64,000 nucleotides of DNA, taken from NCBI GenBank assembly GCA_006247105.1, contig CM016925.1, positions 1,240,001 to 1,304,000 on the forward strand, written 5' to 3'. This stretch comes from Giardia muris. Taxonomy: Eukaryota; Fornicata; Diplomonadida; Hexamitidae. Each line of letters opens with the position of its first letter. The first letter of the stretch is position 1. Below, one piece after another: positions 1 to 64,000 of this stretch. The notes under the pieces were generated by a model. That model made no database searches. It was not told the DNA's origin and was given only the letters and a program-made list of their open reading frames with translations. The position numbers were made by a program, and so were the translations under genes.

Positions 1-447
1 AACGTTCTGGAAGACGTCATGCGCCCTAGCAAGAGAGGGGGACTTGCGTGAATGGATATAGATCAAGGCGTCGATGACCTGGCAAAGGATCTCCCAAATG
101 GTTGCCTCGGCATAGTGGTCGCGGTAATCGCGACGGAAGTTAACCTCGTCGCGAAGTGAGCCACCAGGGATATATTCCATGACGAGATAGACGACGTCTG
201 TGTCCGAATCATAGATCACGTCGTAGTACTGGATGAGATTTGGGTGATTGTAACTTGGGAGGCGTCGGAAATCCTCGAGCAAGAGGCTCTTCTCCGCCTC
301 GTCAGTGACATGACCCAAGGAAATCTCCTTGATGGCCAAAGTCTGCCCGTCCGTTTTCCTCGACGCCAAATACACCTCTCCACAAGGCCACTTGCTGAGA
401 GACTTCATCCAGAGGTACGGCTCTGGGAGGGTTTTCTTCGAGGTCAT
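1..447 (-). CDS. NEK-like protein kinase, N-terminal part (cut by window edge)
   Basis: This is the first 149 codons of a protein kinase that continues beyond the left edge. The ATG at 447 gives a protein starting MTSKKTLPEPYLWMKS. The kinase fold begins near residue 11. Subdomain I is seen as CGEVYLAS, so only the last glycine of the usual GxGxxG loop remains. Subdomain II is present as LAIKEI with the ATP-anchoring lysine. The hinge YLVMEYIPGGSL and helix E (ATIWEILCQVIDALIYIHS) follow. The arrangement fits the NEK family, which is greatly expanded in Giardia. The catalytic loop and DFG lie outside the window, so activity cannot be judged. The start codon is 7 bp from that of HMG-CoA synthase on the other strand. 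An alternative start is the Met at 408, but that would fall inside the first strand of the kinase fold. Confidence 0.85.
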   Translation of the reverse strand, partial: MTSKKTLPEPYLWMKSLSKWPCGEVYLASRKTDGQTLAIKEISLGHVTDEAEKSLLLEDFRRLPSYNHPNLIQYYDVIYDSDTDVVYLVMEYIPGGSLRDEVNFRRDYRDHYAEATIWEILCQVIDALIYIHSRKSPSLARAHDVFQNV

Positions 448-454
448 TATTTAT
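448..454. promoter_or_regulatory. 7-bp all-A/T gap between divergent start codons
   Basis: Only tatttat separates the ATG of the kinase (minus strand) from the ATG of HMG-CoA synthase (plus strand). Short A/T-rich patches at the start codon act as initiator/promoter elements in Giardia, so this may serve both directions. The function is inferred from position and composition. Confidence 0.5.
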
Positions 455-1705
455 ATGCTCCCTCGTCTCGTGGCATTCTCCGTCTATCTTCCTCCCATCC
501 GCGTTCGTCAGGAGGACGTGGCGGCGTATATCAACGTCCCCCCGGCGAAACTGACCGAGGGACTTGGTCAGCTTGAGATGGCGATCACTGGAGATGCCGA
601 GGATGCCGTCTCCCTTGCACGTAATGCTCTTGGCCGTCTCCTTGCTAACCCTTATGTTCAGGACCTTCTCCAACGATATCCTTTGGGTCGTCTTGAAGTC
701 GGTACGGAATCCTCGGTTGATGGAGCCAAATCCATCAAATCATACCTCGTTGATATGCTTCCAACAAAAGCACTTGCTGGTGCAGACTGTGTCAACGCAT
801 GTCTCGGTGGGGTTGTTGCTCTACATAACAGCCTTTGTTGGCTTTCTTCGATATCAACGAAAGGTGCTGCTATCGTTGTTACCACCGACATTGCGACATA
901 CTCCGAGAAGAGCACGTTTCCGACCGGCGGCGCAGGGGCCGTTGCGATGCTCCTTCTGAGCTGCACAGAGGTTCCGGGCTTGGAGTGTGTTGGGTTTCGA
1001 TATCATTGGGAGAACGAGTACGACTTCTATAAGCCGCATGTTGCGTCCCGGGAGCCCGTCGTTGCGGGGGCGCACTCGATTGAAACATATCTTCAAGCTG
1101 GACTCAAGGTTGCACCACCCACGGATCTCTTTCGTCAATATGCATATGTCTGTTTCCATACGCCCTTCTGTGCCCTCCCTCGAAAGCTCCATGCACTTCT
1201 ATATTCGGGCTGCTCCTCAACTGAGAGGGCGCGCGAGCTTATCAAGGATGATGATGTGGCTCAAGATTTTCACCAGCGTGTTGCTCCAGGTCTAAAGCTA
1301 TCGCGAGGTGTTGGGAATATATATACTGGGAGTATCTTTCTGGTGCTCGTATCCATACTTACGTATTTAGCCGAGAATCGAAGGACAGAATGCTTGAAGA
1401 TATATTGCAGTGCATATGGCTCAGGATATGGGGCGTGCTCATTCACTGCTCAAGTATGTGGTCTCCCCCTCTTACTCATCGATGATATACCCCAACATTC
1501 ACTTGGTGGATTGGAGGGTTGCGCCCTCATAGAGAGCATCCTTATAAGAAGGCGTGCAATGTTTGATGCCTTGAAAGCGGGTGACCCCCTGATTGGAGAT
1601 GGGACGTTTGCGGGGTACTTACCGCAACAAACGGAGCATCTTCCATCTGGAACGTGGCGCCTTCGGGAAATCGACTCTCAAGGTCGTAGAACCTATACAT
1701 GTTGA
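455..1705 (+). CDS. HMGCS: Hydroxymethylglutaryl-CoA synthase
   Basis: This 416-residue enzyme condenses acetyl-CoA with acetoacetyl-CoA to HMG-CoA, the committed entry to the mevalonate pathway for isoprenoids in the cytosol. The three catalytic residues can be placed: Glu85 in RLEVGTES, Cys116 in NACLGG and His235 in FHTPFC. The conserved TTDIATYS and PTGGAGAVAMLL segments follow the cysteine. The length is a little shorter than animal cytosolic enzymes (about 460-520), with no targeting peptide. The frame is open upstream to 329, but that part runs antisense through the neighbouring kinase. The ATG at 455, just after an A/T patch, aligns with the family's N-terminus. The 3' end overlaps the convergent dynein subunit gene by 13 bp. 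Confidence 0.95.
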   Translation: MLPRLVAFSVYLPPIRVRQEDVAAYINVPPAKLTEGLGQLEMAITGDAEDAVSLARNALGRLLANPYVQDLLQRYPLGRLEVGTESSVDGAKSIKSYLVDMLPTKALAGADCVNACLGGVVALHNSLCWLSSISTKGAAIVVTTDIATYSEKSTFPTGGAGAVAMLLLSCTEVPGLECVGFRYHWENEYDFYKPHVASREPVVAGAHSIETYLQAGLKVAPPTDLFRQYAYVCFHTPFCALPRKLHALLYSGCSSTERARELIKDDDVAQDFHQRVAPGLKLSRGVGNIYTGSIFLVLVSILTYLAENRRTECLKIYCSAYGSGYGACSFTAQVCGLPLLLIDDIPQHSLGGLEGCALIESILIRRRAMFDALKAGDPLIGDGTFAGYLPQQTEHLPSGTWRLREIDSQGRRTYTC

Positions 1706-2598
1706 AACTCTCGGGCCTGGAGCATCCCCTGAAGTAGGTCATTGATCTCCGCGTCATCCGTCTTCGTCCGAATGGTGACCATCTCAAGGTAATCTTCTAA
1801 TTTGTGAACCTCTGCATCCTTCGTTTGTGACTCATAGAGGTGCTTCTTGAAGCTATCCCAGACGGTACGAAGCGCTTCCTCCGCAGAAGGAGAGCCCGTG
1901 ATCGAGGCTGAAGAGTCCGATCCTGGAGGGATATGAAGAATTGCTCCATAATCATCGATCTTATACGGGAGGGTATCAAGTGACTCTGGATCTCGGCGAG
2001 TCCCAGCCAACGCCAGAAGATGCTTCTGTATGACTAGAAGGTCTGCAGAATCAGAAACCGTACAAATAGTCATAGTGGGAGTACTATCCGATGGAACTAA
2101 GATCGGTCCATAGAATAGCCCCATTGCACGAATGCATCCAAATGCAATCTTCCTGATTTGTGGTTCTTGGTCCTGAAGCCTATCAAGCTCTGTCAATAAG
2201 ATCGTGACGCTTGCCAATGGGTTTTCCATCTTATACGATTTTAAGGCCTCTAACCATTCCTTGCAATCCGTGATGCACTTCGATACAGATGCAAAGGTCA
2301 AGCAAAGCACAATATGTATTTGCCCACCCTGTACGCCCGCCCGGAGCTGTAGGAAGCTCGTCCTATAGGCATCCGAAGACCCGACGACGATACAAGAGAC
2401 GGGAGGGTCCTTCGAAATGGAACTCACACCTCGAAGACATGACTTCGCATCCGCAGGGTCGATGCTCAGATGCTGCCCAGTAAGGCGGTTTGCGAGCGTT
2501 GACTTATGCTTTTCATCACTCCCCAGGAGGATAAACGTCTGGGTGGGCGCCTCCTCCGTATGAGTGGCCCGAAATCCAAGTAAGGTGCTAAGTTCCAT
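1693..2598 (-). CDS. DYNC2LI1: Cytoplasmic dynein 2 (IFT dynein) light intermediate chain-like
   Basis: This 301-residue protein has the Ras-like fold of dynein light intermediate chains and best resembles the dynein-2 form that drives retrograde intraflagellar transport. An N-terminal strand and loop FILLGSDEKHKST (residues about 22-34) sit where the P-loop belongs. Later come IRAMGLFYGPILV and SDSADLLVIQKHLLALAG, which match the end of the G domain in DYNC2LI1. The family's SITGSP and WDSFKKHL region near the C-terminus follows. The Walker A consensus GxxxxGK[ST] reads GSDEKHKS here, with His in place of the second Gly, so nucleotide binding is doubtful. The start at 2598 lies 11 bp from the divergent CFAP100-like ATG. 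A longer in-frame start at 2667 would run inside that gene. Known role: intraflagellar transport motor subunit. Assignment to dynein-2 rather than dynein-1 is an inference from motifs. Confidence 0.8.
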   Translation of the reverse strand: MELSTLLGFRATHTEEAPTQTFILLGSDEKHKSTLANRLTGQHLSIDPADAKSCLRGVSSISKDPPVSCIVVGSSDAYRTSFLQLRAGVQGGQIHIVLCLTFASVSKCITDCKEWLEALKSYKMENPLASVTILLTELDRLQDQEPQIRKIAFGCIRAMGLFYGPILVPSDSTPTMTICTVSDSADLLVIQKHLLALAGTRRDPESLDTLPYKIDDYGAILHIPPGSDSSASITGSPSAEEALRTVWDSFKKHLYESQTKDAEVHKLEDYLEMVTIRTKTDDAEINDLLQGMLQAREFQHV

Positions 2599-2609
2599 GA
2601 AAATATCCC
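2599..2609. promoter_or_regulatory. 11-bp gap between divergent start codons
   Basis: The sequence gaaaatatccc is all that lies between the ATGs of the dynein light intermediate chain (minus) and the CFAP100-like gene (plus). Its A/T core is like Giardia initiator elements. A shared promoter role is inferred. Confidence 0.45.
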
Positions 2610-5216
2610 ATGCCCGAGCCACTGCTCTCCACACTCGGGACCCAAGAGGAGGCCAACCCCTTCGCAACGGCTACGACGCAGGCGGAGCAGCACGAGCTTC
2701 TGGAAAACACTCGCGCAGGTCGCCAAGCATTCTACAAGATGAGCCTCATAGATAAGACAGAGGCCGCTCAGAGCAAATGTAGCCGCCTCAAAGTCTCAGA
2801 ATTGTATCGTGAGGACCGGCAGCTTCTTCGGAACGGCTTGGCAAAGACTGACAGTAACTCTAGTGTAAGGAGTAGTTCACTGGGTTCCGGGTTGACATGC
2901 ACAAGCAAGCAGTCATCCGGGAGCATAGGTATGTCGAGCAGTAGTAGTATCAACCACTACTTACCGTCGTTCCGCCCGACGCGGCGCGAAGGGACGCGAG
3001 CCTTCATTGATAGACAGAAGGCAACCGCCCTCGTCCGTATGTCAATTGCAATGAAGGAACGGGAGATCGATAACCTGCAGCGAGACATCGCGGCTCGCGA
3101 GGCAAAACTCGATGCCGAGGAGGAAGAACTTACACGCCTTGAGACCGTGATCAATACTTGCGCGCGCTCCTCAGACACTGGAGTTGTGGAGTCGGGGCGA
3201 GATGCCGAGCTTACCGCTTATAAGCTCGAGTACTGCACGCGACGTCTCGGTGACATTTCAACTGCCCTTCAAGCTGTTCTCCGCGAGATAGATCGGCAGT
3301 CCGATATCCTCGAGCTGAACCTCACTGCCCAGAGGTTCCTTGAAGACGTTGCAAAGGCCTCGATCCTTCGCGGTGTCGTCGAGGATATTCAACACGATCG
3401 TCAGGCACAAGAGGCGAAGCTTGCCGAACTGGTCGCGGAAAAGGCACGAGAGTATAGGCAGAGTAGCCCTGGCCGTACTCCACACAGTGATCCACTCTGG
3501 TTGTTGAAGACAAACGACACACTCGCGGCTAGCCTGGAGTTCTGTAATTTCCGGCCATCTCTCTTTACAGAGCTCGGGATTGATCGCAACAAGTTCATGG
3601 CTCTTACTAACACGCAAACAGACTCAGATCTATCCGAGATCATTGCCCGACACAATCCTGCGGACCTTGGAGCATCGATGCGGATGTTCACTCGCTCCTT
3701 AACACGCTTCCAAAGGCCTCCGAGCCAGGCAGAAACCCTTCGTGCGGCTCGACGACAAACACAACACGAATCTCGGAAGCACTTGCAAGTCGATTTCGAC
3801 TTCGGCCAGTTTCGAGCCGGACTTATACAGGATCTGGATGCTTCCCAACTGCATTACGAACCACCACACATTGAGGAGCTTCAACGTGAGCGGATTCGGG
3901 ATTACTATGAGCGTGTCGTCATCCCCATGAGCCATGCCAACTCCATCGCGGCATCCGATAGCTCGTCGACGATGCGTGCGATGGACCGCGTCTCTCTCGA
4001 GCTGACAGGGACCAACTATCCGTCCTCGAAGGGGGTGCTTGCGGCAGAGTCGGGCTACTTTGGTACGGGCACTCAATCTGCCACTTTCTCGGAGCTTGGG
4101 GTCTCGACTCTTGGAGTCCCGCATCTAGAAAGTGAGATGGAGGCGGAATCCGTCTCAAACACTAACCAAGGGCTCTATGGGGATAGTTCTGTCATTCCCC
4201 CGCGGCGTCCAATCGGACTTTCTAGCCTCGCGACTAATGTGATGACGGTGAATCTTGGCACCGGGAACTCCGCGGCGTCTCTCAAGGGGTTTGATAGGGA
4301 CGATATGTCTCTCCGTGACATCACCGCGGATACGATCTCAACAACCCCCGGGGAGAGCGTTGCGGGCGAGACGGAGGATGACGACGATGATGAGAAGTCA
4401 TACACGAAGCACGTCCAAGTCTTTGAGGCTCTCCCAGTCGAACAGTATCTTACAGATGCCAGCATTAAGCGTGCGGTTATCCTACTCCGCCGTTCCGCCA
4501 GTCAGGTGATTATCCCTTTCGAGTCGGAGGTTGATATCTTGGACACACTCAAAAGACTTGAGGATGCAAATCTTCTTAGAGCTGATCATCTTCAAGATTA
4601 CTCAACGATCGTCACGAACGTGGAAACGGAGAATGCGAACGAGCGGGCCTTTTGGAATGCACAGGAAACTGGACTCCGCGCATCTATCGCCACCATGCAA
4701 GCCAAACTAGTCAAACTTGGCGAGAGCCTTAAACAAGAGACCCAGAACTCAGTCGAGGCCGAAGTGGATAATCTTGAGCGCGAACTGGATTATTTGCACC
4801 AAGCAATTTCACAGGCCGGGATCCGGACGCATGCTATTGGGCGTGATGACAGTAACATGGCCTCTCAGTCGATCCTCGCCTCGATGGAGCAGCTCCTCGA
4901 CAAGACGCTTGTCGCGCTGTCGAAGATACCCGTTGATCGCTTCCAAGAGGGCAGACGACGACTGAACAAGCTACGCCGTGACGTCAGCCGAGATGCGAAG
5001 CAGGCCGAACAGGATCGCCTCGCAGCCGAACGGAGTGCGAAGATCGCCCTCCGCGCCACGAAGAACGCGCAGACACGGATCGCTGGTCGGGATATTAAGT
5101 TCCGGAGTTATGGGACCAATAAGAAGAAGATGACGCGAGAACAGACGCTCCTAGCCGCTCGGCTTCAGCAGGACGACCGAGCAGATGGAGATGTCGAGGA
5201 TTTCTATAGCGAGTAA
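2610..5216 (+). CDS. CFAP100: CFAP100-like axonemal coiled-coil protein (DUF4200)
   Basis: This 868-residue, mostly helical protein has the DUF4200 coiled coil of CFAP100/CFAP73 at residues about 131-260. It opens with FIDRQKATALVRMSIAMKER, matching the family pattern 'FI(D/E)+K...LV+M.+..K+.EI'. CFAP100 and CFAP73 form the MIA complex, which in Chlamydomonas regulates inner-arm dyneins on axonemal doublets. A second helical block occupies roughly residues 600-830 and carries a CFAP100-like LEDANLLR segment. The middle (about 430-595) is Ser/Thr/Gly-rich and ends in an acidic run. The C-terminus is basic. In Giardia a role in the axonemes of the eight flagella is expected. The alternative is a generic coiled-coil protein, but the DUF4200 match is specific. 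Confidence 0.7.
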   Translation: MPEPLLSTLGTQEEANPFATATTQAEQHELLENTRAGRQAFYKMSLIDKTEAAQSKCSRLKVSELYREDRQLLRNGLAKTDSNSSVRSSSLGSGLTCTSKQSSGSIGMSSSSSINHYLPSFRPTRREGTRAFIDRQKATALVRMSIAMKEREIDNLQRDIAAREAKLDAEEEELTRLETVINTCARSSDTGVVESGRDAELTAYKLEYCTRRLGDISTALQAVLREIDRQSDILELNLTAQRFLEDVAKASILRGVVEDIQHDRQAQEAKLAELVAEKAREYRQSSPGRTPHSDPLWLLKTNDTLAASLEFCNFRPSLFTELGIDRNKFMALTNTQTDSDLSEIIARHNPADLGASMRMFTRSLTRFQRPPSQAETLRAARRQTQHESRKHLQVDFDFGQFRAGLIQDLDASQLHYEPPHIEELQRERIRDYYERVVIPMSHANSIAASDSSSTMRAMDRVSLELTGTNYPSSKGVLAAESGYFGTGTQSATFSELGVSTLGVPHLESEMEAESVSNTNQGLYGDSSVIPPRRPIGLSSLATNVMTVNLGTGNSAASLKGFDRDDMSLRDITADTISTTPGESVAGETEDDDDDEKSYTKHVQVFEALPVEQYLTDASIKRAVILLRRSASQVIIPFESEVDILDTLKRLEDANLLRADHLQDYSTIVTNVETENANERAFWNAQETGLRASIATMQAKLVKLGESLKQETQNSVEAEVDNLERELDYLHQAISQAGIRTHAIGRDDSNMASQSILASMEQLLDKTLVALSKIPVDRFQEGRRRLNKLRRDVSRDAKQAEQDRLAAERSAKIALRATKNAQTRIAGRDIKFRSYGTNKKKMTREQTLLAARLQQDDRADGDVEDFYSE

Positions 5217-5263
5217 CTGCATCAAATGAGGATACTATTTGAGCAAGTGAAGCTTGAAATTTC

Positions 5264-5911
5264 ATGCCTCCAAGCCCCTCTCTTGGGGACATCCTTGTAT
5301 CGGATCGTGAGCGCAATTCTCCCATCCTCCCTCTTCTTCGGGCTCCGTACCGCTTCGTAGTCTTAACTCCTGATTACGTTCCAGTCCCTGACCTTGCTAT
5401 CTTCCTTGCTCAAACGAGGACTGCGGCGGTTTCTGCACACTCCCTTGAGAATCGTCTTCTAACGGCAACGTATCCACGCCGCTTGGTGGTGGTCCATGTC
5501 GAACCAGCAACCGCAGATATGCTTGTCCTCCTTTCAGATATTGCTGCGGCACATGGTGCAAGCGTCTTTCCATATTGGCAGCATGCAGATCTTGCACACC
5601 TTCTTGATGAATCTCGTCGCTTCACTCGGAACCCTATGGCCGTCCTTGAGACAACTCCTCAGCACCGAAGAAGTGACACGGCAGGAACCGTACTCGCGCT
5701 TCTACAAGCTGCCCGCCTGAACAAGGCTAAAATCCGAAGCATCTGTCACCATTTCAAATCCCTACGGGAGCTACTGCAAGCTGGCCCCGAACAGTTGGCA
5801 AAGATCCCTGAGTTCACCCTTGAGTCGGCCCAACGCTTCTTTCAGTATGTAGGGGGAAGCGTCGACACCGACCTATCCACAGAAGACAGTAGCGACAACA
5901 GTCAGCTGTAG
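5264..5911 (+). CDS. ERCC1: ERCC1/Rad10 DNA-repair endonuclease subunit
   Basis: This 215-residue homologue of ERCC1 is the non-catalytic partner of the structure-specific nuclease XPF/Rad1, used in nucleotide excision and crosslink repair. The central domain starts with NSPILPLLRAPYRFV, followed by TPDYVPVPDLAIFLAQTR and the SLENRLL segment. LVVVHVE and the ARHL-like HADLAHLLD element follow in the family order. The XPF-type active-site ERKxxxD is absent, as expected for ERCC1. The C-terminus (about 145-200) is a tandem helix-hairpin-helix (NKAKIRSICHHFKSLRELL and AKIPEFTLESAQRFF) that would dimerise with XPF and bind DNA. It is shorter than human ERCC1 (297), lacking most of the disordered N-terminus that carries the XPA-binding region. 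The next gene starts 7 bp after the stop. Confidence 0.9.
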   Translation: MPPSPSLGDILVSDRERNSPILPLLRAPYRFVVLTPDYVPVPDLAIFLAQTRTAAVSAHSLENRLLTATYPRRLVVVHVEPATADMLVLLSDIAAAHGASVFPYWQHADLAHLLDESRRFTRNPMAVLETTPQHRRSDTAGTVLALLQAARLNKAKIRSICHHFKSLRELLQAGPEQLAKIPEFTLESAQRFFQYVGGSVDTDLSTEDSSDNSQL

Positions 5912-5918
5912 GAAAAAG

Positions 5919-7274
5919 ATGCACCATGCGATCATTCTGGCCGGGGGACAAGGCGAGAGGCTACGCCCCCTCACAAATAATGTCCCGAAGCCATTGCTCC
6001 GTACCCCCGTGGTCCCCATCATTGAATACCAGCTCGACGCACTCTACGAGTGCGGAGTCCATACAGTCTATATCCTGATCCATGCCTCGCAGTATTCCAC
6101 CTTCTCCGAGTTCGTTCACCAGTGCGACCTGCGGCATGCTTTGACCATCAAGTTAGTTCCAGAGGCAGACTATCTTGGAACTGGTGGGGCATTGGCACGA
6201 TGCATCTGGGACCATGGGGAGTTGAGCCGAGCACCAGGAGTCCTCGTTTTGAACGGTGACATTGCATGCAGCTTCCCTTTTCGTCGGATGCTAAAAGTGT
6301 ACAGCAAACTGGATTGCCGTTGCCTTTTGACGCACATTTCCGTCAATGATGTTACTCAATACGGGCAACTAGTACTAGGAGACGCCCCAAAGAAGCCGCG
6401 TACCAGTGCCACCTCTGAACCGAGCAGCGAGGCCGAAAGCCTCACAGACTCTCTCCTCTGTTCGACCTCTGACGCCTCATCAGAGAAATCTGATTCTACC
6501 GTTTCGGATCTCGGAGCATCAATTAAGAGTAGTAGTACCAGTGGGCTCCCACCACGAACCCCTGTTCGCCGGAAGCCTAGCACCAGTCAAGGCTCACAGG
6601 GAGATACTGTTGATGTCCGTCAGGTGAAGAGAATCGATGCATATCACCGTCTTGTTATGGGGAGTCGGATTTCAAGATATGCACCTGGTCACCGTCCTTC
6701 CTCACCTACACCAGTCATTCCTCGCCCAACCAGCTCCGGGAAGAAGATCTTACCGCCACGAGAGAAGCTCGTGCGGGCAGTTCTCCGGTTTGTGGAGAAG
6801 CCCCGGAACGATCGGGAATTTCGTGCCCAATATCAACCTCCTTACTATGCAAACGCTGGCCTATACGTCCTTCACCCGACACTCCTCCTACGCTGTCTCT
6901 CACCATGCTCGCTGGAACATGATGTCATCCCGGCACTCCTCGACGCAGGGGTCTCCGCATACTCTCTTCACATCGGTACGGATGCCGATTGGAGTGATAT
7001 GGGGACACTTGCTGGATTGATCAGAGGCTGCCGACTCCTCCACCTCCATCGCGGAGAACGTCGAGGCGCCACCTGCGTCCGTGTCGATAGTCGCGGAAAC
7101 GTCGTCGATGCCCAAGCAGACATTCACGAACACGCTAGCGTTCATGGGTGTCTCTTCTACGCGGGAGCCGCCGTTCCGGACAATACGTACCTTGAGGGGT
7201 GCATCGTACTCCCTGGAGCCCGGATCCCCGCAGGCCGCAGTCACTATGGCGAGATCTTCATGGAAGGCGCGTAA
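5919..7274 (+). CDS. Mannose-1-phosphate guanylyltransferase-like nucleotidyltransferase
   Basis: This 451-residue nucleotidyltransferase opens with the signature ILAGGQGERLRPLTNNVPKP (residues 6-25), which binds NTP and phosphate. LGTGGAL and the metal-binding LNGD (111-114) follow, then FVEKP (291-295) and NAGLYV. The C-terminus (about 375-445) is a short left-handed beta-helix-type tail. The arrangement fits GDP-mannose pyrophosphorylase (mannose-1-P + GTP to GDP-mannose), which feeds dolichol-linked glycans and GPI anchors. GMPPA/GMPPB or a related sugar-1-P nucleotidyltransferase cannot be told apart by eye. It is unusual in having an insertion of about 130 Ser/Thr/Pro-rich residues (about 155-285) between the first and second halves of the catalytic domain. 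The start lies 7 bp after the ERCC1 stop codon. Confidence 0.8.
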   Translation: MHHAIILAGGQGERLRPLTNNVPKPLLRTPVVPIIEYQLDALYECGVHTVYILIHASQYSTFSEFVHQCDLRHALTIKLVPEADYLGTGGALARCIWDHGELSRAPGVLVLNGDIACSFPFRRMLKVYSKLDCRCLLTHISVNDVTQYGQLVLGDAPKKPRTSATSEPSSEAESLTDSLLCSTSDASSEKSDSTVSDLGASIKSSSTSGLPPRTPVRRKPSTSQGSQGDTVDVRQVKRIDAYHRLVMGSRISRYAPGHRPSSPTPVIPRPTSSGKKILPPREKLVRAVLRFVEKPRNDREFRAQYQPPYYANAGLYVLHPTLLLRCLSPCSLEHDVIPALLDAGVSAYSLHIGTDADWSDMGTLAGLIRGCRLLHLHRGERRGATCVRVDSRGNVVDAQADIHEHASVHGCLFYAGAAVPDNTYLEGCIVLPGARIPAGRSHYGEIFMEGA

Positions 7275-7323
7275 ACTACCTCATTTTACTAAGATCAGGT
7301 AATTTTAAGGATTAAAGAATCGG

Positions 7324-10300
7324 ATGGCGCAAACGACCTCTGCGTGCCCGGCGGCGGCCCTGAACCTGCTGCTGCTCACGGACGCGCAGATGGTGCTTCA
7401 AACGCAGCAGATAAGCCGGTTGCCACCTCCAAATTTTCGATCTACCAACGCCCAATTTCTTGAGAGACACGCTCCAGACTTCTCTGCGGTGCTTCGGAGT
7501 GCACGGCGGCGCTGTGAGGAGCGAATGGTCCCACGGATTGAGCGCCCCTCAATCCCCGATGATTACGACTGGCTTACGTGCTCGTGTACGCTTGTCGAGA
7601 CAGACGTGGCCGTTTTAAGAGAGACGTTAGCAACGCTCTTGGCCCGGAAGGTCCAAACCACGATCTCCCGAAATGTCACAGTCTCCCCGCATACGTGGGC
7701 CCACCCCTACGGTTCAACAGAGCCGCTCCGCGAGTTAACGAACACATCGGTGCCCCGGTCATTTGAGACGCTGGTGCAGACAGCGACAGGATCGTTTGAT
7801 ATGTCGACCACTTCATCAGGACAGCCCGGGACAAGCGGTCCCGGAGATAGCGATGCAGCCAGGTTGATGGGAGTTCTTAGTAACACTTTCATTGCCGGCT
7901 CATACTTAGGAACGCCTCTTCAACTAAATAGAAGTTGTATGGCAGTTCGGTCTGGGCGTGAAGGACGAGATACTGGGAGTTCCCATTCTGGGTTCTTCAA
8001 TGAGACACCGATGCGGACCGTTTCCACTCTTATCTCGGTAACGATGGACGGAATTACTCACCTGGGCGAGTATCTTCAGAATGAGCGTCAATGGAAATGC
8101 GACAGCGCATTAATTCTGAGTCTGCAGTGCCAACAGGAGGTAGAGAAGCGGCGGCAGGGCCGGCTTCAACTCCGCTATCGTACAGCCCCGGAAGCGGCCA
8201 TCATCAGTACGTTCTGGAATACGGTGCGGGTGGGAGTGACCGCTGCCATACGCAGTTCAGATCCCGATGTGTCGACATCTGAGAACGCTTCCGAGGCTGA
8301 GAGGACTGGAGTCGCTGTCTCTGTGGAAGAGCCAATTGGTGAAAAGCAACTTGTTCAGGAACCCTATGGAGAGTCTGAGGGAACGGCTGAGGAGTGGACA
8401 GGCCAACTAACGACTAGTGCCACTCCAACCGCAAATCAGAGTCCTATCATCGAATGGAAACCTGCAAGTTTTGTCCCACCACACCCGGAGACGGCCCGAA
8501 AAACATACCCCCTTGTACTCCGACTTCTCCAACGGGAAATGAAGGCTCTTGGAGGCGTTATTTCTGCCACTCTTACTCTGCCACAACTACTCATCGCCAA
8601 TGCGATTTTCGATCTTCTCACTCCTAATGAGCTCCTTTTCACCGTCACGAGCCGGTTCTGGCTCCACACGGCCTCTTTTGTACTCTCGGGCGGTCGCCTT
8701 GTCAGTGTTTCCTTCTCACCCCAAGAAGATAGTGCCTTCTTCACGAGGCAATGGGGTGCAGGGTGCAAGGATCGAGTGCTGCTTAACTCCTCCGCCCAAG
8801 CGGGGATTCCTGCTGCGTTCGAGCTACCCTTGCGACACGTAGCCTTCTCGCGGATTGCAGACCATGTCTCAAGTTCATCTCTGGCGCCTCGAGATGCTCT
8901 TCTTTTTCGCCTTCTGTGTCTCAGCAGGGCAATTATTAATATTGGGTCAGTCAACCGAGTGGATCAATATACCCCGATCTCGATAGACGGCCGCGAGGTT
9001 TCGGCGGCATTGGGGTGTATCGTCCGAGAGACTACAAATCGCTCTCGGGCGCTCTTTGGTGACGTCCTGCGCCGCTCAAGTGCTCGGACCGTTAACATAG
9101 ACCTTCTCAACCGCACCTGCGCGATTCTTGGAAGCTGTGAGACTTGTCCTGCGCGGAGCTCCTTACAGGCATTTAGGGCCGCCTTTGTGGACAACAATTT
9201 CTACTTGTTTGACCTCTATGGGGGTCGAGACTTCCCTTTGACTATGTCTGAAGGAGCCCTACGTATGCGACTCGCTGCCTTCCATGATTGGCGTCATCTT
9301 CAGCATGGGAACGAGCAAGGGAAGCATTCCCATGAGGCCCCGGACATTGGGGTCGAGCCTTCCACCGAGTCTATCACTACATACCTTGCTCTGCGGCGGC
9401 TCTACGGAGCGTACGTGGTAAAGACACAGCGACCAGGAACTGACTGGCGCAGTATCTCCCAATCGTCGTCTCACGTCCCTACGCATAGCCATGGTCATGG
9501 GACGCCAGTCTACGAGTATCCGACGCCACAGCAGGCTAGCCCTTATCTGCCGGACAGACGCAACCTCGAATACCTTCTTCCGTACCAGATGGGTGGGCTC
9601 CTCAACCTCTCAGCTGTGTACATGGCCGGAAGTTCAGGCTTCACCTTACGCGCCCCCCGGCGGGCGGGCATCCTACGCTACGTCGTTGCGTCGTTCCTGG
9701 CGAATCACACCGCTCTTCGTGAGAATCGAGCACTCATATCTCCGGGACCGGCCTTAAAACCCAACGACGACGTGTCGGTCCTCATCTCGCGCGAGACGCA
9801 CGCTCTCTTCTGCGACGAAGCGAAGGTCGAGCCGTTTCTGCGCCAGTACATCCTGCGGTGCTTTGGGCCAGACGCCCTTCAGACTTTTTGTGCGGAGAAC
9901 TTTGGGCTTCCAGACTCTCTACTTCAGCAACTCCAAGCCATTGCAAACCCCAGCAATCCGACCAGACTCTCATTGACTCAGTTCAGGAACGCCGCTGAGG
10001 ATCGACGGGAGGATCAGGAGTTGTCACGCCCCGCTCTTGGGAGTCCAGTCCCAGGCAGACACCCAACAGAGCACCCGGCCCGAGCACTAGAAATCAGCGT
10101 GTACTGCTGTAGTAGCTTACGTGGCGCACATGTAGTTGCAACTCCAGACTCGGGGCATCGTCGGACTCGTACACGAGGGAGTTCATACACACCTGTGTCT
10201 CAAGAAGGACAACAATTAGCAATGGGAACCACCTCTGGTCGGTCTCAGCCCGGACTAGGGATCAACAATTTACCTCAATGCACTTCTATTCCGGAACGAT

Positions 10301-13300
10301 ATTCTATATCATCAGGTGAGAAGCATAATTTGAACCGTCTCCGTGAGGCCACTCTCCGTCACCGATCTTACGTATTGGGGTCTGAGGCGCAAGGTCCTAC
10401 CTCAGTGATGCCGAATCAACGGCTGGCAATCAACCTTTTCGGGGCAGTAGCGGAGTCCAAGCAGCCCCAGACCGTCGTGAGTGCGCGGCTCCTAATCGTC
10501 ACCTATGACGCCCTGAGCCTCTACCCGGAGATCATGAGCGATACTGTGCTACGCTTTCTAGGGAATGCTGGTAAGTTTGATACAATGACTGTGCATCGCC
10601 AGCGCGATCACGCTCCCGAGCTCCGCTTTCACATATATCCCGCACGTTTCCGTTTCAATACTGAGACGAGCTACTTCTCGGACGCTGGAGAGGAACAGGC
10701 TGCCGAGGCGCAATGTCGTGCGCATGCTCAACAACGGGTTGAGCGGATGGAGGCGGTGCGAGAGACGCGGTCTCTTGAGACTCCTGCCACGTTGACCGAA
10801 GACATCAGTGAGTGTTCCACACCGACACAACTTGCTCGAGAATCAAGTGTTTCTGAATCCCGTGACGAGTCTGTCATTGACCGTGAGTCTGCTTGCCTTC
10901 AGCCTCGCTATCGGCGTGTCGAGCTCTCGCACTTCACTCTGGGAGACGTTGAGAGGCTAAACCTGGAGGACTGGATAACTCTGGTTACAACCACTCGCGA
11001 GAGTGATGTGGTAACGCTTCTAGCCAACCCCCTCATCCACCTCGCGTTTCTTCGTGCCGATAAGGCTTTCTCGAGTTCAGTTTATTTGGCTGAACTACAT
11101 GCTCCACCCCCCTCTTTCACGTTCACCCTCCCCACACTCAGCCGCTTGCCCCCCGTTGCGCCCTTCTCGTCCTGGCTCCGGAAGAAGGCGGCTCTGCGTA
11201 TCCATTGGCAACATCAGCGGCTCAGCGCCGCACGGGAGTTCATTGACGCGCTCGGAGTCGTCTTTAAATCTCTTCGAGCACCACTCCATCAACTCATGCA
11301 GCACTGCCAATATCTCAGTACAGGTGTTTCGGACTTGCTTCTACATGACTTCCGTGGGTTGGCCACTCTTGGCCTCTACCATCTTCCCGCTGCCGGCCCC
11401 TTTGTCCCACAACATCTGCTCGCTCGCACGCTTGCCTCGCTTGTCGAACGGACGAGCAATCCATTTTTCAGCCTTGTGGTCGACACAACTTGGCATACTC
11501 CTTATCGGTGGGGACAAGAGTCCTCTCCACTTGCCGACTTCTATGCTGCGCTGCACGAGTGTATCGAGGGTGTCGTACAGGCTGAGATTGCGCGTTTGAT
11601 CCAGCGCAAAGCCTCGCGGCGCCAGGAGATCGAGTTACGGCCGTCGCATGGGCCCGTTATTCCTCGTGCTTCCAGCTGTACAGTGTATGGGCATCTTTCT
11701 GCGGCCTCAGAGGCTTGCAACTACCTTTTTAACCGGACTGACCAGTATGACGCGGTGTCGAGTAAGAAGAACGCTCACCATGCTATAACGATGCAGGCCC
11801 AGCTCTTGGGACAGCTTTTAGACAGTTTAATCGAAGCTACTCGCCTTCCGATGCCGTACGCCCGTCATGCTTGTATGTCGCACTCAGTCCAGTCTGACAA
11901 CGGCATCTTATCTCGTGCAGTGATAGATGAGTGTTCGGAAACCCTTCGGACGTACGACTTGCTCCGAAAGGCTGCAGACCTCTGCCACTTTCAGTCCCTT
12001 ATCATTGGGGCGCACACTGAAACCTTACTGACGGACCAGAGTACCACCCTTCACTTTGGGCGTCGAATTAGCGCTGCCCGCTGGTACAACGTGCTTGGCG
12101 TCTTCGTCCTCGAGAATCTGATGGTCCTTGGAAGAAACCAAGCGCCGCAAGCCGTCTTGCAGGTGCATGACATCCAACATGTCAGTAAGCCCCAAGCACT
12201 TGGCCTTGCAGGTCTGACAGACCGAGGACGAGACTGCTATCTTGTACGCCTATCCGACGACACTTTTCTCCTTCAGAAGCTGACGTTCAAGCGGAAGCTT
12301 TCGGCGCGGTATCGTGGGATGGAAACAAAGAAGAGGCTTCTTCGACATATCCTCGAGCTAGAGCGAACCGAGCGCGACCTCCACCGACAGGCTTTTCTTG
12401 GGGCGATCGTATATCAGGATACGGTGCGCTCACTTCTTGATGAGAATCCTTTCCGGCAACTATTCGTCGTTATGGACTGTTTCGACTCAATGACAACGAT
12501 ATCTACGAGTGAGAAGTTTGCCATTCATGTTGGGGAAGCCGAACTTATATCCACTGGTCCTCACTTCGAGGATCAATTTGACCTCATCATGAGTCGACAC
12601 CGTCCAGGCCGCTCTCCGGTGGGGCAGGCGATCTCTCTCTTTGCTCGTCCGGATGAATTTCCACGTCGGTATCAAGTTTTCCTCCCTGTTCGCAGTCTTA
12701 TGCTACAGCTTGCCCCAACAGACGAGGCATTGGAGCGCGCATGGGGGGTTCCCCATGACTTTTTTAGTATTCGCGCCGAGTATGAGACTTCTAACGGCGC
12801 CACACTCAGCTCCCGCCTACGTGCCGTCCTGCTCGAGATTGAGGAGACCATCGTAAGAGGATATCTCGAGACACTGCCTCTGACCGCGGAGATCCTTTGT
12901 AGTGAGGCATTGCACCCCAGTATCTCAGTCCTCGCCTACTTATGGAGCGAGGAACGTCTCGAATTCTCCAGCAACGCCGTATATAATACCACTCCCGCGC
13001 TCATTACAATCGCCTTTAGTATTCGACGTATGCTCATCCTCACGTCGCGAGCTGGGAGCATAACACACAACCTCTCAGATATGCTTGCGCAGTTCGCCTT
13101 GGGTCTCGAGGGTAAGGGTTCACAGACGCAGAAGTATACGCCTTCGCCAAGCTTTCCAACGGCCAGTTTCCAGGTGCTTGGATCCGAGGTAGTCGTACCC
13201 GAATATCCTGCCGACGGGTATAGTATAGCCACGGAGTCGGAGATCCCACAAGTCGTTGTTCCAAGCCAATCAGATGGACCTTGGTCGGTTCGACCTGATT

Positions 13301-15774
13301 CTGAGCCTCCTCTTAAGCGAACACCGATCCTGGAGCTTGGGGAAATATCGGAAGAGGAGGAGCCCCAAGGCTTTGATGATACACCTCAGGTTCCCGATTT
13401 CGACATCATTGTCATCGTAGGGAGCACAGAGGATGTCCTCGACACGGTTGAAGCGTTGCTCCGTTACGCACTAAGCGATTGCAGAATTCATCTCGTGCGT
13501 GCCTCCAGTGACGACTTCAGACAGCGGTTCCCAGCCCAGTCTTCAGACCGTCGTGGTGTTCGGTTTGATGGTGGGCGTGGACTCAAAAGTCAGAGTCCTA
13601 CGGCCTCCTATAGATGGGTCGTTCTTCAGTCCTCTTACTCCTTCCAGCTTAGTGCTGGTCTATACCAGTCGATTACTCGCGGCCATGTCTTCATTCTTCC
13701 TTGCGTTAGTGTTTACTTGGTCCAGACAGCACTGATCTGGGCCGGCCTCGATATGTCCTTCCGTTGTTGGTATCTTCTAGACACCCCGGACCCCGCTTCC
13801 TTCCCTTCCCATCCGGTCCCACCCGGGATTCAACACTTTTTAGAGTCTCTTGGAGACGAAAGTGGGATGAATCGTCTCCTCACAGCCACCATTACTTTAC
13901 TAGGCTCATTAGGGCTTCATATTTCACGCATCACAAACTTGGAACAAGCACGTACCAGTACAGCCCAACGGTATGCTCCTCATCGCCCACAGGGTATCGT
14001 TGGAATGAGTGGACATCCTTTGAGGATGGCACATAGCATCCACCAACGCTGTCTTAAGCACGCAATACGTGAGTCTATTCTGACTCCAGCATTGGCAATG
14101 GATGGGTTATCTGAGCTTCGCCGAACGCTGGCAAGCACTCTACACGACCCACGTGATGCGGCCCTTAACTCGATCGTCTCCGCCTTCACGGGCGGCGCGT
14201 CGGATCTCTTGGGAACCATGGAATTGGCAGGTCGGATTCCTGGAACACCGGTGGCAAACTATGGACGTCGCCCATTCCTTGGATGCCGTCCACTCTTCTT
14301 CATCAAAATCTATTCGCAAATCGCATATCTTCGGGTCTACGCGAATAATACTCGACTCGAAGAGTTTCTTCTTACGCACGAGCCCGTTGCTGATTACATA
14401 TTAGCCGCGCATACGGAGCCTCACCAGTCAGAAGGCGGATTCGGATCCGGATCCGGAGGAGGGCATCTGGATCACTCCTCCGCGTTCCCGGTTACCGTCG
14501 ATTTGATGAGGCTCCAGCCATTCACCCCACGATCCAGCTCGCGCGCACAACGGAAGCATCAACGCGCATCTGTAACACACGCCATGCGGGTGGATAGCCT
14601 TGATCCGCAAACCCGACAATTGCGTACCGTTGCAGATGGGATGTATGCGACTCGGCACTCTGAATTATTGAACCACATGGGGGCCGTCCTCTGCTCACTT
14701 GTCCACGAGCGTTTCGGTACGTACGTCAACGATTTCTTCACGGAGAAGTGCCCAGCGACCGGGAGCGAGGTTAATATTGCGATCAGCCCCATACTTCCTC
14801 GTGAACAGCATCTACGACACCTCATCCCGCCGTGCGAGTGGATTCTCCGGTATCGGTACTTCATTGCGTACGACGACAGCATCCAAAAGCCCGACCAGCA
14901 ATACACCCGATGTACACTCCAGCAGCTCGTCTCGAACAGCCTGAATATGCATCACTCGTATAGCTGTGTGCATCGGTTCATCACCATTAATGAGCAGCTG
15001 GTAGATCCCTCGTCCCGCCCACTCGTCGACATGCTTCGGCTTGAGATTAGTGCGTCTTTTACGACGACGCTCGCGATTGTCAAGAAGCTTATCGCGACCT
15101 TCAGCACCCAGTTGGGTCACACAAACCAGATGCTCTGTAATCAGATGATAGCCCGGAACGATGTGGCCATCGACCCCTTCGCCTGGAGACAAGTCTACGA
15201 TCGTGCATACCACATTGATAAGTTTCTTGCACAGGACTCCATCCCTAACCTTGAGGGGACGCTTCGTGACGCAGTTCGTCGTCTCCCATACATGCCTGCC
15301 AATAGTCAGCACGACTTCGTGGGCCGAGGTCGACGAGCATCAAATCTATGGTATACACTTCGCGGTGGCCTGACAAACGCCGAACAAGTTGTCAACGCCC
15401 TCCGCGAGCTCCCGGCATTCAATAGCGTCACGATGCATGAGGAGTTACATGGGATGTGGCGGGAGATGGAGACCGCGGGGGTGGCCGAGTATGAAAAGGC
15501 CGCCTTCATCCTCCTCGCCTTCGACTACCAGCGCAACACTGAAGGTCTCGGGGAGGCCGCCCTACAGACGTCTCCGCTCCAACGGCAGGCGGCGCATGTC
15601 AACCTTTGCTTAGCGAACAACGCTCTCTGGCTAGACCCACCCAAGGGGACGCCGGGGAACGCTCACCCTCCCGCAGTAGACGTCCGTTTAGAGCCCCACG
15701 CCGTTTTTGACGTGACCCCCGACGCGACCAAGGCGTATGACGCATGGCCCAGTTGCTGGGACTACGAACTATGA
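7324..15774 (+). CDS. Giant 2816-residue protein of unknown function
   Basis: I do not recognise this protein. It is a single open frame of 2816 residues without interruption, starting at an ATG that follows an A/T-rich patch (taattttaaggattaaag). It appears soluble: no signal peptide and no clear membrane segment. It alternates helix-rich stretches with Ser/Pro/Glu-rich linkers, for example residues about 300-375, 880-1000 and 1920-2020. A segment after residue about 2025 (PDFDIIVIVGSTEDV and on to YRWVVLQSSYSFQLS) has the alternating beta/helix look of a Rossmann or BRCT-like fold. This is only an impression. The C-terminal 400 residues are helical with no repeats that I can see. AGTAAA lies 6 bp after the stop. 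Because it is long, open and well biased, it is certainly coding. Confidence 0.85.
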   Translation: MAQTTSACPAAALNLLLLTDAQMVLQTQQISRLPPPNFRSTNAQFLERHAPDFSAVLRSARRRCEERMVPRIERPSIPDDYDWLTCSCTLVETDVAVLRETLATLLARKVQTTISRNVTVSPHTWAHPYGSTEPLRELTNTSVPRSFETLVQTATGSFDMSTTSSGQPGTSGPGDSDAARLMGVLSNTFIAGSYLGTPLQLNRSCMAVRSGREGRDTGSSHSGFFNETPMRTVSTLISVTMDGITHLGEYLQNERQWKCDSALILSLQCQQEVEKRRQGRLQLRYRTAPEAAIISTFWNTVRVGVTAAIRSSDPDVSTSENASEAERTGVAVSVEEPIGEKQLVQEPYGESEGTAEEWTGQLTTSATPTANQSPIIEWKPASFVPPHPETARKTYPLVLRLLQREMKALGGVISATLTLPQLLIANAIFDLLTPNELLFTVTSRFWLHTASFVLSGGRLVSVSFSPQEDSAFFTRQWGAGCKDRVLLNSSAQAGIPAAFELPLRHVAFSRIADHVSSSSLAPRDALLFRLLCLSRAIINIGSVNRVDQYTPISIDGREVSAALGCIVRETTNRSRALFGDVLRRSSARTVNIDLLNRTCAILGSCETCPARSSLQAFRAAFVDNNFYLFDLYGGRDFPLTMSEGALRMRLAAFHDWRHLQHGNEQGKHSHEAPDIGVEPSTESITTYLALRRLYGAYVVKTQRPGTDWRSISQSSSHVPTHSHGHGTPVYEYPTPQQASPYLPDRRNLEYLLPYQMGGLLNLSAVYMAGSSGFTLRAPRRAGILRYVVASFLANHTALRENRALISPGPALKPNDDVSVLISRETHALFCDEAKVEPFLRQYILRCFGPDALQTFCAENFGLPDSLLQQLQAIANPSNPTRLSLTQFRNAAEDRREDQELSRPALGSPVPGRHPTEHPARALEISVYCCSSLRGAHVVATPDSGHRRTRTRGSSYTPVSQEGQQLAMGTTSGRSQPGLGINNLPQCTSIPERYSISSGEKHNLNRLREATLRHRSYVLGSEAQGPTSVMPNQRLAINLFGAVAESKQPQTVVSARLLIVTYDALSLYPEIMSDTVLRFLGNAGKFDTMTVHRQRDHAPELRFHIYPARFRFNTETSYFSDAGEEQAAEAQCRAHAQQRVERMEAVRETRSLETPATLTEDISECSTPTQLARESSVSESRDESVIDRESACLQPRYRRVELSHFTLGDVERLNLEDWITLVTTTRESDVVTLLANPLIHLAFLRADKAFSSSVYLAELHAPPPSFTFTLPTLSRLPPVAPFSSWLRKKAALRIHWQHQRLSAAREFIDALGVVFKSLRAPLHQLMQHCQYLSTGVSDLLLHDFRGLATLGLYHLPAAGPFVPQHLLARTLASLVERTSNPFFSLVVDTTWHTPYRWGQESSPLADFYAALHECIEGVVQAEIARLIQRKASRRQEIELRPSHGPVIPRASSCTVYGHLSAASEACNYLFNRTDQYDAVSSKKNAHHAITMQAQLLGQLLDSLIEATRLPMPYARHACMSHSVQSDNGILSRAVIDECSETLRTYDLLRKAADLCHFQSLIIGAHTETLLTDQSTTLHFGRRISAARWYNVLGVFVLENLMVLGRNQAPQAVLQVHDIQHVSKPQALGLAGLTDRGRDCYLVRLSDDTFLLQKLTFKRKLSARYRGMETKKRLLRHILELERTERDLHRQAFLGAIVYQDTVRSLLDENPFRQLFVVMDCFDSMTTISTSEKFAIHVGEAELISTGPHFEDQFDLIMSRHRPGRSPVGQAISLFARPDEFPRRYQVFLPVRSLMLQLAPTDEALERAWGVPHDFFSIRAEYETSNGATLSSRLRAVLLEIEETIVRGYLETLPLTAEILCSEALHPSISVLAYLWSEERLEFSSNAVYNTTPALITIAFSIRRMLILTSRAGSITHNLSDMLAQFALGLEGKGSQTQKYTPSPSFPTASFQVLGSEVVVPEYPADGYSIATESEIPQVVVPSQSDGPWSVRPDSEPPLKRTPILELGEISEEEEPQGFDDTPQVPDFDIIVIVGSTEDVLDTVEALLRYALSDCRIHLVRASSDDFRQRFPAQSSDRRGVRFDGGRGLKSQSPTASYRWVVLQSSYSFQLSAGLYQSITRGHVFILPCVSVYLVQTALIWAGLDMSFRCWYLLDTPDPASFPSHPVPPGIQHFLESLGDESGMNRLLTATITLLGSLGLHISRITNLEQARTSTAQRYAPHRPQGIVGMSGHPLRMAHSIHQRCLKHAIRESILTPALAMDGLSELRRTLASTLHDPRDAALNSIVSAFTGGASDLLGTMELAGRIPGTPVANYGRRPFLGCRPLFFIKIYSQIAYLRVYANNTRLEEFLLTHEPVADYILAAHTEPHQSEGGFGSGSGGGHLDHSSAFPVTVDLMRLQPFTPRSSSRAQRKHQRASVTHAMRVDSLDPQTRQLRTVADGMYATRHSELLNHMGAVLCSLVHERFGTYVNDFFTEKCPATGSEVNIAISPILPREQHLRHLIPPCEWILRYRYFIAYDDSIQKPDQQYTRCTLQQLVSNSLNMHHSYSCVHRFITINEQLVDPSSRPLVDMLRLEISASFTTTLAIVKKLIATFSTQLGHTNQMLCNQMIARNDVAIDPFAWRQVYDRAYHIDKFLAQDSIPNLEGTLRDAVRRLPYMPANSQHDFVGRGRRASNLWYTLRGGLTNAEQVVNALRELPAFNSVTMHEELHGMWREMETAGVAEYEKAAFILLAFDYQRNTEGLGEAALQTSPLQRQAAHVNLCLANNALWLDPPKGTPGNAHPPAVDVRLEPHAVFDVTPDATKAYDAWPSCWDYEL

Positions 15775-15779
15775 CGCTC

Positions 15780-15785
15780 AGTAAA
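15780..15785 (+). terminator. AGTAAA poly(A)-type signal after the giant gene
   Basis: AGTAAA lies a few bases after the TGA at 15772-15774. AGTRAA is the Giardia poly(A) signal and usually sits right at or after the stop codon. Confidence 0.5.
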
Positions 15786-15834
15786 GGTCGTATACTGCGA
15801 GCGTTGTCGCAAGCCGTAGAGGGCTCCCTTTAAA

Positions 15835-16794
15835 ATGTATGCAGGCCTCGATCAAGACAATGACTATCTGCCATCTCTAGACATAGGCTTCGCGTACGGA
15901 GGCGGGCTCGAGTTCGACGGCTACCCTCCGATTTCCTTAGGTCCGGACATCCAACCTTCGATCGAGCCTTCTGGATTCTGTCTTCTTGGCCTCCTTGATG
16001 AGGGATCAATATCACCAACAGGTGGGAAAGCGGTTGGGGAAAAGGATACGAGTATGTCCGAATCTCCCACGCATACAGGAGTACAACGCGACACTTCCTA
16101 CGAGCTGCTAGGAGGCATAGCTAGTGGGGAAGGGCTGATAGCGGCGAAGGCCCCACCCAAGATGGTAGTCTCCACCTCTCGTCAAGCTCTTCCTGCTCCA
16201 CACGAGCTGGACACATACACACCAGAACGTCCATGGATCGCAAACCGGGGAACACATCCTTCCATACTGGAGGTTCCTCATCCACTACCACCTTCCGAAG
16301 GCAGGTGTTACAACACATATGGGAACTCATATGAACAGATTTCTCAGCCATCACCCGTTGAAGGAAGAACTGCCCAAGCGTTGATCTCCAGTCATGTGAC
16401 TAACTACCAGGCCTTTGTCAGGTCTTATCAATATTTCTACTCACTAGAAGACGTCCGTACGAGCGTGTCGCCCGCCGAAGCCATCCCTAGGTCCCCCTAC
16501 GAGCGGAACGTGGCCCAGAACCTCTATAAGGGGCTATTCTGTGCCAGCCGCGAGTGTTGCACGCTTCTTCTCGATAACCTGACCCGATCTCCGTATTGTA
16601 CGAAACAATGCCAAGTTCGGGAGCAGAATATGCGACAGGCACGTGTTCGACCACGTGAGACACTGATTCGACGCAAGGATGCACTCTTCCGCCAACTTTA
16701 CGCTCTCCCTGAGACGGCGTTTGATCGTAGTAGACTGCCGGGGATTGTTAAGGAACTGACTCGCAGTAAGGAAGGGTATAGGATACCAAAGTGA
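15835..16794 (+). CDS. Hypothetical protein with a C-terminal cysteine cluster
   Basis: This 319-residue protein is not recognised. The first 200 residues are low in structure and rich in Pro, Ser, Gly and Tyr. The C-terminal third is helical and basic. At about 235-262 it contains FCASRECCTLLLD followed by SPYCTKQC, five cysteines in a C-x4-CC-x12-C-x3-C pattern that could hold a zinc ion. Similar short C..C...C..C motifs occur in zinc-ribbon and nuclear proteins, but I cannot assign a family. The start ATG follows ccctttaaa, typical of the A/T patch at Giardia start codons. It converges with the WDR33 gene, with 18 bp between stops. Confidence 0.7.
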   Translation: MYAGLDQDNDYLPSLDIGFAYGGGLEFDGYPPISLGPDIQPSIEPSGFCLLGLLDEGSISPTGGKAVGEKDTSMSESPTHTGVQRDTSYELLGGIASGEGLIAAKAPPKMVVSTSRQALPAPHELDTYTPERPWIANRGTHPSILEVPHPLPPSEGRCYNTYGNSYEQISQPSPVEGRTAQALISSHVTNYQAFVRSYQYFYSLEDVRTSVSPAEAIPRSPYERNVAQNLYKGLFCASRECCTLLLDNLTRSPYCTKQCQVREQNMRQARVRPRETLIRRKDALFRQLYALPETAFDRSRLPGIVKELTRSKEGYRIPK

Positions 16795-16812
16795 GTGATG
16801 GCCAAGAGTAGT

Positions 16813-18306
16813 CTATTGGGACGTCAGTCTTTCTGCCTCTTCCAGTCCTGGGAGTGTGTGCTGTAGAATCCCACTGGCGCTGACGCTGACCATGAACTGT
16901 TGTAGCTCGTCAGCGTTGAGGCGATTGGCGGCGGTATTGATATCGTCGTGCATATTGCGATGGGACTGGTTATGACTATAGATGTCGCGTGTGGGGTCAA
17001 TTGCGCCCTGACCGCTCCGGTGGAAGATGTCCCAGAAGACGGTTCCTGGACGACTGTATGTCCAGAATCGTAGATCCTTATCGGCCCCTATGGTCGTGAG
17101 GACGTGTCCATTAGGGTGATAGCACAAGTCAACGATCGCCTGGTCATCCTTGTCGGATGTCCGGTGCGCCTTGAGTATGCTGCCGATGGGTGTGAGGGTT
17201 ATAGGGTCTGGTGGGCTAAGAGCGGCGCCAACCAGGTTTGGGCCTCGTTTCAGCGTACAGGTGTAGGTTCCTGTGAAGGTGCGTCCACCTGCGCAGATAT
17301 CATAAAAGTAGACGCTTCCACCATAATCGCCGACAGCCATTGTGTCTGGGAGACAAGGATTCCACCGCATACATGTCGGCGCATACTTGCAATCGATCCG
17401 GTGCGTCGGGTGCTGCGGCATTCGAGCATCAAAGAAGAGGATCGACCGATCTTTCGATCCAACAACAAACGTCATTGTTGTTCTATGCCAGTTGACAAAC
17501 GAGACTGGCTGCTTTGATGGGTTAACTTGCCAGACCGTTTTGCTGTCGTTCCTCCCGGCCTCTCGTACGTCAAAGAGACGTACGCAGCCGTTCTTGTCTC
17601 CGGCCAGCAGAAGGGAAGGTAAGGGATGATAACATAGAGTGGTGAACTCATGTGGGCCTGTGAGCTGAACCAATGGAGACATACTCCGAGGAGTGATCCC
17701 ATAGACGTGGATGGTGCTTCCCACGCTTGCAGCGAAGCAAGAGCCGTCGCCATTGACCGCTAGATCCTCTATGGCCGATCCGTTCTGTACACAGGTACGG
17801 ACCTGCTTGTTTAGGAAGTTATCGAGGTAGATGACGTATCCCTGGGACGAGCAGGTCAAGATGTCATTATTGCCGAAGGGGAGGAGTCGGATTCGTCGAA
17901 GCTGTGAGACGGTCTTATTCTCCTCTTTCCCAAGATGAAGCGTCTCCATGTAGAAGAAGGAGAAGTCGTAGGTGTTATGGTACACGATTCCGCCTTGGTC
18001 GTGGCCTGCAAAAACGAACCGACCATCTGCATTGAACTCACAACAGTTCAGAAAGACGTGAGTCTTGACCGAGTCGATAACGATCTCGACCTTCTTCCGC
18101 TGAAGGAACTTGTCAAGGACGGGGTCCTTGGGGCTATACATCCGAGTATAGGGGTAAAGAGGCATCTGAGCCTCCGCGTACCGCGGATTGATCCCGAGGC
18201 GGGGGAGCTGCTGGAGGCAATACATGTAGTTCGTCGCGTAGTCGATCGTCTTATTCGCCTTGTCCTTTGAGGCATCCGTGCCATTCTTCTGCTTTCTACC
18301 ATTCAT
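16813..18306 (-). CDS. WDR33: Polyadenylation factor WDR33/Pfs2 (WD40)
   Basis: This 497-residue WD40 protein is homologous to WDR33/Pfs2, the CPSF subunit that with CPSF30 recognises the poly(A) signal in pre-mRNA. The diagnostic N-terminal segment is present: NKTIDYATNYMY, then MYSPKDPVLDKFLQRKK, then VFLNCCEFNADGRFVFAG, matching the family's 'R+.+DY...' and first blade. About seven blades follow. The last reads LCYHPNGHVLTTIGADKDLR and then FWTYSRPG, the conserved final blade and 'W.R.RPGD' end. A basic tail before it (GRKQKNG) resembles the RNA-binding N-terminus. The ATG chosen is at 18306; an in-frame Met at 18330 would overlap the divergent PDCD5 gene. Giardia mRNAs carry a short AGTRAA signal, so this protein is the expected reader. 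That role is inferred. Confidence 0.85.
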   Translation of the reverse strand: MNGRKQKNGTDASKDKANKTIDYATNYMYCLQQLPRLGINPRYAEAQMPLYPYTRMYSPKDPVLDKFLQRKKVEIVIDSVKTHVFLNCCEFNADGRFVFAGHDQGGIVYHNTYDFSFFYMETLHLGKEENKTVSQLRRIRLLPFGNNDILTCSSQGYVIYLDNFLNKQVRTCVQNGSAIEDLAVNGDGSCFAASVGSTIHVYGITPRSMSPLVQLTGPHEFTTLCYHPLPSLLLAGDKNGCVRLFDVREAGRNDSKTVWQVNPSKQPVSFVNWHRTTMTFVVGSKDRSILFFDARMPQHPTHRIDCKYAPTCMRWNPCLPDTMAVGDYGGSVYFYDICAGGRTFTGTYTCTLKRGPNLVGAALSPPDPITLTPIGSILKAHRTSDKDDQAIVDLCYHPNGHVLTTIGADKDLRFWTYSRPGTVFWDIFHRSGQGAIDPTRDIYSHNQSHRNMHDDINTAANRLNADELQQFMVSVSASGILQHTLPGLEEAERLTSQ

Positions 18307-18320
18307 TTTCTCTAATTTGG
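18307..18320. promoter_or_regulatory. 14-bp gap between divergent start codons
   Basis: The sequence tttctctaatttgg separates the ATGs of WDR33 (minus) and PDCD5 (plus). The A/T patch on the plus side is like a Giardia initiator. A shared promoter role is inferred. Confidence 0.4.
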
Positions 18321-18719
18321 ATGCAGTCAATGATTCCTGAGGCTCCTAAACAGCAAGCGGCACGTGCACGCGAGATGGCACAACGAAACGAGCTGCTCGC
18401 CGTCTTCCTCACACCCGCTGCGAAGGAGCGCCTTCAGCGCGTGGAGCTCGTTAACCCGGAGGTGGCGAATCAGGTGCAAGCAATTCTATATCAAAGGGTA
18501 GGGAGACTGGCACCTCAATCAGTAACAGACGATATGATTCGTGACATGCTGGATCAACTATCCAAGGGGGATAAGGTTAGTGTCGTACGAGGCGGTCTAG
18601 AAGAGGCAAAGAACTTTGGGAAGGAGGATGAGACTACAAAGGGTCGCGTAATCATCTCGCGACGTGAGGTCGCTTTACTTCCGGAAGGAGAAGACGACGA
18701 TGACGAACTCTCATTCTGA
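18321..18719 (+). CDS. PDCD5: PDCD5 family protein
   Basis: This 132-residue member of the PDCD5/TFAR19 family is close to the usual length (about 125). The family core is plain: QQAARAREMAQRNELLAVFL, then RLQRVELVNPEVANQVQAIL, corresponding to the conserved '+.+.R..IL.++L...A+.RL..+.LVKPE....+E..+' pattern. The family's C-terminal RREV.L..E motif (ISRREVALLPEGE) follows, with an acidic tail. PDCD5 binds the cytosolic chaperonin CCT and regulates tubulin folding; archaeal homologues bind DNA. Start candidates are ATGs at 18321 and 18330. An upstream open stretch to 18267 has no ATG advantage and overlaps WDR33. Confidence 0.85.
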   Translation: MQSMIPEAPKQQAARAREMAQRNELLAVFLTPAAKERLQRVELVNPEVANQVQAILYQRVGRLAPQSVTDDMIRDMLDQLSKGDKVSVVRGGLEEAKNFGKEDETTKGRVIISRREVALLPEGEDDDDELSF

Positions 18720-18752
18720 TGACCCTCTTCTCCCTCTCTCTCGCCCCCAACG

Positions 18753-18950
18753 TTATACTTGGATGGGTTGTCTCTCAAGGATCTTCGATCCCATCAGTAC
18801 AAGTTTCTCGTATACGACCTCCTCACCAATAACCTGGGCGTTTGCTAGGATCAAATTCCGGACCTCATCGTTGGCGAGGATCTGGCCCCGGATCTGAGTC
18901 CCATCTGTCAAAGTGAAGAGAAAGACCCGGCCATTGATCTCGTCGGGCAT
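18753..18950 (-). CDS. Sm-like (LSm) protein
   Basis: This 65-residue small beta-barrel protein has an Sm1-like half FLFTLTDGTQIRGQILANDE followed by NLILANAQV, the classic 'G.L...D...NL.L..' pattern. The Sm2-like strand is EKLVLMGSKI, where the usual R-G is M-G. It is at the short end for an LSm subunit. LSm rings bind U-rich RNA 3' ends in mRNA decay (LSm1-7) or U6 snRNP (LSm2-8). Which member this is cannot be told. The ATG at 18950 is preceded by atat on the minus strand. A 4-residue longer frame begins with TTG and is rejected. The start is 40 bp from the divergent ULK4 ATG. Confidence 0.75.
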   Translation of the reverse strand: MPDEINGRVFLFTLTDGTQIRGQILANDEVRNLILANAQVIGEEVVYEKLVLMGSKILERQPIQV

Positions 18951-18990
18951 ATATGACGACAACGTCTTTTTTAAGCGTAAGAGAAAGCAA

Positions 18991-21900
18991 ATGAATACCG
19001 CAGCTAAGTTTAAGACCTACGAGGAGATCGGACGCGGGAAGTTCACCGGGTCCGTCATCTACCGTGCACGCCAGTCTCAGTCGCTCGAGTACGTGGCCGC
19101 GAAGCATACGGACGTCTCCATCCCCTCCGTCAAGACAAAGGTCCAAACGGAGGCCTCTTTTCTCAACTCCTGTGTCCATCCAAATATCCTGAAGTTCATC
19201 ACGTGGTATCAGACGCAAGATGAGATCTGGCTCATCACAGAGCTTTGTGAAGGTGGTTCCTTCGAATCTTTATTGAATCGTGAGCATCATCATTGGCCTG
19301 AGGTCTCCATAGAGCTTTTCGCGCATGATATCCGTGATGCTCTTCATTTCTTACACATGAAAGGCGTCCTTTTCAATGAGCTCACACCAGCAAATCTCTT
19401 CTTAGATATCAATGGGAATCTTAAGTTATCAGACTTCGAATTCGCCACTCAGATCTCAAAGTTGCCAACGTTAACCCTAGAAACCATTGATCGATCCGTG
19501 AAGACGAATGGATACCTTCACAAGGCTCCTGAAACCCTTCTCCCAGATGGTTGTAACAATATATCAGCAGATCTCTATAGCTTTGGCTGCCTCCTATACA
19601 AGATCATCTTCAGGAAGTACCCCTTTGAGGTGTATATGGAGAAACTCATCTCGGCTAACTTTGTCGATAGTGGGTCTGAGTCCGACTTCGACGATCAAGG
19701 TCAAGGCCCACGCATAACCGTACGTACACGTGATTACCAGAAGTATGCTATGCGGGTCATCCGTGAGGGTGAGGATTACCTTTCTAGTAGCTTGATCCCT
19801 GCCTCATATCGTGGCTTTCCTCTTAGCCCCCAACTCAAGGACCTTTTGTTTCGCTTGCTCCAGCCCCTACCCTTCAAGCGCTTGACTTGGGTGGAGTTAG
19901 CCTCTCATCCCTTCTTCACTGGGAAGATCAAGGAAAGGATCAAGTGCCCCTTGGAGGCGCACTTCATCAACGCGATGCGCCTTTTCACCACCAACGGAGT
20001 ATACCCCGAGCTCTATCAAGCCGTCTCGATTCAATCCGATGGGCGTATCACTTGTCCGAAGAATCTATGTGGTAACCTTACTCGTTTCGAGGAACGGTTA
20101 CGCGACGAGAGAAAGATCCCGGCCGCCTCCGCCGCCGTTGGTGATGCCGAGCCTACGGCCGTTCCAGAATCTCCAGCACCCATAGCTCCTACCTCTCCAG
20201 AACCACACGTCATCATGACAGTCTCCCTTAAGAATACTGGCCTCTTTTATATGCGGTATGTTATGCAAGACCCAACGATCAGTCAACTTTTTCGAGCTTC
20301 AACCCTGACCCCCTTCGAGGCTACTCATACCTTCCAATCCTTCGTTACCACTACACACCAGATGCTCACCCGCACCACCAGGTACTTCGTCCTTTCCCGC
20401 TTCATGCTACCCTTGCTCCTGATCGTGAAAACAGACTTCGATAAGGCTACATTATCATCCATTGGCTCGCTTGAGAAGTTCCTTTACCAAGGGAGTCGTA
20501 CAGGACTGAAACTGGCTGAATATGCTCTTTCATCGCATGACCTCTCCGTTTTGACGACAGCTTCTGGCACTTTTCATACATTCCTTGTCCAGGTCTTCCT
20601 TTCTGCCGCTAATTCTCACCTAGGTGACACATACTTTGATAGTCGCGTCGGGTATGGCCTCATGAATCGGAAGAGTGACCTTGACCGAGCTGCAGCGACG
20701 TTGGCACTCTTCTATTACAACCTGATGTATAACCCCTCTTTCTCTGCTATGCAAACCACTGGAGGAGCAGCCCTAGGCACCAACGAACGCATTGATAGCG
20801 AACTCAATCGGGTCTGGTTTGAGGAACTTGGGAATTTACAAGACCCATCCGCTCCCTTGATGACTCTCATCACTGCTCTATTGACAAAACCGACTAGCCG
20901 TAGCAAGCCCCTATATACAACCTCTGTCACGACCACGGCCTTAATGCTGCAGATCCTTCTTGTTCTCTTAAGGCTTAATTTGGTCAATGCTGGGGTAGGA
21001 GACATGGCAAAGATGCTATATAACATCGATTTGCACTCCTTACTTGCCAACGATATTCTCCCTTACATTGAGAGCGTCGTGAAGCCCGTCCCTCTGAACG
21101 AACGGCATATGCCGAAAGAGAAGGTATTATTGCATGCTCTTCAGCTACGTGTGGTGTTTGCCACGTTCATGGAGAGCATGGCTTTGCTGTTGGAGAACTA
21201 TTACGTCTGTGCGAACAATATCCTCCCAGGCCTACCACATAGCCCCACAAAGCCTTATACCGAGGTTCCTTCTGGCGTCTTACGTTCTATCGATTTCAAC
21301 TACTTTAAGCTTGACGTCATCCAGAAGGCCGTACCTTTCAGCAAGTGTGTCAATCTTCTAGCAACCATGTACTCGGTTATGGCTGTGGATAAGTATGGAG
21401 TCACCATCCGGGCATTATGCGGAACAAATGCCATTGCACTTCATGCCGAGTCGGTTCGCCTCACTATTTCGGCGTTGAGTGCGGCCATTATCCCAGATAT
21501 GCTCCCTCTTCTCATGGGGAACCTCAAAACTCTTCTCGATAGCCTAGATTTCACCATCGTCTCCCAGAACTTCGAGTATCTTAGTCAGATTCTAGGGGCG
21601 TTTATCACCCTCACCTTTGGCGAGCTTTTAACGGATTACTTCAACGTCCTTGGGTTATCTAATGCACAAGCGATGCATGCGGAGCCTCCAAAGGAAAAAG
21701 AGGAGGGAGGGGAGATGCCATGGGCCGACGCTAGCATTGAACGTTATCGTGAGTGGCAACGACATGAGCAATCCAAACCATACTCGTATCTTCGTGGTGT
21801 CAAGAAGATGTACGACACGCACACTTCCAAGTCTCGGGAACTCAAGGGGATCACGGCTCTTCATGCACAATACAAGCTTCTTCTTTCCGTGGCCATCAAC

Positions 21901-24540
21901 GAGGATGCGATGCAGTTGAAACCATATGTTTGCATGGCCTTTTCGTTGCTCTTCTTCTTCGACTTCAACACGTTCGATGCCTATAAGAACACTCTGAATG
22001 CGACCGGTCATCCACTCTACAGAGTCATCACCGACACGGAGGTTCAAGACACAAAGCTTGATTTCCTGAAGCTACTCCAGAATATGATCTCTGATTGCAG
22101 TCGAATCATGAACGATAATCAGTCATTAAAGAAGGACTATGTCGATCTCGTTCGTTCTCTTGAGGAGGCCGAAGGAGGACGTCAGAATGGTATTGAGAAG
22201 CTTTATTTCAAACGGGTACCGGGACAAACCGTTAGAGGCCTACAGGCGATGGTTGCTGCTGCTAAGACAACAGGTGCGACTATACAAGGCTTTGATCCAA
22301 TTGAAGACTTCACACAAGCCACCTTTGAGGCTTCACTTGAGCAATACCGTCTTGTTTTCAAATTAGCACGGAGTCGTGACAAACGTGAGGTTGCATTCCG
22401 TGGTTTGTATCTAGATAGCTTCACGGCGTTGTCAAGTGCGATTCTGACGTATTTAGATGTCTGTGCACAAATCGTTAAGAACACAATTCTTCAAACGAGT
22501 AATATTAACATTAAGACATACTTCCGAGGGCTTCCTGCGCTCCAGGTCATTGATGGTTTCTTCCAATCATACACTCGGCCACATGTTCCATTCTATCTCT
22601 TCAGGAGATTGACTCTTAACATAGAATCATGCCTTTTCGGGTTTGCGAACACGATCTATAGCGTCATCCCGCCTCGGGAGCTTTATGAGGCGGCAATACT
22701 TAACGACCTGAGCATGAAGAAGGAGAAGGAGAAGAAGGAGAAGGAGGATCAGAAGGCTGGGGTAAGCACTGATACGAAGACTATTAAGATCGAGGGGATC
22801 GATGAGGCGTTACAGCAGCAACAGGAGGCAAGTGCGGATAAGAAGGGGACTCCGGCCTTCTTTGCCCTATCAAAAGAGTTTGTTACCATGTCACGACTAT
22901 TACTTGGAATTGCCGCTTGCCTGATCAATCATCCAGCACATCATCTTGTTCGAGATCATCTCTTTTACATATCAGATGCCACTCGGAAGGTGAAGGGGTT
23001 AATCTTTGCGACGATGAATCTTTTAAAGGATCTTCAGAACTTCTCTTTGTTTGAGCCCTTTTCACTTACAGATCAGGATTTACTCAAGGCTCATGGAAAA
23101 GATGACCTGATGTCGTTCAACTATGCGATAGAACTGTTCCGTTATATCCGTAATGCCGCTGCAAACCTTATTGCCATTGGCCTTGAACGTGGGCGCATGT
23201 ATGGGCCGTTTAATAGCTACTCTTCTGTCGAGGTGCTTATCAAGAGTTCGGGGGCGATTATGACGCGAATCATACCAAAGAAGAAGGAAGAACGTGTTAT
23301 TCAACAAAGTGACACCTTCGTTGATCTGGATAAAGCAAAGACGAAGGCGGAGCCTGAACTTCTTAGGATGGTACGAGATATTCAGGAGGTTGGGTTATTC
23401 ATGGACGAGGTCATCTCTGTCACGGAATTGACACATTTCACAGAAGCAATCATTGGGAGTTACCATCGTCTTCTCAATTCGCAATCGATGCTTCTTTGCC
23501 TCTTCAACGTCCCGGAATTTCACGATGTGGCCTTAACAATTGTAGTCAATGCTCTACGCACTCGTAAGATCAATCTGAACTCCGAATTGCGAAAATATTT
23601 CTTACAATCCTACATTCATGGACGTAACCTTAGTGATCGAATTGTTGAAGGGACTGGCTTAGCCTTGACCGATGAACGAGTATGGCAACTCTTCGTCGCC
23701 AATTCCGGATGTCAATATACCTTGGGGACGTTATTCCCAACAGTCCTTATACAAAACACAACCGACCTCATGCTCGAGGGCGATCACTTATATGCCTTCA
23801 TTCGGGTCCTTAACATCCTACATAACTCGACTTGTTGTTTGATGTCAGTCTTCAATGCTCACATTCAGGCACTCACAAGTCAGGTGACAAAGCTGAATGA
23901 CTCCTTCTTTAGTCTGCATAAGAAGGTTGCTCTTCGTGATCATCTTTCCCTATTGACTGACGAATCGTTCACCTCCTGTAACCTACTCTCCTTCGTTTGC
24001 GAGATCTTCAAACAGTATGTCGTTCTTGGTGGTTCCGTCCATGGTGTCCTTCCAGAAGCTTATTTGACTGATCAATTCAACAAGGAGCTGGAACAGAAGC
24101 GTGAAGGAAGACAACTCCCGATCCGTCCAGAACTCCTTACTCTTGCCTTAGATACCTTTGAGCTCTACACGAACCTAGCCATGATCTATGCCTGGTCCGA
24201 ATATACGGCCTCTCTCTATTTCAAGGGGGTCTTCTCAATCATCGTCTTTGACCTTCAAAAGTGGTTTGCAGAGAAGGCCGAAACCTTGTCTGCAGCCTCT
24301 CTTCGAGATGACCTTCTAATTGCCTACATTGACCTGACAGATAGCCTCCTCTTCTATAATAACGAGTTCTGCAATGCAATGGATGTTTATCAATCAGTCG
24401 GACAGCTTGGAAAGACTCTCAGTCGTGTTGTCCGCGTTAAGCTTGAGAGTCTGAAGAGCTCGTTTGGTAACCCCTATGCTCGGAACCTTCCTCCAAAACA
24501 GTGGTACGATGGTGTTCTTGATGAAGGTGCTCTTGCGTAG
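18991..24540 (+). CDS. ULK4: ULK4-like pseudokinase with long helical-repeat tail
   Basis: This 1849-residue protein has an N-terminal kinase fold (residues about 8-310) closest to ULK4: YEEIGRGKF, ELCEGGSFESLL, FGCLLYKIIF and the terminal RLTWVELASHPFF. It looks inactive. The HRD loop reads FNELTPANLFL, so the catalytic Asp is missing, and DFG reads DFE. Lys38 in VAAKH could still contact nucleotide, as human ULK4 binds ATP without metal. The remaining 1500 residues are helix-rich, as in the armadillo-type tail of ULK4, with a Lys/Glu run near residue 1240. In ciliates, trypanosomes and animals ULK4-type proteins act with Fused at cilia and the central pair. A role in Giardia flagella is inferred. 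The frame is open upstream to 18913 without an ATG that avoids the neighbouring gene. Confidence 0.85.
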   Translation: MNTAAKFKTYEEIGRGKFTGSVIYRARQSQSLEYVAAKHTDVSIPSVKTKVQTEASFLNSCVHPNILKFITWYQTQDEIWLITELCEGGSFESLLNREHHHWPEVSIELFAHDIRDALHFLHMKGVLFNELTPANLFLDINGNLKLSDFEFATQISKLPTLTLETIDRSVKTNGYLHKAPETLLPDGCNNISADLYSFGCLLYKIIFRKYPFEVYMEKLISANFVDSGSESDFDDQGQGPRITVRTRDYQKYAMRVIREGEDYLSSSLIPASYRGFPLSPQLKDLLFRLLQPLPFKRLTWVELASHPFFTGKIKERIKCPLEAHFINAMRLFTTNGVYPELYQAVSIQSDGRITCPKNLCGNLTRFEERLRDERKIPAASAAVGDAEPTAVPESPAPIAPTSPEPHVIMTVSLKNTGLFYMRYVMQDPTISQLFRASTLTPFEATHTFQSFVTTTHQMLTRTTRYFVLSRFMLPLLLIVKTDFDKATLSSIGSLEKFLYQGSRTGLKLAEYALSSHDLSVLTTASGTFHTFLVQVFLSAANSHLGDTYFDSRVGYGLMNRKSDLDRAAATLALFYYNLMYNPSFSAMQTTGGAALGTNERIDSELNRVWFEELGNLQDPSAPLMTLITALLTKPTSRSKPLYTTSVTTTALMLQILLVLLRLNLVNAGVGDMAKMLYNIDLHSLLANDILPYIESVVKPVPLNERHMPKEKVLLHALQLRVVFATFMESMALLLENYYVCANNILPGLPHSPTKPYTEVPSGVLRSIDFNYFKLDVIQKAVPFSKCVNLLATMYSVMAVDKYGVTIRALCGTNAIALHAESVRLTISALSAAIIPDMLPLLMGNLKTLLDSLDFTIVSQNFEYLSQILGAFITLTFGELLTDYFNVLGLSNAQAMHAEPPKEKEEGGEMPWADASIERYREWQRHEQSKPYSYLRGVKKMYDTHTSKSRELKGITALHAQYKLLLSVAINEDAMQLKPYVCMAFSLLFFFDFNTFDAYKNTLNATGHPLYRVITDTEVQDTKLDFLKLLQNMISDCSRIMNDNQSLKKDYVDLVRSLEEAEGGRQNGIEKLYFKRVPGQTVRGLQAMVAAAKTTGATIQGFDPIEDFTQATFEASLEQYRLVFKLARSRDKREVAFRGLYLDSFTALSSAILTYLDVCAQIVKNTILQTSNINIKTYFRGLPALQVIDGFFQSYTRPHVPFYLFRRLTLNIESCLFGFANTIYSVIPPRELYEAAILNDLSMKKEKEKKEKEDQKAGVSTDTKTIKIEGIDEALQQQQEASADKKGTPAFFALSKEFVTMSRLLLGIAACLINHPAHHLVRDHLFYISDATRKVKGLIFATMNLLKDLQNFSLFEPFSLTDQDLLKAHGKDDLMSFNYAIELFRYIRNAAANLIAIGLERGRMYGPFNSYSSVEVLIKSSGAIMTRIIPKKKEERVIQQSDTFVDLDKAKTKAEPELLRMVRDIQEVGLFMDEVISVTELTHFTEAIIGSYHRLLNSQSMLLCLFNVPEFHDVALTIVVNALRTRKINLNSELRKYFLQSYIHGRNLSDRIVEGTGLALTDERVWQLFVANSGCQYTLGTLFPTVLIQNTTDLMLEGDHLYAFIRVLNILHNSTCCLMSVFNAHIQALTSQVTKLNDSFFSLHKKVALRDHLSLLTDESFTSCNLLSFVCEIFKQYVVLGGSVHGVLPEAYLTDQFNKELEQKREGRQLPIRPELLTLALDTFELYTNLAMIYAWSEYTASLYFKGVFSIIVFDLQKWFAEKAETLSAASLRDDLLIAYIDLTDSLLFYNNEFCNAMDVYQSVGQLGKTLSRVVRVKLESLKSSFGNPYARNLPPKQWYDGVLDEGALA

Positions 24541-24545
24541 AATAA

Positions 24546-24929
24546 ATGGAGAGTCCCAGACGTGGGCCTTCAGGGATGGCCTTTGTCATGCAGCACCGAC
24601 GACTGAAGCGAATCCCCGCCCAAGAAGCGATGGGGACGTTCTATACGAACGCTCAAGTGTATGAACACAGAACGCCTGAGGATTGTTGGGTCACGTATAA
24701 GGGGCAGGTGTATGATCTCACGCAGTATCTCGCATGGCACCCAGCCGGTGCCGAGATCCTTTTACCCTTCTTAGGCTGCGATATCACACGCGCTTGTCAA
24801 GAAGCACATGGCTGGGTCAACATTCACAAGATGATAGAACCTCTCCATATTGGGATGCTTGAAGGCCCACCACGAGAGCTTCACAATTACGACTATAGCC
24901 AGCTCCATGCCTCACGTAGAGGTCAGTAA
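24546..24929 (+). CDS. Cytochrome b5-type heme protein
   Basis: This 127-residue soluble protein has one cytochrome b5 domain (about 32-105). The heme ligands are His65 in WHPAG and His88 in EAHGWVN, 23 residues apart, the usual spacing. The surrounding text (CWVTYKGQVYDLTQYL, then MIEPLHIGML) is closest to the b5 domain of Ncb5or-type proteins, where HxWVN and LxGxM are typical. There is no membrane anchor, so it would be cytosolic. Giardia encodes several small soluble cytochromes b5 although it lacks heme synthesis, so this is probably one of them. The first ATG comes 5 bp after the ULK4 stop and follows aataa; a second ATG lies 30 bp on. The stop codon is inside AGTAAA. Confidence 0.9.
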   Translation: MESPRRGPSGMAFVMQHRRLKRIPAQEAMGTFYTNAQVYEHRTPEDCWVTYKGQVYDLTQYLAWHPAGAEILLPFLGCDITRACQEAHGWVNIHKMIEPLHIGMLEGPPRELHNYDYSQLHASRRGQ

Positions 24930-24930
24930 A
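24925..24930 (+). terminator. AGTAAA signal containing the stop codon of cytochrome b5
   Basis: The TAA stop (24927-24929) lies within AGTAAA, the Giardia-type poly(A) signal. The stop codon of the convergent gene begins 2 bp later, so each 3' UTR must run into the opposite gene. Confidence 0.5.
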
Positions 24931-24931
24931 G

Positions 24932-27900
24932 TCACCAATTGATATCATCACTATCATCCTCTGATTCGCCGTCGATCTGACACTCAAGAATCTGGAACAA
25001 CTGTACGGCATTCTCATACGCGACTCCGCACTTCTCGCTAAGGATCTTCCTATCATACAACAAGTGTTGAAGCTGAGCATACGCGATCTCGATCGCAGAC
25101 GTATCACGCCAGTTGATACGAAGCCCAATGTCTGTTAGAAGGACCGCATCATCTCCGGATGCCGTCATCCCAACAATCCTCGCAAGACGACCATTCAACA
25201 GCACGGTGAAGTAGTATGCAATGACGAATTCGGCAAGGCGCTGATCCACTTCGAAAGCCAACTTCCCAATGCTCTTGATTTGTTGTTTCCTTTCCTTCCT
25301 ATCCTCCGGGTCATCCTCCTCCGAGGGAACACACTTATCAATCAGTAACGCAATCTCCCTGACCTTGGCCGCAAATGTCTTGAAGGCCTTCTCCTCGACC
25401 TTCACAGACTCGTGCAACGCGGCATTCGTGAGGAGGCGATAAGCGGCGGTAACTGCCTCGCCTTCGTCGGGATCCTTGAGGAAGTTCTCAAGAGAGTCCA
25501 CATACTCAAGAATACTCCGCGTCTGCTTCTCGTCGGTGACAGATGTGTTAGGAAACGCCCCGGACTTGTGAACCATTATGGCTGCCGCGTTGAGTATATA
25601 GCTGATATGATATATCGAGATCTCCTTATACTCGCTAGGGTTAGCCTTTCCTGGAAGCGCCAGCTTCTTCAAGCCTGTGTAGGCCGGCATGAGGAGGTCG
25701 TTCTCCTCGGAGTACGCGTCAAGAAGGACATCCGAAAGGTCATTGTAGAAGTGGAGAGAGAGCCCCGGATACTCGGTGTTCTTCAGCGCGTAGATGCTGC
25801 TAAAGACCGCCTTTGTGTAGTCCTTCTCTTCCTTACTGGCGGGCCGGATCCCAGACCGCTCAAGCTCAATAGCAAGGGACGCATAGCACTTAAGCGCGGT
25901 CCCTTGGGCCTCCTCGCTCAGGATGGCGCTACTGAGCAGGCACAAGCTCTTCGCGTTCTTGATCTCGGGCTCGTTCAACGTCTGTTCAAACAGCTTGTCA
26001 ACGTCAGCGTTGATCTTCTCAAACGGCAAGGTGGTGAATTTCTTCGCGAGATAAGCGATGGATACCACCAGAGGTAAGAAGGGTTCCATCTCCTCCGTTT
26101 TCGTGCAGACGAAGTCCGAGTATATATCATGAAGGTCAGTGGTTCGCTTGATGTGCTTCTGGAGCATAACGCCCAGATCGGTGGAGATGTCATAGGCGGT
26201 CAGAAGGTGATCGACGAGGAGGACGGCCTGGCTAGCAAACGTGTTGAAGAGGCGTTCGGAAGGGCTGAAGCTGGCACCTCCTCGCGCAACCTCAAGGATG
26301 TGCTTCTGAGTGTAGTTGACATCGTATGCCTTCTGGATCGCTCCCGCGTTCTCGAAGACCGCGCGGATAATGGAAAAGACGGTGGGGACTAGATAGGATA
26401 TCGCAAGGCTAACGTTGAGCTCCTCCAGATTCGAGATCATGAGATAAAACATTTCGCAAATGGCGGCGCCTACAGAGAAGTCCGTATAGTCTGCATCAGT
26501 GTAATGGCGGCCCTTCCCGTTCTCATCATCCTCGTCATTATCATGCACCTCCTCCTCTTTTGGAAGCGCTTCACGCCTGATCTCGATCCTTCGTCCAATG
26601 GCCTCACTACGGAAGAAAGTATTGACCAGACCTGGGTCTTTTTGAAGCTTCTCAGAAAGGAGTGTAATGATCGCAGTAGAATGCTTTGCCATAATGCACG
26701 GCTGGTCCTCACGGTGGCGAAGGAGTGCCAACGTCTCGCCATAGTCACAGACTTCAGGATTGAAGATATCGACATGTGCCGGAGGAAGGTCGAATTGGAT
26801 ATCGGACTCAATTGAGCGGTAGATGAGCGTGATGAGCTCCTTCGCCGCCCCGTTGCGGTGCTTTTCGAGATACTCGTCGAGTTTCTTCCCATATTCTGCT
26901 GGCATATTGAAGAAGCTATACTTACGACAGATATAGCCGATATAGATAAGCTGCTCGTCCTTGGAGCCATCTTTAAGCGCCTCAAGCCCTGCAGTAAGCG
27001 CTGGATGATCATCATCTCCAGACGCATATGCCGAAATGAATAGAAGGAGGCAAGAATTTGTGCAGTCAGCATTGAACTTAGAAATATCATCTTTGAAGGC
27101 ATCTTGAGTGATGAAGCGCCCAACGAAGTCGACGAGATGCGACGGTTCGACAATTTCCGACGCGGCAAAGAAAATGTTCCAGAGCAGAAGCAAATCGTTC
27201 TTCTTGGCACCGCAGTATAGGAAGGCGTTCGGTGAGACCTTCTTCTGCCTACAAAGGAGGTTTAAGTCCTGGGCTATTTGTCCGGTGAAGGACTTAATTA
27301 TCCCGTCCTCGAAGCAGACCGATCTGGCCAGCTCATCGCGGAACTGTGCAGCGTTGCATGTGATAGGAACAGGGCCAAGAATCTCCTCGAGGGCATCAGA
27401 GACCGTCTCGGTCCCATCCCCGGCGGTGATGAGCGCCGCAATGTATTGAATAGCCATTGCAATGATGACCGATGAGACGCGAGAGTACGTCACTAAGTCA
27501 AGCACCTGCAAGGAAGTCCCATCCGAGACATGACTCTCGGCGATGGCACGAACGAAGCCGAGCACAAAGGCCTTTAGGTCTGGGAGCTTCACAGCCTCTA
27601 CAAAGGAAGTGATGGCCTCTGTGCTCATGTTCGTGATCGAGAGGCCCTCGATATAGTTATCGAACACATCTAAAGTAGGAAGCATACGATTGAGCATAAT
27701 AGACTGGAGAACACCTTTCTCCGTCACGTGACGCTTTGAGGCGCAAATAGCACTCTTCCAGAAGGTTGTAATTGCCTCATCGCACTCATCCGTATCTCGT
27801 TCCAGTCCCTGGAGCGCTAGAGTAAGGATTCGAGACTCACCAGTATCATCCGAGTCGCTATCCGTATCCTCCTCATCAAAAATGAGGAGGGCTTCGGCAT

Positions 27901-28618
27901 GGCCGCTAAAGATCGCGTAGCCAGATGTCTGAAGTGCAAATAGGCACATCTCATGGATGTCATAGAACATCTCACAGGCGTACATGCAGACATCCACAAG
28001 GAACTGGAACTTCTTGGCGCTCAGCTCGTTCTTGCAGCAATCGATGGCATCTCTGATCTGCTCATTGGTCAAGAGGATACCCGGAAACATATGGACCCCA
28101 GGAGGCTGGATATAGCCGAGCTGAGGTTTGGAGATTGCGCTTTGTTCCACCTCGAACTCAAAGACGTTCTTTTCGTGGTATTTCATAGGGCTTTGAAGTG
28201 TGGGGACAGAGTCAGCACTCCTGTTCCAAATTTTCAGGAAGGCTGCTGCAAAAAGCCCAGAAAGCTCCTCAAGAGGCTTACTTGTCGAGAGGTATGGAGT
28301 GAGCGCACGTAGACCGGCTATAGTCGAGAGACGATTAATATAACAGTTGGTATCGGCATCATCATCGTCGGAGCCGGCATCCTCGTCCTCCAATAGGGAA
28401 GAGTTCTTCGCGGTCCTAAGGAGGAACTCTCCTATATCGGTAGCTGTCTTTTCACGGTTATCGCTTTCATCCATGAACTTCCCGATACCCTCCACGGCGA
28501 GGTTCCCCTGGAGCGGGTCGCCGTGGGCCATGTAAGAGCTGGCGTATCCAGACAGGTGAGTATGCGTCAGCCCGTCTTTGAAAACGATCCGACCACCCCT
28601 GAAAGTATAATGATTCAT
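24932..28618 (-). CDS. Large acidic helical-repeat protein, unknown function
   Basis: This 1228-residue protein is not recognised. It appears all-helical in the manner of HEAT or armadillo solenoids (many LL/AL-rich amphipathic helices of about 15-20 residues), without signal peptide or clear membrane spans. Several acidic runs interrupt it: EDEDAGSDDDDADTN near residue 77, DEEDTDSDSDD near 248, DNDEDDENGKG near 715, and the C-terminus ESEDDSDDINW. The N-terminus (HYTFRGGRIVFKDG) is beta-like. Large acidic solenoids of this type include karyopherins and proteasome or nucleolar factors. I do not see a decisive signature. The start ATG is 46 bp from the divergent phosphodiesterase gene. Confidence 0.75.
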   Translation of the reverse strand: MNHYTFRGGRIVFKDGLTHTHLSGYASSYMAHGDPLQGNLAVEGIGKFMDESDNREKTATDIGEFLLRTAKNSSLLEDEDAGSDDDDADTNCYINRLSTIAGLRALTPYLSTSKPLEELSGLFAAAFLKIWNRSADSVPTLQSPMKYHEKNVFEFEVEQSAISKPQLGYIQPPGVHMFPGILLTNEQIRDAIDCCKNELSAKKFQFLVDVCMYACEMFYDIHEMCLFALQTSGYAIFSGHAEALLIFDEEDTDSDSDDTGESRILTLALQGLERDTDECDEAITTFWKSAICASKRHVTEKGVLQSIMLNRMLPTLDVFDNYIEGLSITNMSTEAITSFVEAVKLPDLKAFVLGFVRAIAESHVSDGTSLQVLDLVTYSRVSSVIIAMAIQYIAALITAGDGTETVSDALEEILGPVPITCNAAQFRDELARSVCFEDGIIKSFTGQIAQDLNLLCRQKKVSPNAFLYCGAKKNDLLLLWNIFFAASEIVEPSHLVDFVGRFITQDAFKDDISKFNADCTNSCLLLFISAYASGDDDHPALTAGLEALKDGSKDEQLIYIGYICRKYSFFNMPAEYGKKLDEYLEKHRNGAAKELITLIYRSIESDIQFDLPPAHVDIFNPEVCDYGETLALLRHREDQPCIMAKHSTAIITLLSEKLQKDPGLVNTFFRSEAIGRRIEIRREALPKEEEVHDNDEDDENGKGRHYTDADYTDFSVGAAICEMFYLMISNLEELNVSLAISYLVPTVFSIIRAVFENAGAIQKAYDVNYTQKHILEVARGGASFSPSERLFNTFASQAVLLVDHLLTAYDISTDLGVMLQKHIKRTTDLHDIYSDFVCTKTEEMEPFLPLVVSIAYLAKKFTTLPFEKINADVDKLFEQTLNEPEIKNAKSLCLLSSAILSEEAQGTALKCYASLAIELERSGIRPASKEEKDYTKAVFSSIYALKNTEYPGLSLHFYNDLSDVLLDAYSEENDLLMPAYTGLKKLALPGKANPSEYKEISIYHISYILNAAAIMVHKSGAFPNTSVTDEKQTRSILEYVDSLENFLKDPDEGEAVTAAYRLLTNAALHESVKVEEKAFKTFAAKVREIALLIDKCVPSEEDDPEDRKERKQQIKSIGKLAFEVDQRLAEFVIAYYFTVLLNGRLARIVGMTASGDDAVLLTDIGLRINWRDTSAIEIAYAQLQHLLYDRKILSEKCGVAYENAVQLFQILECQIDGESEDDSDDINW

Positions 28619-28664
28619 TTGCTCGATTTCATATCAGGCCCAGGAATCCAAATTGATTTGGCTC

Positions 28665-30287
28665 ATGAGAACTGAGGTGTTTCGCTACACGGGTCCGCAG
28701 GGGTACCGTGCCATCCACCGCGCACCGCCCGAGGACCACTTGACTACGATCCCAGCACTCTCTACTGGGATGATAGCTGAAGTCTGGTTTACAGACTCGG
28801 AGTATATCACCATTGAGATGGAGATGCAGGGACCAACCGTCAGGCGTTTTCCTTTGTCAAGAATCGTCCCGTACATGCATGTTGAGCTCATGCACGAGAC
28901 CCTCTCTTTAACTCCACCTCCACCCACATGGGTCTTTCTCGGCTCATTAGAACCCTTCCTTTTGTTAGGTTCCAAGTGTGACCGTCTAGTAGACTCTCAC
29001 AAGCTTCCGGGCCTTGTTCAATTAACAACGTACTCGGCCTTATTCCCAATCTTCAACTTTCAAGATAATATCTGTCTCACTGCCGATGCGGGTGATAAGA
29101 GGGAGTACTCCTTGAAAATTCCGGGGAAGGACTTCCTCACGCTTGCAGCGCGAGAGCTACTGCTGCCACTAGATGGCGCGGTGCTCCGCTTCACATTCGT
29201 CGGAAATTACGCCCCCTTATATTTGGTGACGGCATTGAAGCACAAAAACGCCTTCTTCCCCGATCTGGCATTACCAAGACCTTTCTTTCTTGGCCATAGG
29301 GGTTGTGGGAGTAATAGACTACATGAGGCGTCTCGGGTGCCCATTGCAGAAAATACTCCTCTATCTTTCAAGCTTGCTCAACAGATGGGGTGCATAGGAT
29401 CTGAGACTGACATCATCCTGACTAGTGATGCTATCCCTGTTATATGCCATAATTTCGATCTTCGAGTTGTGGCAGCCGAAGGGGGTGAGAATACAATTGT
29501 TCTGCCATTAACAAAGATGAATGCTCTTAACCATGCCATCGCATCTCGAACCATACGTCCATTGAGGAATACACGCTCATCGTCAGCACCACATTTTAGA
29601 AAAGTCATTTCAAGGGAGAAGGATGAGTATTGGGTAATTGGAGATATAAAAGCCATATATACCCTTGATGAAGTCCTTTCTGCAAGGTCGGACGCCCTCT
29701 TCAATCTGGAATTAAAGTATCCCACACGCTTCTCACCATATGCATCCATCTACTTTCCTCGAGTGCGTCTCGTATCAGAGGTTCTCACTGTTCTTGATCA
29801 TCACCCAAATCCCATCTACTTCTCTTCTTTCGACTCAATCCTGTGCGTCATACTCAAGCTAGTAGTTGGAATTCCCGTTAAGTATCGTAGCTTCGTCCTG
29901 GACCCAACTGCTCTCTTTGGGGCGTGTTGCAATGATATTCTCTTGCCCGAACCATCTACCAAGTCTCCAGCGATCTTTATGTTATATTTGAGCGACGAGA
30001 AGACAATCGAAGAATACGCCGACGTTGACCTTTGCTCGACAACGCAGCTCTGCCACGAAAACGCGCTTGAGTTGGTACTTGCCGCAGGGTTGACTGGAAT
30101 GGTCCTATGGCGAGACATATTGAGGACTGGGGTTCCTCCTCTTGCAACTCGGGTCAAGGACCATGGATTAATGCTCATAACGTATGGGACACCCGTCGAC
30201 GAGAAGATATGTGAGCAACTGGACATGGGAGTTGATGGGGTAATCTATGACCTCTGTCAGAGAGGCGTATCAAAAACACCCATCTAG
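28665..30287 (+). CDS. Glycerophosphodiester phosphodiesterase family protein
   Basis: This 540-residue protein has a GDPD TIM-barrel in residues about 207-535. The signature GHRG (210-213) is followed by ENTPLSF, then the acid residues of ETDIILTSDAIPVICHN. FNLELKYP, YFSSFDS and the last strand GVDGVIYD follow in the GDPD order. The position after the second histidine is Asn where most members have HD. These enzymes hydrolyse glycerophosphodiesters to glycerol-3-phosphate and an alcohol. The 200-residue N-terminal extension does not look like the CBM20 of animal GPCPD1 and is not assigned. A Giardia that scavenges host lipids could use this for headgroup recycling (inference). The ATG at 28665 is chosen; the frame is open 12 bp further to a TTG. 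Confidence 0.85.
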   Translation: MRTEVFRYTGPQGYRAIHRAPPEDHLTTIPALSTGMIAEVWFTDSEYITIEMEMQGPTVRRFPLSRIVPYMHVELMHETLSLTPPPPTWVFLGSLEPFLLLGSKCDRLVDSHKLPGLVQLTTYSALFPIFNFQDNICLTADAGDKREYSLKIPGKDFLTLAARELLLPLDGAVLRFTFVGNYAPLYLVTALKHKNAFFPDLALPRPFFLGHRGCGSNRLHEASRVPIAENTPLSFKLAQQMGCIGSETDIILTSDAIPVICHNFDLRVVAAEGGENTIVLPLTKMNALNHAIASRTIRPLRNTRSSSAPHFRKVISREKDEYWVIGDIKAIYTLDEVLSARSDALFNLELKYPTRFSPYASIYFPRVRLVSEVLTVLDHHPNPIYFSSFDSILCVILKLVVGIPVKYRSFVLDPTALFGACCNDILLPEPSTKSPAIFMLYLSDEKTIEEYADVDLCSTTQLCHENALELVLAAGLTGMVLWRDILRTGVPPLATRVKDHGLMLITYGTPVDEKICEQLDMGVDGVIYDLCQRGVSKTPI

Positions 30288-32404
30288 ACGCTAGGCTCGA
30301 CACTCCTCCCCTTTTCTTCTCTCATGACGACCCGCCGGAGTTTATTGATGAACTCCCGCTGCTCTGCCTCACGTAGACTCTGAAGCTGCCCAACCTTCAT
30401 CTCGGACGCGCTTACTCGCTGTTGGGCATCGGACAGCTGGGCACAGACGTCACGGTACCGCTCCTTTAGCTCTCGTAGTGCGATCTGGAGACCCTCTTCA
30501 CGTCCCGCAGCCTCCGCAACGAACCTCCGGGCCTCACTAAGGTCATGGAGCAATCCCTTTATCTTCAGCTCATATTGTCCATGGAGTCCGTCCCGTTCTT
30601 TCGCAAACTCCGCCCGGAGCCGTTCCGGGTCATTCCACCCCGTCCCAAGCTTCGAGACCAACTCCGTGAATATTAACAGGATCCGCTGAGTAATAGATGG
30701 GATGAGCCCCCCATTGTTCAAGCGATGAATACGGGAATAGGTCGGCTCGCCATCGAGATGGACGTCGAAGATGTCAGAGAGAGAGACCTTTTGGCCATTA
30801 AGGATACTACTGAGCTCAAGGTCTCGCAGGGCAACGGAGAGGGAGACGGATCGAGCGGTCTCGACTGCGAGGAGGTACATCCTGTACACAAAGGTGTTCC
30901 GTTGCTCAAGATCCTGAGAGAGCTGTTCAATGGAGTTCAGGAAGTTATCGATCTCGATGGCATTTGCTTGTTGGACACGTTGCGATGATTCTAGTGCATG
31001 GTGCAACTGGTCCTGAAGCTCATCCCGCACGGTCTCTGCCGACGTTAATGCCTCCTCCAGTTCTGCAATCCTGCTCTTTGCCGCATGAACCGCCTCCTTG
31101 CTCTTGGATAAATCCAGCTCTAAGTTTCGAAGCCGGCGTGTGGTCTCTTCGCAGGCCGCATCGGACGCCGTAGCCCGTTCCAGGGAACGATCCAGATCTT
31201 CCTGTAGCTTCTGTGTGATCTCCTTGTGGGCCTGCAACTCCTCCAGGGCTTTATTACACTCATACTGCTTGGTATTGTAATCATCAAGAAGGGAGTTGAA
31301 GTTCTGTTTGACATCTGCTATCTCGGGCTCGAGTCTAAGAAGACGATCCAGCTCTCTCTCCTGTCTTCGTGTCTGCTCAGTCAGAGTCGCGACGATCTCT
31401 GTCAATTCCGTCGTCTTGTCCGTCGCACTGCTTAATTGCCTTTTGTAGGCCTCGATGGAAACCAAGTACTCGTCCTTCAGCGACTTGAGACGCATCTTCA
31501 AGGCTGAAATCTCCAAATCACGCTGTGAAATGACGTGATAGTAGGAGTTCTCGGCCAGAGAGCGGTCCTGAGGCTGTCTCCGCGCCTCAGACAAGCATCC
31601 ATGCGTATCGGAATCTGTCCCGGTACTTTGGGCAGATAATTGCGGGCTAGTAACGTCGTTAAGAGTTCTGAGGCGTTCATACTCTTTGGACAACTCCTTA
31701 TGCTTGACCAGAAGGCTTTCATAGCTGTCCTTATAGAATTGCCCGTCTTGGACGTTAGCACTCATTGTCCGTTGACCTTGAGCATAGAACTCCCTTTCTC
31801 GTCTTACAGTGCTCAGCTCCGCCTCAAGCTCCCCGATCCTACTCGTAGCCACCCGTAACCGCTCTATGAGGTGGGCACGACTCTCGTAGAGCTTCTTCGC
31901 GGCGATTTGCAAAGCTTTGGCGTGCTGGTATAACCGATTCCAATCGCTCCGCTCCATTTGACTCCGCGTTACGCGGCCTGTGACCTCCACAGCTGGTTTG
32001 GAATCATTCAGGTCATATGGCTCAAGAATCCGATGCCGATTCGCAAGCGGCCTCGTCCCCGGGGAATCAATCGAGGTCCGCGCACTGTGCCCACCAACTA
32101 GGTCTGGTATTGCCCGGGTGCTCTCGTCGCCATGATTATCCGTGTCTAATGGGGCATCCAGGAAAATGGCCGTACTATTTCCGAGATCAGTCGCAGTCGT
32201 GATGACGCTACCACTCCGCGTCAGTCCCGCGGTATCAGACAGGGAATCGTGGTCTAGATGCTCAAAGGCCGCTAGGTCCGTCTGAAGGAGAACTGAAAGG
32301 CTACGCGCGGCCGCGCTGCGTCGCCAGTCATCATTGAGCCGTGAGTCGTCGGCCGTCAGGTCTAGAGCCTCGATCTGCGCGAGCTCCGAGGCTTCAAGAT
32401 CCAT
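30284..32404 (-). CDS. Coiled-coil protein, unknown function
   Basis: This 706-residue protein is dominated by heptad-repeat coiled coil in two blocks, residues about 150-510 and about 580-690. They are separated by a non-coiled helical region (RMYLLAVETARSVSLSVALR onward). The first 140 residues are disordered and rich in Asp, Ser and Thr. No motor, kinase or membrane domain is visible. It most resembles cytoskeletal or basal-body coiled-coil proteins of Giardia, but I cannot name a family. The ATG at 32404 lies inside the last codons of the upstream gene, an 11-bp same-strand overlap. A longer frame to 32455 starts at TTG. At the other end it overlaps the phosphodiesterase gene by 4 bp, tail to tail. 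Confidence 0.75.
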   Translation of the reverse strand: MDLEASELAQIEALDLTADDSRLNDDWRRSAAARSLSVLLQTDLAAFEHLDHDSLSDTAGLTRSGSVITTATDLGNSTAIFLDAPLDTDNHGDESTRAIPDLVGGHSARTSIDSPGTRPLANRHRILEPYDLNDSKPAVEVTGRVTRSQMERSDWNRLYQHAKALQIAAKKLYESRAHLIERLRVATSRIGELEAELSTVRREREFYAQGQRTMSANVQDGQFYKDSYESLLVKHKELSKEYERLRTLNDVTSPQLSAQSTGTDSDTHGCLSEARRQPQDRSLAENSYYHVISQRDLEISALKMRLKSLKDEYLVSIEAYKRQLSSATDKTTELTEIVATLTEQTRRQERELDRLLRLEPEIADVKQNFNSLLDDYNTKQYECNKALEELQAHKEITQKLQEDLDRSLERATASDAACEETTRRLRNLELDLSKSKEAVHAAKSRIAELEEALTSAETVRDELQDQLHHALESSQRVQQANAIEIDNFLNSIEQLSQDLEQRNTFVYRMYLLAVETARSVSLSVALRDLELSSILNGQKVSLSDIFDVHLDGEPTYSRIHRLNNGGLIPSITQRILLIFTELVSKLGTGWNDPERLRAEFAKERDGLHGQYELKIKGLLHDLSEARRFVAEAAGREEGLQIALRELKERYRDVCAQLSDAQQRVSASEMKVGQLQSLREAEQREFINKLRRVVMREEKGRSVEPSV

Positions 32405-33599
32405 CCGGACTGTTTTTTGGCCGGCCGGATTTGTCCAGTAAGACGAGAGCCTCAAGTCCTGGAGGCTCCCGACAGCCTGCAGCGCGACTGACAGTGCGTA
32501 TTGTCTCCACTATAGCGGCTCCTGGGAAAACAGGCCGGAGTGCGGAGTTTGAGGATGTCAAATCCGAAGAGCCTATGGTAGGAGCTAAGAATCTAATTAG
32601 AGGTTCCAACTGATCTGTTATTTTAGAAGGAAGTATGGTCTTGGGAGCCTTCCCGAGGATCGCTTGCCAGCACGAGGAGAGTTTCCGTAAGCGTCTCCGA
32701 TACCTCTTCTCCACAAACAGTGGGGTGGTGGCGACGGAAGAGGTGTAATATATACGCGAAAGTAACCGTGTGTAGGCTACCTTTACGCCGTTGGCGCAGG
32801 GCTGGTAATAGGGAGAACTCAGGAGTGCATCTTCATGGCAACGGAAGATCACAGCATATCCCACCGGATCTCCATGGTATGCAGTGTACCCTAGCGCCTG
32901 TATGACGGAAGCGAGGGGCACATCATCCTTTGCAAGAGCAATGCGTTTAAGGTCGGAACCAACCAGTTGAGAGGAGAGACACACTGCATAGTACCCAATG
33001 TATCTTATATCAAAGCCAGTAAGGACCAGTTGGAGTACTGCCGCATTTTGATTATGACGTGATCTACTAAGGAGTGCAGAGGCGTAGGCCGAGGCGAATG
33101 CATCCTCTGGTGACGTGTGTTTCACCATCAATGCTTTGCTATGGGAATATAAGGCGTACGACAAGCCGTCGGCCGACACCCGATAGCCAATTCTCAATGG
33201 CCCAGAAGGATGAGTCATAAGGGCCCGTGCAGACGTACAACACAGTGCCGTCGCAACATAACTAATCCGTGCCCTTTCGTCTCCGTCCAGGCCGCTATGA
33301 CGCAGGACTAGAGGCAATGCATCACGCCGCAACCATAACCCGGCCTCCTCCATGGCAGTGACATTCCTTGCCAGCCGACAGGCCGTATGGACGGTGAAAG
33401 CAAGATGGGTGAAGTGGCAGATGTCCTCCTTGAGAGCATTTGAGCCCAATGCCTTGAGACCTTCTTGAAGCGCTTCCAATCCTAGTTGTGACGCTTTCCT
33501 CCATCTCTCCTTTTCGATACGGCGCCAGAACTTCTCTCGAACCCCTTCAGTTAGTCTCTTGCGCGTAGGCTCGGCCACTTCCTTCCCCATCTTTTTCAT
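32394..33599 (-). CDS. Hypothetical protein
   Basis: This 401-residue protein is not recognised. The first 50 residues are strongly basic (KKMGKEVAEPTRKRL, then FWRRIEKERWRKAS). The rest is Ala/Leu-rich and helical with several Cys, which could be a small alpha-alpha superhelix. No membrane segment or known motif is evident. Its start codon directly abuts the stop codon of the IFT54 gene, with no bases between. Its last codons overlap the start of the downstream coiled-coil gene. An alternative Met lies three codons further in. The frame is real by length and by exclusion of alternatives, but its function is unknown. Confidence 0.7.
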   Translation of the reverse strand: MKKMGKEVAEPTRKRLTEGVREKFWRRIEKERWRKASQLGLEALQEGLKALGSNALKEDICHFTHLAFTVHTACRLARNVTAMEEAGLWLRRDALPLVLRHSGLDGDERARISYVATALCCTSARALMTHPSGPLRIGYRVSADGLSYALYSHSKALMVKHTSPEDAFASAYASALLSRSRHNQNAAVLQLVLTGFDIRYIGYYAVCLSSQLVGSDLKRIALAKDDVPLASVIQALGYTAYHGDPVGYAVIFRCHEDALLSSPYYQPCANGVKVAYTRLLSRIYYTSSVATTPLFVEKRYRRRLRKLSSCWQAILGKAPKTILPSKITDQLEPLIRFLAPTIGSSDLTSSNSALRPVFPGAAIVETIRTVSRAAGCREPPGLEALVLLDKSGRPKNSPDGS

Positions 33600-34901
33600 T
33601 CACTCCCACACGGCCTTCAATAGGAGGTCCATCCGCGTCTGCTCGAGAGAGGCGATCTGACTTCGGACGCTTGATATCTTTGCGTCGCAAATGTTCGCCA
33701 CCTGCGTGAGCTGGACGTCTGTCCGCGACGCCTGGATGGCCATGCTTGATAGGGTGTCATTCGCGGCCTGTAGTTCTGTCCGAATCGCGTCCAGATGCTC
33801 ATCAAGGAAGACGAGTGATTTGGTGAACGGGATCGAAATCTTAATAACACCCGAGAGGTGTCCCATAAGCTTCTGGATACCCTGATGACGGCTCTGGAGC
33901 TTCCCACTCGAGGTAGTGTCTGTCTGCTGCTTCGAAGCCTTCTGTGGGGTTCCTTGGAGTGCCGTACTATACGCCGTGGCGGTGTCAAGAATGTCTGTTA
34001 CAAGCCCACCCGGTTGAGCCCCGCTAGCCATAGGAGCGTCTAAGAGGAGATCTCCTTCAGCGAAGTCAAGATCTAAAGGAGCCTCCGCTGGGATCCCGTG
34101 ATCTTCGGTACTGGACTCTTCCTCGATTACCACCTTCACTGGTATAGGCTTCACCACGTCAGCCTCGGCGGAAGGGGCAACAGTAATCCGTCTAGAGTGT
34201 TGAGAAGGTGGAGGACGATTAAACTGTGGCCTCTCGACAACACGTTGCGAGAGAAATGCCGTTGATTCTTGTACTGGTGCAGGGGCTGATCTCACAGGCT
34301 CGCTTACTATTTGAGCTGGCGATAGTTCTTTTTGTGGTGGTGGTGGTGGCGGAGGAGGAGGAGGTGGTGGTGGCAAAGGAGATGATGGTGCTGGTAGATT
34401 AGTAGCGGCAGGTGGCGGAGGAGATGGCTCAACAGACTTAGGCTTAGGAGGAGAGAGATGCTTTTCCTGAGCGGGAGGAGGCGGCGATGGTTGTTTTGGA
34501 GGAGGAGGTGGTGGGGATGCCTTCTTCTGAGGAGCGCTTGCTTCCGTCCTATGCATCTGGGCTGCCTGTCCCAACATAGTTAGCATTTGAAGTGTACGAG
34601 GAACCTCTTTCCCTGCCAAAATTGCTCGGACTTGAACGTCAACCTTTAGTCCGAGCTTTGCCTCTATTTGCGCAATGATTCCTTCAAGGAATGCTTGACG
34701 CTCTTCCCGTTCCGTAATTTCATCCTTCGCGCAGCTAGCAGGGTCGGGAAAGCCGGTTTCTGCTGAGAGGGCTCGTGTGATGTCGAGAATATACTTAAAG
34801 GGAGGACGGGAGAGGAACTTCTCGACGAGAGGGGGCTTGTTGATCAGGGGGCTAAGAGCTTTGATAGCCTGATCGATGAACATGGCATCGACGGCCGACA
34901 T
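33600..34901 (-). CDS. IFT54: IFT54 / TRAF3IP1 (intraflagellar transport, IFT-B)
   Basis: This 433-residue homologue of IFT54 (MIP-T3) has an N-terminal tubulin-binding calponin-homology-like domain (about 5-115). It is clear from INKPPLVEKFLSRPPFKYIL (about 20-39), which matches the family's '+PPL.EKLL.+PPF+YLHDI'. VPRTLQMLTMLGQAAQ follows, corresponding to the family's 'TN.LLQ.+' helix. The middle (about 125-300) is a Pro-rich linker with about 13 prolines in a row near 34338-34376. The C-terminal 120 residues are the MIP-T3 coiled coil that pairs with IFT20 in IFT-B2. The ATG at 34901 follows ttaaaaag. A frame reaching 34985 would overlap RPN9 and adds nothing conserved. Function: anterograde intraflagellar transport and tubulin delivery in flagella. 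Confidence 0.88.
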   Translation of the reverse strand: MSAVDAMFIDQAIKALSPLINKPPLVEKFLSRPPFKYILDITRALSAETGFPDPASCAKDEITEREERQAFLEGIIAQIEAKLGLKVDVQVRAILAGKEVPRTLQMLTMLGQAAQMHRTEASAPQKKASPPPPPPKQPSPPPPAQEKHLSPPKPKSVEPSPPPPAATNLPAPSSPLPPPPPPPPPPPPPQKELSPAQIVSEPVRSAPAPVQESTAFLSQRVVERPQFNRPPPSQHSRRITVAPSAEADVVKPIPVKVVIEEESSTEDHGIPAEAPLDLDFAEGDLLLDAPMASGAQPGGLVTDILDTATAYSTALQGTPQKASKQQTDTTSSGKLQSRHQGIQKLMGHLSGVIKISIPFTKSLVFLDEHLDAIRTELQAANDTLSSMAIQASRTDVQLTQVANICDAKISSVRSQIASLEQTRMDLLLKAVWE

Positions 34902-34918
34902 CTTTTTAACGAGCTTGT

Positions 34919-36064
34919 TTACCTTATTCCATTGGTTCCGTGCTTTTCTAGCTGCTCTCGAGTGTGTGCGATGCGGTCTGCCCACTCATGAAGGCGGTCG
35001 ACAAGCATAAGCGCCTGCTCCTCGTTCATCACACGAGCCTGGACCAACGTTATGCTAACTTCACGAAGTAGAGTATTAAGAGTACCCTTGATAATTCCCG
35101 CCTCAAAGAGCTCAAGGAAGATCGTCTCAAGTGCCGTCACGTCACCCTCTGGGAACTGTAGCAAGGTCAGAAGAGTATCGTAAGAAATCGCATGACGCAA
35201 AGCTAAAGGCATCTCACACAGTTTCCCAAGGATCCGATTCTGTAAAGATCGCCTTTGTATCTGTGGCCCGATCTTTGAGAAGTCGAGCGTCACCGAATAT
35301 GCATTAGAGCCGCGCACAGGTGTCTCAAGGCGGTCAGTAACTAGAACGGAAACCTGCAAGTTTGCCAGATCTTCAGGCCTGATGTCTTCTCCTGCGTCCA
35401 CGCGCTTAAGCAGGCAATATAGTCGTTGGTACGTCTCATCAGCCACCTGTGACGCGTCAAGCTCCTTCGGAAGCAAGACCGCAAGGTTTGCATGCCCATA
35501 TGAGGAAAAGGCGCTATAAAGAGCCATGGGAAAGAAGGTTACAAGAGGCTTCAATGACCAAGGCTCAGCAATGGCGTTACGGACGATACACCCATATGCC
35601 TGACGCACACGATTATAATCCCCGTCAAACGCCGCGAGGATGCACGCGGCCTCTGCCGCAAGGGTGACGGCATATGCAACAAGGTTGAATGTCCCGGCCT
35701 CGAGCTCGTCCCAAAGACGTCCCTCCGAACCCAAGATTCCTGAGGATGCATCTAATAGATATTGAAGTGCAGCAAAGATAGCCAACGCCTCCGTACTCCT
35801 CGTGATATTATGGTGGTCGCCTTGAAGGAAACTTAGGGCTTGCTTGCGAGGAATCGTCCTGGCATAGAGGGAATAGAGATGCATGAGTATGACAGGGTCC
35901 AAGGCGTAGGCTACGGTATGACAGACTGCAGCAAGCCTAGCGAGACGAGCATCATCAGTTGCAAGGGATGGATCAAGAGTCAGCTCGTGGACAGCCAAGG
36001 ACATGTCATACCAGTCCTGAGAGGTGATAAAGGCCTGAAGACGTGCTTCATCAGGAGTAGGCAT
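34919..36064 (-). CDS. RPN9: 26S proteasome lid subunit RPN9 (PSMD13)
   Basis: This 381-residue PCI-domain protein of the 19S regulatory particle lid is near the family length (376-393). The N-terminal TPR-like helical part begins ARLQAFITSQDWYDMSLAV, comparable with the 'L..+Y..KLWHQLT' start of PSMD13. The PCI winged helix lies near 275-345: LLQFPEGDVTALETIFLELF, then EAGIIKGTLN, then the family's final VQARVMNEEQ and LVDRLHEWADRI. That end is the 'QPRVL...+ +RL.W' signature of RPN9. Function: structural lid subunit next to RPN5/RPN10, needed for 26S assembly. The start ATG at 36064 is 12 bp from the divergent gene. Confidence 0.85.
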   Translation of the reverse strand: MPTPDEARLQAFITSQDWYDMSLAVHELTLDPSLATDDARLARLAAVCHTVAYALDPVILMHLYSLYARTIPRKQALSFLQGDHHNITRSTEALAIFAALQYLLDASSGILGSEGRLWDELEAGTFNLVAYAVTLAAEAACILAAFDGDYNRVRQAYGCIVRNAIAEPWSLKPLVTFFPMALYSAFSSYGHANLAVLLPKELDASQVADETYQRLYCLLKRVDAGEDIRPEDLANLQVSVLVTDRLETPVRGSNAYSVTLDFSKIGPQIQRRSLQNRILGKLCEMPLALRHAISYDTLLTLLQFPEGDVTALETIFLELFEAGIIKGTLNTLLREVSITLVQARVMNEEQALMLVDRLHEWADRIAHTREQLEKHGTNGIR

Positions 36065-36076
36065 CTTCTTTTTCAG
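36065..36076. promoter_or_regulatory. 12-bp gap between divergent start codons
   Basis: The sequence cttctttttcag separates the ATGs of RPN9 and the plus-strand hypothetical gene. It is a pyrimidine/purine tract rather than simple A/T. A shared promoter role is inferred. Confidence 0.4.
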
Positions 36077-37246
36077 ATGACAGCTGACGTCACCCTCGAC
36101 ACTTGGCGCCAGTTGGTCCAAGAGTCCTTCTTCGAGCTCGCCCCTAACAATGTGGGGACGGTGATGGACACGTTCAACAGTCTAGAACTCGAGCTTAATG
36201 ACTGCTCGTTAGTCGAACATCTCTCATTCATCATAGGCGCAGCTAAGGCCTTCAGTATTCCTGGATGCGTAGAGGCACGAAGTCTACGCCTCTGGAAGCG
36301 TTCCGATCCTAGTCATGAGGATGTGTTATCTCCATCGGCTCTTCTATTTCCAGATGATCTTCAAGCTACACATAGAGAGCTCTTGAATCTAATCACACCG
36401 TACCTGGCATCGGAGTTTTCGGGGACAGCAGCCTTTAGTGTCGCTCTTATTACGCGGCTTTCTCCCTTTCTAACACAGGAGCAATTGCTTGACGTGGTGA
36501 TTAACCTCGTGAATGCCAACGATATCTTCCTTTCCTTACAAACGTCTGCTCTCTGTGCCGCTACTGTGACCGTTATCGCTCTTCAGAACATTTGCACTGA
36601 GCTTATCGAGCAGACCACTGAGCTTCATGCCGGAGTTGTCCTCGCATTACAAGCGTTGTTACGTGCTTTCCGAACCGTTGCAAAGCTTTCTGGGACGGTT
36701 GATGATCCCTGTGATTGTATTCTCTTCTTACGGGTTGTAAGTGCTGCTTGTTCTCGTCTCATTCGTTCACCTCAGCTGGCATTATTATCCCACGTAGACA
36801 ACACGGACATCCTGACAGGGATTGCAGCAGACTTGCATGGACTCTTCAGACTCTTATCGACTGGCTCGAGTGACGAGCTTTCTTTATGTCACTTGGTATT
36901 GGCCTGTCGAGAAACGGTGATGGTCCAGGTGTTGATGCGTACTCCTAACTACTTGTCAGCCTTCTTAAGTCTATTCGTTTCACTCCTATTATCTTCACGC
37001 TCGAGTAATAGACTACGTGGAGCATGCCGTGGGTTTCTCACCCCCTTTCTCTTGGCAGATATGTTACTGCAGACGGATCCCGAAGAGCCTATTGATCAGG
37101 AAGCCATCAATACGGTTATCCACGCCCTCAGGACTGCGGAGCCTCAAGCCCTTCGAGGTGTCGTAGAGGTTGGTTACCGTAACTACCTATCGAATTGCGG
37201 GATCCCTCTTCGGGCAGCACGCCCGTTAAACATCATATCCTGCTGA
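36077..37246 (+). CDS. Helical hypothetical protein
   Basis: This 389-residue protein is not recognised. It is rich in Leu, Ala and Val with regularly spaced amphipathic helices, in the style of armadillo/HEAT solenoids (for example LITRLSPFLTQEQLLDVVI and LVLACRETVMVQVLM). It contains several hydrophobic stretches, but none long and clean enough to call a membrane span. The ATG at 36077 was chosen because the open frame upstream to 35840 runs antisense through RPN9. The RNase H gene starts 12 bp after its stop. Confidence 0.65.
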   Translation: MTADVTLDTWRQLVQESFFELAPNNVGTVMDTFNSLELELNDCSLVEHLSFIIGAAKAFSIPGCVEARSLRLWKRSDPSHEDVLSPSALLFPDDLQATHRELLNLITPYLASEFSGTAAFSVALITRLSPFLTQEQLLDVVINLVNANDIFLSLQTSALCAATVTVIALQNICTELIEQTTELHAGVVLALQALLRAFRTVAKLSGTVDDPCDCILFLRVVSAACSRLIRSPQLALLSHVDNTDILTGIAADLHGLFRLLSTGSSDELSLCHLVLACRETVMVQVLMRTPNYLSAFLSLFVSLLLSSRSSNRLRGACRGFLTPFLLADMLLQTDPEEPIDQEAINTVIHALRTAEPQALRGVVEVGYRNYLSNCGIPLRAARPLNIISC

Positions 37247-37258
37247 GGAAAAACTTGG

Positions 37259-38281
37259 ATGCCAATATATGCCATTCGTGGTTCCATGCGCCTTATCCTG
37301 GTCGATTTGCCCTGGCCCTATGTTCAGAAGCTTATGAAGGAGAAGACGGGAGCATTTGTCAAGCGCTTTTCTACAATCAGCGCGATTCTTGAGGATGGTT
37401 GGTACAAGGATTTGACTGGAATCCAGGTCATTGTCCGTGGAGGATCACGAATGTCACTGGAAGAGTATTTGAGTAGCGTGGATGAGGGAGACTCGAAGGA
37501 AGCGCTGACCACGAAGGAACCTACTAATGAGGCAGTTATATTCAACTCTTCTGAACTTGTTTCAGAGTTCAGTGCACTCGAGTCTATTGAACCACAGTAT
37601 CTTTTGCATGAGAATGCGTCTAAAAAGGCATCGGAGTGCATCTATAGATATGAGGAGGAATGTCATCGATGTTATGAGATCTATTCGAATGGTCTTGTCG
37701 ATCTCGGGCATGCTGATGGTCAGAAGCGTACCTTTGCTCAGTTCCGTCGAGCGATGACCATGGATAACCTTGATGTTGAGTATGTCGCCTTTACTGATGG
37801 CGGAGCACGGCCTAGTAATGGTGGTCCAGGGGCTTGGGGTTGTATTCTTCTGGACTGTCGTTCATTGGATGAGGAGAATACCGTTCCGTTACCCTTTCAG
37901 AAGATGCATAGGCGCTATTGGAGGACGACGAATAACAGGATGGAACTTCGAGCCATCCTTGCAGCACTAACTAGTATACCTCCAGGTTCGTCCATCTGGG
38001 TCGTCACAGACTCACAATATTCAATCGATTGCATGACGTCTTATCTGCCCTCGTGGGAAGTAGCGGGGAAGCTCTCTCCATACTTCACAGAGTCTTCGCC
38101 TCCGAAAAACCGTGACCTCTTTCTTCTTCTGGCCACAGAGGCCGCCCGTCGTAAAGTAATCTTCACACACGTCCGAGGACACACAGGCCACGCTCTCAAC
38201 GAGTTAGTTGATAGGCTCTCCAATCCCAGGGCGTTTCCTGATGACATGCCATGGCATTGCGATACAGGTTTCAGTCCCTAG
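37259..38281 (+). CDS. RNH1: Type 1 ribonuclease H with novel N-terminal region
   Basis: This 340-residue protein has an RNase H type 1 domain in about residues 175-325. The catalytic acids are all visible: Asp in FTDGGARPSNGGPGAWG, Glu in NRMELRAILAAL, Asp in VVTDSQYS and Asp in NELVDRLS. The HVRGHTGHALN loop with its conserved His precedes the last Asp. The enzyme cuts the RNA strand of RNA-DNA hybrids such as R-loops and primers. The first 170 residues do not resemble the hybrid-binding domain of eukaryotic RNase H1 and have no family I can name. There is no reverse transcriptase nearby, so it is not part of a retroelement here. A second in-frame ATG lies 24 bp downstream of the chosen one. 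Confidence 0.88.
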   Translation: MPIYAIRGSMRLILVDLPWPYVQKLMKEKTGAFVKRFSTISAILEDGWYKDLTGIQVIVRGGSRMSLEEYLSSVDEGDSKEALTTKEPTNEAVIFNSSELVSEFSALESIEPQYLLHENASKKASECIYRYEEECHRCYEIYSNGLVDLGHADGQKRTFAQFRRAMTMDNLDVEYVAFTDGGARPSNGGPGAWGCILLDCRSLDEENTVPLPFQKMHRRYWRTTNNRMELRAILAALTSIPPGSSIWVVTDSQYSIDCMTSYLPSWEVAGKLSPYFTESSPPKNRDLFLLLATEAARRKVIFTHVRGHTGHALNELVDRLSNPRAFPDDMPWHCDTGFSP

Positions 38282-38299
38282 TTGAAAATGTGAACCAAA

Positions 38300-39121
38300 A
38301 TGGAGGCTCTTTTCGAGATCCCAGCCGGATTTGTAGAGGCTCGGCCTAAGATCGCACACATTGTAGAATTGCTCAACAGAAAGCTAGCCGGCCTGTTCTC
38401 TGAACTCGAGGACGAGGTCTTCCGCCACGATATGGAGATGTCTCGCATTGCCCGCCTGGTTCTCCTCCGCTCTCACTGCATCGGAGAACGACTAGGGACG
38501 TATGATCTGCTTCAGGACCATGCAAATGTCATTGGCTTCATCGAGCGTCAACAACTTCGGTCACGTTTCCTTGAACTTGCTTGTATAGAATCTCGTCCAG
38601 AGCATGGTCAAACAAGAACGATGGTTATGCCCGCCCCTGAATCTCATATTCGAAAGACTGCGGATTGGTGTCGAAGGCTTATCTCTATGGTTCGCGACGA
38701 AGAACGCACTTTAAGAAAAGTTGAAGCAGAACTTCGAAGACAGCAGACTAGTAGTATCCCTTTGACGATGCGGACATCTCTTCGCGACATTGGAGTTGCA
38801 AGAGGTTTTGAACTTCTTCGGTATGAAGCCTTTGCTCAAGAGGTTGCAGCTAAGGAGGCTGAGACAGATGCACGCATTGCTGATCGAGAGGCTCAATTAC
38901 AAAACACGTTCCGAAGTCCGAGCTCAATCGTAGACCTGACATTTGGAGAACAGGTCGAAGAAGCACTTTCTCGCTCCCACGATCTCCTAGCAAAGCTGAG
39001 TCAACACGTGGCCTACTTCGAACCACATCTTGAGCATTATGGAGATGACCTTAAACGGTACTCGGCACTCGCGCAGCAGCAGCAAGGGCTGCTAGCGCAG
39101 CTTCAAGACGCTGATCTGTGA
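38300..39121 (+). CDS. Coiled-coil hypothetical protein
   Basis: This 273-residue protein is nearly all helical. Heptad-like segments lie at about 15-60, 120-150 and 165-200, and a Gln-rich final helix covers 250-273 (ALAQQQQGLLAQLQ). I do not recognise a family. The size and helical content resemble basal-body or disc-associated small coiled-coil proteins of Giardia, which is only an analogy. The ATG at 38300 follows accaaa. The last 71 bp overlap the convergent minus-strand gene, an unusually long tail overlap for this window. Confidence 0.7.
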   Translation: MEALFEIPAGFVEARPKIAHIVELLNRKLAGLFSELEDEVFRHDMEMSRIARLVLLRSHCIGERLGTYDLLQDHANVIGFIERQQLRSRFLELACIESRPEHGQTRTMVMPAPESHIRKTADWCRRLISMVRDEERTLRKVEAELRRQQTSSIPLTMRTSLRDIGVARGFELLRYEAFAQEVAAKEAETDARIADREAQLQNTFRSPSSIVDLTFGEQVEEALSRSHDLLAKLSQHVAYFEPHLEHYGDDLKRYSALAQQQQGLLAQLQDADL

Positions 39122-39629
39122 GGTCCGGATCTTCTTGCAGACTCCTCAGCGGGGCAAGTGTCCTTTGGGTCTTTCTGATAACCGTTTGCTTCCCAAGGCG
39201 TGCATAAGTCTGACTGAGGAACTGGGTCGGCGCAATGACAGATCGTAGCACATCTTTCCTGTGTGAATTCGTCAACTCCACATCAGGGACGGGTTCCTCG
39301 GATCGGGAGAAGCAACGGATGTAGAACTGTTCAGGTGATAGGAAAGGAATTAGAGGGCGTGATCCTTCGTAAAGGTCGGGAAGATCGCTGGATGAAATCC
39401 GAGCACGTGGCCATGAGGCTGCAGTCCAGAGCACCGGCGCGTGGTCCCCATTCTTCCGATTGACGAGATCACTCTTACGAAGATCTTCAACCAAATCCTC
39501 ATCAGCGGCTCCGAGGCTTACTTCGGGTCGCAAGGAATCGGCTCCAGTCTCCACATAGTCGTCGGCATGACTGACGGCGAAGCGGGACGCGATCAATGAC
39601 GCTCCATGCTTTTGAGGGGTTTCCAACAT
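39051..39629 (-). CDS. Hypothetical protein overlapping its convergent neighbour
   Basis: This 192-residue frame is not recognised. It starts METPQ-like (MLETPQKHGASLIASRF) and ends in an Ala-rich helix that is read from DNA also encoding the C-terminus of the plus-strand coiled-coil gene. The middle has LPDLYEGSRPLIPFLSPEQF and FLSQTYARLGKQTVIR, which look like ordinary globular sequence. That argues for a real gene, as does the lack of a competing long frame over 39122-39629. It borders the degenerate region, so it could also be the end of a decaying gene. Confidence 0.5.
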   Translation of the reverse strand: MLETPQKHGASLIASRFAVSHADDYVETGADSLRPEVSLGAADEDLVEDLRKSDLVNRKNGDHAPVLWTAASWPRARISSSDLPDLYEGSRPLIPFLSPEQFYIRCFSRSEEPVPDVELTNSHRKDVLRSVIAPTQFLSQTYARLGKQTVIRKTQRTLAPLRSLQEDPDLTDQRLEAALAALAAAARVPSTV

Positions 39630-40057
39630 CTAATGTTCATCCTGACCGGCAGGTATGAACCATGCAGGTTCCAATGCTGCCATCCTATTCCCCTTCTGGG
39701 TTCCTTGCAGATATGAGACTACTTCCCACAGATTCTTCATTATCCTCGGATACTTATCCTTCGATAAGAAGTGGATTAACTTCCATCATATCCTTTCTGA
39801 TTTACTGCACGTACCTCGGCAGCACCCATACTTCTGCCTGTGTATTTAGATTCTTGCATTGCAGCAGTTTTGAATTCGTCGGGTCTTATGACGAAATCCT
39901 CAGACCACATAGTACAGATCGTCGAGGACTGGTGTGAGGAGGATATCTTCGAGCCAGAGGTGGCCCGAAGACGTGGGTCATCGTCGCTCATACAAGGCGA
40001 GAGCGGTCCGGACGACCTCAAACCGAATACTAGGTCTACTGGGGGGCTCATCACAGG
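39630..40057. other. Intergenic stretch without a supported gene
   Basis: I see no convincing gene, RNA or repeat in these 428 bp. Short open frames on both strands have no recognisable motif. It marks the left edge of the degenerate island and lies just downstream of the kinase remnant on the minus strand. Confidence 0.5.
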
Positions 40058-40380
40058 TCACTGGTGCCTCTCTGCCTCCTCGAGGACCTCCCGTGCTGTC
40101 GGACGGTCTTTGGGGTCCTTCGAGAGCATCCGGGAGATGAGGGGACCAAGCTCACCCCTTCCCTCGATGGCTGGGGGCTCTTCCTCGGTGATGGCAGTTA
40201 CCCTGAGGAAAGGAAGCCTCCCAGTGCACAACTCATATCCAATCACTCCCAGGGCCCAGACGTCCCCACTACATCTACCCCAGTGCAGTACTCGGGATGA
40301 TCGACCGCTCCTCCGGAAGAGCAGTACCGGAGATCGACGTCCTCGAGGGCTCGGTGGAGGTGAAGGCTCGAGATGCGGGG
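40058..40380 (-). pseudogene. Remnant of a NEK-like kinase C-lobe
   Basis: Read on the minus strand, this fragment holds the second half of a kinase domain. PEYCTGVDV is followed, after a frame change near 40260, by WALGVIGYELCTGRLPF. The last helix LISRMLSKDPKDRPT and AREVLEEAERH then runs to a stop at 40058. Subdomain IX (DVWALG) is split across the frameshift. There is no N-lobe, VAIK, HRD or DFG upstream: the sequence above about 40380 on this strand gives no kinase match, and the plus strand there encodes a surface-protein fragment. NEK kinases with degenerate or broken copies are common in Giardia. It is non-functional by frameshift and truncation. Confidence 0.7.
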
Positions 40381-40918
40381 GCGTGTGCAGCTGATTCGAA
40401 CTTCACCATCCCGGGGGTTCAAGGAGAGTTCTGCAAGAAGTGTTCGACCGAGTCGGAGGCCCCGATCGATGGGGTGTGTGGGGCGACTACTGCTGTCACG
40501 GGTGCTACTTGTGGTAGTGGTGTCTGCACAGTATGTGGAACGGGGAACTACTTCCTGTTCAACGGGGGCTGTTATGACCAGACCAAGGAGCCTGGGAGTA
40601 AGCTGTGCGGAGCGACTCCAACTAACGGTGTTTGCGGGACGGCGGCATCTGGGGCCTTCGTCAAGGACAGCAACCTCTACCTCTGTAACGATGCGACAAA
40701 TGGAGGAAAAGAGAACTGCGGGACGTGCACCTACGCCTCGAACGCCTTCACGTGCTCGGAGTGCCTCGAGGGCCACCACTCTTCCTCCTCTTCTCCCGTC
40801 GTCTGTACGAAGTGCACCCTCCCCAACTGTGTATCCTACCCAGACAGCAAGGACGTCTGCACAACCTGCCTCAACGGCTTCCAGGGGTATATGGATGCGA
40901 TCGGGCCGGCTTGTGGGG
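40375..40918 (+). pseudogene. Variant surface protein (VSP) internal fragment
   Basis: This fragment of about 180 residues is typical of Giardia VSPs. It has six CxxC motifs (CKKC, CTVC, CGTC, CSEC, CTKC, CTTC), the hallmark GGCY (in FLFNGGCYDQ) and Gly/Thr/Ser-rich spacers. It lies in an open frame from 40297 to 41049. It has no signal peptide at the front: the first 26 codons of the frame are antisense to the kinase remnant. At the back there is no membrane span and no conserved short cytoplasmic tail; the Cys-rich part stops at PACGGEE and is followed by unrelated codons. It is therefore an incomplete copy that could serve as a sequence donor but not as a surface protein. VSPs cover the trophozoite surface and vary antigenically. 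Confidence 0.8.
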
Positions 40919-41071
40919 GCGAGGAGGCCTCAACGAGCACCCCGAGGAGAGCCGTGGACCTTCCGTCCTCGGGGCAGGTCGTTGGTAGTGGTTGGATGCC
41001 CAGAGTGTCGGATGGTATGGGAGAGGGAGCTTCAGTGGAAGGCTGGTGAAGGGGATGTTTGATTCTCAAAA

Positions 41072-42802
41072 ATGTCCGTTACAGACTTGATGAGGGCGGC
41101 CGGGAGAGGAGACCTCGAGGACGTGAAAAGGAATCTCAATCAGGTCGGGAAGAAGAACGAAAATGGTTGGACGGCCCTGATGGAGGCCGCAATGAGGGGT
41201 CACGCCAATTGCATCCCCCTCCTTGAGAAGGAGATTGGGATGCAGGACAAAAAGGGGTGGACTGCATTGATGTGGACTGCCCTTTATGGTCAAACAGACT
41301 GTGTCCGGCTCCTCCTCTCCGAAGTGGGGAAGCAGACAACAACGAATATTACGATCACCTCGAATGGCAAAACAGTTCCCTTCCCTTCCGGAACGACTGC
41401 TCTCATGATGGCAGCCCGGAATGGCCACACAGACTGTATTCTTCTACTCAAGGAAGAGGTCGGGAAGCAGAACAAAGATGGCATGACAGCTCTGATGTGG
41501 GCTGCAATACAAGGCCACGCCAATTTCATTCCCCTCCTCGAAAAGGAGATTGGGGTGCAGGACAACTGGGGACGGACTGCATTGATGAATGCCGCCTACT
41601 ATGCTAGTACAGACTGTACTCGACTCCTCCTCTCAGAGGCGGGAAAGCAGACAACGAAGGAATATAACGACTTTCCCCCCGGAACGACCGCACTCATGAT
41701 GGCAGCCCACCGAAACCGCCCCGAAGTCGTCAAACTCCTTCTCCCCTACGAGCAGGGACTGAAGGACTCCAAAGGTCATACAGCTCAATGGCATGCAAAT
41801 AACAGCTCATGGAGAGGAGACTTCACCCGAGTCCGTCAGCTCCTCGAGAACGAGGGCACGGAACGACTTCCTCCACCGGATCCTGAACTACTTATACTAC
41901 AGTATCGTGTTAGCGAACTCACCACTGAGAATGAGTCTCTCAAGAAAGACCTCTCCTCCTTCAAGAATGCACATGAGGAAATGAAGAATGAGCTATCTCA
42001 ACTGAATCGGGAAGTCTCCTCCCTCAAACAGCAACTCGACAATGCCATTGAGGAGTCTAAGAAGAATCACGAGCTGAACGAGGCCCTGAACAAGAGGGCA
42101 CAGGAGGCCGAGAAGAGCCTTGCCGAGGCGAAGGGGGAGATCACTTCTCTCAAGAACCAGCTCACTGAGATGGAAAGCACAACACTCAAGCAGGACAACA
42201 AGATCTCCCACCTACGCACAGAGAACGCTTCTCTTCAGGAGCAGCTATCCTCCTCCAAGAAGGCGCAAGGAGAAGCAGAGGAGAGGCTCTTCCAGATGAA
42301 TCAAGAGATATCATCCCTCAAAGTCCAACTCTCCAAGACCAACGAAGAGAATGACGTCCTCCACAAACAGTTCGAGGACAGGGAACGACGGGACAGGGCT
42401 CAGATCGATCAGCTAACTGCAGAAGTCTCCTCCCTCAAACAGCAGCTCGACAATGCCATCGATGAGTCCAAGAGGCATGCGGAGATGAACGAGGACCTTC
42501 GAAAGGCCTCTGACCAGAATCGAGCCCTCATCAACGCCCTCACCACAGAGAAGGCGACTCTTCAGGAGCAGCTCTCCAAGACCACTGAGGACCTCAAAAG
42601 AGCACTCGCAGACCAGAAGGCCCAGATCCTCGTCCTCGAGAAGGAGGTTACCCAATTGAGGACCGAGAACCATGACATGAAAGACCTTCAGAGACGCCTC
42701 GAGGAGGTGGAGGAGGAGAAGAGGGTCCTCCTCCAGAACCTCGCTGCCGTCGGGGGCAGGCTCACCAACCACCCCCAGGGCCTTGGAACGCCCACTGGAT
42801 GA
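41072..42802 (+). CDS. Ankyrin-repeat / coiled-coil protein ('protein 21.1' type)
   Basis: This 576-residue intact gene begins at an ATG after tctcaaaa. Residues about 1-245 contain six or so ankyrin repeats with the recurrent GxTALMxAAxxGH core (for example NGWTALMEAAMRGH and DGMTALMWAAIQGH). Residues about 275-560 form one long coiled coil built from repeated LKQQL-x6-ESK and LxTEN-x4-EQL units, suggesting internal duplication. Ankyrin/coiled-coil proteins of this type are called protein 21.1 in Giardia, are very numerous and have no settled function. Its coiled-coil end is repeated, inverted and base-for-base identical over 337 bp, in a broken copy 3 kb away. It sits 150 bp after the VSP fragment. 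Confidence 0.85.
   Translation: MSVTDLMRAAGRGDLEDVKRNLNQVGKKNENGWTALMEAAMRGHANCIPLLEKEIGMQDKKGWTALMWTALYGQTDCVRLLLSEVGKQTTTNITITSNGKTVPFPSGTTALMMAARNGHTDCILLLKEEVGKQNKDGMTALMWAAIQGHANFIPLLEKEIGVQDNWGRTALMNAAYYASTDCTRLLLSEAGKQTTKEYNDFPPGTTALMMAAHRNRPEVVKLLLPYEQGLKDSKGHTAQWHANNSSWRGDFTRVRQLLENEGTERLPPPDPELLILQYRVSELTTENESLKKDLSSFKNAHEEMKNELSQLNREVSSLKQQLDNAIEESKKNHELNEALNKRAQEAEKSLAEAKGEITSLKNQLTEMESTTLKQDNKISHLRTENASLQEQLSSSKKAQGEAEERLFQMNQEISSLKVQLSKTNEENDVLHKQFEDRERRDRAQIDQLTAEVSSLKQQLDNAIDESKRHAEMNEDLRKASDQNRALINALTTEKATLQEQLSKTTEDLKRALADQKAQILVLEKEVTQLRTENHDMKDLQRRLEEVEEEKRVLLQNLAAVGGRLTNHPQGLGTPTG
42422..42758 (+). repeat. 337-bp perfect inverted repeat, left arm
   Basis: This segment encodes the last coiled-coil stretch of the intact ankyrin gene. 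Reading the reverse complement of 45899-46235 base by base I find no difference. Similarity falls abruptly at both edges. The arms are 3.1 kb apart. Confidence 0.9.
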
Positions 42803-45559
42803 CCTGCGTCCGGAGGCAGGGGCAGGAGGTCGGAAGGCCCGGCCGGATGAAGGAGTCCCCGTCGGTCCTCCTATGGGCCTCCGGGATCAACAGTCATCCT
42901 CCAGTGCCCCGGTCTTCGTCCTTCGATCAAGAGGAGTGAACGGGATCACGGGAGGGGACGAGAGGACGACCATGAGCCCCGGTTGATCTCAACCCGTCTC
43001 CATGAAGGAGGGCCGGCCTCCTCGGATCTGCCTGAGGGCATGGATGGAGAGCGGGGAAGGGCACCAGGCCGTGCATGGCTGTGTGAGCCAATGCCGGCTG
43101 CTCACTGCCCCGGACTCGTGACGGAAGTGGGTGTCCGGAGTTCACGTCCTCCAGCTTGTGGGGCCGTACCACGAACTGGAGCCTGTTCGAGGAGCGTGAG
43201 GTGCACGGGTCGACGCCACCATGGACAGTATCCTCCTTGGTCGTCCCACGATGCACTGAGGATCCTCGGGGATGACAGCATCCACGACGACGGGTCCTTA
43301 GGCACAGGGAAGACTGCCCGAGTCGAACGGAGTGGGTGTCAGTCGGTTCGTGGAAGGACACGTTCTACCTCCTTCCCGACTGTGGTGGTATCGGGAGGTC
43401 CACCATCGGCTGGGGACGTCGGGGGGACCTGGAACCTCTGAGTTCGATCATCGGATGGAGCACGAGTCCTGTCCAACCTTATGGATCCCCTCGCTCTCGG
43501 ACCCTGAGTCTGATACACCAGCCACTGGTTCGTCGTCCCTTCCTCGCCCCAACTCGGCCTCCGACTCTGATCGTCCCCTTGTCGTCGGATCCCTGTTTCC
43601 TCCTGGAACCCTTCTTGAAGCCACGAGGACCTCCTTGTCCACCCTTGCACGGATATCGTTCGAGTGGGGCTGTCATCACACGCCCAAGGAGGAGGTCGAG
43701 TACGAACGCCCCGAGACCTTTGCCATTGGGGAGCTCCTCCTGCAGGGACGTGCTCCCGGTCGTCCGTCTGACCCCTTCCCAACACGGACGCCAAGGAGGT
43801 CTCCGTTATCTCCACCTCGGACGGCTCTTCATCCGAGGTCATCCTGTCAGCAACATGCAGGGAATCGGAGGCAGGTCAAGTGGTGGGAGGGCCGGAGCAA
43901 GACGGACGCCTTCAGACTGGTAGGTACGCGTATAGAGTGGCATCCTACCCCTCCCACCTCCTAGACGCCTGCACGTACAGGACCGACCGGACCGTCCCAC
44001 GAGGGGGTTCGGGGAGGCGTCTCCCAACCAGGCCTCTGACGTGCCGTGACGACCGGACGTCATCGAGGACCTCCTTGAGATACGACCAGGAGGCCCGGGG
44101 ACGTGGGGATGACCGAAACACGTGCCTGGAGGCTGCACACAGGGAACGGGCTCACCTCCCTTCCGGTCTTCCCGTCTCGACCCAGAACAGCGCCCCATCA
44201 CGAGTGCTTCCGGGGTCTCATACTACGACCTCGAGACGTCCGGTCCAACCTGAGGCCTGATGGCACCCACAATGGGCGGGTCTATCCTGTCCAGGCATCC
44301 CGACGTATGAACCCAGCTGCTACGGTCCCCTCGAGCACATTCACGGACTGCATCTGGCATCACTTAGATCCGAGTCTCCTCACTTCCGGACGATGAGGGC
44401 TTCCAGGAGAGAAAGGAAGGACACAGGGGATGGGGAAGGGAGACGACTGGAGAGGAACGGGGCAGCTCGGTAACTACGGGAGCTGTTAGCTGGCCAGCAG
44501 TATGGACATGTCGGCCTGCATAGAGCCGTCCTGGTGGCCGGGACTAGGGCCAAGGCCCCCCGAGGCTCCCGTAGGTGGTCAGGCTGAAGGGTGCTCACTG
44601 GACGGGAGGTTGTCGTCGCTGCTCACGCAGTCCCCTTTCATCCTCCACATCATCTCGGACGTAGTGGACAATGATCTGCACAGGTACGTCGGGTAGCCGG
44701 CAGTGGAACCCAGCCCGGAGATAGGAATCACTCCAGCTCGCCAGCAGGAGTCAGGCGCTCACTACGGGACAGCAGGTATGTACCCCCGGCTGACGTGGTT
44801 GGTCGTCGCTTCCAGACAGCGGAGGCGGTTGCAGCTGACCATCTGCTCGCACTCGAGGCACAGGGGACAGGCGTCTTCAAGCATCCGGGCCTGCTCCTCG
44901 CTGTCGAGCCATCTGTGGGGAGGAGCGGATGGCCTCTGATACTGGAGGTTCGTCATCCCTCTCCGACGGTGGAAGAGAAGCATGGACCCGGACGGGCCCC
45001 TCCCAGCACCCATAAAGGAGCGTGCACACCTCAGGAGCTCCCCTTGTGGCGCGGTGGCGGCACCGAACGCGAGCAAGCTGCCCATGGCGATGACGGTGGT
45101 ATCGACATCTTCTCCATCATCCATCCGCCCATCGGAGCCTGCAATCCTGCACCTGGACGGGATGCCGGGGGCTCGTGGGACCTGTGCTCGCCGGGGCATA
45201 TAGTACGTCCCTCATGACCGATCCCTGACTGGCAGAGGGGAACTGGGACTGATGAGGCCTGTGACGAGAAGCTGCCATGGCCCTGGCCAGTCAACGATGA
45301 TGGTCACCTCGTGGACGTCTCGAGGATCGATGGGGTTGGTCAGAAGGCTCAAAGGCTTCATCATTGAGGATTCTGATGACACTGTCCTCTCCGTTGGGGA
45401 CCTGAAATGTGAGGAGGATCAACAGACCTTCTGAGGGAGGCTCGGGGTCTTCGTCACTCCATCCGGAAGAGCTGAGTCCTCTGACGGTTCCTTGATACCG
45501 CCTCTTTTCCCCGACCATGATCAGAAGCGATCCTCAAGGCCCCGAACACCCAAGAGCTC
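42803..45559. other. 2.75-kb region without an intact gene
   Basis: No frame in this stretch gives a protein I would defend. The open frames present (up to about 210 codons on either strand) are Arg/Pro/Ser-rich, overlap one another on opposite strands and lack motifs, as expected from GC-rich decayed sequence. On the minus strand near 44860-44920 a Cys cluster (ACPLCLECEQ, then SCNRLRC) hints at a Cys-rich surface-protein relic. Near 43700-43760 a phrase GLGAFVLDLLLGR resembles kinase subdomain IX. Neither is enough for a call. It looks like a graveyard between the two ankyrin/coiled-coil copies. Confidence 0.55.
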
Positions 45560-45862
45560 TGCAGGAGGATGACTGGCTGCCCCCTTGAAGAGGGAGGTGT
45601 CGTCATCCCGCATCCTGACGCCTCCTGGGGCCGGGGAGCACGTCTTGCAGGTCTTGGGACTGCTGTCGAAGTGGTCCCTCACAGGTGCACTTGGAGGCGT
45701 CAGTCTTATCCATTCCCTTGCAGACGGGACTGGTCGAGCTGACATGGTAGCAGCCCGAAGAGGACGTCTCCAGTCCTGCACGTCATTGCAGTGCCATCGA
45801 AGGGGAGGAGTAGGGGGCGGTTTAGCCCGCTGTGACAGGCACTTCAGGTCCTGCCTGTTCAA
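45560..45862 (-). pseudogene. Possible frameshifted VSP relic
   Basis: In two different minus-strand frames this stretch reads VCKGMDKTDASKCTCEG and then SSPKTCKTCSPAPG. Phrases like these (C..C, 'KTDASKC', 'CKTCSP') are typical of VSP interiors. A frame change separates them and no start, signal or membrane segment is present. The call rests on short matches only and may be wrong. Confidence 0.3.
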
Positions 45863-45866
45863 GGAG

Positions 45867-46756
45867 TCAGGAGTCCTGGCCTTTGGGAGTGACTACCATG
45901 CCCCCGACGGCAGCGAGGTTCTGGAGGAGGACCCTCTTCTCCTCCTCCACCTCCTCGAGGCGTCTCTGAAGGTCTTTCATGTCATGGTTCTCGGTCCTCA
46001 ATTGGGTAACCTCCTTCTCGAGGACGAGGATCTGGGCCTTCTGGTCTGCGAGTGCTCTTTTGAGGTCCTCAGTGGTCTTGGAGAGCTGCTCCTGAAGAGT
46101 CGCCTTCTCTGTGGTGAGGGCGTTGATGAGGGCTCGATTCTGGTCAGAGGCCTTTCGAAGGTCCTCGTTCATCTCCGCATGCCTCTTGGACTCATCGATG
46201 GCATTGTCGAGCTGCTGTTTGAGGGAGGAGACTTCCCGATTCAATTGAGAGAGTTTCTCTTCTGTTTTCCCTTGGCATTCTTGGGCAACTCCCTTCTTGA
46301 GAAATTCGTCCTCAATACCGGTTTGTTAACGCGCTCCAAGGACCTCAACATCTCGGTAGGATTCGATGGGAGGAGAATATGCCTTGTGCCCTCGTTCTAG
46401 AGGAGTTTGTGAGCCCGGGTGAAAGCTCCTCCCCTTGGGTCGCCGTTGTTCGCGTACCACTTGGCTGTGCGCCCTTCGGACCCTTCCACTCCCTTTTCGT
46501 GGGGGAAGAAACGTTGGGGGTTCTCAGGCCAATGCTGACGGGCTGCACATGAGAGCGGTCGCTCCGAAGTGGGATTCATCCCGTTCCTTTGTCTACCACT
46601 TCCTCGCCTCAGAGAGGAGGAGCTGAACACAGTCCATCTTACTATGGTGGGCAGCCTCCATCCCTCGTTATCCTTCTTCCCAGTGTCATCGATGTTCTCC
46701 TTCACAGGCTTGAGATCTCCTCTTCCGGGCATCCTCGATAACCCAGTGAAGGACGC
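45867..46756 (-). pseudogene. Broken inverted copy of the ankyrin/coiled-coil gene
   Basis: This is a minus-strand relative of the gene at 41072-42802. Its 5' end aligns codon by codon with that gene's start (GRGDLKPVKENIDDTGKKD against GRGDLEDVKRNLNQVGKKN). The position of the ATG now reads GCG (46754-46756). Most ankyrin repeats are deleted, a frame change follows near 46650, and the segment GRTAKWYANNGDPRGGAF matches the last repeat. The frame then stops at 46397, just where the intact gene reads LLENEGT. A diverged piece of the first coiled coil comes next, then 337 bp identical to the intact gene, and it ends at 45867 in unrelated codons. It is non-functional. The contrast between worn and identical parts is the notable feature. 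Confidence 0.85.
45899..46235 (-). repeat. 337-bp perfect inverted repeat, right arm
   Basis: This is the reverse complement of 42422-42758 with no mismatch found. It lies within the broken ankyrin/coiled-coil copy, whose other parts are clearly diverged. On the plus strand it produces a long antisense open frame (45585-46400) that should not be annotated. Confidence 0.9.
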
Positions 46757-47051
46757 CTCTGAGGCGTTATTTCCTTATCCCCTTTCCAGATATCAACTCT
46801 CTGACCTATAGCTGACGACAAGGATCAGATGGATTCGGACTTTCTCTCCACGTCCTGGAGATGATGAAGATAGTGAGACGTGATTTTCTTCTTATGTTCC
46901 GAAACTCCTCAGACCTCAGGGCTCACCCTCTAAACTCCAGGAGATATGCCGCTCTCGTCATTTCGAGGTAGTATAGATTCATAAGGTACCGATCTAGATG
47001 TTAGGCGTGGTTCTTCGACTTGTTGAAGTGTCATTGTCTATCTATCAGTAA

Positions 47052-47912
47052 ATGGATCCCTCTCCTTCTGAGAATGGTTCCACCTCCCTACTACGGTGCT
47101 CGGACCTCCTTCGCCGCGCGTTTCCCGGAGGCCCGCCGGCGTTTGAAACGGACGACGCAGGAGTGGAGTATCTAACCGCTGTCCTTGAGCAGTATCATAG
47201 TATCTGTGCAGGGGCGTCTGCGCTTCGGACAGTGTTGCGGAATCGAACATCTGCAGCTTCCATCGAGCAGCAACTCATTCACGAGGAACTAGAGCAGATC
47301 AGACCCCACTTCGAGACCACTCTTCCAGACGAAGTTTTACGGGCCGCATCCGAGCTTGCGGTCTTCGGCTCTTTACTAGCATCAGCAACGGCCGGCACGT
47401 CAGTGCATCCACATTGGCCATATGGAGCCGCCGTGATCGGAACCCTGGTTTGTGCCGAACTTGAGCAGCAATCCGCTGTCTCGCGGCTTGCGGAACTCAA
47501 GGAACGCTCTCAAGACCTTGAGAAGGCAGCAGAGACCTGCAAAGACGAGGTTGCGGCACTGAACACACGCGAGACCAGTATCCTTCCCGATATCCTAGCA
47601 TCAGAGCACACGTACCTTTCCACCGCGGCTCAGCAGCAGCGGGTTGCGGAGCAATACATCCTTGAAGCCGCCGCAATACGGACGAGGCTCCTATGCCCTG
47701 AGGCTTTCGACTCACACCTCTTTGCAAAAGCTATGACTGAGCTAGCAGAATCCCATCGATCGGTTGAAGCGTTTCTTAGCAGCGAGACGTACTTACTTCT
47801 AAAGAGCGTTCCACGGCTACCGCCGTCACGCTTGGCGGAGGCTCTGGCCAAGCTTAGAGAGGACGTGCACTCTCTCGCCACGGAGGTTGCAATGATAGTG
47901 GGGAGGCGTTAG
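47052..47912 (+). CDS. Coiled-coil hypothetical protein
   Basis: This 286-residue helical protein has a central coiled coil (about 145-215, LAELKERSQDLEKAAETCKD onward) and a short Ser-rich N-terminus. The N-terminal third (SDLLRRAFPGG, then YLTAVLEQYHSI) could be a small globular domain like those of kinetochore or augmin subunits, but I cannot make a case for any family. The ATG at 47052 follows a 295-bp spacer (46757-47051) that is A/T-richer and holds nothing I recognise. It overlaps the CstF-50 gene by 4 bp, stop to stop. Confidence 0.7.
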   Translation: MDPSPSENGSTSLLRCSDLLRRAFPGGPPAFETDDAGVEYLTAVLEQYHSICAGASALRTVLRNRTSAASIEQQLIHEELEQIRPHFETTLPDEVLRAASELAVFGSLLASATAGTSVHPHWPYGAAVIGTLVCAELEQQSAVSRLAELKERSQDLEKAAETCKDEVAALNTRETSILPDILASEHTYLSTAAQQQRVAEQYILEAAAIRTRLLCPEAFDSHLFAKAMTELAESHRSVEAFLSSETYLLLKSVPRLPPSRLAEALAKLREDVHSLATEVAMIVGRR

Positions 47913-49111
47913 AGACGATTTGAGGCTTGTCGGTAGATGTAGAGGGTCTTGTCGTAGACGAGGGCGTACATCGGGCTGACAGGGTTTCCACAACACAACT
48001 CATTGTTATAGCGTGCAGTCTTATCTAAAGAGAGTCTTTCTCCGGACCCAAGAAGATAGCCTATGACTCGCATCTTCTGTTCTGCCGTGTCCCGGCCCGT
48101 CAGGCCGATGACGACCTGGTCGTTATCCATGGTCGTTGCGCTTGAAACGAGCGATTGAAAGGCCTTGACATGTTTCGCCGTGTTCCGGATGTCGTAGAGC
48201 CGGCATGCGTCATGGCCGTCGGAGAGTAAGAAGGACGAGCCGTCACCCAAGAAGTGCGCTCGTACGTTCTTACGGATGCTTGGAAGGGTAACGGACATGT
48301 TCGCTCGCCGGCCATTTGAGCGGTCATAGAAGGTGATCCCGCATTGGTGAGTCGCCCACATGTACTTGACAGATCGGTCATTACTATTGAAGCCAACCAT
48401 CGAGATCGAGTTAGCCTTATCAACGGCATCAGTGACATATATCGCGTCCTTCCGTTGGAGGTCGAAGATCCTGAGGACAGTGTCGGAGGCCGTCCCCGTC
48501 ACTAGGTGCGTCCCGGACGGGTGCCATGCAACGGCACTTAAGTTCTTCTCCATACTGATGGCATCTAAGTGTCCGGACCCCGTCACGTCGCGGTCCATCG
48601 AGAACAAACGAATCGTCGTATCCTCGCTACAGGTCGCGATGAGCTGTGCATATGGGTGAAAGGCCACATCTGCCACGGTCCCGTGATGCCCATAGAACGT
48701 CCGTGGCTTCGGCCCATCCCGTGTGTTGGGTGCCCCCTCGACACTTATTAGTTTCAGGCAAGCATCACGTGCACCAGTAGCCAAGTACTTCCCATCGGGG
48801 GAGAATCTACATACAACAATGGGCTTCTGGTGTCTATAATTCTTAGGATCCATCGTGAATGCATAGTTCTGAGGATGTGTGCTGTGAGCAGTCGTTATAG
48901 CAGCCTCCGCCGCTTCCAACTCCAGAGACGCTGGGTCCGTGATGGCATTGCTCTCTAATGCCCCACTAAGCAACTTCGCGAGCTGTGGGGCATTCGGTGG
49001 GAGATGAGGCTCGGGCGTCGCCGTCGCCCGCTGAAGCTGCGAGGCGGCGATGTAGAACCCGTCCGCACGGAGCTGGCGGACGATGAGTTGGTACAAATAT
49101 GCCTTGTTCAT
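47909..49111 (-). CDS. CSTF1: Cleavage stimulation factor subunit CstF-50 (WD40)
   Basis: This 400-residue homologue of CSTF1 has the N-terminal dimerisation domain (about 1-60). It opens KAYLYQLIVRQLRADGFYIA, matching the family's 'R..LY+LI+.QL..DG+..+A'. LAKLLSGALESN follows. A seven-blade WD40 propeller comes next, starting VCRFSPDGKYLATGARDACL, then TFYGHHGTVADVAFHPYAQL, IATCSEDTTIRLF and AWHPSGTHLVTGTASDTVLR. The end carries the family's conserved NNELCCGNPVSP-type segment. CstF-50 dimerises and joins CstF-77 in the complex that binds downstream of the poly(A) signal. The ATG at 49111 is used; the open frame to 49189 has extra Met codons but no conserved sequence. It is the second poly(A) factor in the window. 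Confidence 0.87.
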   Translation of the reverse strand: MNKAYLYQLIVRQLRADGFYIAASQLQRATATPEPHLPPNAPQLAKLLSGALESNAITDPASLELEAAEAAITTAHSTHPQNYAFTMDPKNYRHQKPIVVCRFSPDGKYLATGARDACLKLISVEGAPNTRDGPKPRTFYGHHGTVADVAFHPYAQLIATCSEDTTIRLFSMDRDVTGSGHLDAISMEKNLSAVAWHPSGTHLVTGTASDTVLRIFDLQRKDAIYVTDAVDKANSISMVGFNSNDRSVKYMWATHQCGITFYDRSNGRRANMSVTLPSIRKNVRAHFLGDGSSFLLSDGHDACRLYDIRNTAKHVKAFQSLVSSATTMDNDQVVIGLTGRDTAEQKMRVIGYLLGSGERLSLDKTARYNNELCCGNPVSPMYALVYDKTLYIYRQASNRL

Positions 49112-49200
49112 TTTTCTTCCTCTTATAGTCAATTCTCCCTCTCTAATACGATGTGAGGTACTCGAGAGTCTCATATAAGCGAGGACCAAACAATAAAAAG

Positions 49201-51558
49201 ATGTCGTCCCTTATCGAGGCCGTTCGCGCTCGACGCCCGGACGACGTCGCCACCTCTCTTGACCACGCTGGAGAAAGGGATGATCAAGGGCGGACAGCCC
49301 TCATGCTCGCTGCCTGCTTCGGATATTTGGACTGCCTCTCCCCACTTATTACCCGCGAGGCGGGACTTCATGACGCATATGGCCTCACCGCAATGATGTT
49401 TGCGGCCGGTAGTAGCAATGGTATGTGTTGTACCCTGCTTTTGGAACGCGAGGCGGGCTTACGAGCAGCTCCAATCGGCTCTGCGCTTGACCTCGCCATG
49501 CGAAACGGATACTTCGATATCGCATCTATTCTGGCCGCGGAAAAGGGAATGGACGGACTTACAGAGCCGATGCGCGCAGCACTCACCGGCCGGGCGATTG
49601 ATGTTGCTCAGTACTCTAATACCTTCCGTTCCATGCATGAGGGTTATAGTGCCCTGATGCTTGCGGCGTGCTGTAACAATCTCCCCGTAGTCGACGCACT
49701 AGTTGAGCATGAGAGTGGTCTTCGGAACTCACAGGGTGCTACTGCCCTCATGCTCGCTGCGAAGTACGGGAGTTGTAGAGTACTTAGTACTCTACTGAAG
49801 TACGAAGAAGGCCTTCAAGATGACGCTGGCCAGACCGCACTCATGTATGCAATCGCTCATGGACGTGTGGAGTGTGCCCAGATGCTATCCTCTGAGGCTG
49901 GAAAGCAGACCGGGCACGACATCTGGCTTCTGGGACGAATGGATGCGGGGACAACCGCTCTCATGCTTGCAGCTGAGAGCGGACTTCAGAATATTGTTGA
50001 GGTCTTAACTCCACTTGAGGTAGGCCTTAAGACCAGGAGTGGCTTAACAGCCTATAAGTATGCACTGCGTCGCGGGAACAGAGAGGCACTCGCATCTTTA
50101 GAGGCAGAAGTTCCTGGAGAGTTAAAGTCTCATTCGGGACAGAAGTCGAACGGGGCATCAAATATCATGCTTCTCGATACCAGTAAGGATGACCTAGAGT
50201 CCGTCCTCGACGAACAGTCTGTTGGGCATTTCAGTACCGCTTCAACAGAAGCGGATGATATACGGCATAAAGCATGTGTCGATGCACTCCTATTCGTTGT
50301 ACGGCATGGGGCCATTGAAAACGTGGAGGGGTTACTTCAGTGTGTTACGTTTTCCGCAGAGGATCTTGATGCTGCGATCGAGGTGGCCAAGGGGATGATT
50401 GCTGAGTGTGATGATGAAGTACATGACCAGCAAAGGCAACTTATTAGTATTCTCTCTCATGCACAAGCTGCTCTCACAGACGAGGCCGCACCAATCTTCA
50501 ATATCTCAAATGAAGGTCTAACATGCGATAAAGTATGCTCCGAGGTAGTTGAGCGCGAGATAGAAACGAATTCTCCACAGTTGATAGATGCTGAGGTTCA
50601 ATCTACCGACGTATGTGAGAAGATTGAGGTGGCTACTGAAACAGATATGGAGTTCATATTGAACTCGACAGAACTGACCACGCAATTGGAGCAGGCGAGC
50701 TCTCGGATTGCGGAGCTCGAAAGGGCTCTACAAGAGAAGGATAAGGAAGCAGCGAATCTGACTATGAAGATGCGCGACACTCGGCAGCAATTTGAAACGT
50801 TCCGTGAGAAATATAGGGGCGAGCTCCAGATTCTGGCAAAGCGACAATCCCAACGTGATAGTGAGATTCATACTCTCCAGGATGCGCTTCGCAAAGCTGA
50901 GGACGCACTAAGGGAGCAACAAGCTCACAACACTGAGCTCAACCACGAGCTTTCCGGATATCGTTCGAATAGCGGCCAGACTCGATCCGAGACGATGCTT
51001 CAGACAATTCAGACACAAGAGAGGGCTATTCATAACATCCAGACGCAGCTCGAGAAGCGGGAGGCAGACTGTTCCCGCATGCGGATGGAGCTGAAGAATG
51101 CGCAGCTACGGACCGAGGTCCTGAACACTGAGCTGAACGTGAGTCGGCTGCGCGCAAAGGAACAGGAGGAGAAGTTCATGTTGCTTCGGGAGAAGATGGT
51201 GCCAAAGGAGACGTACGATGCCTTGGTAACCTGCTACCGCGAGCAGGAGGAGGCATTCAAAGCGACGAAGAACGTAATGGCTGGGCAGGACGACATGATA
51301 GAGAAGTTACGAGAGCAGGTGCGATCTTTTAGCGCGCAGCTCACCGAGTTGCGGAACGATACGGTCGAGGCGGGGAATAGCACCAACAAGTTGGCCGAGA
51401 GGTCTGCAGATGAAAGCAAGCAGCTCAAGGCGATGCAAGACACCATAACGTTGCGCAACGAAGAGCTTTCATCCCTTCGTATAGAACTTCAGGTGACCAA
51501 GAGAAATCTTCAATGGTACCAGATGCAGGTTCGACAACTCTCGTCGTGCGTTAACTGA
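49201..51558 (+). CDS. Ankyrin-repeat / coiled-coil protein ('protein 21.1' type)
   Basis: This 785-residue protein has about eight ankyrin-like units in residues 1-310 (for example QGRTALMLAACFGYLDCLSP, QGATALMLAAKYGSCRVLST and AGTTALMLAAESGLQNIVE). A middle section is acidic and low in motifs. A C-terminal coiled coil runs over about 500-785 (ELERALQEKDKEAANLTMK onward). It is related in architecture, but not closely in sequence, to the ankyrin/coiled-coil gene at 41072. No kinase domain is attached. Function unknown; the family is expanded in Giardia. The ATG at 49201 follows aataaaaag. Its divergent partner CstF-50 starts 89 bp away. A 246-bp stretch after its stop (51559-51804) holds nothing I recognise. 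Confidence 0.8.
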   Translation: MSSLIEAVRARRPDDVATSLDHAGERDDQGRTALMLAACFGYLDCLSPLITREAGLHDAYGLTAMMFAAGSSNGMCCTLLLEREAGLRAAPIGSALDLAMRNGYFDIASILAAEKGMDGLTEPMRAALTGRAIDVAQYSNTFRSMHEGYSALMLAACCNNLPVVDALVEHESGLRNSQGATALMLAAKYGSCRVLSTLLKYEEGLQDDAGQTALMYAIAHGRVECAQMLSSEAGKQTGHDIWLLGRMDAGTTALMLAAESGLQNIVEVLTPLEVGLKTRSGLTAYKYALRRGNREALASLEAEVPGELKSHSGQKSNGASNIMLLDTSKDDLESVLDEQSVGHFSTASTEADDIRHKACVDALLFVVRHGAIENVEGLLQCVTFSAEDLDAAIEVAKGMIAECDDEVHDQQRQLISILSHAQAALTDEAAPIFNISNEGLTCDKVCSEVVEREIETNSPQLIDAEVQSTDVCEKIEVATETDMEFILNSTELTTQLEQASSRIAELERALQEKDKEAANLTMKMRDTRQQFETFREKYRGELQILAKRQSQRDSEIHTLQDALRKAEDALREQQAHNTELNHELSGYRSNSGQTRSETMLQTIQTQERAIHNIQTQLEKREADCSRMRMELKNAQLRTEVLNTELNVSRLRAKEQEEKFMLLREKMVPKETYDALVTCYREQEEAFKATKNVMAGQDDMIEKLREQVRSFSAQLTELRNDTVEAGNSTNKLAERSADESKQLKAMQDTITLRNEELSSLRIELQVTKRNLQWYQMQVRQLSSCVN

Positions 51559-51804
51559 CTATGATCTGGGGATTTGGCTGTTTAGATGGCGCCACTAACA
51601 AAAGGCTTTGCATGGATTGAAGCAATGGGTTGATTAATTGGGTATGAGAGCAGATATCGGAAAGCCCCTCTTCAAGAATGAAATCAAGCTTCTGAAAGCG
51701 CTGGTCCTTCTCTTTCTGATTGACTAGGATTAGACGCAAGCATTACGAAAGAACCATTAACGATTGTTTGGGATATTGGAAGAAGTCGGCGTAAGTTTAC
51801 CTGA

Positions 51805-53451
51805 TTAGTCCGTTGGGGTCTCAGATTCAGATAGAAGACTAAACTGATAGACGGACGTCCCGAATGCAATAAAGTAAGCGCCTCCGAAGACCGTTACGCA
51901 GCCACGATCGGGACTATAGTCCATCTGATCTGTAGGGGGAAGGATGGCGCCCATCGTGAAGTGCTTGAGGGTCGCGTTGCTATGGTCGAGGCATGTTGAG
52001 AGGAGCAATACGGAAGCCTGCTTACAAAGTGTGTTAGGGTCAGCGTGGACGCAACCCAAGACGAGTTGATCGTTATACCAGTCAAGGGAGGTTACACACC
52101 CACCAGCAGATCTCCCAGGAGAAACCTCATGTGCATCGGCTGAGAGTACACCAAGTGAACGGATCCGGAGCGTCGGAATCATCGCACCACCTTCGAAGCC
52201 TCCGACGGTATAGACATGTACGAATGGGGAGGAGGTGCATGCAACGGCGAAGGTTTCCATGATTCCGAAACTCCCGGTTGGAGGACGATCATAGAGCTGT
52301 TCGTTCTCAACGAGGAGGCTCTCCAGAAGGTGCTCGCTACTCCCACTTTCCGACGCCATCATTGTCATCTTAGCGTTCTGGGACAATGGAAGAGTATTAT
52401 CAAAGCTCAGCCCCGAGAGGTATGCTAGGTTCGGCTCGGTCCCGGCCAGGATGACTCCCGGGGCGATGAATGCGTGTGCCGCCGTCAACACTTGGGCGTT
52501 CGACGATCGAATATGTCTACTGAACGAAATCGAAATGGGTGGGGACGGGAAGTTTGAGATCTCCACCCTCCGATTTGTGAGGAAGTCGAAAACCAAAAGT
52601 CTCCGTTTGGAGGTCCCTATCACTAGCATATTGCCGCGCTCCGAAAGGGATAATGCTGAGCATTGCCCACGAATATCTAAGGCCGTCACTGGAAGCCCAG
52701 CAGTTAGAGACATAACATATAAACGACGGGAGAGATGCGATCCAACTGCCACAAAGCGCCCACAGCTACTCCCCGAAAGGAACGTAGGCCAATATAAAGC
52801 TGCTAGGGTATGTCGCCCCTTCACCTGCTGTATCCCCGTGGTAAGCTTTGTGATACGGCATCTGACACTCGTGCTTGTGTCCGGGTTCCCCAATGGGATA
52901 AAGGTGATTAAAGTGGCGGCCAGATGGCCATTGCGAGCAGTCACCCGAAAGATAGCAAGTGTATCCAGAAGGCCGATGATAAGCGTGTGAATGCCCGACC
53001 AGGTCAAGGCGACGATGTGAAGGAGAGAGGTAGGAGACATGAGGCGATGTAGAGAGATGGTCTTTGTGATAGGGATGCCACGGGATGAACAACGGCAAAG
53101 GGTAATCGTGAACCTATCGGACCCAAAGGCGGCAACAGCCGCGGCTAGGTTTGTAGCGGCCATTAGGGCCGGTGGTGGTTGATATGTCAGTCGAGGTGGA
53201 GGTAAGAAGTCTAGAACGCCGACGGGGAGCCTGGAGTAGAGTCGCTCGCCAGGATAGAAGAAGAAGGCCGCGGCCGCCTTGAGTATGGTTCCAACGGACA
53301 TCGTTGGAAAGGATGGCTCCGGAAGTTCCTCTAGCTTCATAATTCCCGTGGATGTCGCTGTCAGACCACCGAAGTTCAACATGGCCAATATCCTATCTTC
53401 GGGGATGGGTGGGTAGGAGCGCATGGTCTTCAGGACGGAATTTGGCTGCAT
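51805..53451 (-). CDS. Hypothetical protein, probable beta-propeller
   Basis: This 548-residue protein looks beta-rich, with repeating strand-turn units such as GSHLSRRLYVMSL, GNMLVIGTSKRRLLVFDF and DQLVLGCVHADPN that resemble weak WD40 or PHTB1-like blades. About 6-7 such units can be counted over residues 60-540. A run AAAAFFFYPGE near residue 60 is hydrophobic but too short to span a membrane. I do not assign a family. The ATG at 53451 is preferred to a GTG-led extension and to a later Met at 53424. It is divergent from the calcineurin-B-like gene, with 23 bp between ATGs. Confidence 0.65.
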   Translation of the reverse strand: MQPNSVLKTMRSYPPIPEDRILAMLNFGGLTATSTGIMKLEELPEPSFPTMSVGTILKAAAAFFFYPGERLYSRLPVGVLDFLPPPRLTYQPPPALMAATNLAAAVAAFGSDRFTITLCRCSSRGIPITKTISLHRLMSPTSLLHIVALTWSGIHTLIIGLLDTLAIFRVTARNGHLAATLITFIPLGNPDTSTSVRCRITKLTTGIQQVKGRHTLAALYWPTFLSGSSCGRFVAVGSHLSRRLYVMSLTAGLPVTALDIRGQCSALSLSERGNMLVIGTSKRRLLVFDFLTNRRVEISNFPSPPISISFSRHIRSSNAQVLTAAHAFIAPGVILAGTEPNLAYLSGLSFDNTLPLSQNAKMTMMASESGSSEHLLESLLVENEQLYDRPPTGSFGIMETFAVACTSSPFVHVYTVGGFEGGAMIPTLRIRSLGVLSADAHEVSPGRSAGGCVTSLDWYNDQLVLGCVHADPNTLCKQASVLLLSTCLDHSNATLKHFTMGAILPPTDQMDYSPDRGCVTVFGGAYFIAFGTSVYQFSLLSESETPTD

Positions 53452-53474
53452 ATGACGACAAGTCAGAAAATTAT
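53452..53474. promoter_or_regulatory. 23-bp gap between divergent start codons
   Basis: The gap contains an A/T patch (aaaattatat) directly at the calcineurin-B-like ATG and a caag-type stretch toward the other gene. It resembles Giardia initiators. A shared role is inferred. Confidence 0.45.
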
Positions 53475-54011
53475 ATGGGTGCACTATTCAGCTCTGACAT
53501 TTCTCCAGCGGTCTTCAAGGGGATCAGTACCAATCTCGCCACGCGGGAGCAGCGGAGGCTCTATCGGCGCTTTATGAGGTTATCTCGCGGGGCCCCTGTG
53601 CTATCTGCCGACCAGCTCTCGCGGATCCCAGAACTGACGACAAATCCACTACGCACCCGGATAACTAGCCTGTTCGTCGACCTGCCAGACAACCAGATCA
53701 GCTTTGCTAGCTTCTTGCGCAATCTCGAGGGCCTTTCCATCTGGGGTTCACTCGATGATATGTTGACCTTCTCATTCAAGGTATATGACGTCGATGGAGA
53801 TGGAATCATAAGCGCCTCGGACATTGAGGCTATTATCATGTGCATCATAGGCGATCTGGAGACTAGTGTCTCCCCCACTCTCATTGAGAATTCAGTGCGT
53901 AATACCCTTCACGGTTTTAGTCAAACCAATGAGCCTATTACCCTTGAGCTCTTCTCGAGGACCATAAAGGCGCTTCCTGGAGCGGAATCCCGCTTTGCGA
54001 TTGCGTTCTAA
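53475..54011 (+). CDS. Calcineurin B-like EF-hand protein, probably myristoylated
   Basis: This 178-residue protein is collinear with calcineurin regulatory subunit B. EQRRLYRRFMRL and LSRIPELTTNPLRTRI match the family's 'RL.+RF..L' and 'LPEL..NPL..R+'. FKVYDVDGDGIISASDIE holds one canonical calcium loop (105-116). The other three EF sites have lost their acidic ligands, for example PDNQISFASF. It starts MGALFSSD, fitting the N-myristoylation consensus MGxxxS. In other eukaryotes calcineurin B holds the phosphatase catalytic subunit at membranes and passes on the calcium signal. The start at 53475 makes the N-terminus; the upstream open frame runs antisense through its neighbour. The next gene's ATG lies one base after its stop. 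Confidence 0.75.
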   Translation: MGALFSSDISPAVFKGISTNLATREQRRLYRRFMRLSRGAPVLSADQLSRIPELTTNPLRTRITSLFVDLPDNQISFASFLRNLEGLSIWGSLDDMLTFSFKVYDVDGDGIISASDIEAIIMCIIGDLETSVSPTLIENSVRNTLHGFSQTNEPITLELFSRTIKALPGAESRFAIAF

Positions 54012-54012
54012 A

Positions 54013-54651
54013 ATGCAAGCGGTACTGGAACGATTGCGATCGGAGCTTGGTACAACGCAGCTCGTTGCGGTCTCGAAGACGAAGCCTTTGGAGATGATTC
54101 TCGAAGCCTATCGGTACGGCCAACGGGTTTTCGGAGAGAACTACGTCCAGGAGCTTATCGAGAAGGCTACAGCCGCGCCGGACGATATCGAGTGGCACTT
54201 CATCGGCCATCTGCAGAGTAACAAGGTCACCCAGGTCGCAGGGATCCGCTCGTGCGTCGTACAGACCGTCGATAGTCTACGTCTTGCGGAGAGGCTGAAT
54301 GCTGCACGCGAGCCTTTAGGCCTTCCTCTTCGCGTCATGATTCAGATCAATACGAGTGGTGAGGCAACGAAAAGTGGCTGTGCCCCAGCCGATGCTTTAG
54401 AGCTTGCCTCTGCAGTATCCAAACTGCCATATCTTGAATTGATAGGCCTGATGACCATTGGCGCCCCAGGCGACGGTGGGACATCATTTGATACCCTAGT
54501 TGCATCTAGAAATGAGATATCTGTAGCCTTAGCCAAGCCTCTAAAGCTGTCGATGGGGATGAGCGGCGATTACCTTCTCGCAGTCCAGAAGGGCGCCGAC
54601 TACGTCCGCATCGGGACCGCGATATTCGGAGAGCGAGGTACGCGTGTGTAA
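54013..54651 (+). CDS. PLPBP: PLP homeostasis protein (PLPBP/YggS family)
   Basis: This 212-residue member of the YggS/PROSC family binds pyridoxal phosphate through a lysine and buffers it in the cell, without known enzyme activity. The PLP lysine is Lys22 in LVAVSKTKP. FGENYVQE, EWHFIGHLQSNK, QINTSGEATKSG, LIGLMTIG and the end LSMGMSGDYLLAV then GADYVRIGTAIFG follow exactly in family order. The length is slightly under the usual 220-275. An upstream Met at 53995 would overlap the calcineurin-B-like gene. The ATG at 54013 leaves one base after that gene's stop, so any promoter must lie within the upstream coding sequence. Confidence 0.93.
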   Translation: MQAVLERLRSELGTTQLVAVSKTKPLEMILEAYRYGQRVFGENYVQELIEKATAAPDDIEWHFIGHLQSNKVTQVAGIRSCVVQTVDSLRLAERLNAAREPLGLPLRVMIQINTSGEATKSGCAPADALELASAVSKLPYLELIGLMTIGAPGDGGTSFDTLVASRNEISVALAKPLKLSMGMSGDYLLAVQKGADYVRIGTAIFGERGTRV

Positions 54652-54672
54652 TAAAAGGAATTTGTTACGTTC

Positions 54673-55776
54673 ATGTCGGAGCAAGGCGAGAAGACCGCCG
54701 ACTCCGTAGCAGGAACTCCGCGTCAACTGGTGGAATCCGGCCCTCCTCAGACTGATCCATCAATGTCTGCCTCGAAGGCAGAGGTCATGGAGGCAGACCA
54801 TAAAGCAGAGGCACAGGAGCCAGATCCTAATCACGATGAAAAAGAAACACGTGGTGAGGACTCTAAGGAACCAGTCGGTGAGGCGGATGAAGCCGCTGTT
54901 CTGAGTGCGCGTTCGAGTATCTCAAACCATTCGGCTTCAGGTTCGAATTTGGAAGCGTGTAGATCAGAGTCGCACTATGACACTGGCCAGCTTACCAAGG
55001 ACGAGCTTTCGTATGGGTTAGGCTTTTTCTCGCATCAACTCGGTTATCAGAACAAGCTTAACTTCGTCACTCCAACTCTTTTCCAACGTCGCTTCCGGCC
55101 CATCACAGATCTTTCCCTTCATAGTTGCGAGCACCTCCTACGCGCACCCTTTAATGGGACGATTAATGGAAGGCCTGTGGGATCAAATACGAAGTCGACC
55201 CTTGGAAAGCGAACACTATTGACTCCACAGAACGTTGCCGAGATTCTTGACTACCGTATCGGGCCATCGGACGACCGGGACTTCGCCTTTGAATCATTCA
55301 AGCTTCTAGGCGCACAAGCCATTACTGACCGGGTTCCTATCGCACACCTTGCAGACCTCTTGTTAGCAGGGTATCAAAACATTGAGGATGATATTAGTAT
55401 GGCTGGAGACTTCCAAGAGGTCGTCAGGATCATTCAGGATCGTGAAGCACGTCTTGAACGCTTAAAGGAAAAGGGGGATAATATTGAGAGGAAGAAGATG
55501 GAGCCTGTCCGCGCCATCCCCATGCCTCGAGACTCGGCAACGCCCCTCCCTCCACCTAAGTTACGAGAGCCGAACGGTCTTTCTAACAAGGCCATCTCGG
55601 ACCCACGGTCACAATATGCATTACCACTCCGTGAAGATATAATAACGGTCCTACGCATTTGTTGTCCGTCCGAGGATGATACGATCTCGTATGAGAGCTG
55701 GCGGGACCTCTTCAAACACTTACAGACGTTTCAATTCGTGGATTATCGTGAGGAGATCACGAATGCGGGGAAGTAG
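54673..55776 (+). CDS. Hypothetical protein with acidic disordered N-terminus
   Basis: This 367-residue protein is not recognised. The first 105 residues are disordered and rich in Glu, Asp, Ser and Ala. From about 106 there is a folded helical region (LGFFSHQLGYQNKLNF, TLLTPQNVAEILDYRI and VPIAHLADLLLAGYQN). This is similar in rhythm to degenerate EF-hand or DPY-30-like helical pairs without calcium ligands. A basic coiled segment (REARLERLKEKGDNIERKK) and a Pro-rich stretch follow. The last helices read YESWRDLFKHLQTFQFV. Flagellar EF-hand-like proteins are one possibility, but I do not claim it. The ATG follows aataaaaggaatt. Confidence 0.65.
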   Translation: MSEQGEKTADSVAGTPRQLVESGPPQTDPSMSASKAEVMEADHKAEAQEPDPNHDEKETRGEDSKEPVGEADEAAVLSARSSISNHSASGSNLEACRSESHYDTGQLTKDELSYGLGFFSHQLGYQNKLNFVTPTLFQRRFRPITDLSLHSCEHLLRAPFNGTINGRPVGSNTKSTLGKRTLLTPQNVAEILDYRIGPSDDRDFAFESFKLLGAQAITDRVPIAHLADLLLAGYQNIEDDISMAGDFQEVVRIIQDREARLERLKEKGDNIERKKMEPVRAIPMPRDSATPLPPPKLREPNGLSNKAISDPRSQYALPLREDIITVLRICCPSEDDTISYESWRDLFKHLQTFQFVDYREEITNAGK

Positions 55777-55812
55777 GCTATTGCCGTTGAAAATAACAAT
55801 GACAGTGAACGT

Positions 55813-56793
55813 TCACTTCTTGAGCTTCTTCTCTCGCCCAGCGTGCTTCATATCCTGATTGGCCTTCCGTGTGGCAGCATCGATTAAGGCCTGAGTTCCA
55901 TCTTCCTTCTCGATAGTATTCTTTGCGCCGGAGATGATGCTCCCAAGCTTTGTGATCCCATCAAGAATGTTTGCCTCGGTTAGGTCGTTGGTAAGAGCCA
56001 TTTGCTTCCTTGCAGCCTTCTCCAAGTCCGCACGCTTCCTATTACTTAGGCGCACTCCGGCTTCCTCCTCATAGTCGATCAGCTTCTGATCCATTGATAA
56101 GCGTGCATTCCCAGCTAATTCCTCAGTGGGTCTATCTTCATAATATGCCAACAAATCTTGCATAACCGGGTTGTTCGAAAGCTTCCGCAGCGCTTGATAC
56201 TGTTCTCGCTCTCGCTCTCGCGTGGAAGAGTCATTATGAATAGGAATGTTTGTAGCCGTGTTAGGCTTCGTTCGTTGTATCTTATTTCCAACGAACTGAG
56301 TCGGATCCGCATCCTTCTTGGGGTTTCCATGGACTTGAGGATTGGAAGGCTCAACGTCTTCCTCGTCTTCCTCTTCCTCTTCATCTTCATCAAAGAGTTC
56401 ATCAAAAGCCTTCGCTGGTTGAATGGGAGTAACCGTCGTCTGGGCCTCCTCAGCGACAACCATCATGAGGGCCGTCTCGATTTGATGTTTCAGTCGCTTT
56501 TCTAGTACGTTTGCCTTCTCATAGACGATTCGAAGCTTGATTGCTTCTCTCACCACCGCCTCTAGTTCCTCAGAGCCCATGACTCTTTCCACTGCGAAAC
56601 GATTGAGAGCCGCAAGATAGCCACCAAGAAGGACGTTCTTACAAGTAATAACCTGGGATCCTGAGGAAATGCAAGTCTCCGAGATCCCACGCTCAACCTT
56701 GTCTACCAACGCGTGGACCTTCACGACGGCCTCATTGATGCGGGAGAGGGCCTGGTTGAACTCCGATAGGTCACAACGAACAATATCATCCAT
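55813..56793 (-). CDS. LCP5: Lcp5/neuroguidin-like Sas10 family protein
   Basis: This 326-residue protein of the Sas10/Utp3/C1D family has the N-terminal helical Sas10 domain in residues about 10-110. KNVLLGGYLAALNRFAVERV is followed by VREAIKLRIVYEKANVLEKR and LKHQIETAL. The latter is the family's 'L+E.R.VLEK+RPL..KLKYQI+KLL' signature in a recognisable form. An acidic run (DEDEEEEEDEEDVE) follows, then a basic C-terminal half ending HAGREKKLKK. Lcp5 and neuroguidin act in the nucleolar small-subunit processome for 18S rRNA maturation. Sas10/Utp3 itself is an alternative, but the length favours Lcp5. The start is 17 A/T-rich bases from the divergent gene. Confidence 0.72.
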   Translation of the reverse strand: MDDIVRCDLSEFNQALSRINEAVVKVHALVDKVERGISETCISSGSQVITCKNVLLGGYLAALNRFAVERVMGSEELEAVVREAIKLRIVYEKANVLEKRLKHQIETALMMVVAEEAQTTVTPIQPAKAFDELFDEDEEEEEDEEDVEPSNPQVHGNPKKDADPTQFVGNKIQRTKPNTATNIPIHNDSSTREREREQYQALRKLSNNPVMQDLLAYYEDRPTEELAGNARLSMDQKLIDYEEEAGVRLSNRKRADLEKAARKQMALTNDLTEANILDGITKLGSIISGAKNTIEKEDGTQALIDAATRKANQDMKHAGREKKLKK

Positions 56794-56810
56794 TAAAGAT
56801 TAAAAGTGCA
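56794..56810. promoter_or_regulatory. 17-bp A/T-rich gap between divergent start codons
   Basis: The sequence taaagattaaaagtgca lies between the ATGs of the Lcp5-like gene (minus) and the hypothetical propeller-like gene (plus). It is strongly A/T-rich, as expected for a Giardia core promoter. A shared role is inferred. Confidence 0.5.
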
Positions 56811-58142
56811 ATGGAATACAAGAAGTGGGACATCGCGAGCCTTAACGTCCCGGGCCCGTTTGCTCTGGCGTACTACCAGGCAGAGAAGGAGAGGGGGTGT
56901 CTGTTCTATACTCTTTTCCAGAAGGATGGGCTATTAAAGTATACGACCGAGAATAGTAATGATGATCAGCTTTATGATGATCCCATTACGTCCTTAGTGA
57001 TCGAAAACGACACGCTTTTCCTGACGACCCTGAATAAGGTCTTATGTGCTGCATTAAAAGATAGGGTGGGGAGACCGGACTTGAAATGCATCATTCCGGA
57101 AGGAGATCTTTTTCATATCCCACAACCATTGCATGGTCTTCGGTTATCATACCAGAGTGGTGTTTGGGTGTATGCGGCCATTGCAGGCTTCTCACACACT
57201 GGAGAAACCCATTGTGCGATTGTTCTAGGAGCATATAGAGGAAATGATGAGCCATGCTCTCCAACCACACTGTACGTGGATGCCCCTCTTCTGTCTCTAG
57301 AGCTTAGCCCAATGATAAGAGATTCCACCCTTATGTTTGCATATACGTGTGAGAACCAAACGATCACCATTGGAGTCTTAAGCCTGAAGAAGCAGGAAGG
57401 GGAGTGGCAAACCCAAGATGAGTCCCTATATTATCGTACACGCACCTTTGACGTATACGATTGGCTTCAACCCTCACAGACTACTGGACGCGACATTGTC
57501 GTACACACCCTGGCCTTTGCTAAATCCTGGCTTGTTCTTTTCCCAATGGACGTTTGCCAAGGCACAAGCCTTTCTAATTGTTATACATGCCATCTTGATA
57601 CTTCCTTGGATTCCGTGGTCAGACCCTTACCACTCCCAGGGAATAGAGTCTATACTCGCTTATATGGAACGAGGAGTGGGAAGCAAGCCACCTTTATTGG
57701 GGAGCGTGATGGCCTCTTCGAGACGATATCTGTAGAGTTTTCTAAGAGTTCCGATGGTACTGTTCAGTTTACTGAAGTACTAAGTAAGTCAACCGCTGAG
57801 AAGGATACGAGGCCTGAACCGACCATTTTCTATCCATGCGATGAGGGTCTTCTAATCGCCGCTTTCCCATCGCGTAGTGGAGATAAATTTCTCATCCGGA
57901 CATACAAAAGATCATCTCGAGGTCATAACCATTACGAGGGGAGGAACCAAACCGTACGTGTTGATCAAAGACCAAGATCCAACTATATTGATAGTAGACC
58001 CAAACACGAGTATAATGATCCCAAGCCACGGATGGGAATGGACCATGATGGCTTTCGAGGGGAATCTCAAGGGCATGCTCCGATCATGTTGAACATCCCA
58101 AGACCACATACTCAACAGAAACCACGATATCATGAACAATAA
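56811..58142 (+). CDS. Hypothetical protein, possible beta-propeller with charged tail
   Basis: This 443-residue protein is not recognised. Residues 1-370 look beta-rich with regular short strands (ITSLVIENDTLFLTTLNKVL, GVWVYAAIAGFSH and DGLFETISVEF), suggesting a divergent propeller without clear WD repeats. The last 75 residues are a basic, Asn/Arg/His/Pro-rich disordered tail (RSSRGHNHYEGRNQT onward) that could bind RNA, although this is a guess from composition. The RPN11 gene begins at its stop codon. Confidence 0.65.
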   Translation: MEYKKWDIASLNVPGPFALAYYQAEKERGCLFYTLFQKDGLLKYTTENSNDDQLYDDPITSLVIENDTLFLTTLNKVLCAALKDRVGRPDLKCIIPEGDLFHIPQPLHGLRLSYQSGVWVYAAIAGFSHTGETHCAIVLGAYRGNDEPCSPTTLYVDAPLLSLELSPMIRDSTLMFAYTCENQTITIGVLSLKKQEGEWQTQDESLYYRTRTFDVYDWLQPSQTTGRDIVVHTLAFAKSWLVLFPMDVCQGTSLSNCYTCHLDTSLDSVVRPLPLPGNRVYTRLYGTRSGKQATFIGERDGLFETISVEFSKSSDGTVQFTEVLSKSTAEKDTRPEPTIFYPCDEGLLIAAFPSRSGDKFLIRTYKRSSRGHNHYEGRNQTVRVDQRPRSNYIDSRPKHEYNDPKPRMGMDHDGFRGESQGHAPIMLNIPRPHTQQKPRYHEQ

Positions 58143-58143
58143 A

Positions 58144-59118
58144 ATGCGACAGTTCCCTTTTGGAGATGGGATCCCAGGACTAGCTAATACACGCCCCACC
58201 CCACGCCTAGACCATGGGGAAAGCGTCATAGTCTCCCATGTCGCCCTCATCAAGATGTTGCGGCATTGCAAACAAGGTATCCCAGTTGAGGTGATGGGTC
58301 TCTTGCTTGGAACGTTCGTTGACAAGTATACGGTCTACGTATCCGATTGCTTCTCCATGCCTCAGATAGGTCAAGCCGACTCGGTGGATTCAGTTGATGA
58401 AGTTTTTCAAGCTGAAATGCTCGAGTTACTCAAACAAGTTCATATCCCCGAGAACTGTGTCGGCTGGTATCATTCCCACCCGGGCTATTATGCATGGCTT
58501 AGCCAGGTGGATCAGAATACCCATAAAATATTCGAGAAGCTTGATAACCGTTCCATTGCTATCGTCGTTGACCCCATGAACTCATGTGCTGGGAAGCTTG
58601 TCATCGAGGCCTTTCGTCTTCTTGATGGGATAGGTCCTGGAGTTGCCTTTGGGTTACAATTCGGTCCTCCTTCAGATAATAGAATTGTAACCTCAGATAA
58701 AGGGTTTCTGCGTCCAAAGAATCCAACCTCTTTACTACGTGGTTTGGATAAGCAGTTTTATGCCATGCCAATGAGCTTCACGACACTTGGATATGAGCAG
58801 GTCATGTTGAGCAAGATGGCAAGTAAGGATTGGGTCTCGTCTCTTTGTGGGGTTGGTTTGACCATTGATGAGGATCAAAAGACTAAGCTTGAACAGCAAG
58901 AAGATGCCGAGGCCGTCCGAGCGGATGACATCCCAGAGGACTTCCATCTCTATGGTGGAACCACTACGATCGAGATTCTTAAACAGCTTCAAGCAGCCAT
59001 CAAGCTCGCATGCAACTCAAAGGTTTATAAGCCCTGCTCGGTAACCGCCAACGCCCTCCATGACCACTGCATCGCAGAAGACTTCTCCGTCTCCATCTAT
59101 GCCTCCATCCTCCCTTGA
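58144..59118 (+). CDS. RPN11: 26S proteasome deubiquitinase RPN11 (PSMD14)
   Basis: This 324-residue JAMM/MPN+ metalloprotease of the proteasome lid removes ubiquitin chains from substrates before translocation. The zinc site is complete: Glu49 in PVEVMGLLLG, His110 and His112 in WYHSHPGYYAWLSQVD, and Asp123. The insert-1 and substrate loop (DCFSMPQIGQADSVDSV, then VFQAEML) and the VVDPMNS...GKLVIEAFRLL strand match RPN11 rather than CSN5 or eIF3. Loss of the 'FGCWLSG' spelling to YYAWLSQ is a modest change. The ATG at 58144 follows aacaataaa one base after the previous stop. An in-frame ATG at 58132 inside that gene is an alternative. Together with RPN9 it gives two lid subunits in the window. 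Confidence 0.95.
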   Translation: MRQFPFGDGIPGLANTRPTPRLDHGESVIVSHVALIKMLRHCKQGIPVEVMGLLLGTFVDKYTVYVSDCFSMPQIGQADSVDSVDEVFQAEMLELLKQVHIPENCVGWYHSHPGYYAWLSQVDQNTHKIFEKLDNRSIAIVVDPMNSCAGKLVIEAFRLLDGIGPGVAFGLQFGPPSDNRIVTSDKGFLRPKNPTSLLRGLDKQFYAMPMSFTTLGYEQVMLSKMASKDWVSSLCGVGLTIDEDQKTKLEQQEDAEAVRADDIPEDFHLYGGTTTIEILKQLQAAIKLACNSKVYKPCSVTANALHDHCIAEDFSVSIYASILP

Positions 59119-59141
59119 CTCGAATCGAGTCTGTGGTTGAA

Positions 59142-59147
59142 AGTAAA
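59142..59147 (+). terminator. AGTAAA signal of RPN11 overlapping the next start codon
   Basis: AGTAAA lies 23 bp after the RPN11 stop, and its last A is the first base of the next gene's ATG. Its role as a poly(A) signal is inferred from the known Giardia motif. Cleavage would occur inside the next coding region. Confidence 0.5.
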
Positions 59148-62100
59148 TGGATGGTTCACGTAAGTCCTCTATCGATAAGAGCGCCGTGAGCCTTCCGACG
59201 GCCCAGCAGCTCGACCGTATGCAGTCTCGGGCCGTGAAGAAGGCTCTCTTCGCGGAAATAGATCGAAGTCAGCACCGTCTAGTAACAGCATCATCTTTCG
59301 GGTACCAGCCCCCTTCCTTTCTTGACGCTCAAACCTCGCAGAACTACAACCCTTACCAGCGAGTTTGTGACTTAGACCCTCTAAAGCATATCCAGTCGAC
59401 CCCAGAGCCATCCGAGGCGGAACTTCAAGGACAAGCCGCACGAAATAAGACTCGTCGTTTGCTTCGGAAAGCAGAGGCACAGCTCCAGACGATTAGAGCC
59501 CGAAGCCTTGGCAAGCCTGTGGCCGATAATCTCTCACAGAAGTTGAGTGGAGAACCACATTCTTCTCTCGTTACAAACCTTCACGGTGATCCGATCCCGG
59601 TCCGAATAGTTGAGAAGCGTTTAGCGGTCTGTTGTGATGACGGGGTGGACCTGAAGCCTGCGATCTATGACCAGGTGAATCCTCTCGCTAATAAGGCCGA
59701 TAAGCTCTCGGAGATTCGCCTAGCTAAATATCAATCCTACAAGTATGATCCCCCGGTGAACCTCTCCGAGACATGCGACTTCATCGACAATAAGGTCCCC
59801 TTTCTTGTCCATGAACGGACGGCCAAGAATGGTGACCTTGGAGAGAAGCAACCGGAAAACACGGCCCGTTATCTTAGACCCAGTGGGGACGGCCTTTCCT
59901 TACATCTATCAGAACCTAACTCCATTGAGGCCATGATACCCGAAGCCGAAAGAGCAAGGCTTCTTCACCACGAAAGTCTCGACGAATCCAGTGTACAACG
60001 CCCAACCACACCGCGAGACTTACCAAATACGCCCGGAACTGCCTCCGCTTCAGTCCCCTCTCCTGAGCAATCGAAGCATGCACGTGCACAGGCACGTAGT
60101 CGTGGGAGTGATACCGCCTATATAACGGCCGCTGGACAACGGCGCTTCGAGGGCTTAATTTCGATGCCCGCTAGGATGGCGATGCGTACCTTCGAGTTGA
60201 ATCCGGAACAAGTCGTGGGAGCAAACACGTGCAAGTGTGCTTGTCATGCCATGACGGAAGAAGCTAGACAGGAATTCCCGCAGCTTCGTTGCCCTTTATG
60301 TCTCTGTCGTATACGCGATCCTCACCCACCTTCTTCCTTAACAAAGAATCGTAAGGCTAACGTCTCTCCTAACCTTCTACAGGAGAGCCAGGCCAATGTC
60401 GATGCATTGCATTACAATGCTCATGTCGTTCTGCCAGAGACGGAAGAGGAATCGAACGTCGAACTTATTAACGGTCAGGCCGAATTAGTCGATAAGGATC
60501 TAGCCGCGGTGCAAGAGGATCTAGAAGACAAACGCCAATTTGCGGGCTCACCACTCGGGAAGGTTCCACTTGGAGAGAACGCGATTTCCCCACGAAGAGC
60601 GAAAAGTCTCATCGACAGGGGACTGAACCAAGCGAATACGCACAACGAGAAGCTTTTGCGGGCAGCCCTACAACAGGCTATTCTTGCCGATAAGCTCTGG
60701 ACTGACCGGTTACTGTCAGATATCTCACCGGGTGTCTCTCCAAAGGAAATCATCACCGCCATCAAGAAAAGGCGGTACGACTGGGCCCCCTCGACCGTCG
60801 TCGTGCCTCTCGTGAAAAAGACGAACACCTATGCACAAAAGACGCACAACGAGGATATAAGTTACGAGGATCTCCTTCTCTCCTCCGCGTTGCCCTTGGA
60901 TTTGACCAAGGAGGATACGGATGGCCGGTCGAATCCCGATATGGCCACTAGTCGAATCACATGGCCTCGCGTCGAGTTTTCTGACACTCAGTCGAACCCA
61001 ACTGGGACTCAGTCATTACCTCGTTTTACTAATCGGGTTAGTAATGATAAGGCCCGATTAGCGCTACTACGGGGTGAGCAGCGAGTGAGCACCCACGAAG
61101 TTAAATCAAATGATCACCATCCCCCTAACATTAGTCGGCGTTTCAACATGACGGCACAGACGAACAAGATCTTTCATCGAGCACACAGTACGACAAGCAT
61201 CAAGCAGAATCGGGACGAACGGCTCGCCCAGAAGGTCAAATATTCGCGCCAGAGAGCAGAGCGTCTCTCCTGTGGGCGGGAGCTCATGGAGGAATATACG
61301 GATGTCGTAGAGCAGACCAGCTCTCGGTCACGGGCTCGAAGCCGACTCAAATCGCTTAAGGCAGGGGATGATATCACCCCCATAGAGGATGGCGCTTATT
61401 ATCTCCCTCCAAGTAGTGCTTTCTGTATGTCAAATGAAGAGTTGAAGGAGTTCCAGTTGGCAGCCAAGAAGCAAAGGTCCCTTCTCCAGTTTGTCATTGC
61501 ATTACCTGGGAAACCCGCTACCGCTCCTTACTTAGCATCAACCATGATGTATGAGGTCAATTGCAATGGGATGGCCGCGACCCTCTTTGGTCCCAACGGC
61601 TACCTCGAGCAGATCATCGAGAACGCAGGAGTCCCAATCCCAGGAGCATTTTCTCTTAAGCTGTACTTGACAGAGGAAAAGGTTGAAGACACTGAAGGGG
61701 GAGATGAGTATACGATCCTTCACGATCTTCAGGGGACTACGTTCTACATCCCCAGTACAACACTCTCAAAGATTCAACACTCGCACATCAAGAAGGAGTC
61801 GTCAATGACGGTTCTTAGTACTCTAACAGGCTCACATGGCACATGCCGAGCTACAAGTCGACGCCTAGCGGGCAAGCTGCCAAACATACTCTCAAGTCGT
61901 GATGAGGAAACGACTGATGGGATTTCGGTGGTAGCTCAGTCCCAAATGCTTGAACTTAGTGAGGACTCGCAACTTGTTCCGGGTTCAATGGCCCAGATGG
62001 CGCCCGAGCCTTTAGTAACCATACCAGCCCCTATGGATGAGCAACGATCATCTCCAAGTCGATTAGCACACAACATGATGAGAAGTGCGTATACCGATCC

Positions 62101-62320
62101 TCGCCTATCCCAGGATGTCCAGGATACTATCGTGCCTCCCATCGAAAACGGACATATAGAACGCGCATTGCCCATCAAGAGCGTGGTTGGTGCAATGCGT
62201 AGGGCTCGGAAACGGCTCGAGCAGATTGCTACTGACCAGAATCAGGGTTTCACACAGGGATATGCCCAGACGCGCCTCTCGATCATGGACTCAGAGCTAT
62301 CCACACTGGGCGCATTCTGA
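59147..62320 (+). CDS. Large hypothetical protein with cysteine cluster
   Basis: This 1057-residue protein is not recognised. It is polar, rich in Ser, Arg, Glu and Pro and mostly disordered-looking, with helical patches (for example LRRKAEAQLQTIRA-like near 100 and KLLRAALQQAILADKLWTDR near 505). Around residues 362-395 it has CKCACHAM, then LRCPLCLCRIRD. This is a dense Cys/His cluster (C-x-C-x-C-H, then C-x2-C-x-C) of the zinc-binding kind. A more ordered C-terminal domain covers roughly 760-920 (SLLQFVIALPGKPAT, then MMYEVNCNGMAATLFGPNG). No family is evident. It could be a cytoskeletal scaffold, but this is not supported by any motif. Confidence 0.7.
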   Translation: MDGSRKSSIDKSAVSLPTAQQLDRMQSRAVKKALFAEIDRSQHRLVTASSFGYQPPSFLDAQTSQNYNPYQRVCDLDPLKHIQSTPEPSEAELQGQAARNKTRRLLRKAEAQLQTIRARSLGKPVADNLSQKLSGEPHSSLVTNLHGDPIPVRIVEKRLAVCCDDGVDLKPAIYDQVNPLANKADKLSEIRLAKYQSYKYDPPVNLSETCDFIDNKVPFLVHERTAKNGDLGEKQPENTARYLRPSGDGLSLHLSEPNSIEAMIPEAERARLLHHESLDESSVQRPTTPRDLPNTPGTASASVPSPEQSKHARAQARSRGSDTAYITAAGQRRFEGLISMPARMAMRTFELNPEQVVGANTCKCACHAMTEEARQEFPQLRCPLCLCRIRDPHPPSSLTKNRKANVSPNLLQESQANVDALHYNAHVVLPETEEESNVELINGQAELVDKDLAAVQEDLEDKRQFAGSPLGKVPLGENAISPRRAKSLIDRGLNQANTHNEKLLRAALQQAILADKLWTDRLLSDISPGVSPKEIITAIKKRRYDWAPSTVVVPLVKKTNTYAQKTHNEDISYEDLLLSSALPLDLTKEDTDGRSNPDMATSRITWPRVEFSDTQSNPTGTQSLPRFTNRVSNDKARLALLRGEQRVSTHEVKSNDHHPPNISRRFNMTAQTNKIFHRAHSTTSIKQNRDERLAQKVKYSRQRAERLSCGRELMEEYTDVVEQTSSRSRARSRLKSLKAGDDITPIEDGAYYLPPSSAFCMSNEELKEFQLAAKKQRSLLQFVIALPGKPATAPYLASTMMYEVNCNGMAATLFGPNGYLEQIIENAGVPIPGAFSLKLYLTEEKVEDTEGGDEYTILHDLQGTTFYIPSTTLSKIQHSHIKKESSMTVLSTLTGSHGTCRATSRRLAGKLPNILSSRDEETTDGISVVAQSQMLELSEDSQLVPGSMAQMAPEPLVTIPAPMDEQRSSPSRLAHNMMRSAYTDPRLSQDVQDTIVPPIENGHIERALPIKSVVGAMRRARKRLEQIATDQNQGFTQGYAQTRLSIMDSELSTLGAF

Positions 62321-62326
62321 AGTGAA
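62321..62326 (+). terminator. AGTGAA poly(A)-type signal
   Basis: AGTGAA directly follows the TGA at 62318-62320, the normal place and form of the Giardia poly(A) signal. The next ATG is 15 bp further on. Confidence 0.55.
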
Positions 62327-62341
62327 TGACAAATCAAGAAA

Positions 62342-63913
62342 ATGCTTTCATCCGATCTGGCTGCATCTTATACTGTCGAAACCCAGGGCCTCGACACGGG
62401 TATCACCTCCAATCTCGGACTTCTCTCAAAGGGGAAACACTGTACTGGCCTTCTAATCCACACACAAACGATTCCACCTTCTATCCTTGAGACTATTGAG
62501 GCGCGAGCAAGAATCTGGCAGGGTAAGGACGCAAAGGGTCTTTTGGAGGTGACGGATATTCTGTGGTCGGCTGATCGTACTCAACTCCTCATCGTTCAAG
62601 ACACTCGCGATTATGTTTCCCTCGCCGCATATTGCGATGGACGTCCCAATCCAGATGCCCCCATTGATGAAAGTATGATATGGGACATTGCGGCTGGGGT
62701 GATCGAAGCTCTTGGCTATCTAAGACTATCCAGAGATGAACTTCAGCTTCATCTTGCGCTATCAATGGATACGATTTTCATTTCTCTCGACGCGGATGTA
62801 GGGTCTGGTACGGGGACACGTCGACTTCCCGTCCGCTTGGCATTGGGTTGTCTTGATCCTGTTCTTCATCCCGTCATGCATGAGTCTGTTGATGCACAGC
62901 GGTATACGGCTCCCGAGCTCTTTACCTCATTTCAGCAACTCGATACAGCAGATCTCTTCTCCCTTGGCGTTGTCCTCTATGAGTTAGCAATGTGCCACAA
63001 AGCCTTTCTCGCCCTCACTTCGAGCACCCTTCAAGATACGATGAAAGGGCGCGCCTACAAACCTATCACGGGTTACACGACGGCGCTTACCGAGTTCATT
63101 TCGGATCTTATGGAACCTGACTCATATAAGCGCATCGGGTTGACAGATGCATTCCTACATCCGACGGTCTCAAACCTGGTGACATTTAACTGTGCCCCCT
63201 TGGAGGATGTGGTGCTTTCGCATCAATTCGTCAGCGGAGTCACCTCACCCAAGCCCTTCTCGCTCACAGGTGGTGAGCCGGATGCTGAACCTTTTTCGAA
63301 AAGCATTCGACGTCCCTCAGAGTACGAGCCTCCTGCCAATACTCATGACATCGGAGCGACGAAGCTAATTATCGAGGCTCGTAAGGGCGATATCGTCGGT
63401 GTTCGTCAAAACTTGAACCAAGCGAAATCTTTCAGCAGGATGGGGATGACAGCATTGATGTACGCGGCACGGAAAGGGCACGCGGAGGTCGTAGAGGAGC
63501 TCATACCATATGAGGCCGGTCTTCGATGCCTTGATGAGGCGTTTGAGGGCTACACGGCGCTTATGTTTGCCGCCTTGCATAACCAAGTGGAGTGCGTTAA
63601 GCTCCTTATCGGGCCCGAGGCCGGGTTAGCGAACCAGAGTGGACGCACCGCCTTTATGATAGCAGCCATCTATGGGCACTTCCCAGTGATGGAGCTCCTC
63701 GTTCATGAGGAGGCGCGAAAGCAGGACAATTATGGCTGGTCTGCGTTAATGTGCGCCACCATCATAGATTCCGACTCCGTTGTTGAGTATCTCGTACCTC
63801 GCGAGAATAACATCTTCACTCGATGCAACGAGAACGCACTTTCGATAGCTCGGCGCCTCCATCCCGAGAGCGACATCGTCCGCAAGCTCGAGATGTACGA
63901 GCAGGCCGTATGA
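62342..63913 (+). CDS. NEK-like pseudokinase with ankyrin repeats
   Basis: This 523-residue protein has a kinase fold at residues about 1-290 and ankyrin repeats at about 345-523, the usual architecture of ankyrin-NEK proteins in Giardia. The kinase C-lobe is clear: MIWDIAAGVIEALGYL, then QRYTAPELFTSF and TADLFSLGVVLYELAM. Every catalytic element is missing. No VAIK lysine is seen, the HRD region reads LHLALSMDTI, and DFG reads LGC. It must be catalytically dead. The ankyrin part has four or five GxTALMxAA units (for example MGMTALMYAARKGHAEVVEE and EGYTALMFAALHNQVECVK). Many Giardia NEKs are inactive and are thought to be scaffolds. AGTAAA overlaps its stop. Confidence 0.82.
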   Translation: MLSSDLAASYTVETQGLDTGITSNLGLLSKGKHCTGLLIHTQTIPPSILETIEARARIWQGKDAKGLLEVTDILWSADRTQLLIVQDTRDYVSLAAYCDGRPNPDAPIDESMIWDIAAGVIEALGYLRLSRDELQLHLALSMDTIFISLDADVGSGTGTRRLPVRLALGCLDPVLHPVMHESVDAQRYTAPELFTSFQQLDTADLFSLGVVLYELAMCHKAFLALTSSTLQDTMKGRAYKPITGYTTALTEFISDLMEPDSYKRIGLTDAFLHPTVSNLVTFNCAPLEDVVLSHQFVSGVTSPKPFSLTGGEPDAEPFSKSIRRPSEYEPPANTHDIGATKLIIEARKGDIVGVRQNLNQAKSFSRMGMTALMYAARKGHAEVVEELIPYEAGLRCLDEAFEGYTALMFAALHNQVECVKLLIGPEAGLANQSGRTAFMIAAIYGHFPVMELLVHEEARKQDNYGWSALMCATIIDSDSVVEYLVPRENNIFTRCNENALSIARRLHPESDIVRKLEMYEQAV

Positions 63914-63918
63914 GTAAA
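63913..63918 (+). terminator. AGTAAA poly(A)-type signal overlapping a stop codon
   Basis: The last base of the TGA stop at 63911-63913 is the first base of AGTAAA, as commonly seen in Giardia genes. Confidence 0.5.
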
Positions 63919-63925
63919 CTAGACT

Positions 63926-64000
63926 TCACTTGGCATAGGTCTTCAAAAGGCTACGGATCTCACCACTCTTCGCGACACTCTTGATGAGCTTAGTGTATTG
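63926..64000 (-). CDS. C-terminal 24 codons of a gene cut by the window edge
   Basis: On the minus strand the frame entering from the right edge reads SVAKSGEIRSLLKTYAK and ends at TGA (63926-63928). The sequence is basic and helical. Too little is visible for a family. It converges with the pseudokinase gene, with 12 bp between stops. Confidence 0.5.
   Translation of the reverse strand, partial: QYTKLIKSVAKSGEIRSLLKTYAK

Follow-up and report, generated by a model that had tools for sequence, protein, structure and literature searches.

The window analysed here is a stretch of 64,000 nucleotides from Giardia muris (contig CM016925.1, positions 1,240,001 to 1,304,000), and positions without a contig label are counted from its first letter. 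Positions elsewhere in the genome are given as label:position, where C1, C2, C3, C4, C33 and C34 are contig labels of the G. muris assembly. The window carries an inverted repeat, the arms of which lie within an intact and a broken ankyrin gene. The following features are present in this region:

40207–41049, plus strand: ORF with a VSP fragment (PF03302, 61.6 bits, profile positions 147–311 of 397)
41072–42802, plus strand: intact ankyrin/coiled-coil gene, an open ORF of 576 aa with the short 3′ end A, putative donor
41998–42087, plus strand: internal repeat of the intact gene, 81% identical to 42409–42498; its alignment with the broken copy spans the left tract edge
42194–42558, plus strand: 365-bp block of the intact gene that is identical to a gene at C1:2107835, a second mosaic block overlapping the tract
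42422–42758, plus strand: arm 1, a coiled-coil cassette copy within the intact gene, 337/337 to arm 2
42759–45898, no strand: spacer of 3140 bp, 62% GC, part of a dispersed repeat, with no recognised coding or RNA family
45867–45898, minus strand: 3′ end C of the broken copy, a short in-frame tail and a stop
45899–46235, minus strand: arm 2, a cassette copy within the broken gene, 337/337 to arm 1, putative recipient
46236–46790, minus strand: head of the broken ankyrin gene, 555 bp, common to four further loci (97–100% identity)

An earlier note on this DNA had claimed that the two arms are identical throughout, and a comparison of 42422–42758 with the reverse complement of 45899–46235 indeed gave a match at all 337 positions. 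In the adjoining 100-bp bins the ungapped identity is 20–34%, which is chance level, and the edges of the tract are abrupt. A repeat search returned the same pair of arms, 100% complementary and 3140 nt apart, in agreement with the distance of about 3.1 kb given before. The remainder of the two copies has diverged, also as described: to the left of the tract a gapped alignment of the broken copy and the intact gene shows about 67% identity, and the ORFs of the broken copy on the minus strand (46774–46397 and 46325–45867) are in different frames. Within two copies that are diverged elsewhere, the identity forms one tract and ends sharply at its edges. For a divergence of 2.35%, mid-range among copies of the flanking spacer, the probability of finding no difference in 337 positions is about 3e-4, and the nearest other cassette copy among those compared with the tract has 11 mismatches in 337. 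A chance match of the arms is excluded by these two values. If transcribed through, such perfect arms might yield double-stranded RNA.

A Pfam profile scan of the intact gene detected Ank_2 at 1.8e-46 together with weaker coiled-coil matches, and its named relatives among the best protein matches are ARP-1/2/3 and NEK kinases of G. muris. With multiple ankyrin repeats and these relatives, it belongs to the protein 21.1 or ankyrin repeat protein (ARP) family. We call this gene live and the broken copy dead, where live refers to the open ORF only. The ORF with the VSP fragment (40207–41049, plus strand) ends 22 bp 5′ of the ATG of the intact gene. Positions 37247–38281 on the plus strand hold a 344-aa ORF with an RNase H domain (PF00075, 84.9 bits); very few retrotransposon sequences are reported for the G. 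muris genome (PMC7641422).

The 337-bp tract represents a coiled-coil cassette of which there are at least 81 copies in the genome (52 contigs and 9.74 Mb in the assembly used here; published as 59 contigs and 9.8 Mb, PMC7641422). This number is a lower bound set by the probe, a 22-base segment of the tract that, with up to two mismatches allowed, matched the genome 81 times and the reversed control once. The sequence around all 81 copies was examined, for 24 of them within 441 bp only. Upstream the cassette bears various ankyrin heads, and downstream it continues into one of three main 3′ ends, A (32 copies), B (39) or C (8), with 2 copies continuing otherwise. The window pair combines end A in the live gene with end C in the dead copy. 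For 57 places the upstream sequence covered 1000 bp or more; among these, the frame stops after 14 residues in 28 of the 30 A copies and after 10 residues in all four C copies, and runs on for at least 242 codons in 21 of the 22 B copies. Two named G. muris NEK proteins were examined, and in both of them ankyrin repeats and a kinase domain come after the cassette. Four C-type cassettes (C2:126897, C4:436363, C33:27678 and C34:11866) have, among the matches listed, a VSP match in the same orientation about 0.6–1.1 kb downstream.

The reading frame of the cassette is open in all 46 ungapped full-length copies (35 distinct), some of them within broken genes such as the dead copy; these 46 were picked by similarity (at most 35 mismatches), and frameshifted copies were thereby left out. 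Variable sites are distributed over codon positions 1, 2 and 3 as 32, 25 and 43. The common 3′ end and the variable 5′ end of the match had suggested a retroposon with 5′ truncation. We dropped this reading because the 3′ junction runs in frame into three different gene ends and the cassette lies inside open genes. With the tract as query, the best 40 of 117 candidates, which are nearly full-length, are 93–100% identical to it. The idea that the cassette is kept exactly identical across its whole family is not supported by these copies, and exact matches are found mostly between neighbours.

The left end of the spacer is the 3′ flank A, and its right end is the 3′ flank C in reverse orientation. 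As a dispersed repeat the spacer has 43 matches including itself at about 97% identity, with recurring right ends at 404, 680, 1701, 2429, 2467, 3050 and 3140. Copies of this repeat are often located on short contigs, adjoining a cassette. The spacer is present at full length at C1:2376784–2379925 (98%) and in two pieces at C4:962550–965598 (96–97%), and the complete cassette-spacer-cassette arrangement is also found at C1:2376783–2379926 and C4:962549–965599. The three spacer copies differ by 2.1–2.8% substitutions, and the C4 copy lacks 87 bp. Since the spacer sits at three loci with this divergence, the A/C arrangement is older than the identity of the arms. We considered the spacer as a gene, a transposon or a structured RNA and rejected all three. 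None of the ten ORFs scanned (one of which overlaps arm 2) matched a Pfam family above the cut-off (one sub-threshold match, E = 0.12), and no Rfam family reached the cut-off in a scan of positions 40000–48000 (one sub-threshold match, E = 0.35). There are many stops in all six frames, and 12 of the 18 gaps in pairwise comparisons of the three copies are not multiples of three.

The history of the two parts of the dead copy can be read from its sister loci. Heads like that of the dead copy are located at C1:1179159, C1:849915, C1:829559 and C3:375883 (97–100% identity, rounded), and each of the four adjoins, at the same seam, a cassette of end type B. Per 555 positions, the dead head has 2 mismatches to its closest sister C1:1179159 and 16 to C3:375883. 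The cassette of the dead copy differs from those of the four sisters at 19, 22, 24 and 26 of 337 positions and from that of its inverted neighbour at none. For the closest sister, the discordance between head (2/555) and cassette (19/337) gives p = 6e-7 in Fisher's test. The relationships of the recipient tract are at odds with those of its own flank: the head follows the sister and the cassette follows the inverted neighbour.

The closest sister has an inverted neighbour of its own. Its cassette (C1:1178822) is identical over 185 bp to the cassette at C1:1184265, and the heads of these two genes differ. At least 1200 bp downstream are also common to both without mismatch, and upstream the match stops abruptly. 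These loci can discriminate between duplication and conversion because a near-identical broken head adjoins different inverted neighbours in the window and at C1:1178822. Two other sisters, C1:830450 and C1:849578, are inverted relative to each other and have 2 mismatches in 385 bp; as both head and cassette are common to them, they do not help to choose between the hypotheses. For the sister C3:376774 no neighbour was found within 25 kb among the copies listed. In all three head-sharing pairs compared for both parts, the cassette diverges more than the head, so that a head that had moved would also fit, which counts against conversion.

We then compared cassette copies by their distance from each other. 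The comparison took in the 66 copies on the five large contigs (2145 pairs) and omitted 15 others, all on small contigs that could be repeats of each other. Identity over 159 bp was found in 7 of the 13 pairs within 30 kb versus 1 of the 2132 other pairs. In a permutation test, none of 20000 permutations reached 7 identical neighbour pairs, the maximum being 2. Within 30 kb, 6 of 9 inverted and 1 of 4 direct pairs are identical, numbers that are too small for us to claim an effect of orientation. Among the identical neighbours there may be simple local duplicates, for instance C1:1960054/1972917 (identical over at least 2.7 kb), and the neighbour count is by itself no proof of conversion. This pair, 13 kb apart, and the pair C1:1438365/1459107, 21 kb apart and identical over at least 1.87 kb, are inverted repeats without mismatch. 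A search for further tracts yielded 37 pairs of copies with ungapped identical runs of at least 200 bp amid diverged stretches, many of them involving small contigs that possibly repeat one another. The window pair is the clearest case, because the sequences differ on both sides of its tract.

The arrangement in the window also forms the core of two palindromes with VSP genes:

C1:2374800–2381900: VSP palindrome L081, centred on the spacer of the window flanked by cassettes
C4:960600–967500: VSP palindrome L082, centred on the spacer of the window flanked by cassettes

The arms are at least 1.9 kb long at both loci, with an identity within the locus of 99.85% (L081) and 99.63% (L082), and the two loci align with each other at about 96.5–97%. 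In L081 each arm contains a tubulin fragment (Pfam Tubulin_C) antisense to the cassette; in the one stretch of L082 that was scanned there was no Pfam match. A frame with the C-terminal part of the VSP family ends 4.2 kb (L081) and 4.15 kb (L082) from the centre, on one side each. Doubling of these distances gives 8400 and 8304 bp. Published tail-to-tail VSP pairs that enclose psi-ARP-2 and alpha-tubulin are listed at spacings of 8400 bp on chromosome 1 and 8303 bp on chromosome 4 (PMC7641422, Table 3). L081 and L082 thus fit the published chromosome 1 and 4 pairs, an assignment made by content, chromosome and spacing, with the VSP seen on one side.

In an alignment of all four arms (1901 ungapped sites), 58 sites are alike in the two arms of a locus and different between the loci, none is side-specific and 10 are single changes. 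Either opposite pattern, with arms unlike within a locus and alike across loci, occurs at 0 of the 1901 sites. The arms within each locus are more alike than the corresponding arms between the loci, as in a palindrome with arm-to-arm conversion. Given identical spacer junctions at L081 and L082, the palindrome would predate the separation of these loci, and its arms appear to have been homogenised since then within each locus. The last 159 bp of the window pair show no difference within the pair and 4–12 differences to the L081 and L082 pairs. The L082 pair retains 5 mismatches over the 159 bp that adjoin the spacer, and its C arm has only 4 to the window pair; this counts against the view, as homogenisation is then not always complete. 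A parallel to VSP recombination had been proposed in the earlier note, and it turned out to be closer than suggested, since the same cassette-spacer-cassette core forms the middle of two VSP palindromes. Seven arm mismatches were counted in L082, 5 of them within 130 bp of the spacer.

The earlier note had left the choice between gene conversion and a very recent inverted duplication. The head/cassette discordance, the concerted arms of L081 and L082 and the clustering of identity among neighbours favour conversion, which is well supported by these sequence comparisons, and a plain recent inverted duplication is not. We estimate a probability of about 80% that the 337-bp inverted repeat arose as a recent gene-conversion tract. 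A recent inverted segmental duplication without conversion would account for the complete identity in a genome rich in recent duplications, among which duplications between ARP and NEK genes are reported for G. muris (PMC7641422). However, nothing is duplicated on either side of the 337 bp, where the heads share about 67% identity with gaps and the 3′ flanks are A versus C, and the A/C junction is not unique to the window, since the diverged spacer carries it at three loci. We therefore regard this explanation as very improbable. Even less credit is given to an assembly artefact, in which arm 2 would have been copied or over-polished from arm 1. The genome is rich in repeats and was assembled from PacBio reads by HGAP with short-read correction (PMC7641422), but long reads should span 337-bp arms that are 3.1 kb apart and have unlike flanks. 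The reported short-read corrections total 70 (8 deletions, 46 insertions and 16 SNPs; PMC7641422), and the arms of some other pairs retain mismatches.

A replacement of the head instead of the cassette deserves more weight, but it is still unlikely. The arms would once have been identical over their full length, as in a palindrome like L081, and a broken head of the C1:1179159 family would have been swapped in later by ectopic recombination at the edge of the cassette. Long, nearly identical palindrome arms do exist around the same spacer, and the dead head is almost the same as that at C1:1179159, 107 kb away. This route requires that the left edge fell by chance into the 11 bp that separate the seam from the first site distinguishing the sisters. 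It also needs a prior homogenisation of the arms as an added step, so that conversion would still be required.

For a conversion tract, the following course can be envisaged. A break in the second copy would have been repaired from the inverted neighbour on the same or the sister chromatid, a molecular route that we infer. Repair would have replaced the entire collinear stretch of the two genes; the replacement would have halted on one side at the spacer, with its unlike 3′ flanks A and C, and on the opposite side at the point beyond which the heads no longer resemble each other. The direction was probably from the live to the dead gene, as judged from cassette positions 1–137. The live gene and the A-type gene at C1:2107835, 825 kb away, do not differ between cassette positions −227 and 137, and this 365-bp block is flanked by about 6% and about 13% ungapped mismatch between the two. 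Positions 1–137 are thus part of a block that reaches into the upstream part of the live gene, and the sisters of the dead gene have different letters there; both points argue for this direction. At cassette positions 138–337 the live gene and C1:2107835 have 12 mismatches in 200, which counts against it, so that either direction may apply to that part.

Identical inverted gene pairs have been described in Giardia before. In G. lamblia, 14 identical inverted VSP pairs, 2–4 kb apart, were put down to duplication and transposition by Adam et al. (2010), who call this cryptic (PMC2996952). Our pair resembles them in its head-to-head or tail-to-tail copies with other DNA between them (2.2–3.8 kb there) and in the abrupt ends of identity. 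Whole surface-protein genes are identical in those pairs (PMC2996952), whereas here it is a 337-bp internal stretch of an ankyrin gene and a pseudogene, and in contrast to the duplication account the sister loci indicate overwriting. In an identical inverted VSP pair both members are VSP genes, and the window pair is not of this type, as its intact member is an ankyrin/coiled-coil gene. For G. muris itself, seven identical VSP pairs were reported by Xu et al. (2020), and the ARP and NEK families, with which rearrangements are said to be often associated, are put forward there as possible anchors of recombination (PMC7641422). Two of these pairs from the same species, those on chromosomes 1 and 4, fit L081 and L082 and would be centred on the spacer of the window. 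The account of VSPs in that paper describes the pairs and VSP/psi-VSP exchange, and not conversion in ARP or NEK genes or a shared cassette-spacer core (PMC7641422). A search of titles and the beginnings of abstracts found, among the papers listed, no account of gene conversion in ARP or NEK genes. Mammalian sex-chromosome palindromes such as the Y palindrome P6 (PMC3723533) are similar in that conversion keeps inverted arms alike. In those palindromes the arms are long and alike throughout, while the window pair belongs to a protist, has short arms and pairs an intact gene with a broken one, with unlike sequence to the left and right of the tract.

Apparently, neighbouring inverted copies overwrite each other, and this would be the source of the exact 337-bp copy in the dead gene. 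Such local overwriting may help to explain the long-puzzling identical VSP pairs of Giardia. A broader view, which we offer tentatively and consider somewhat less than even in likelihood, is that Giardia routinely copy-corrects inverted neighbours and that the coiled-coil cassette of the ankyrin and NEK genes is a hub that swaps heads and 3′ ends and lies at the centre of VSP palindromes. If true, identical inverted VSP pairs would be the outcome of ongoing local conversion and not of very recent duplication. The old question of these pairs, described since at least 2010, can now be tested. Our data also call for caution, as the identity of paralogues in Giardia genomes should not be read at once as recent duplication. 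With the cassette common to NEK kinases, the process would touch two of the largest gene families.
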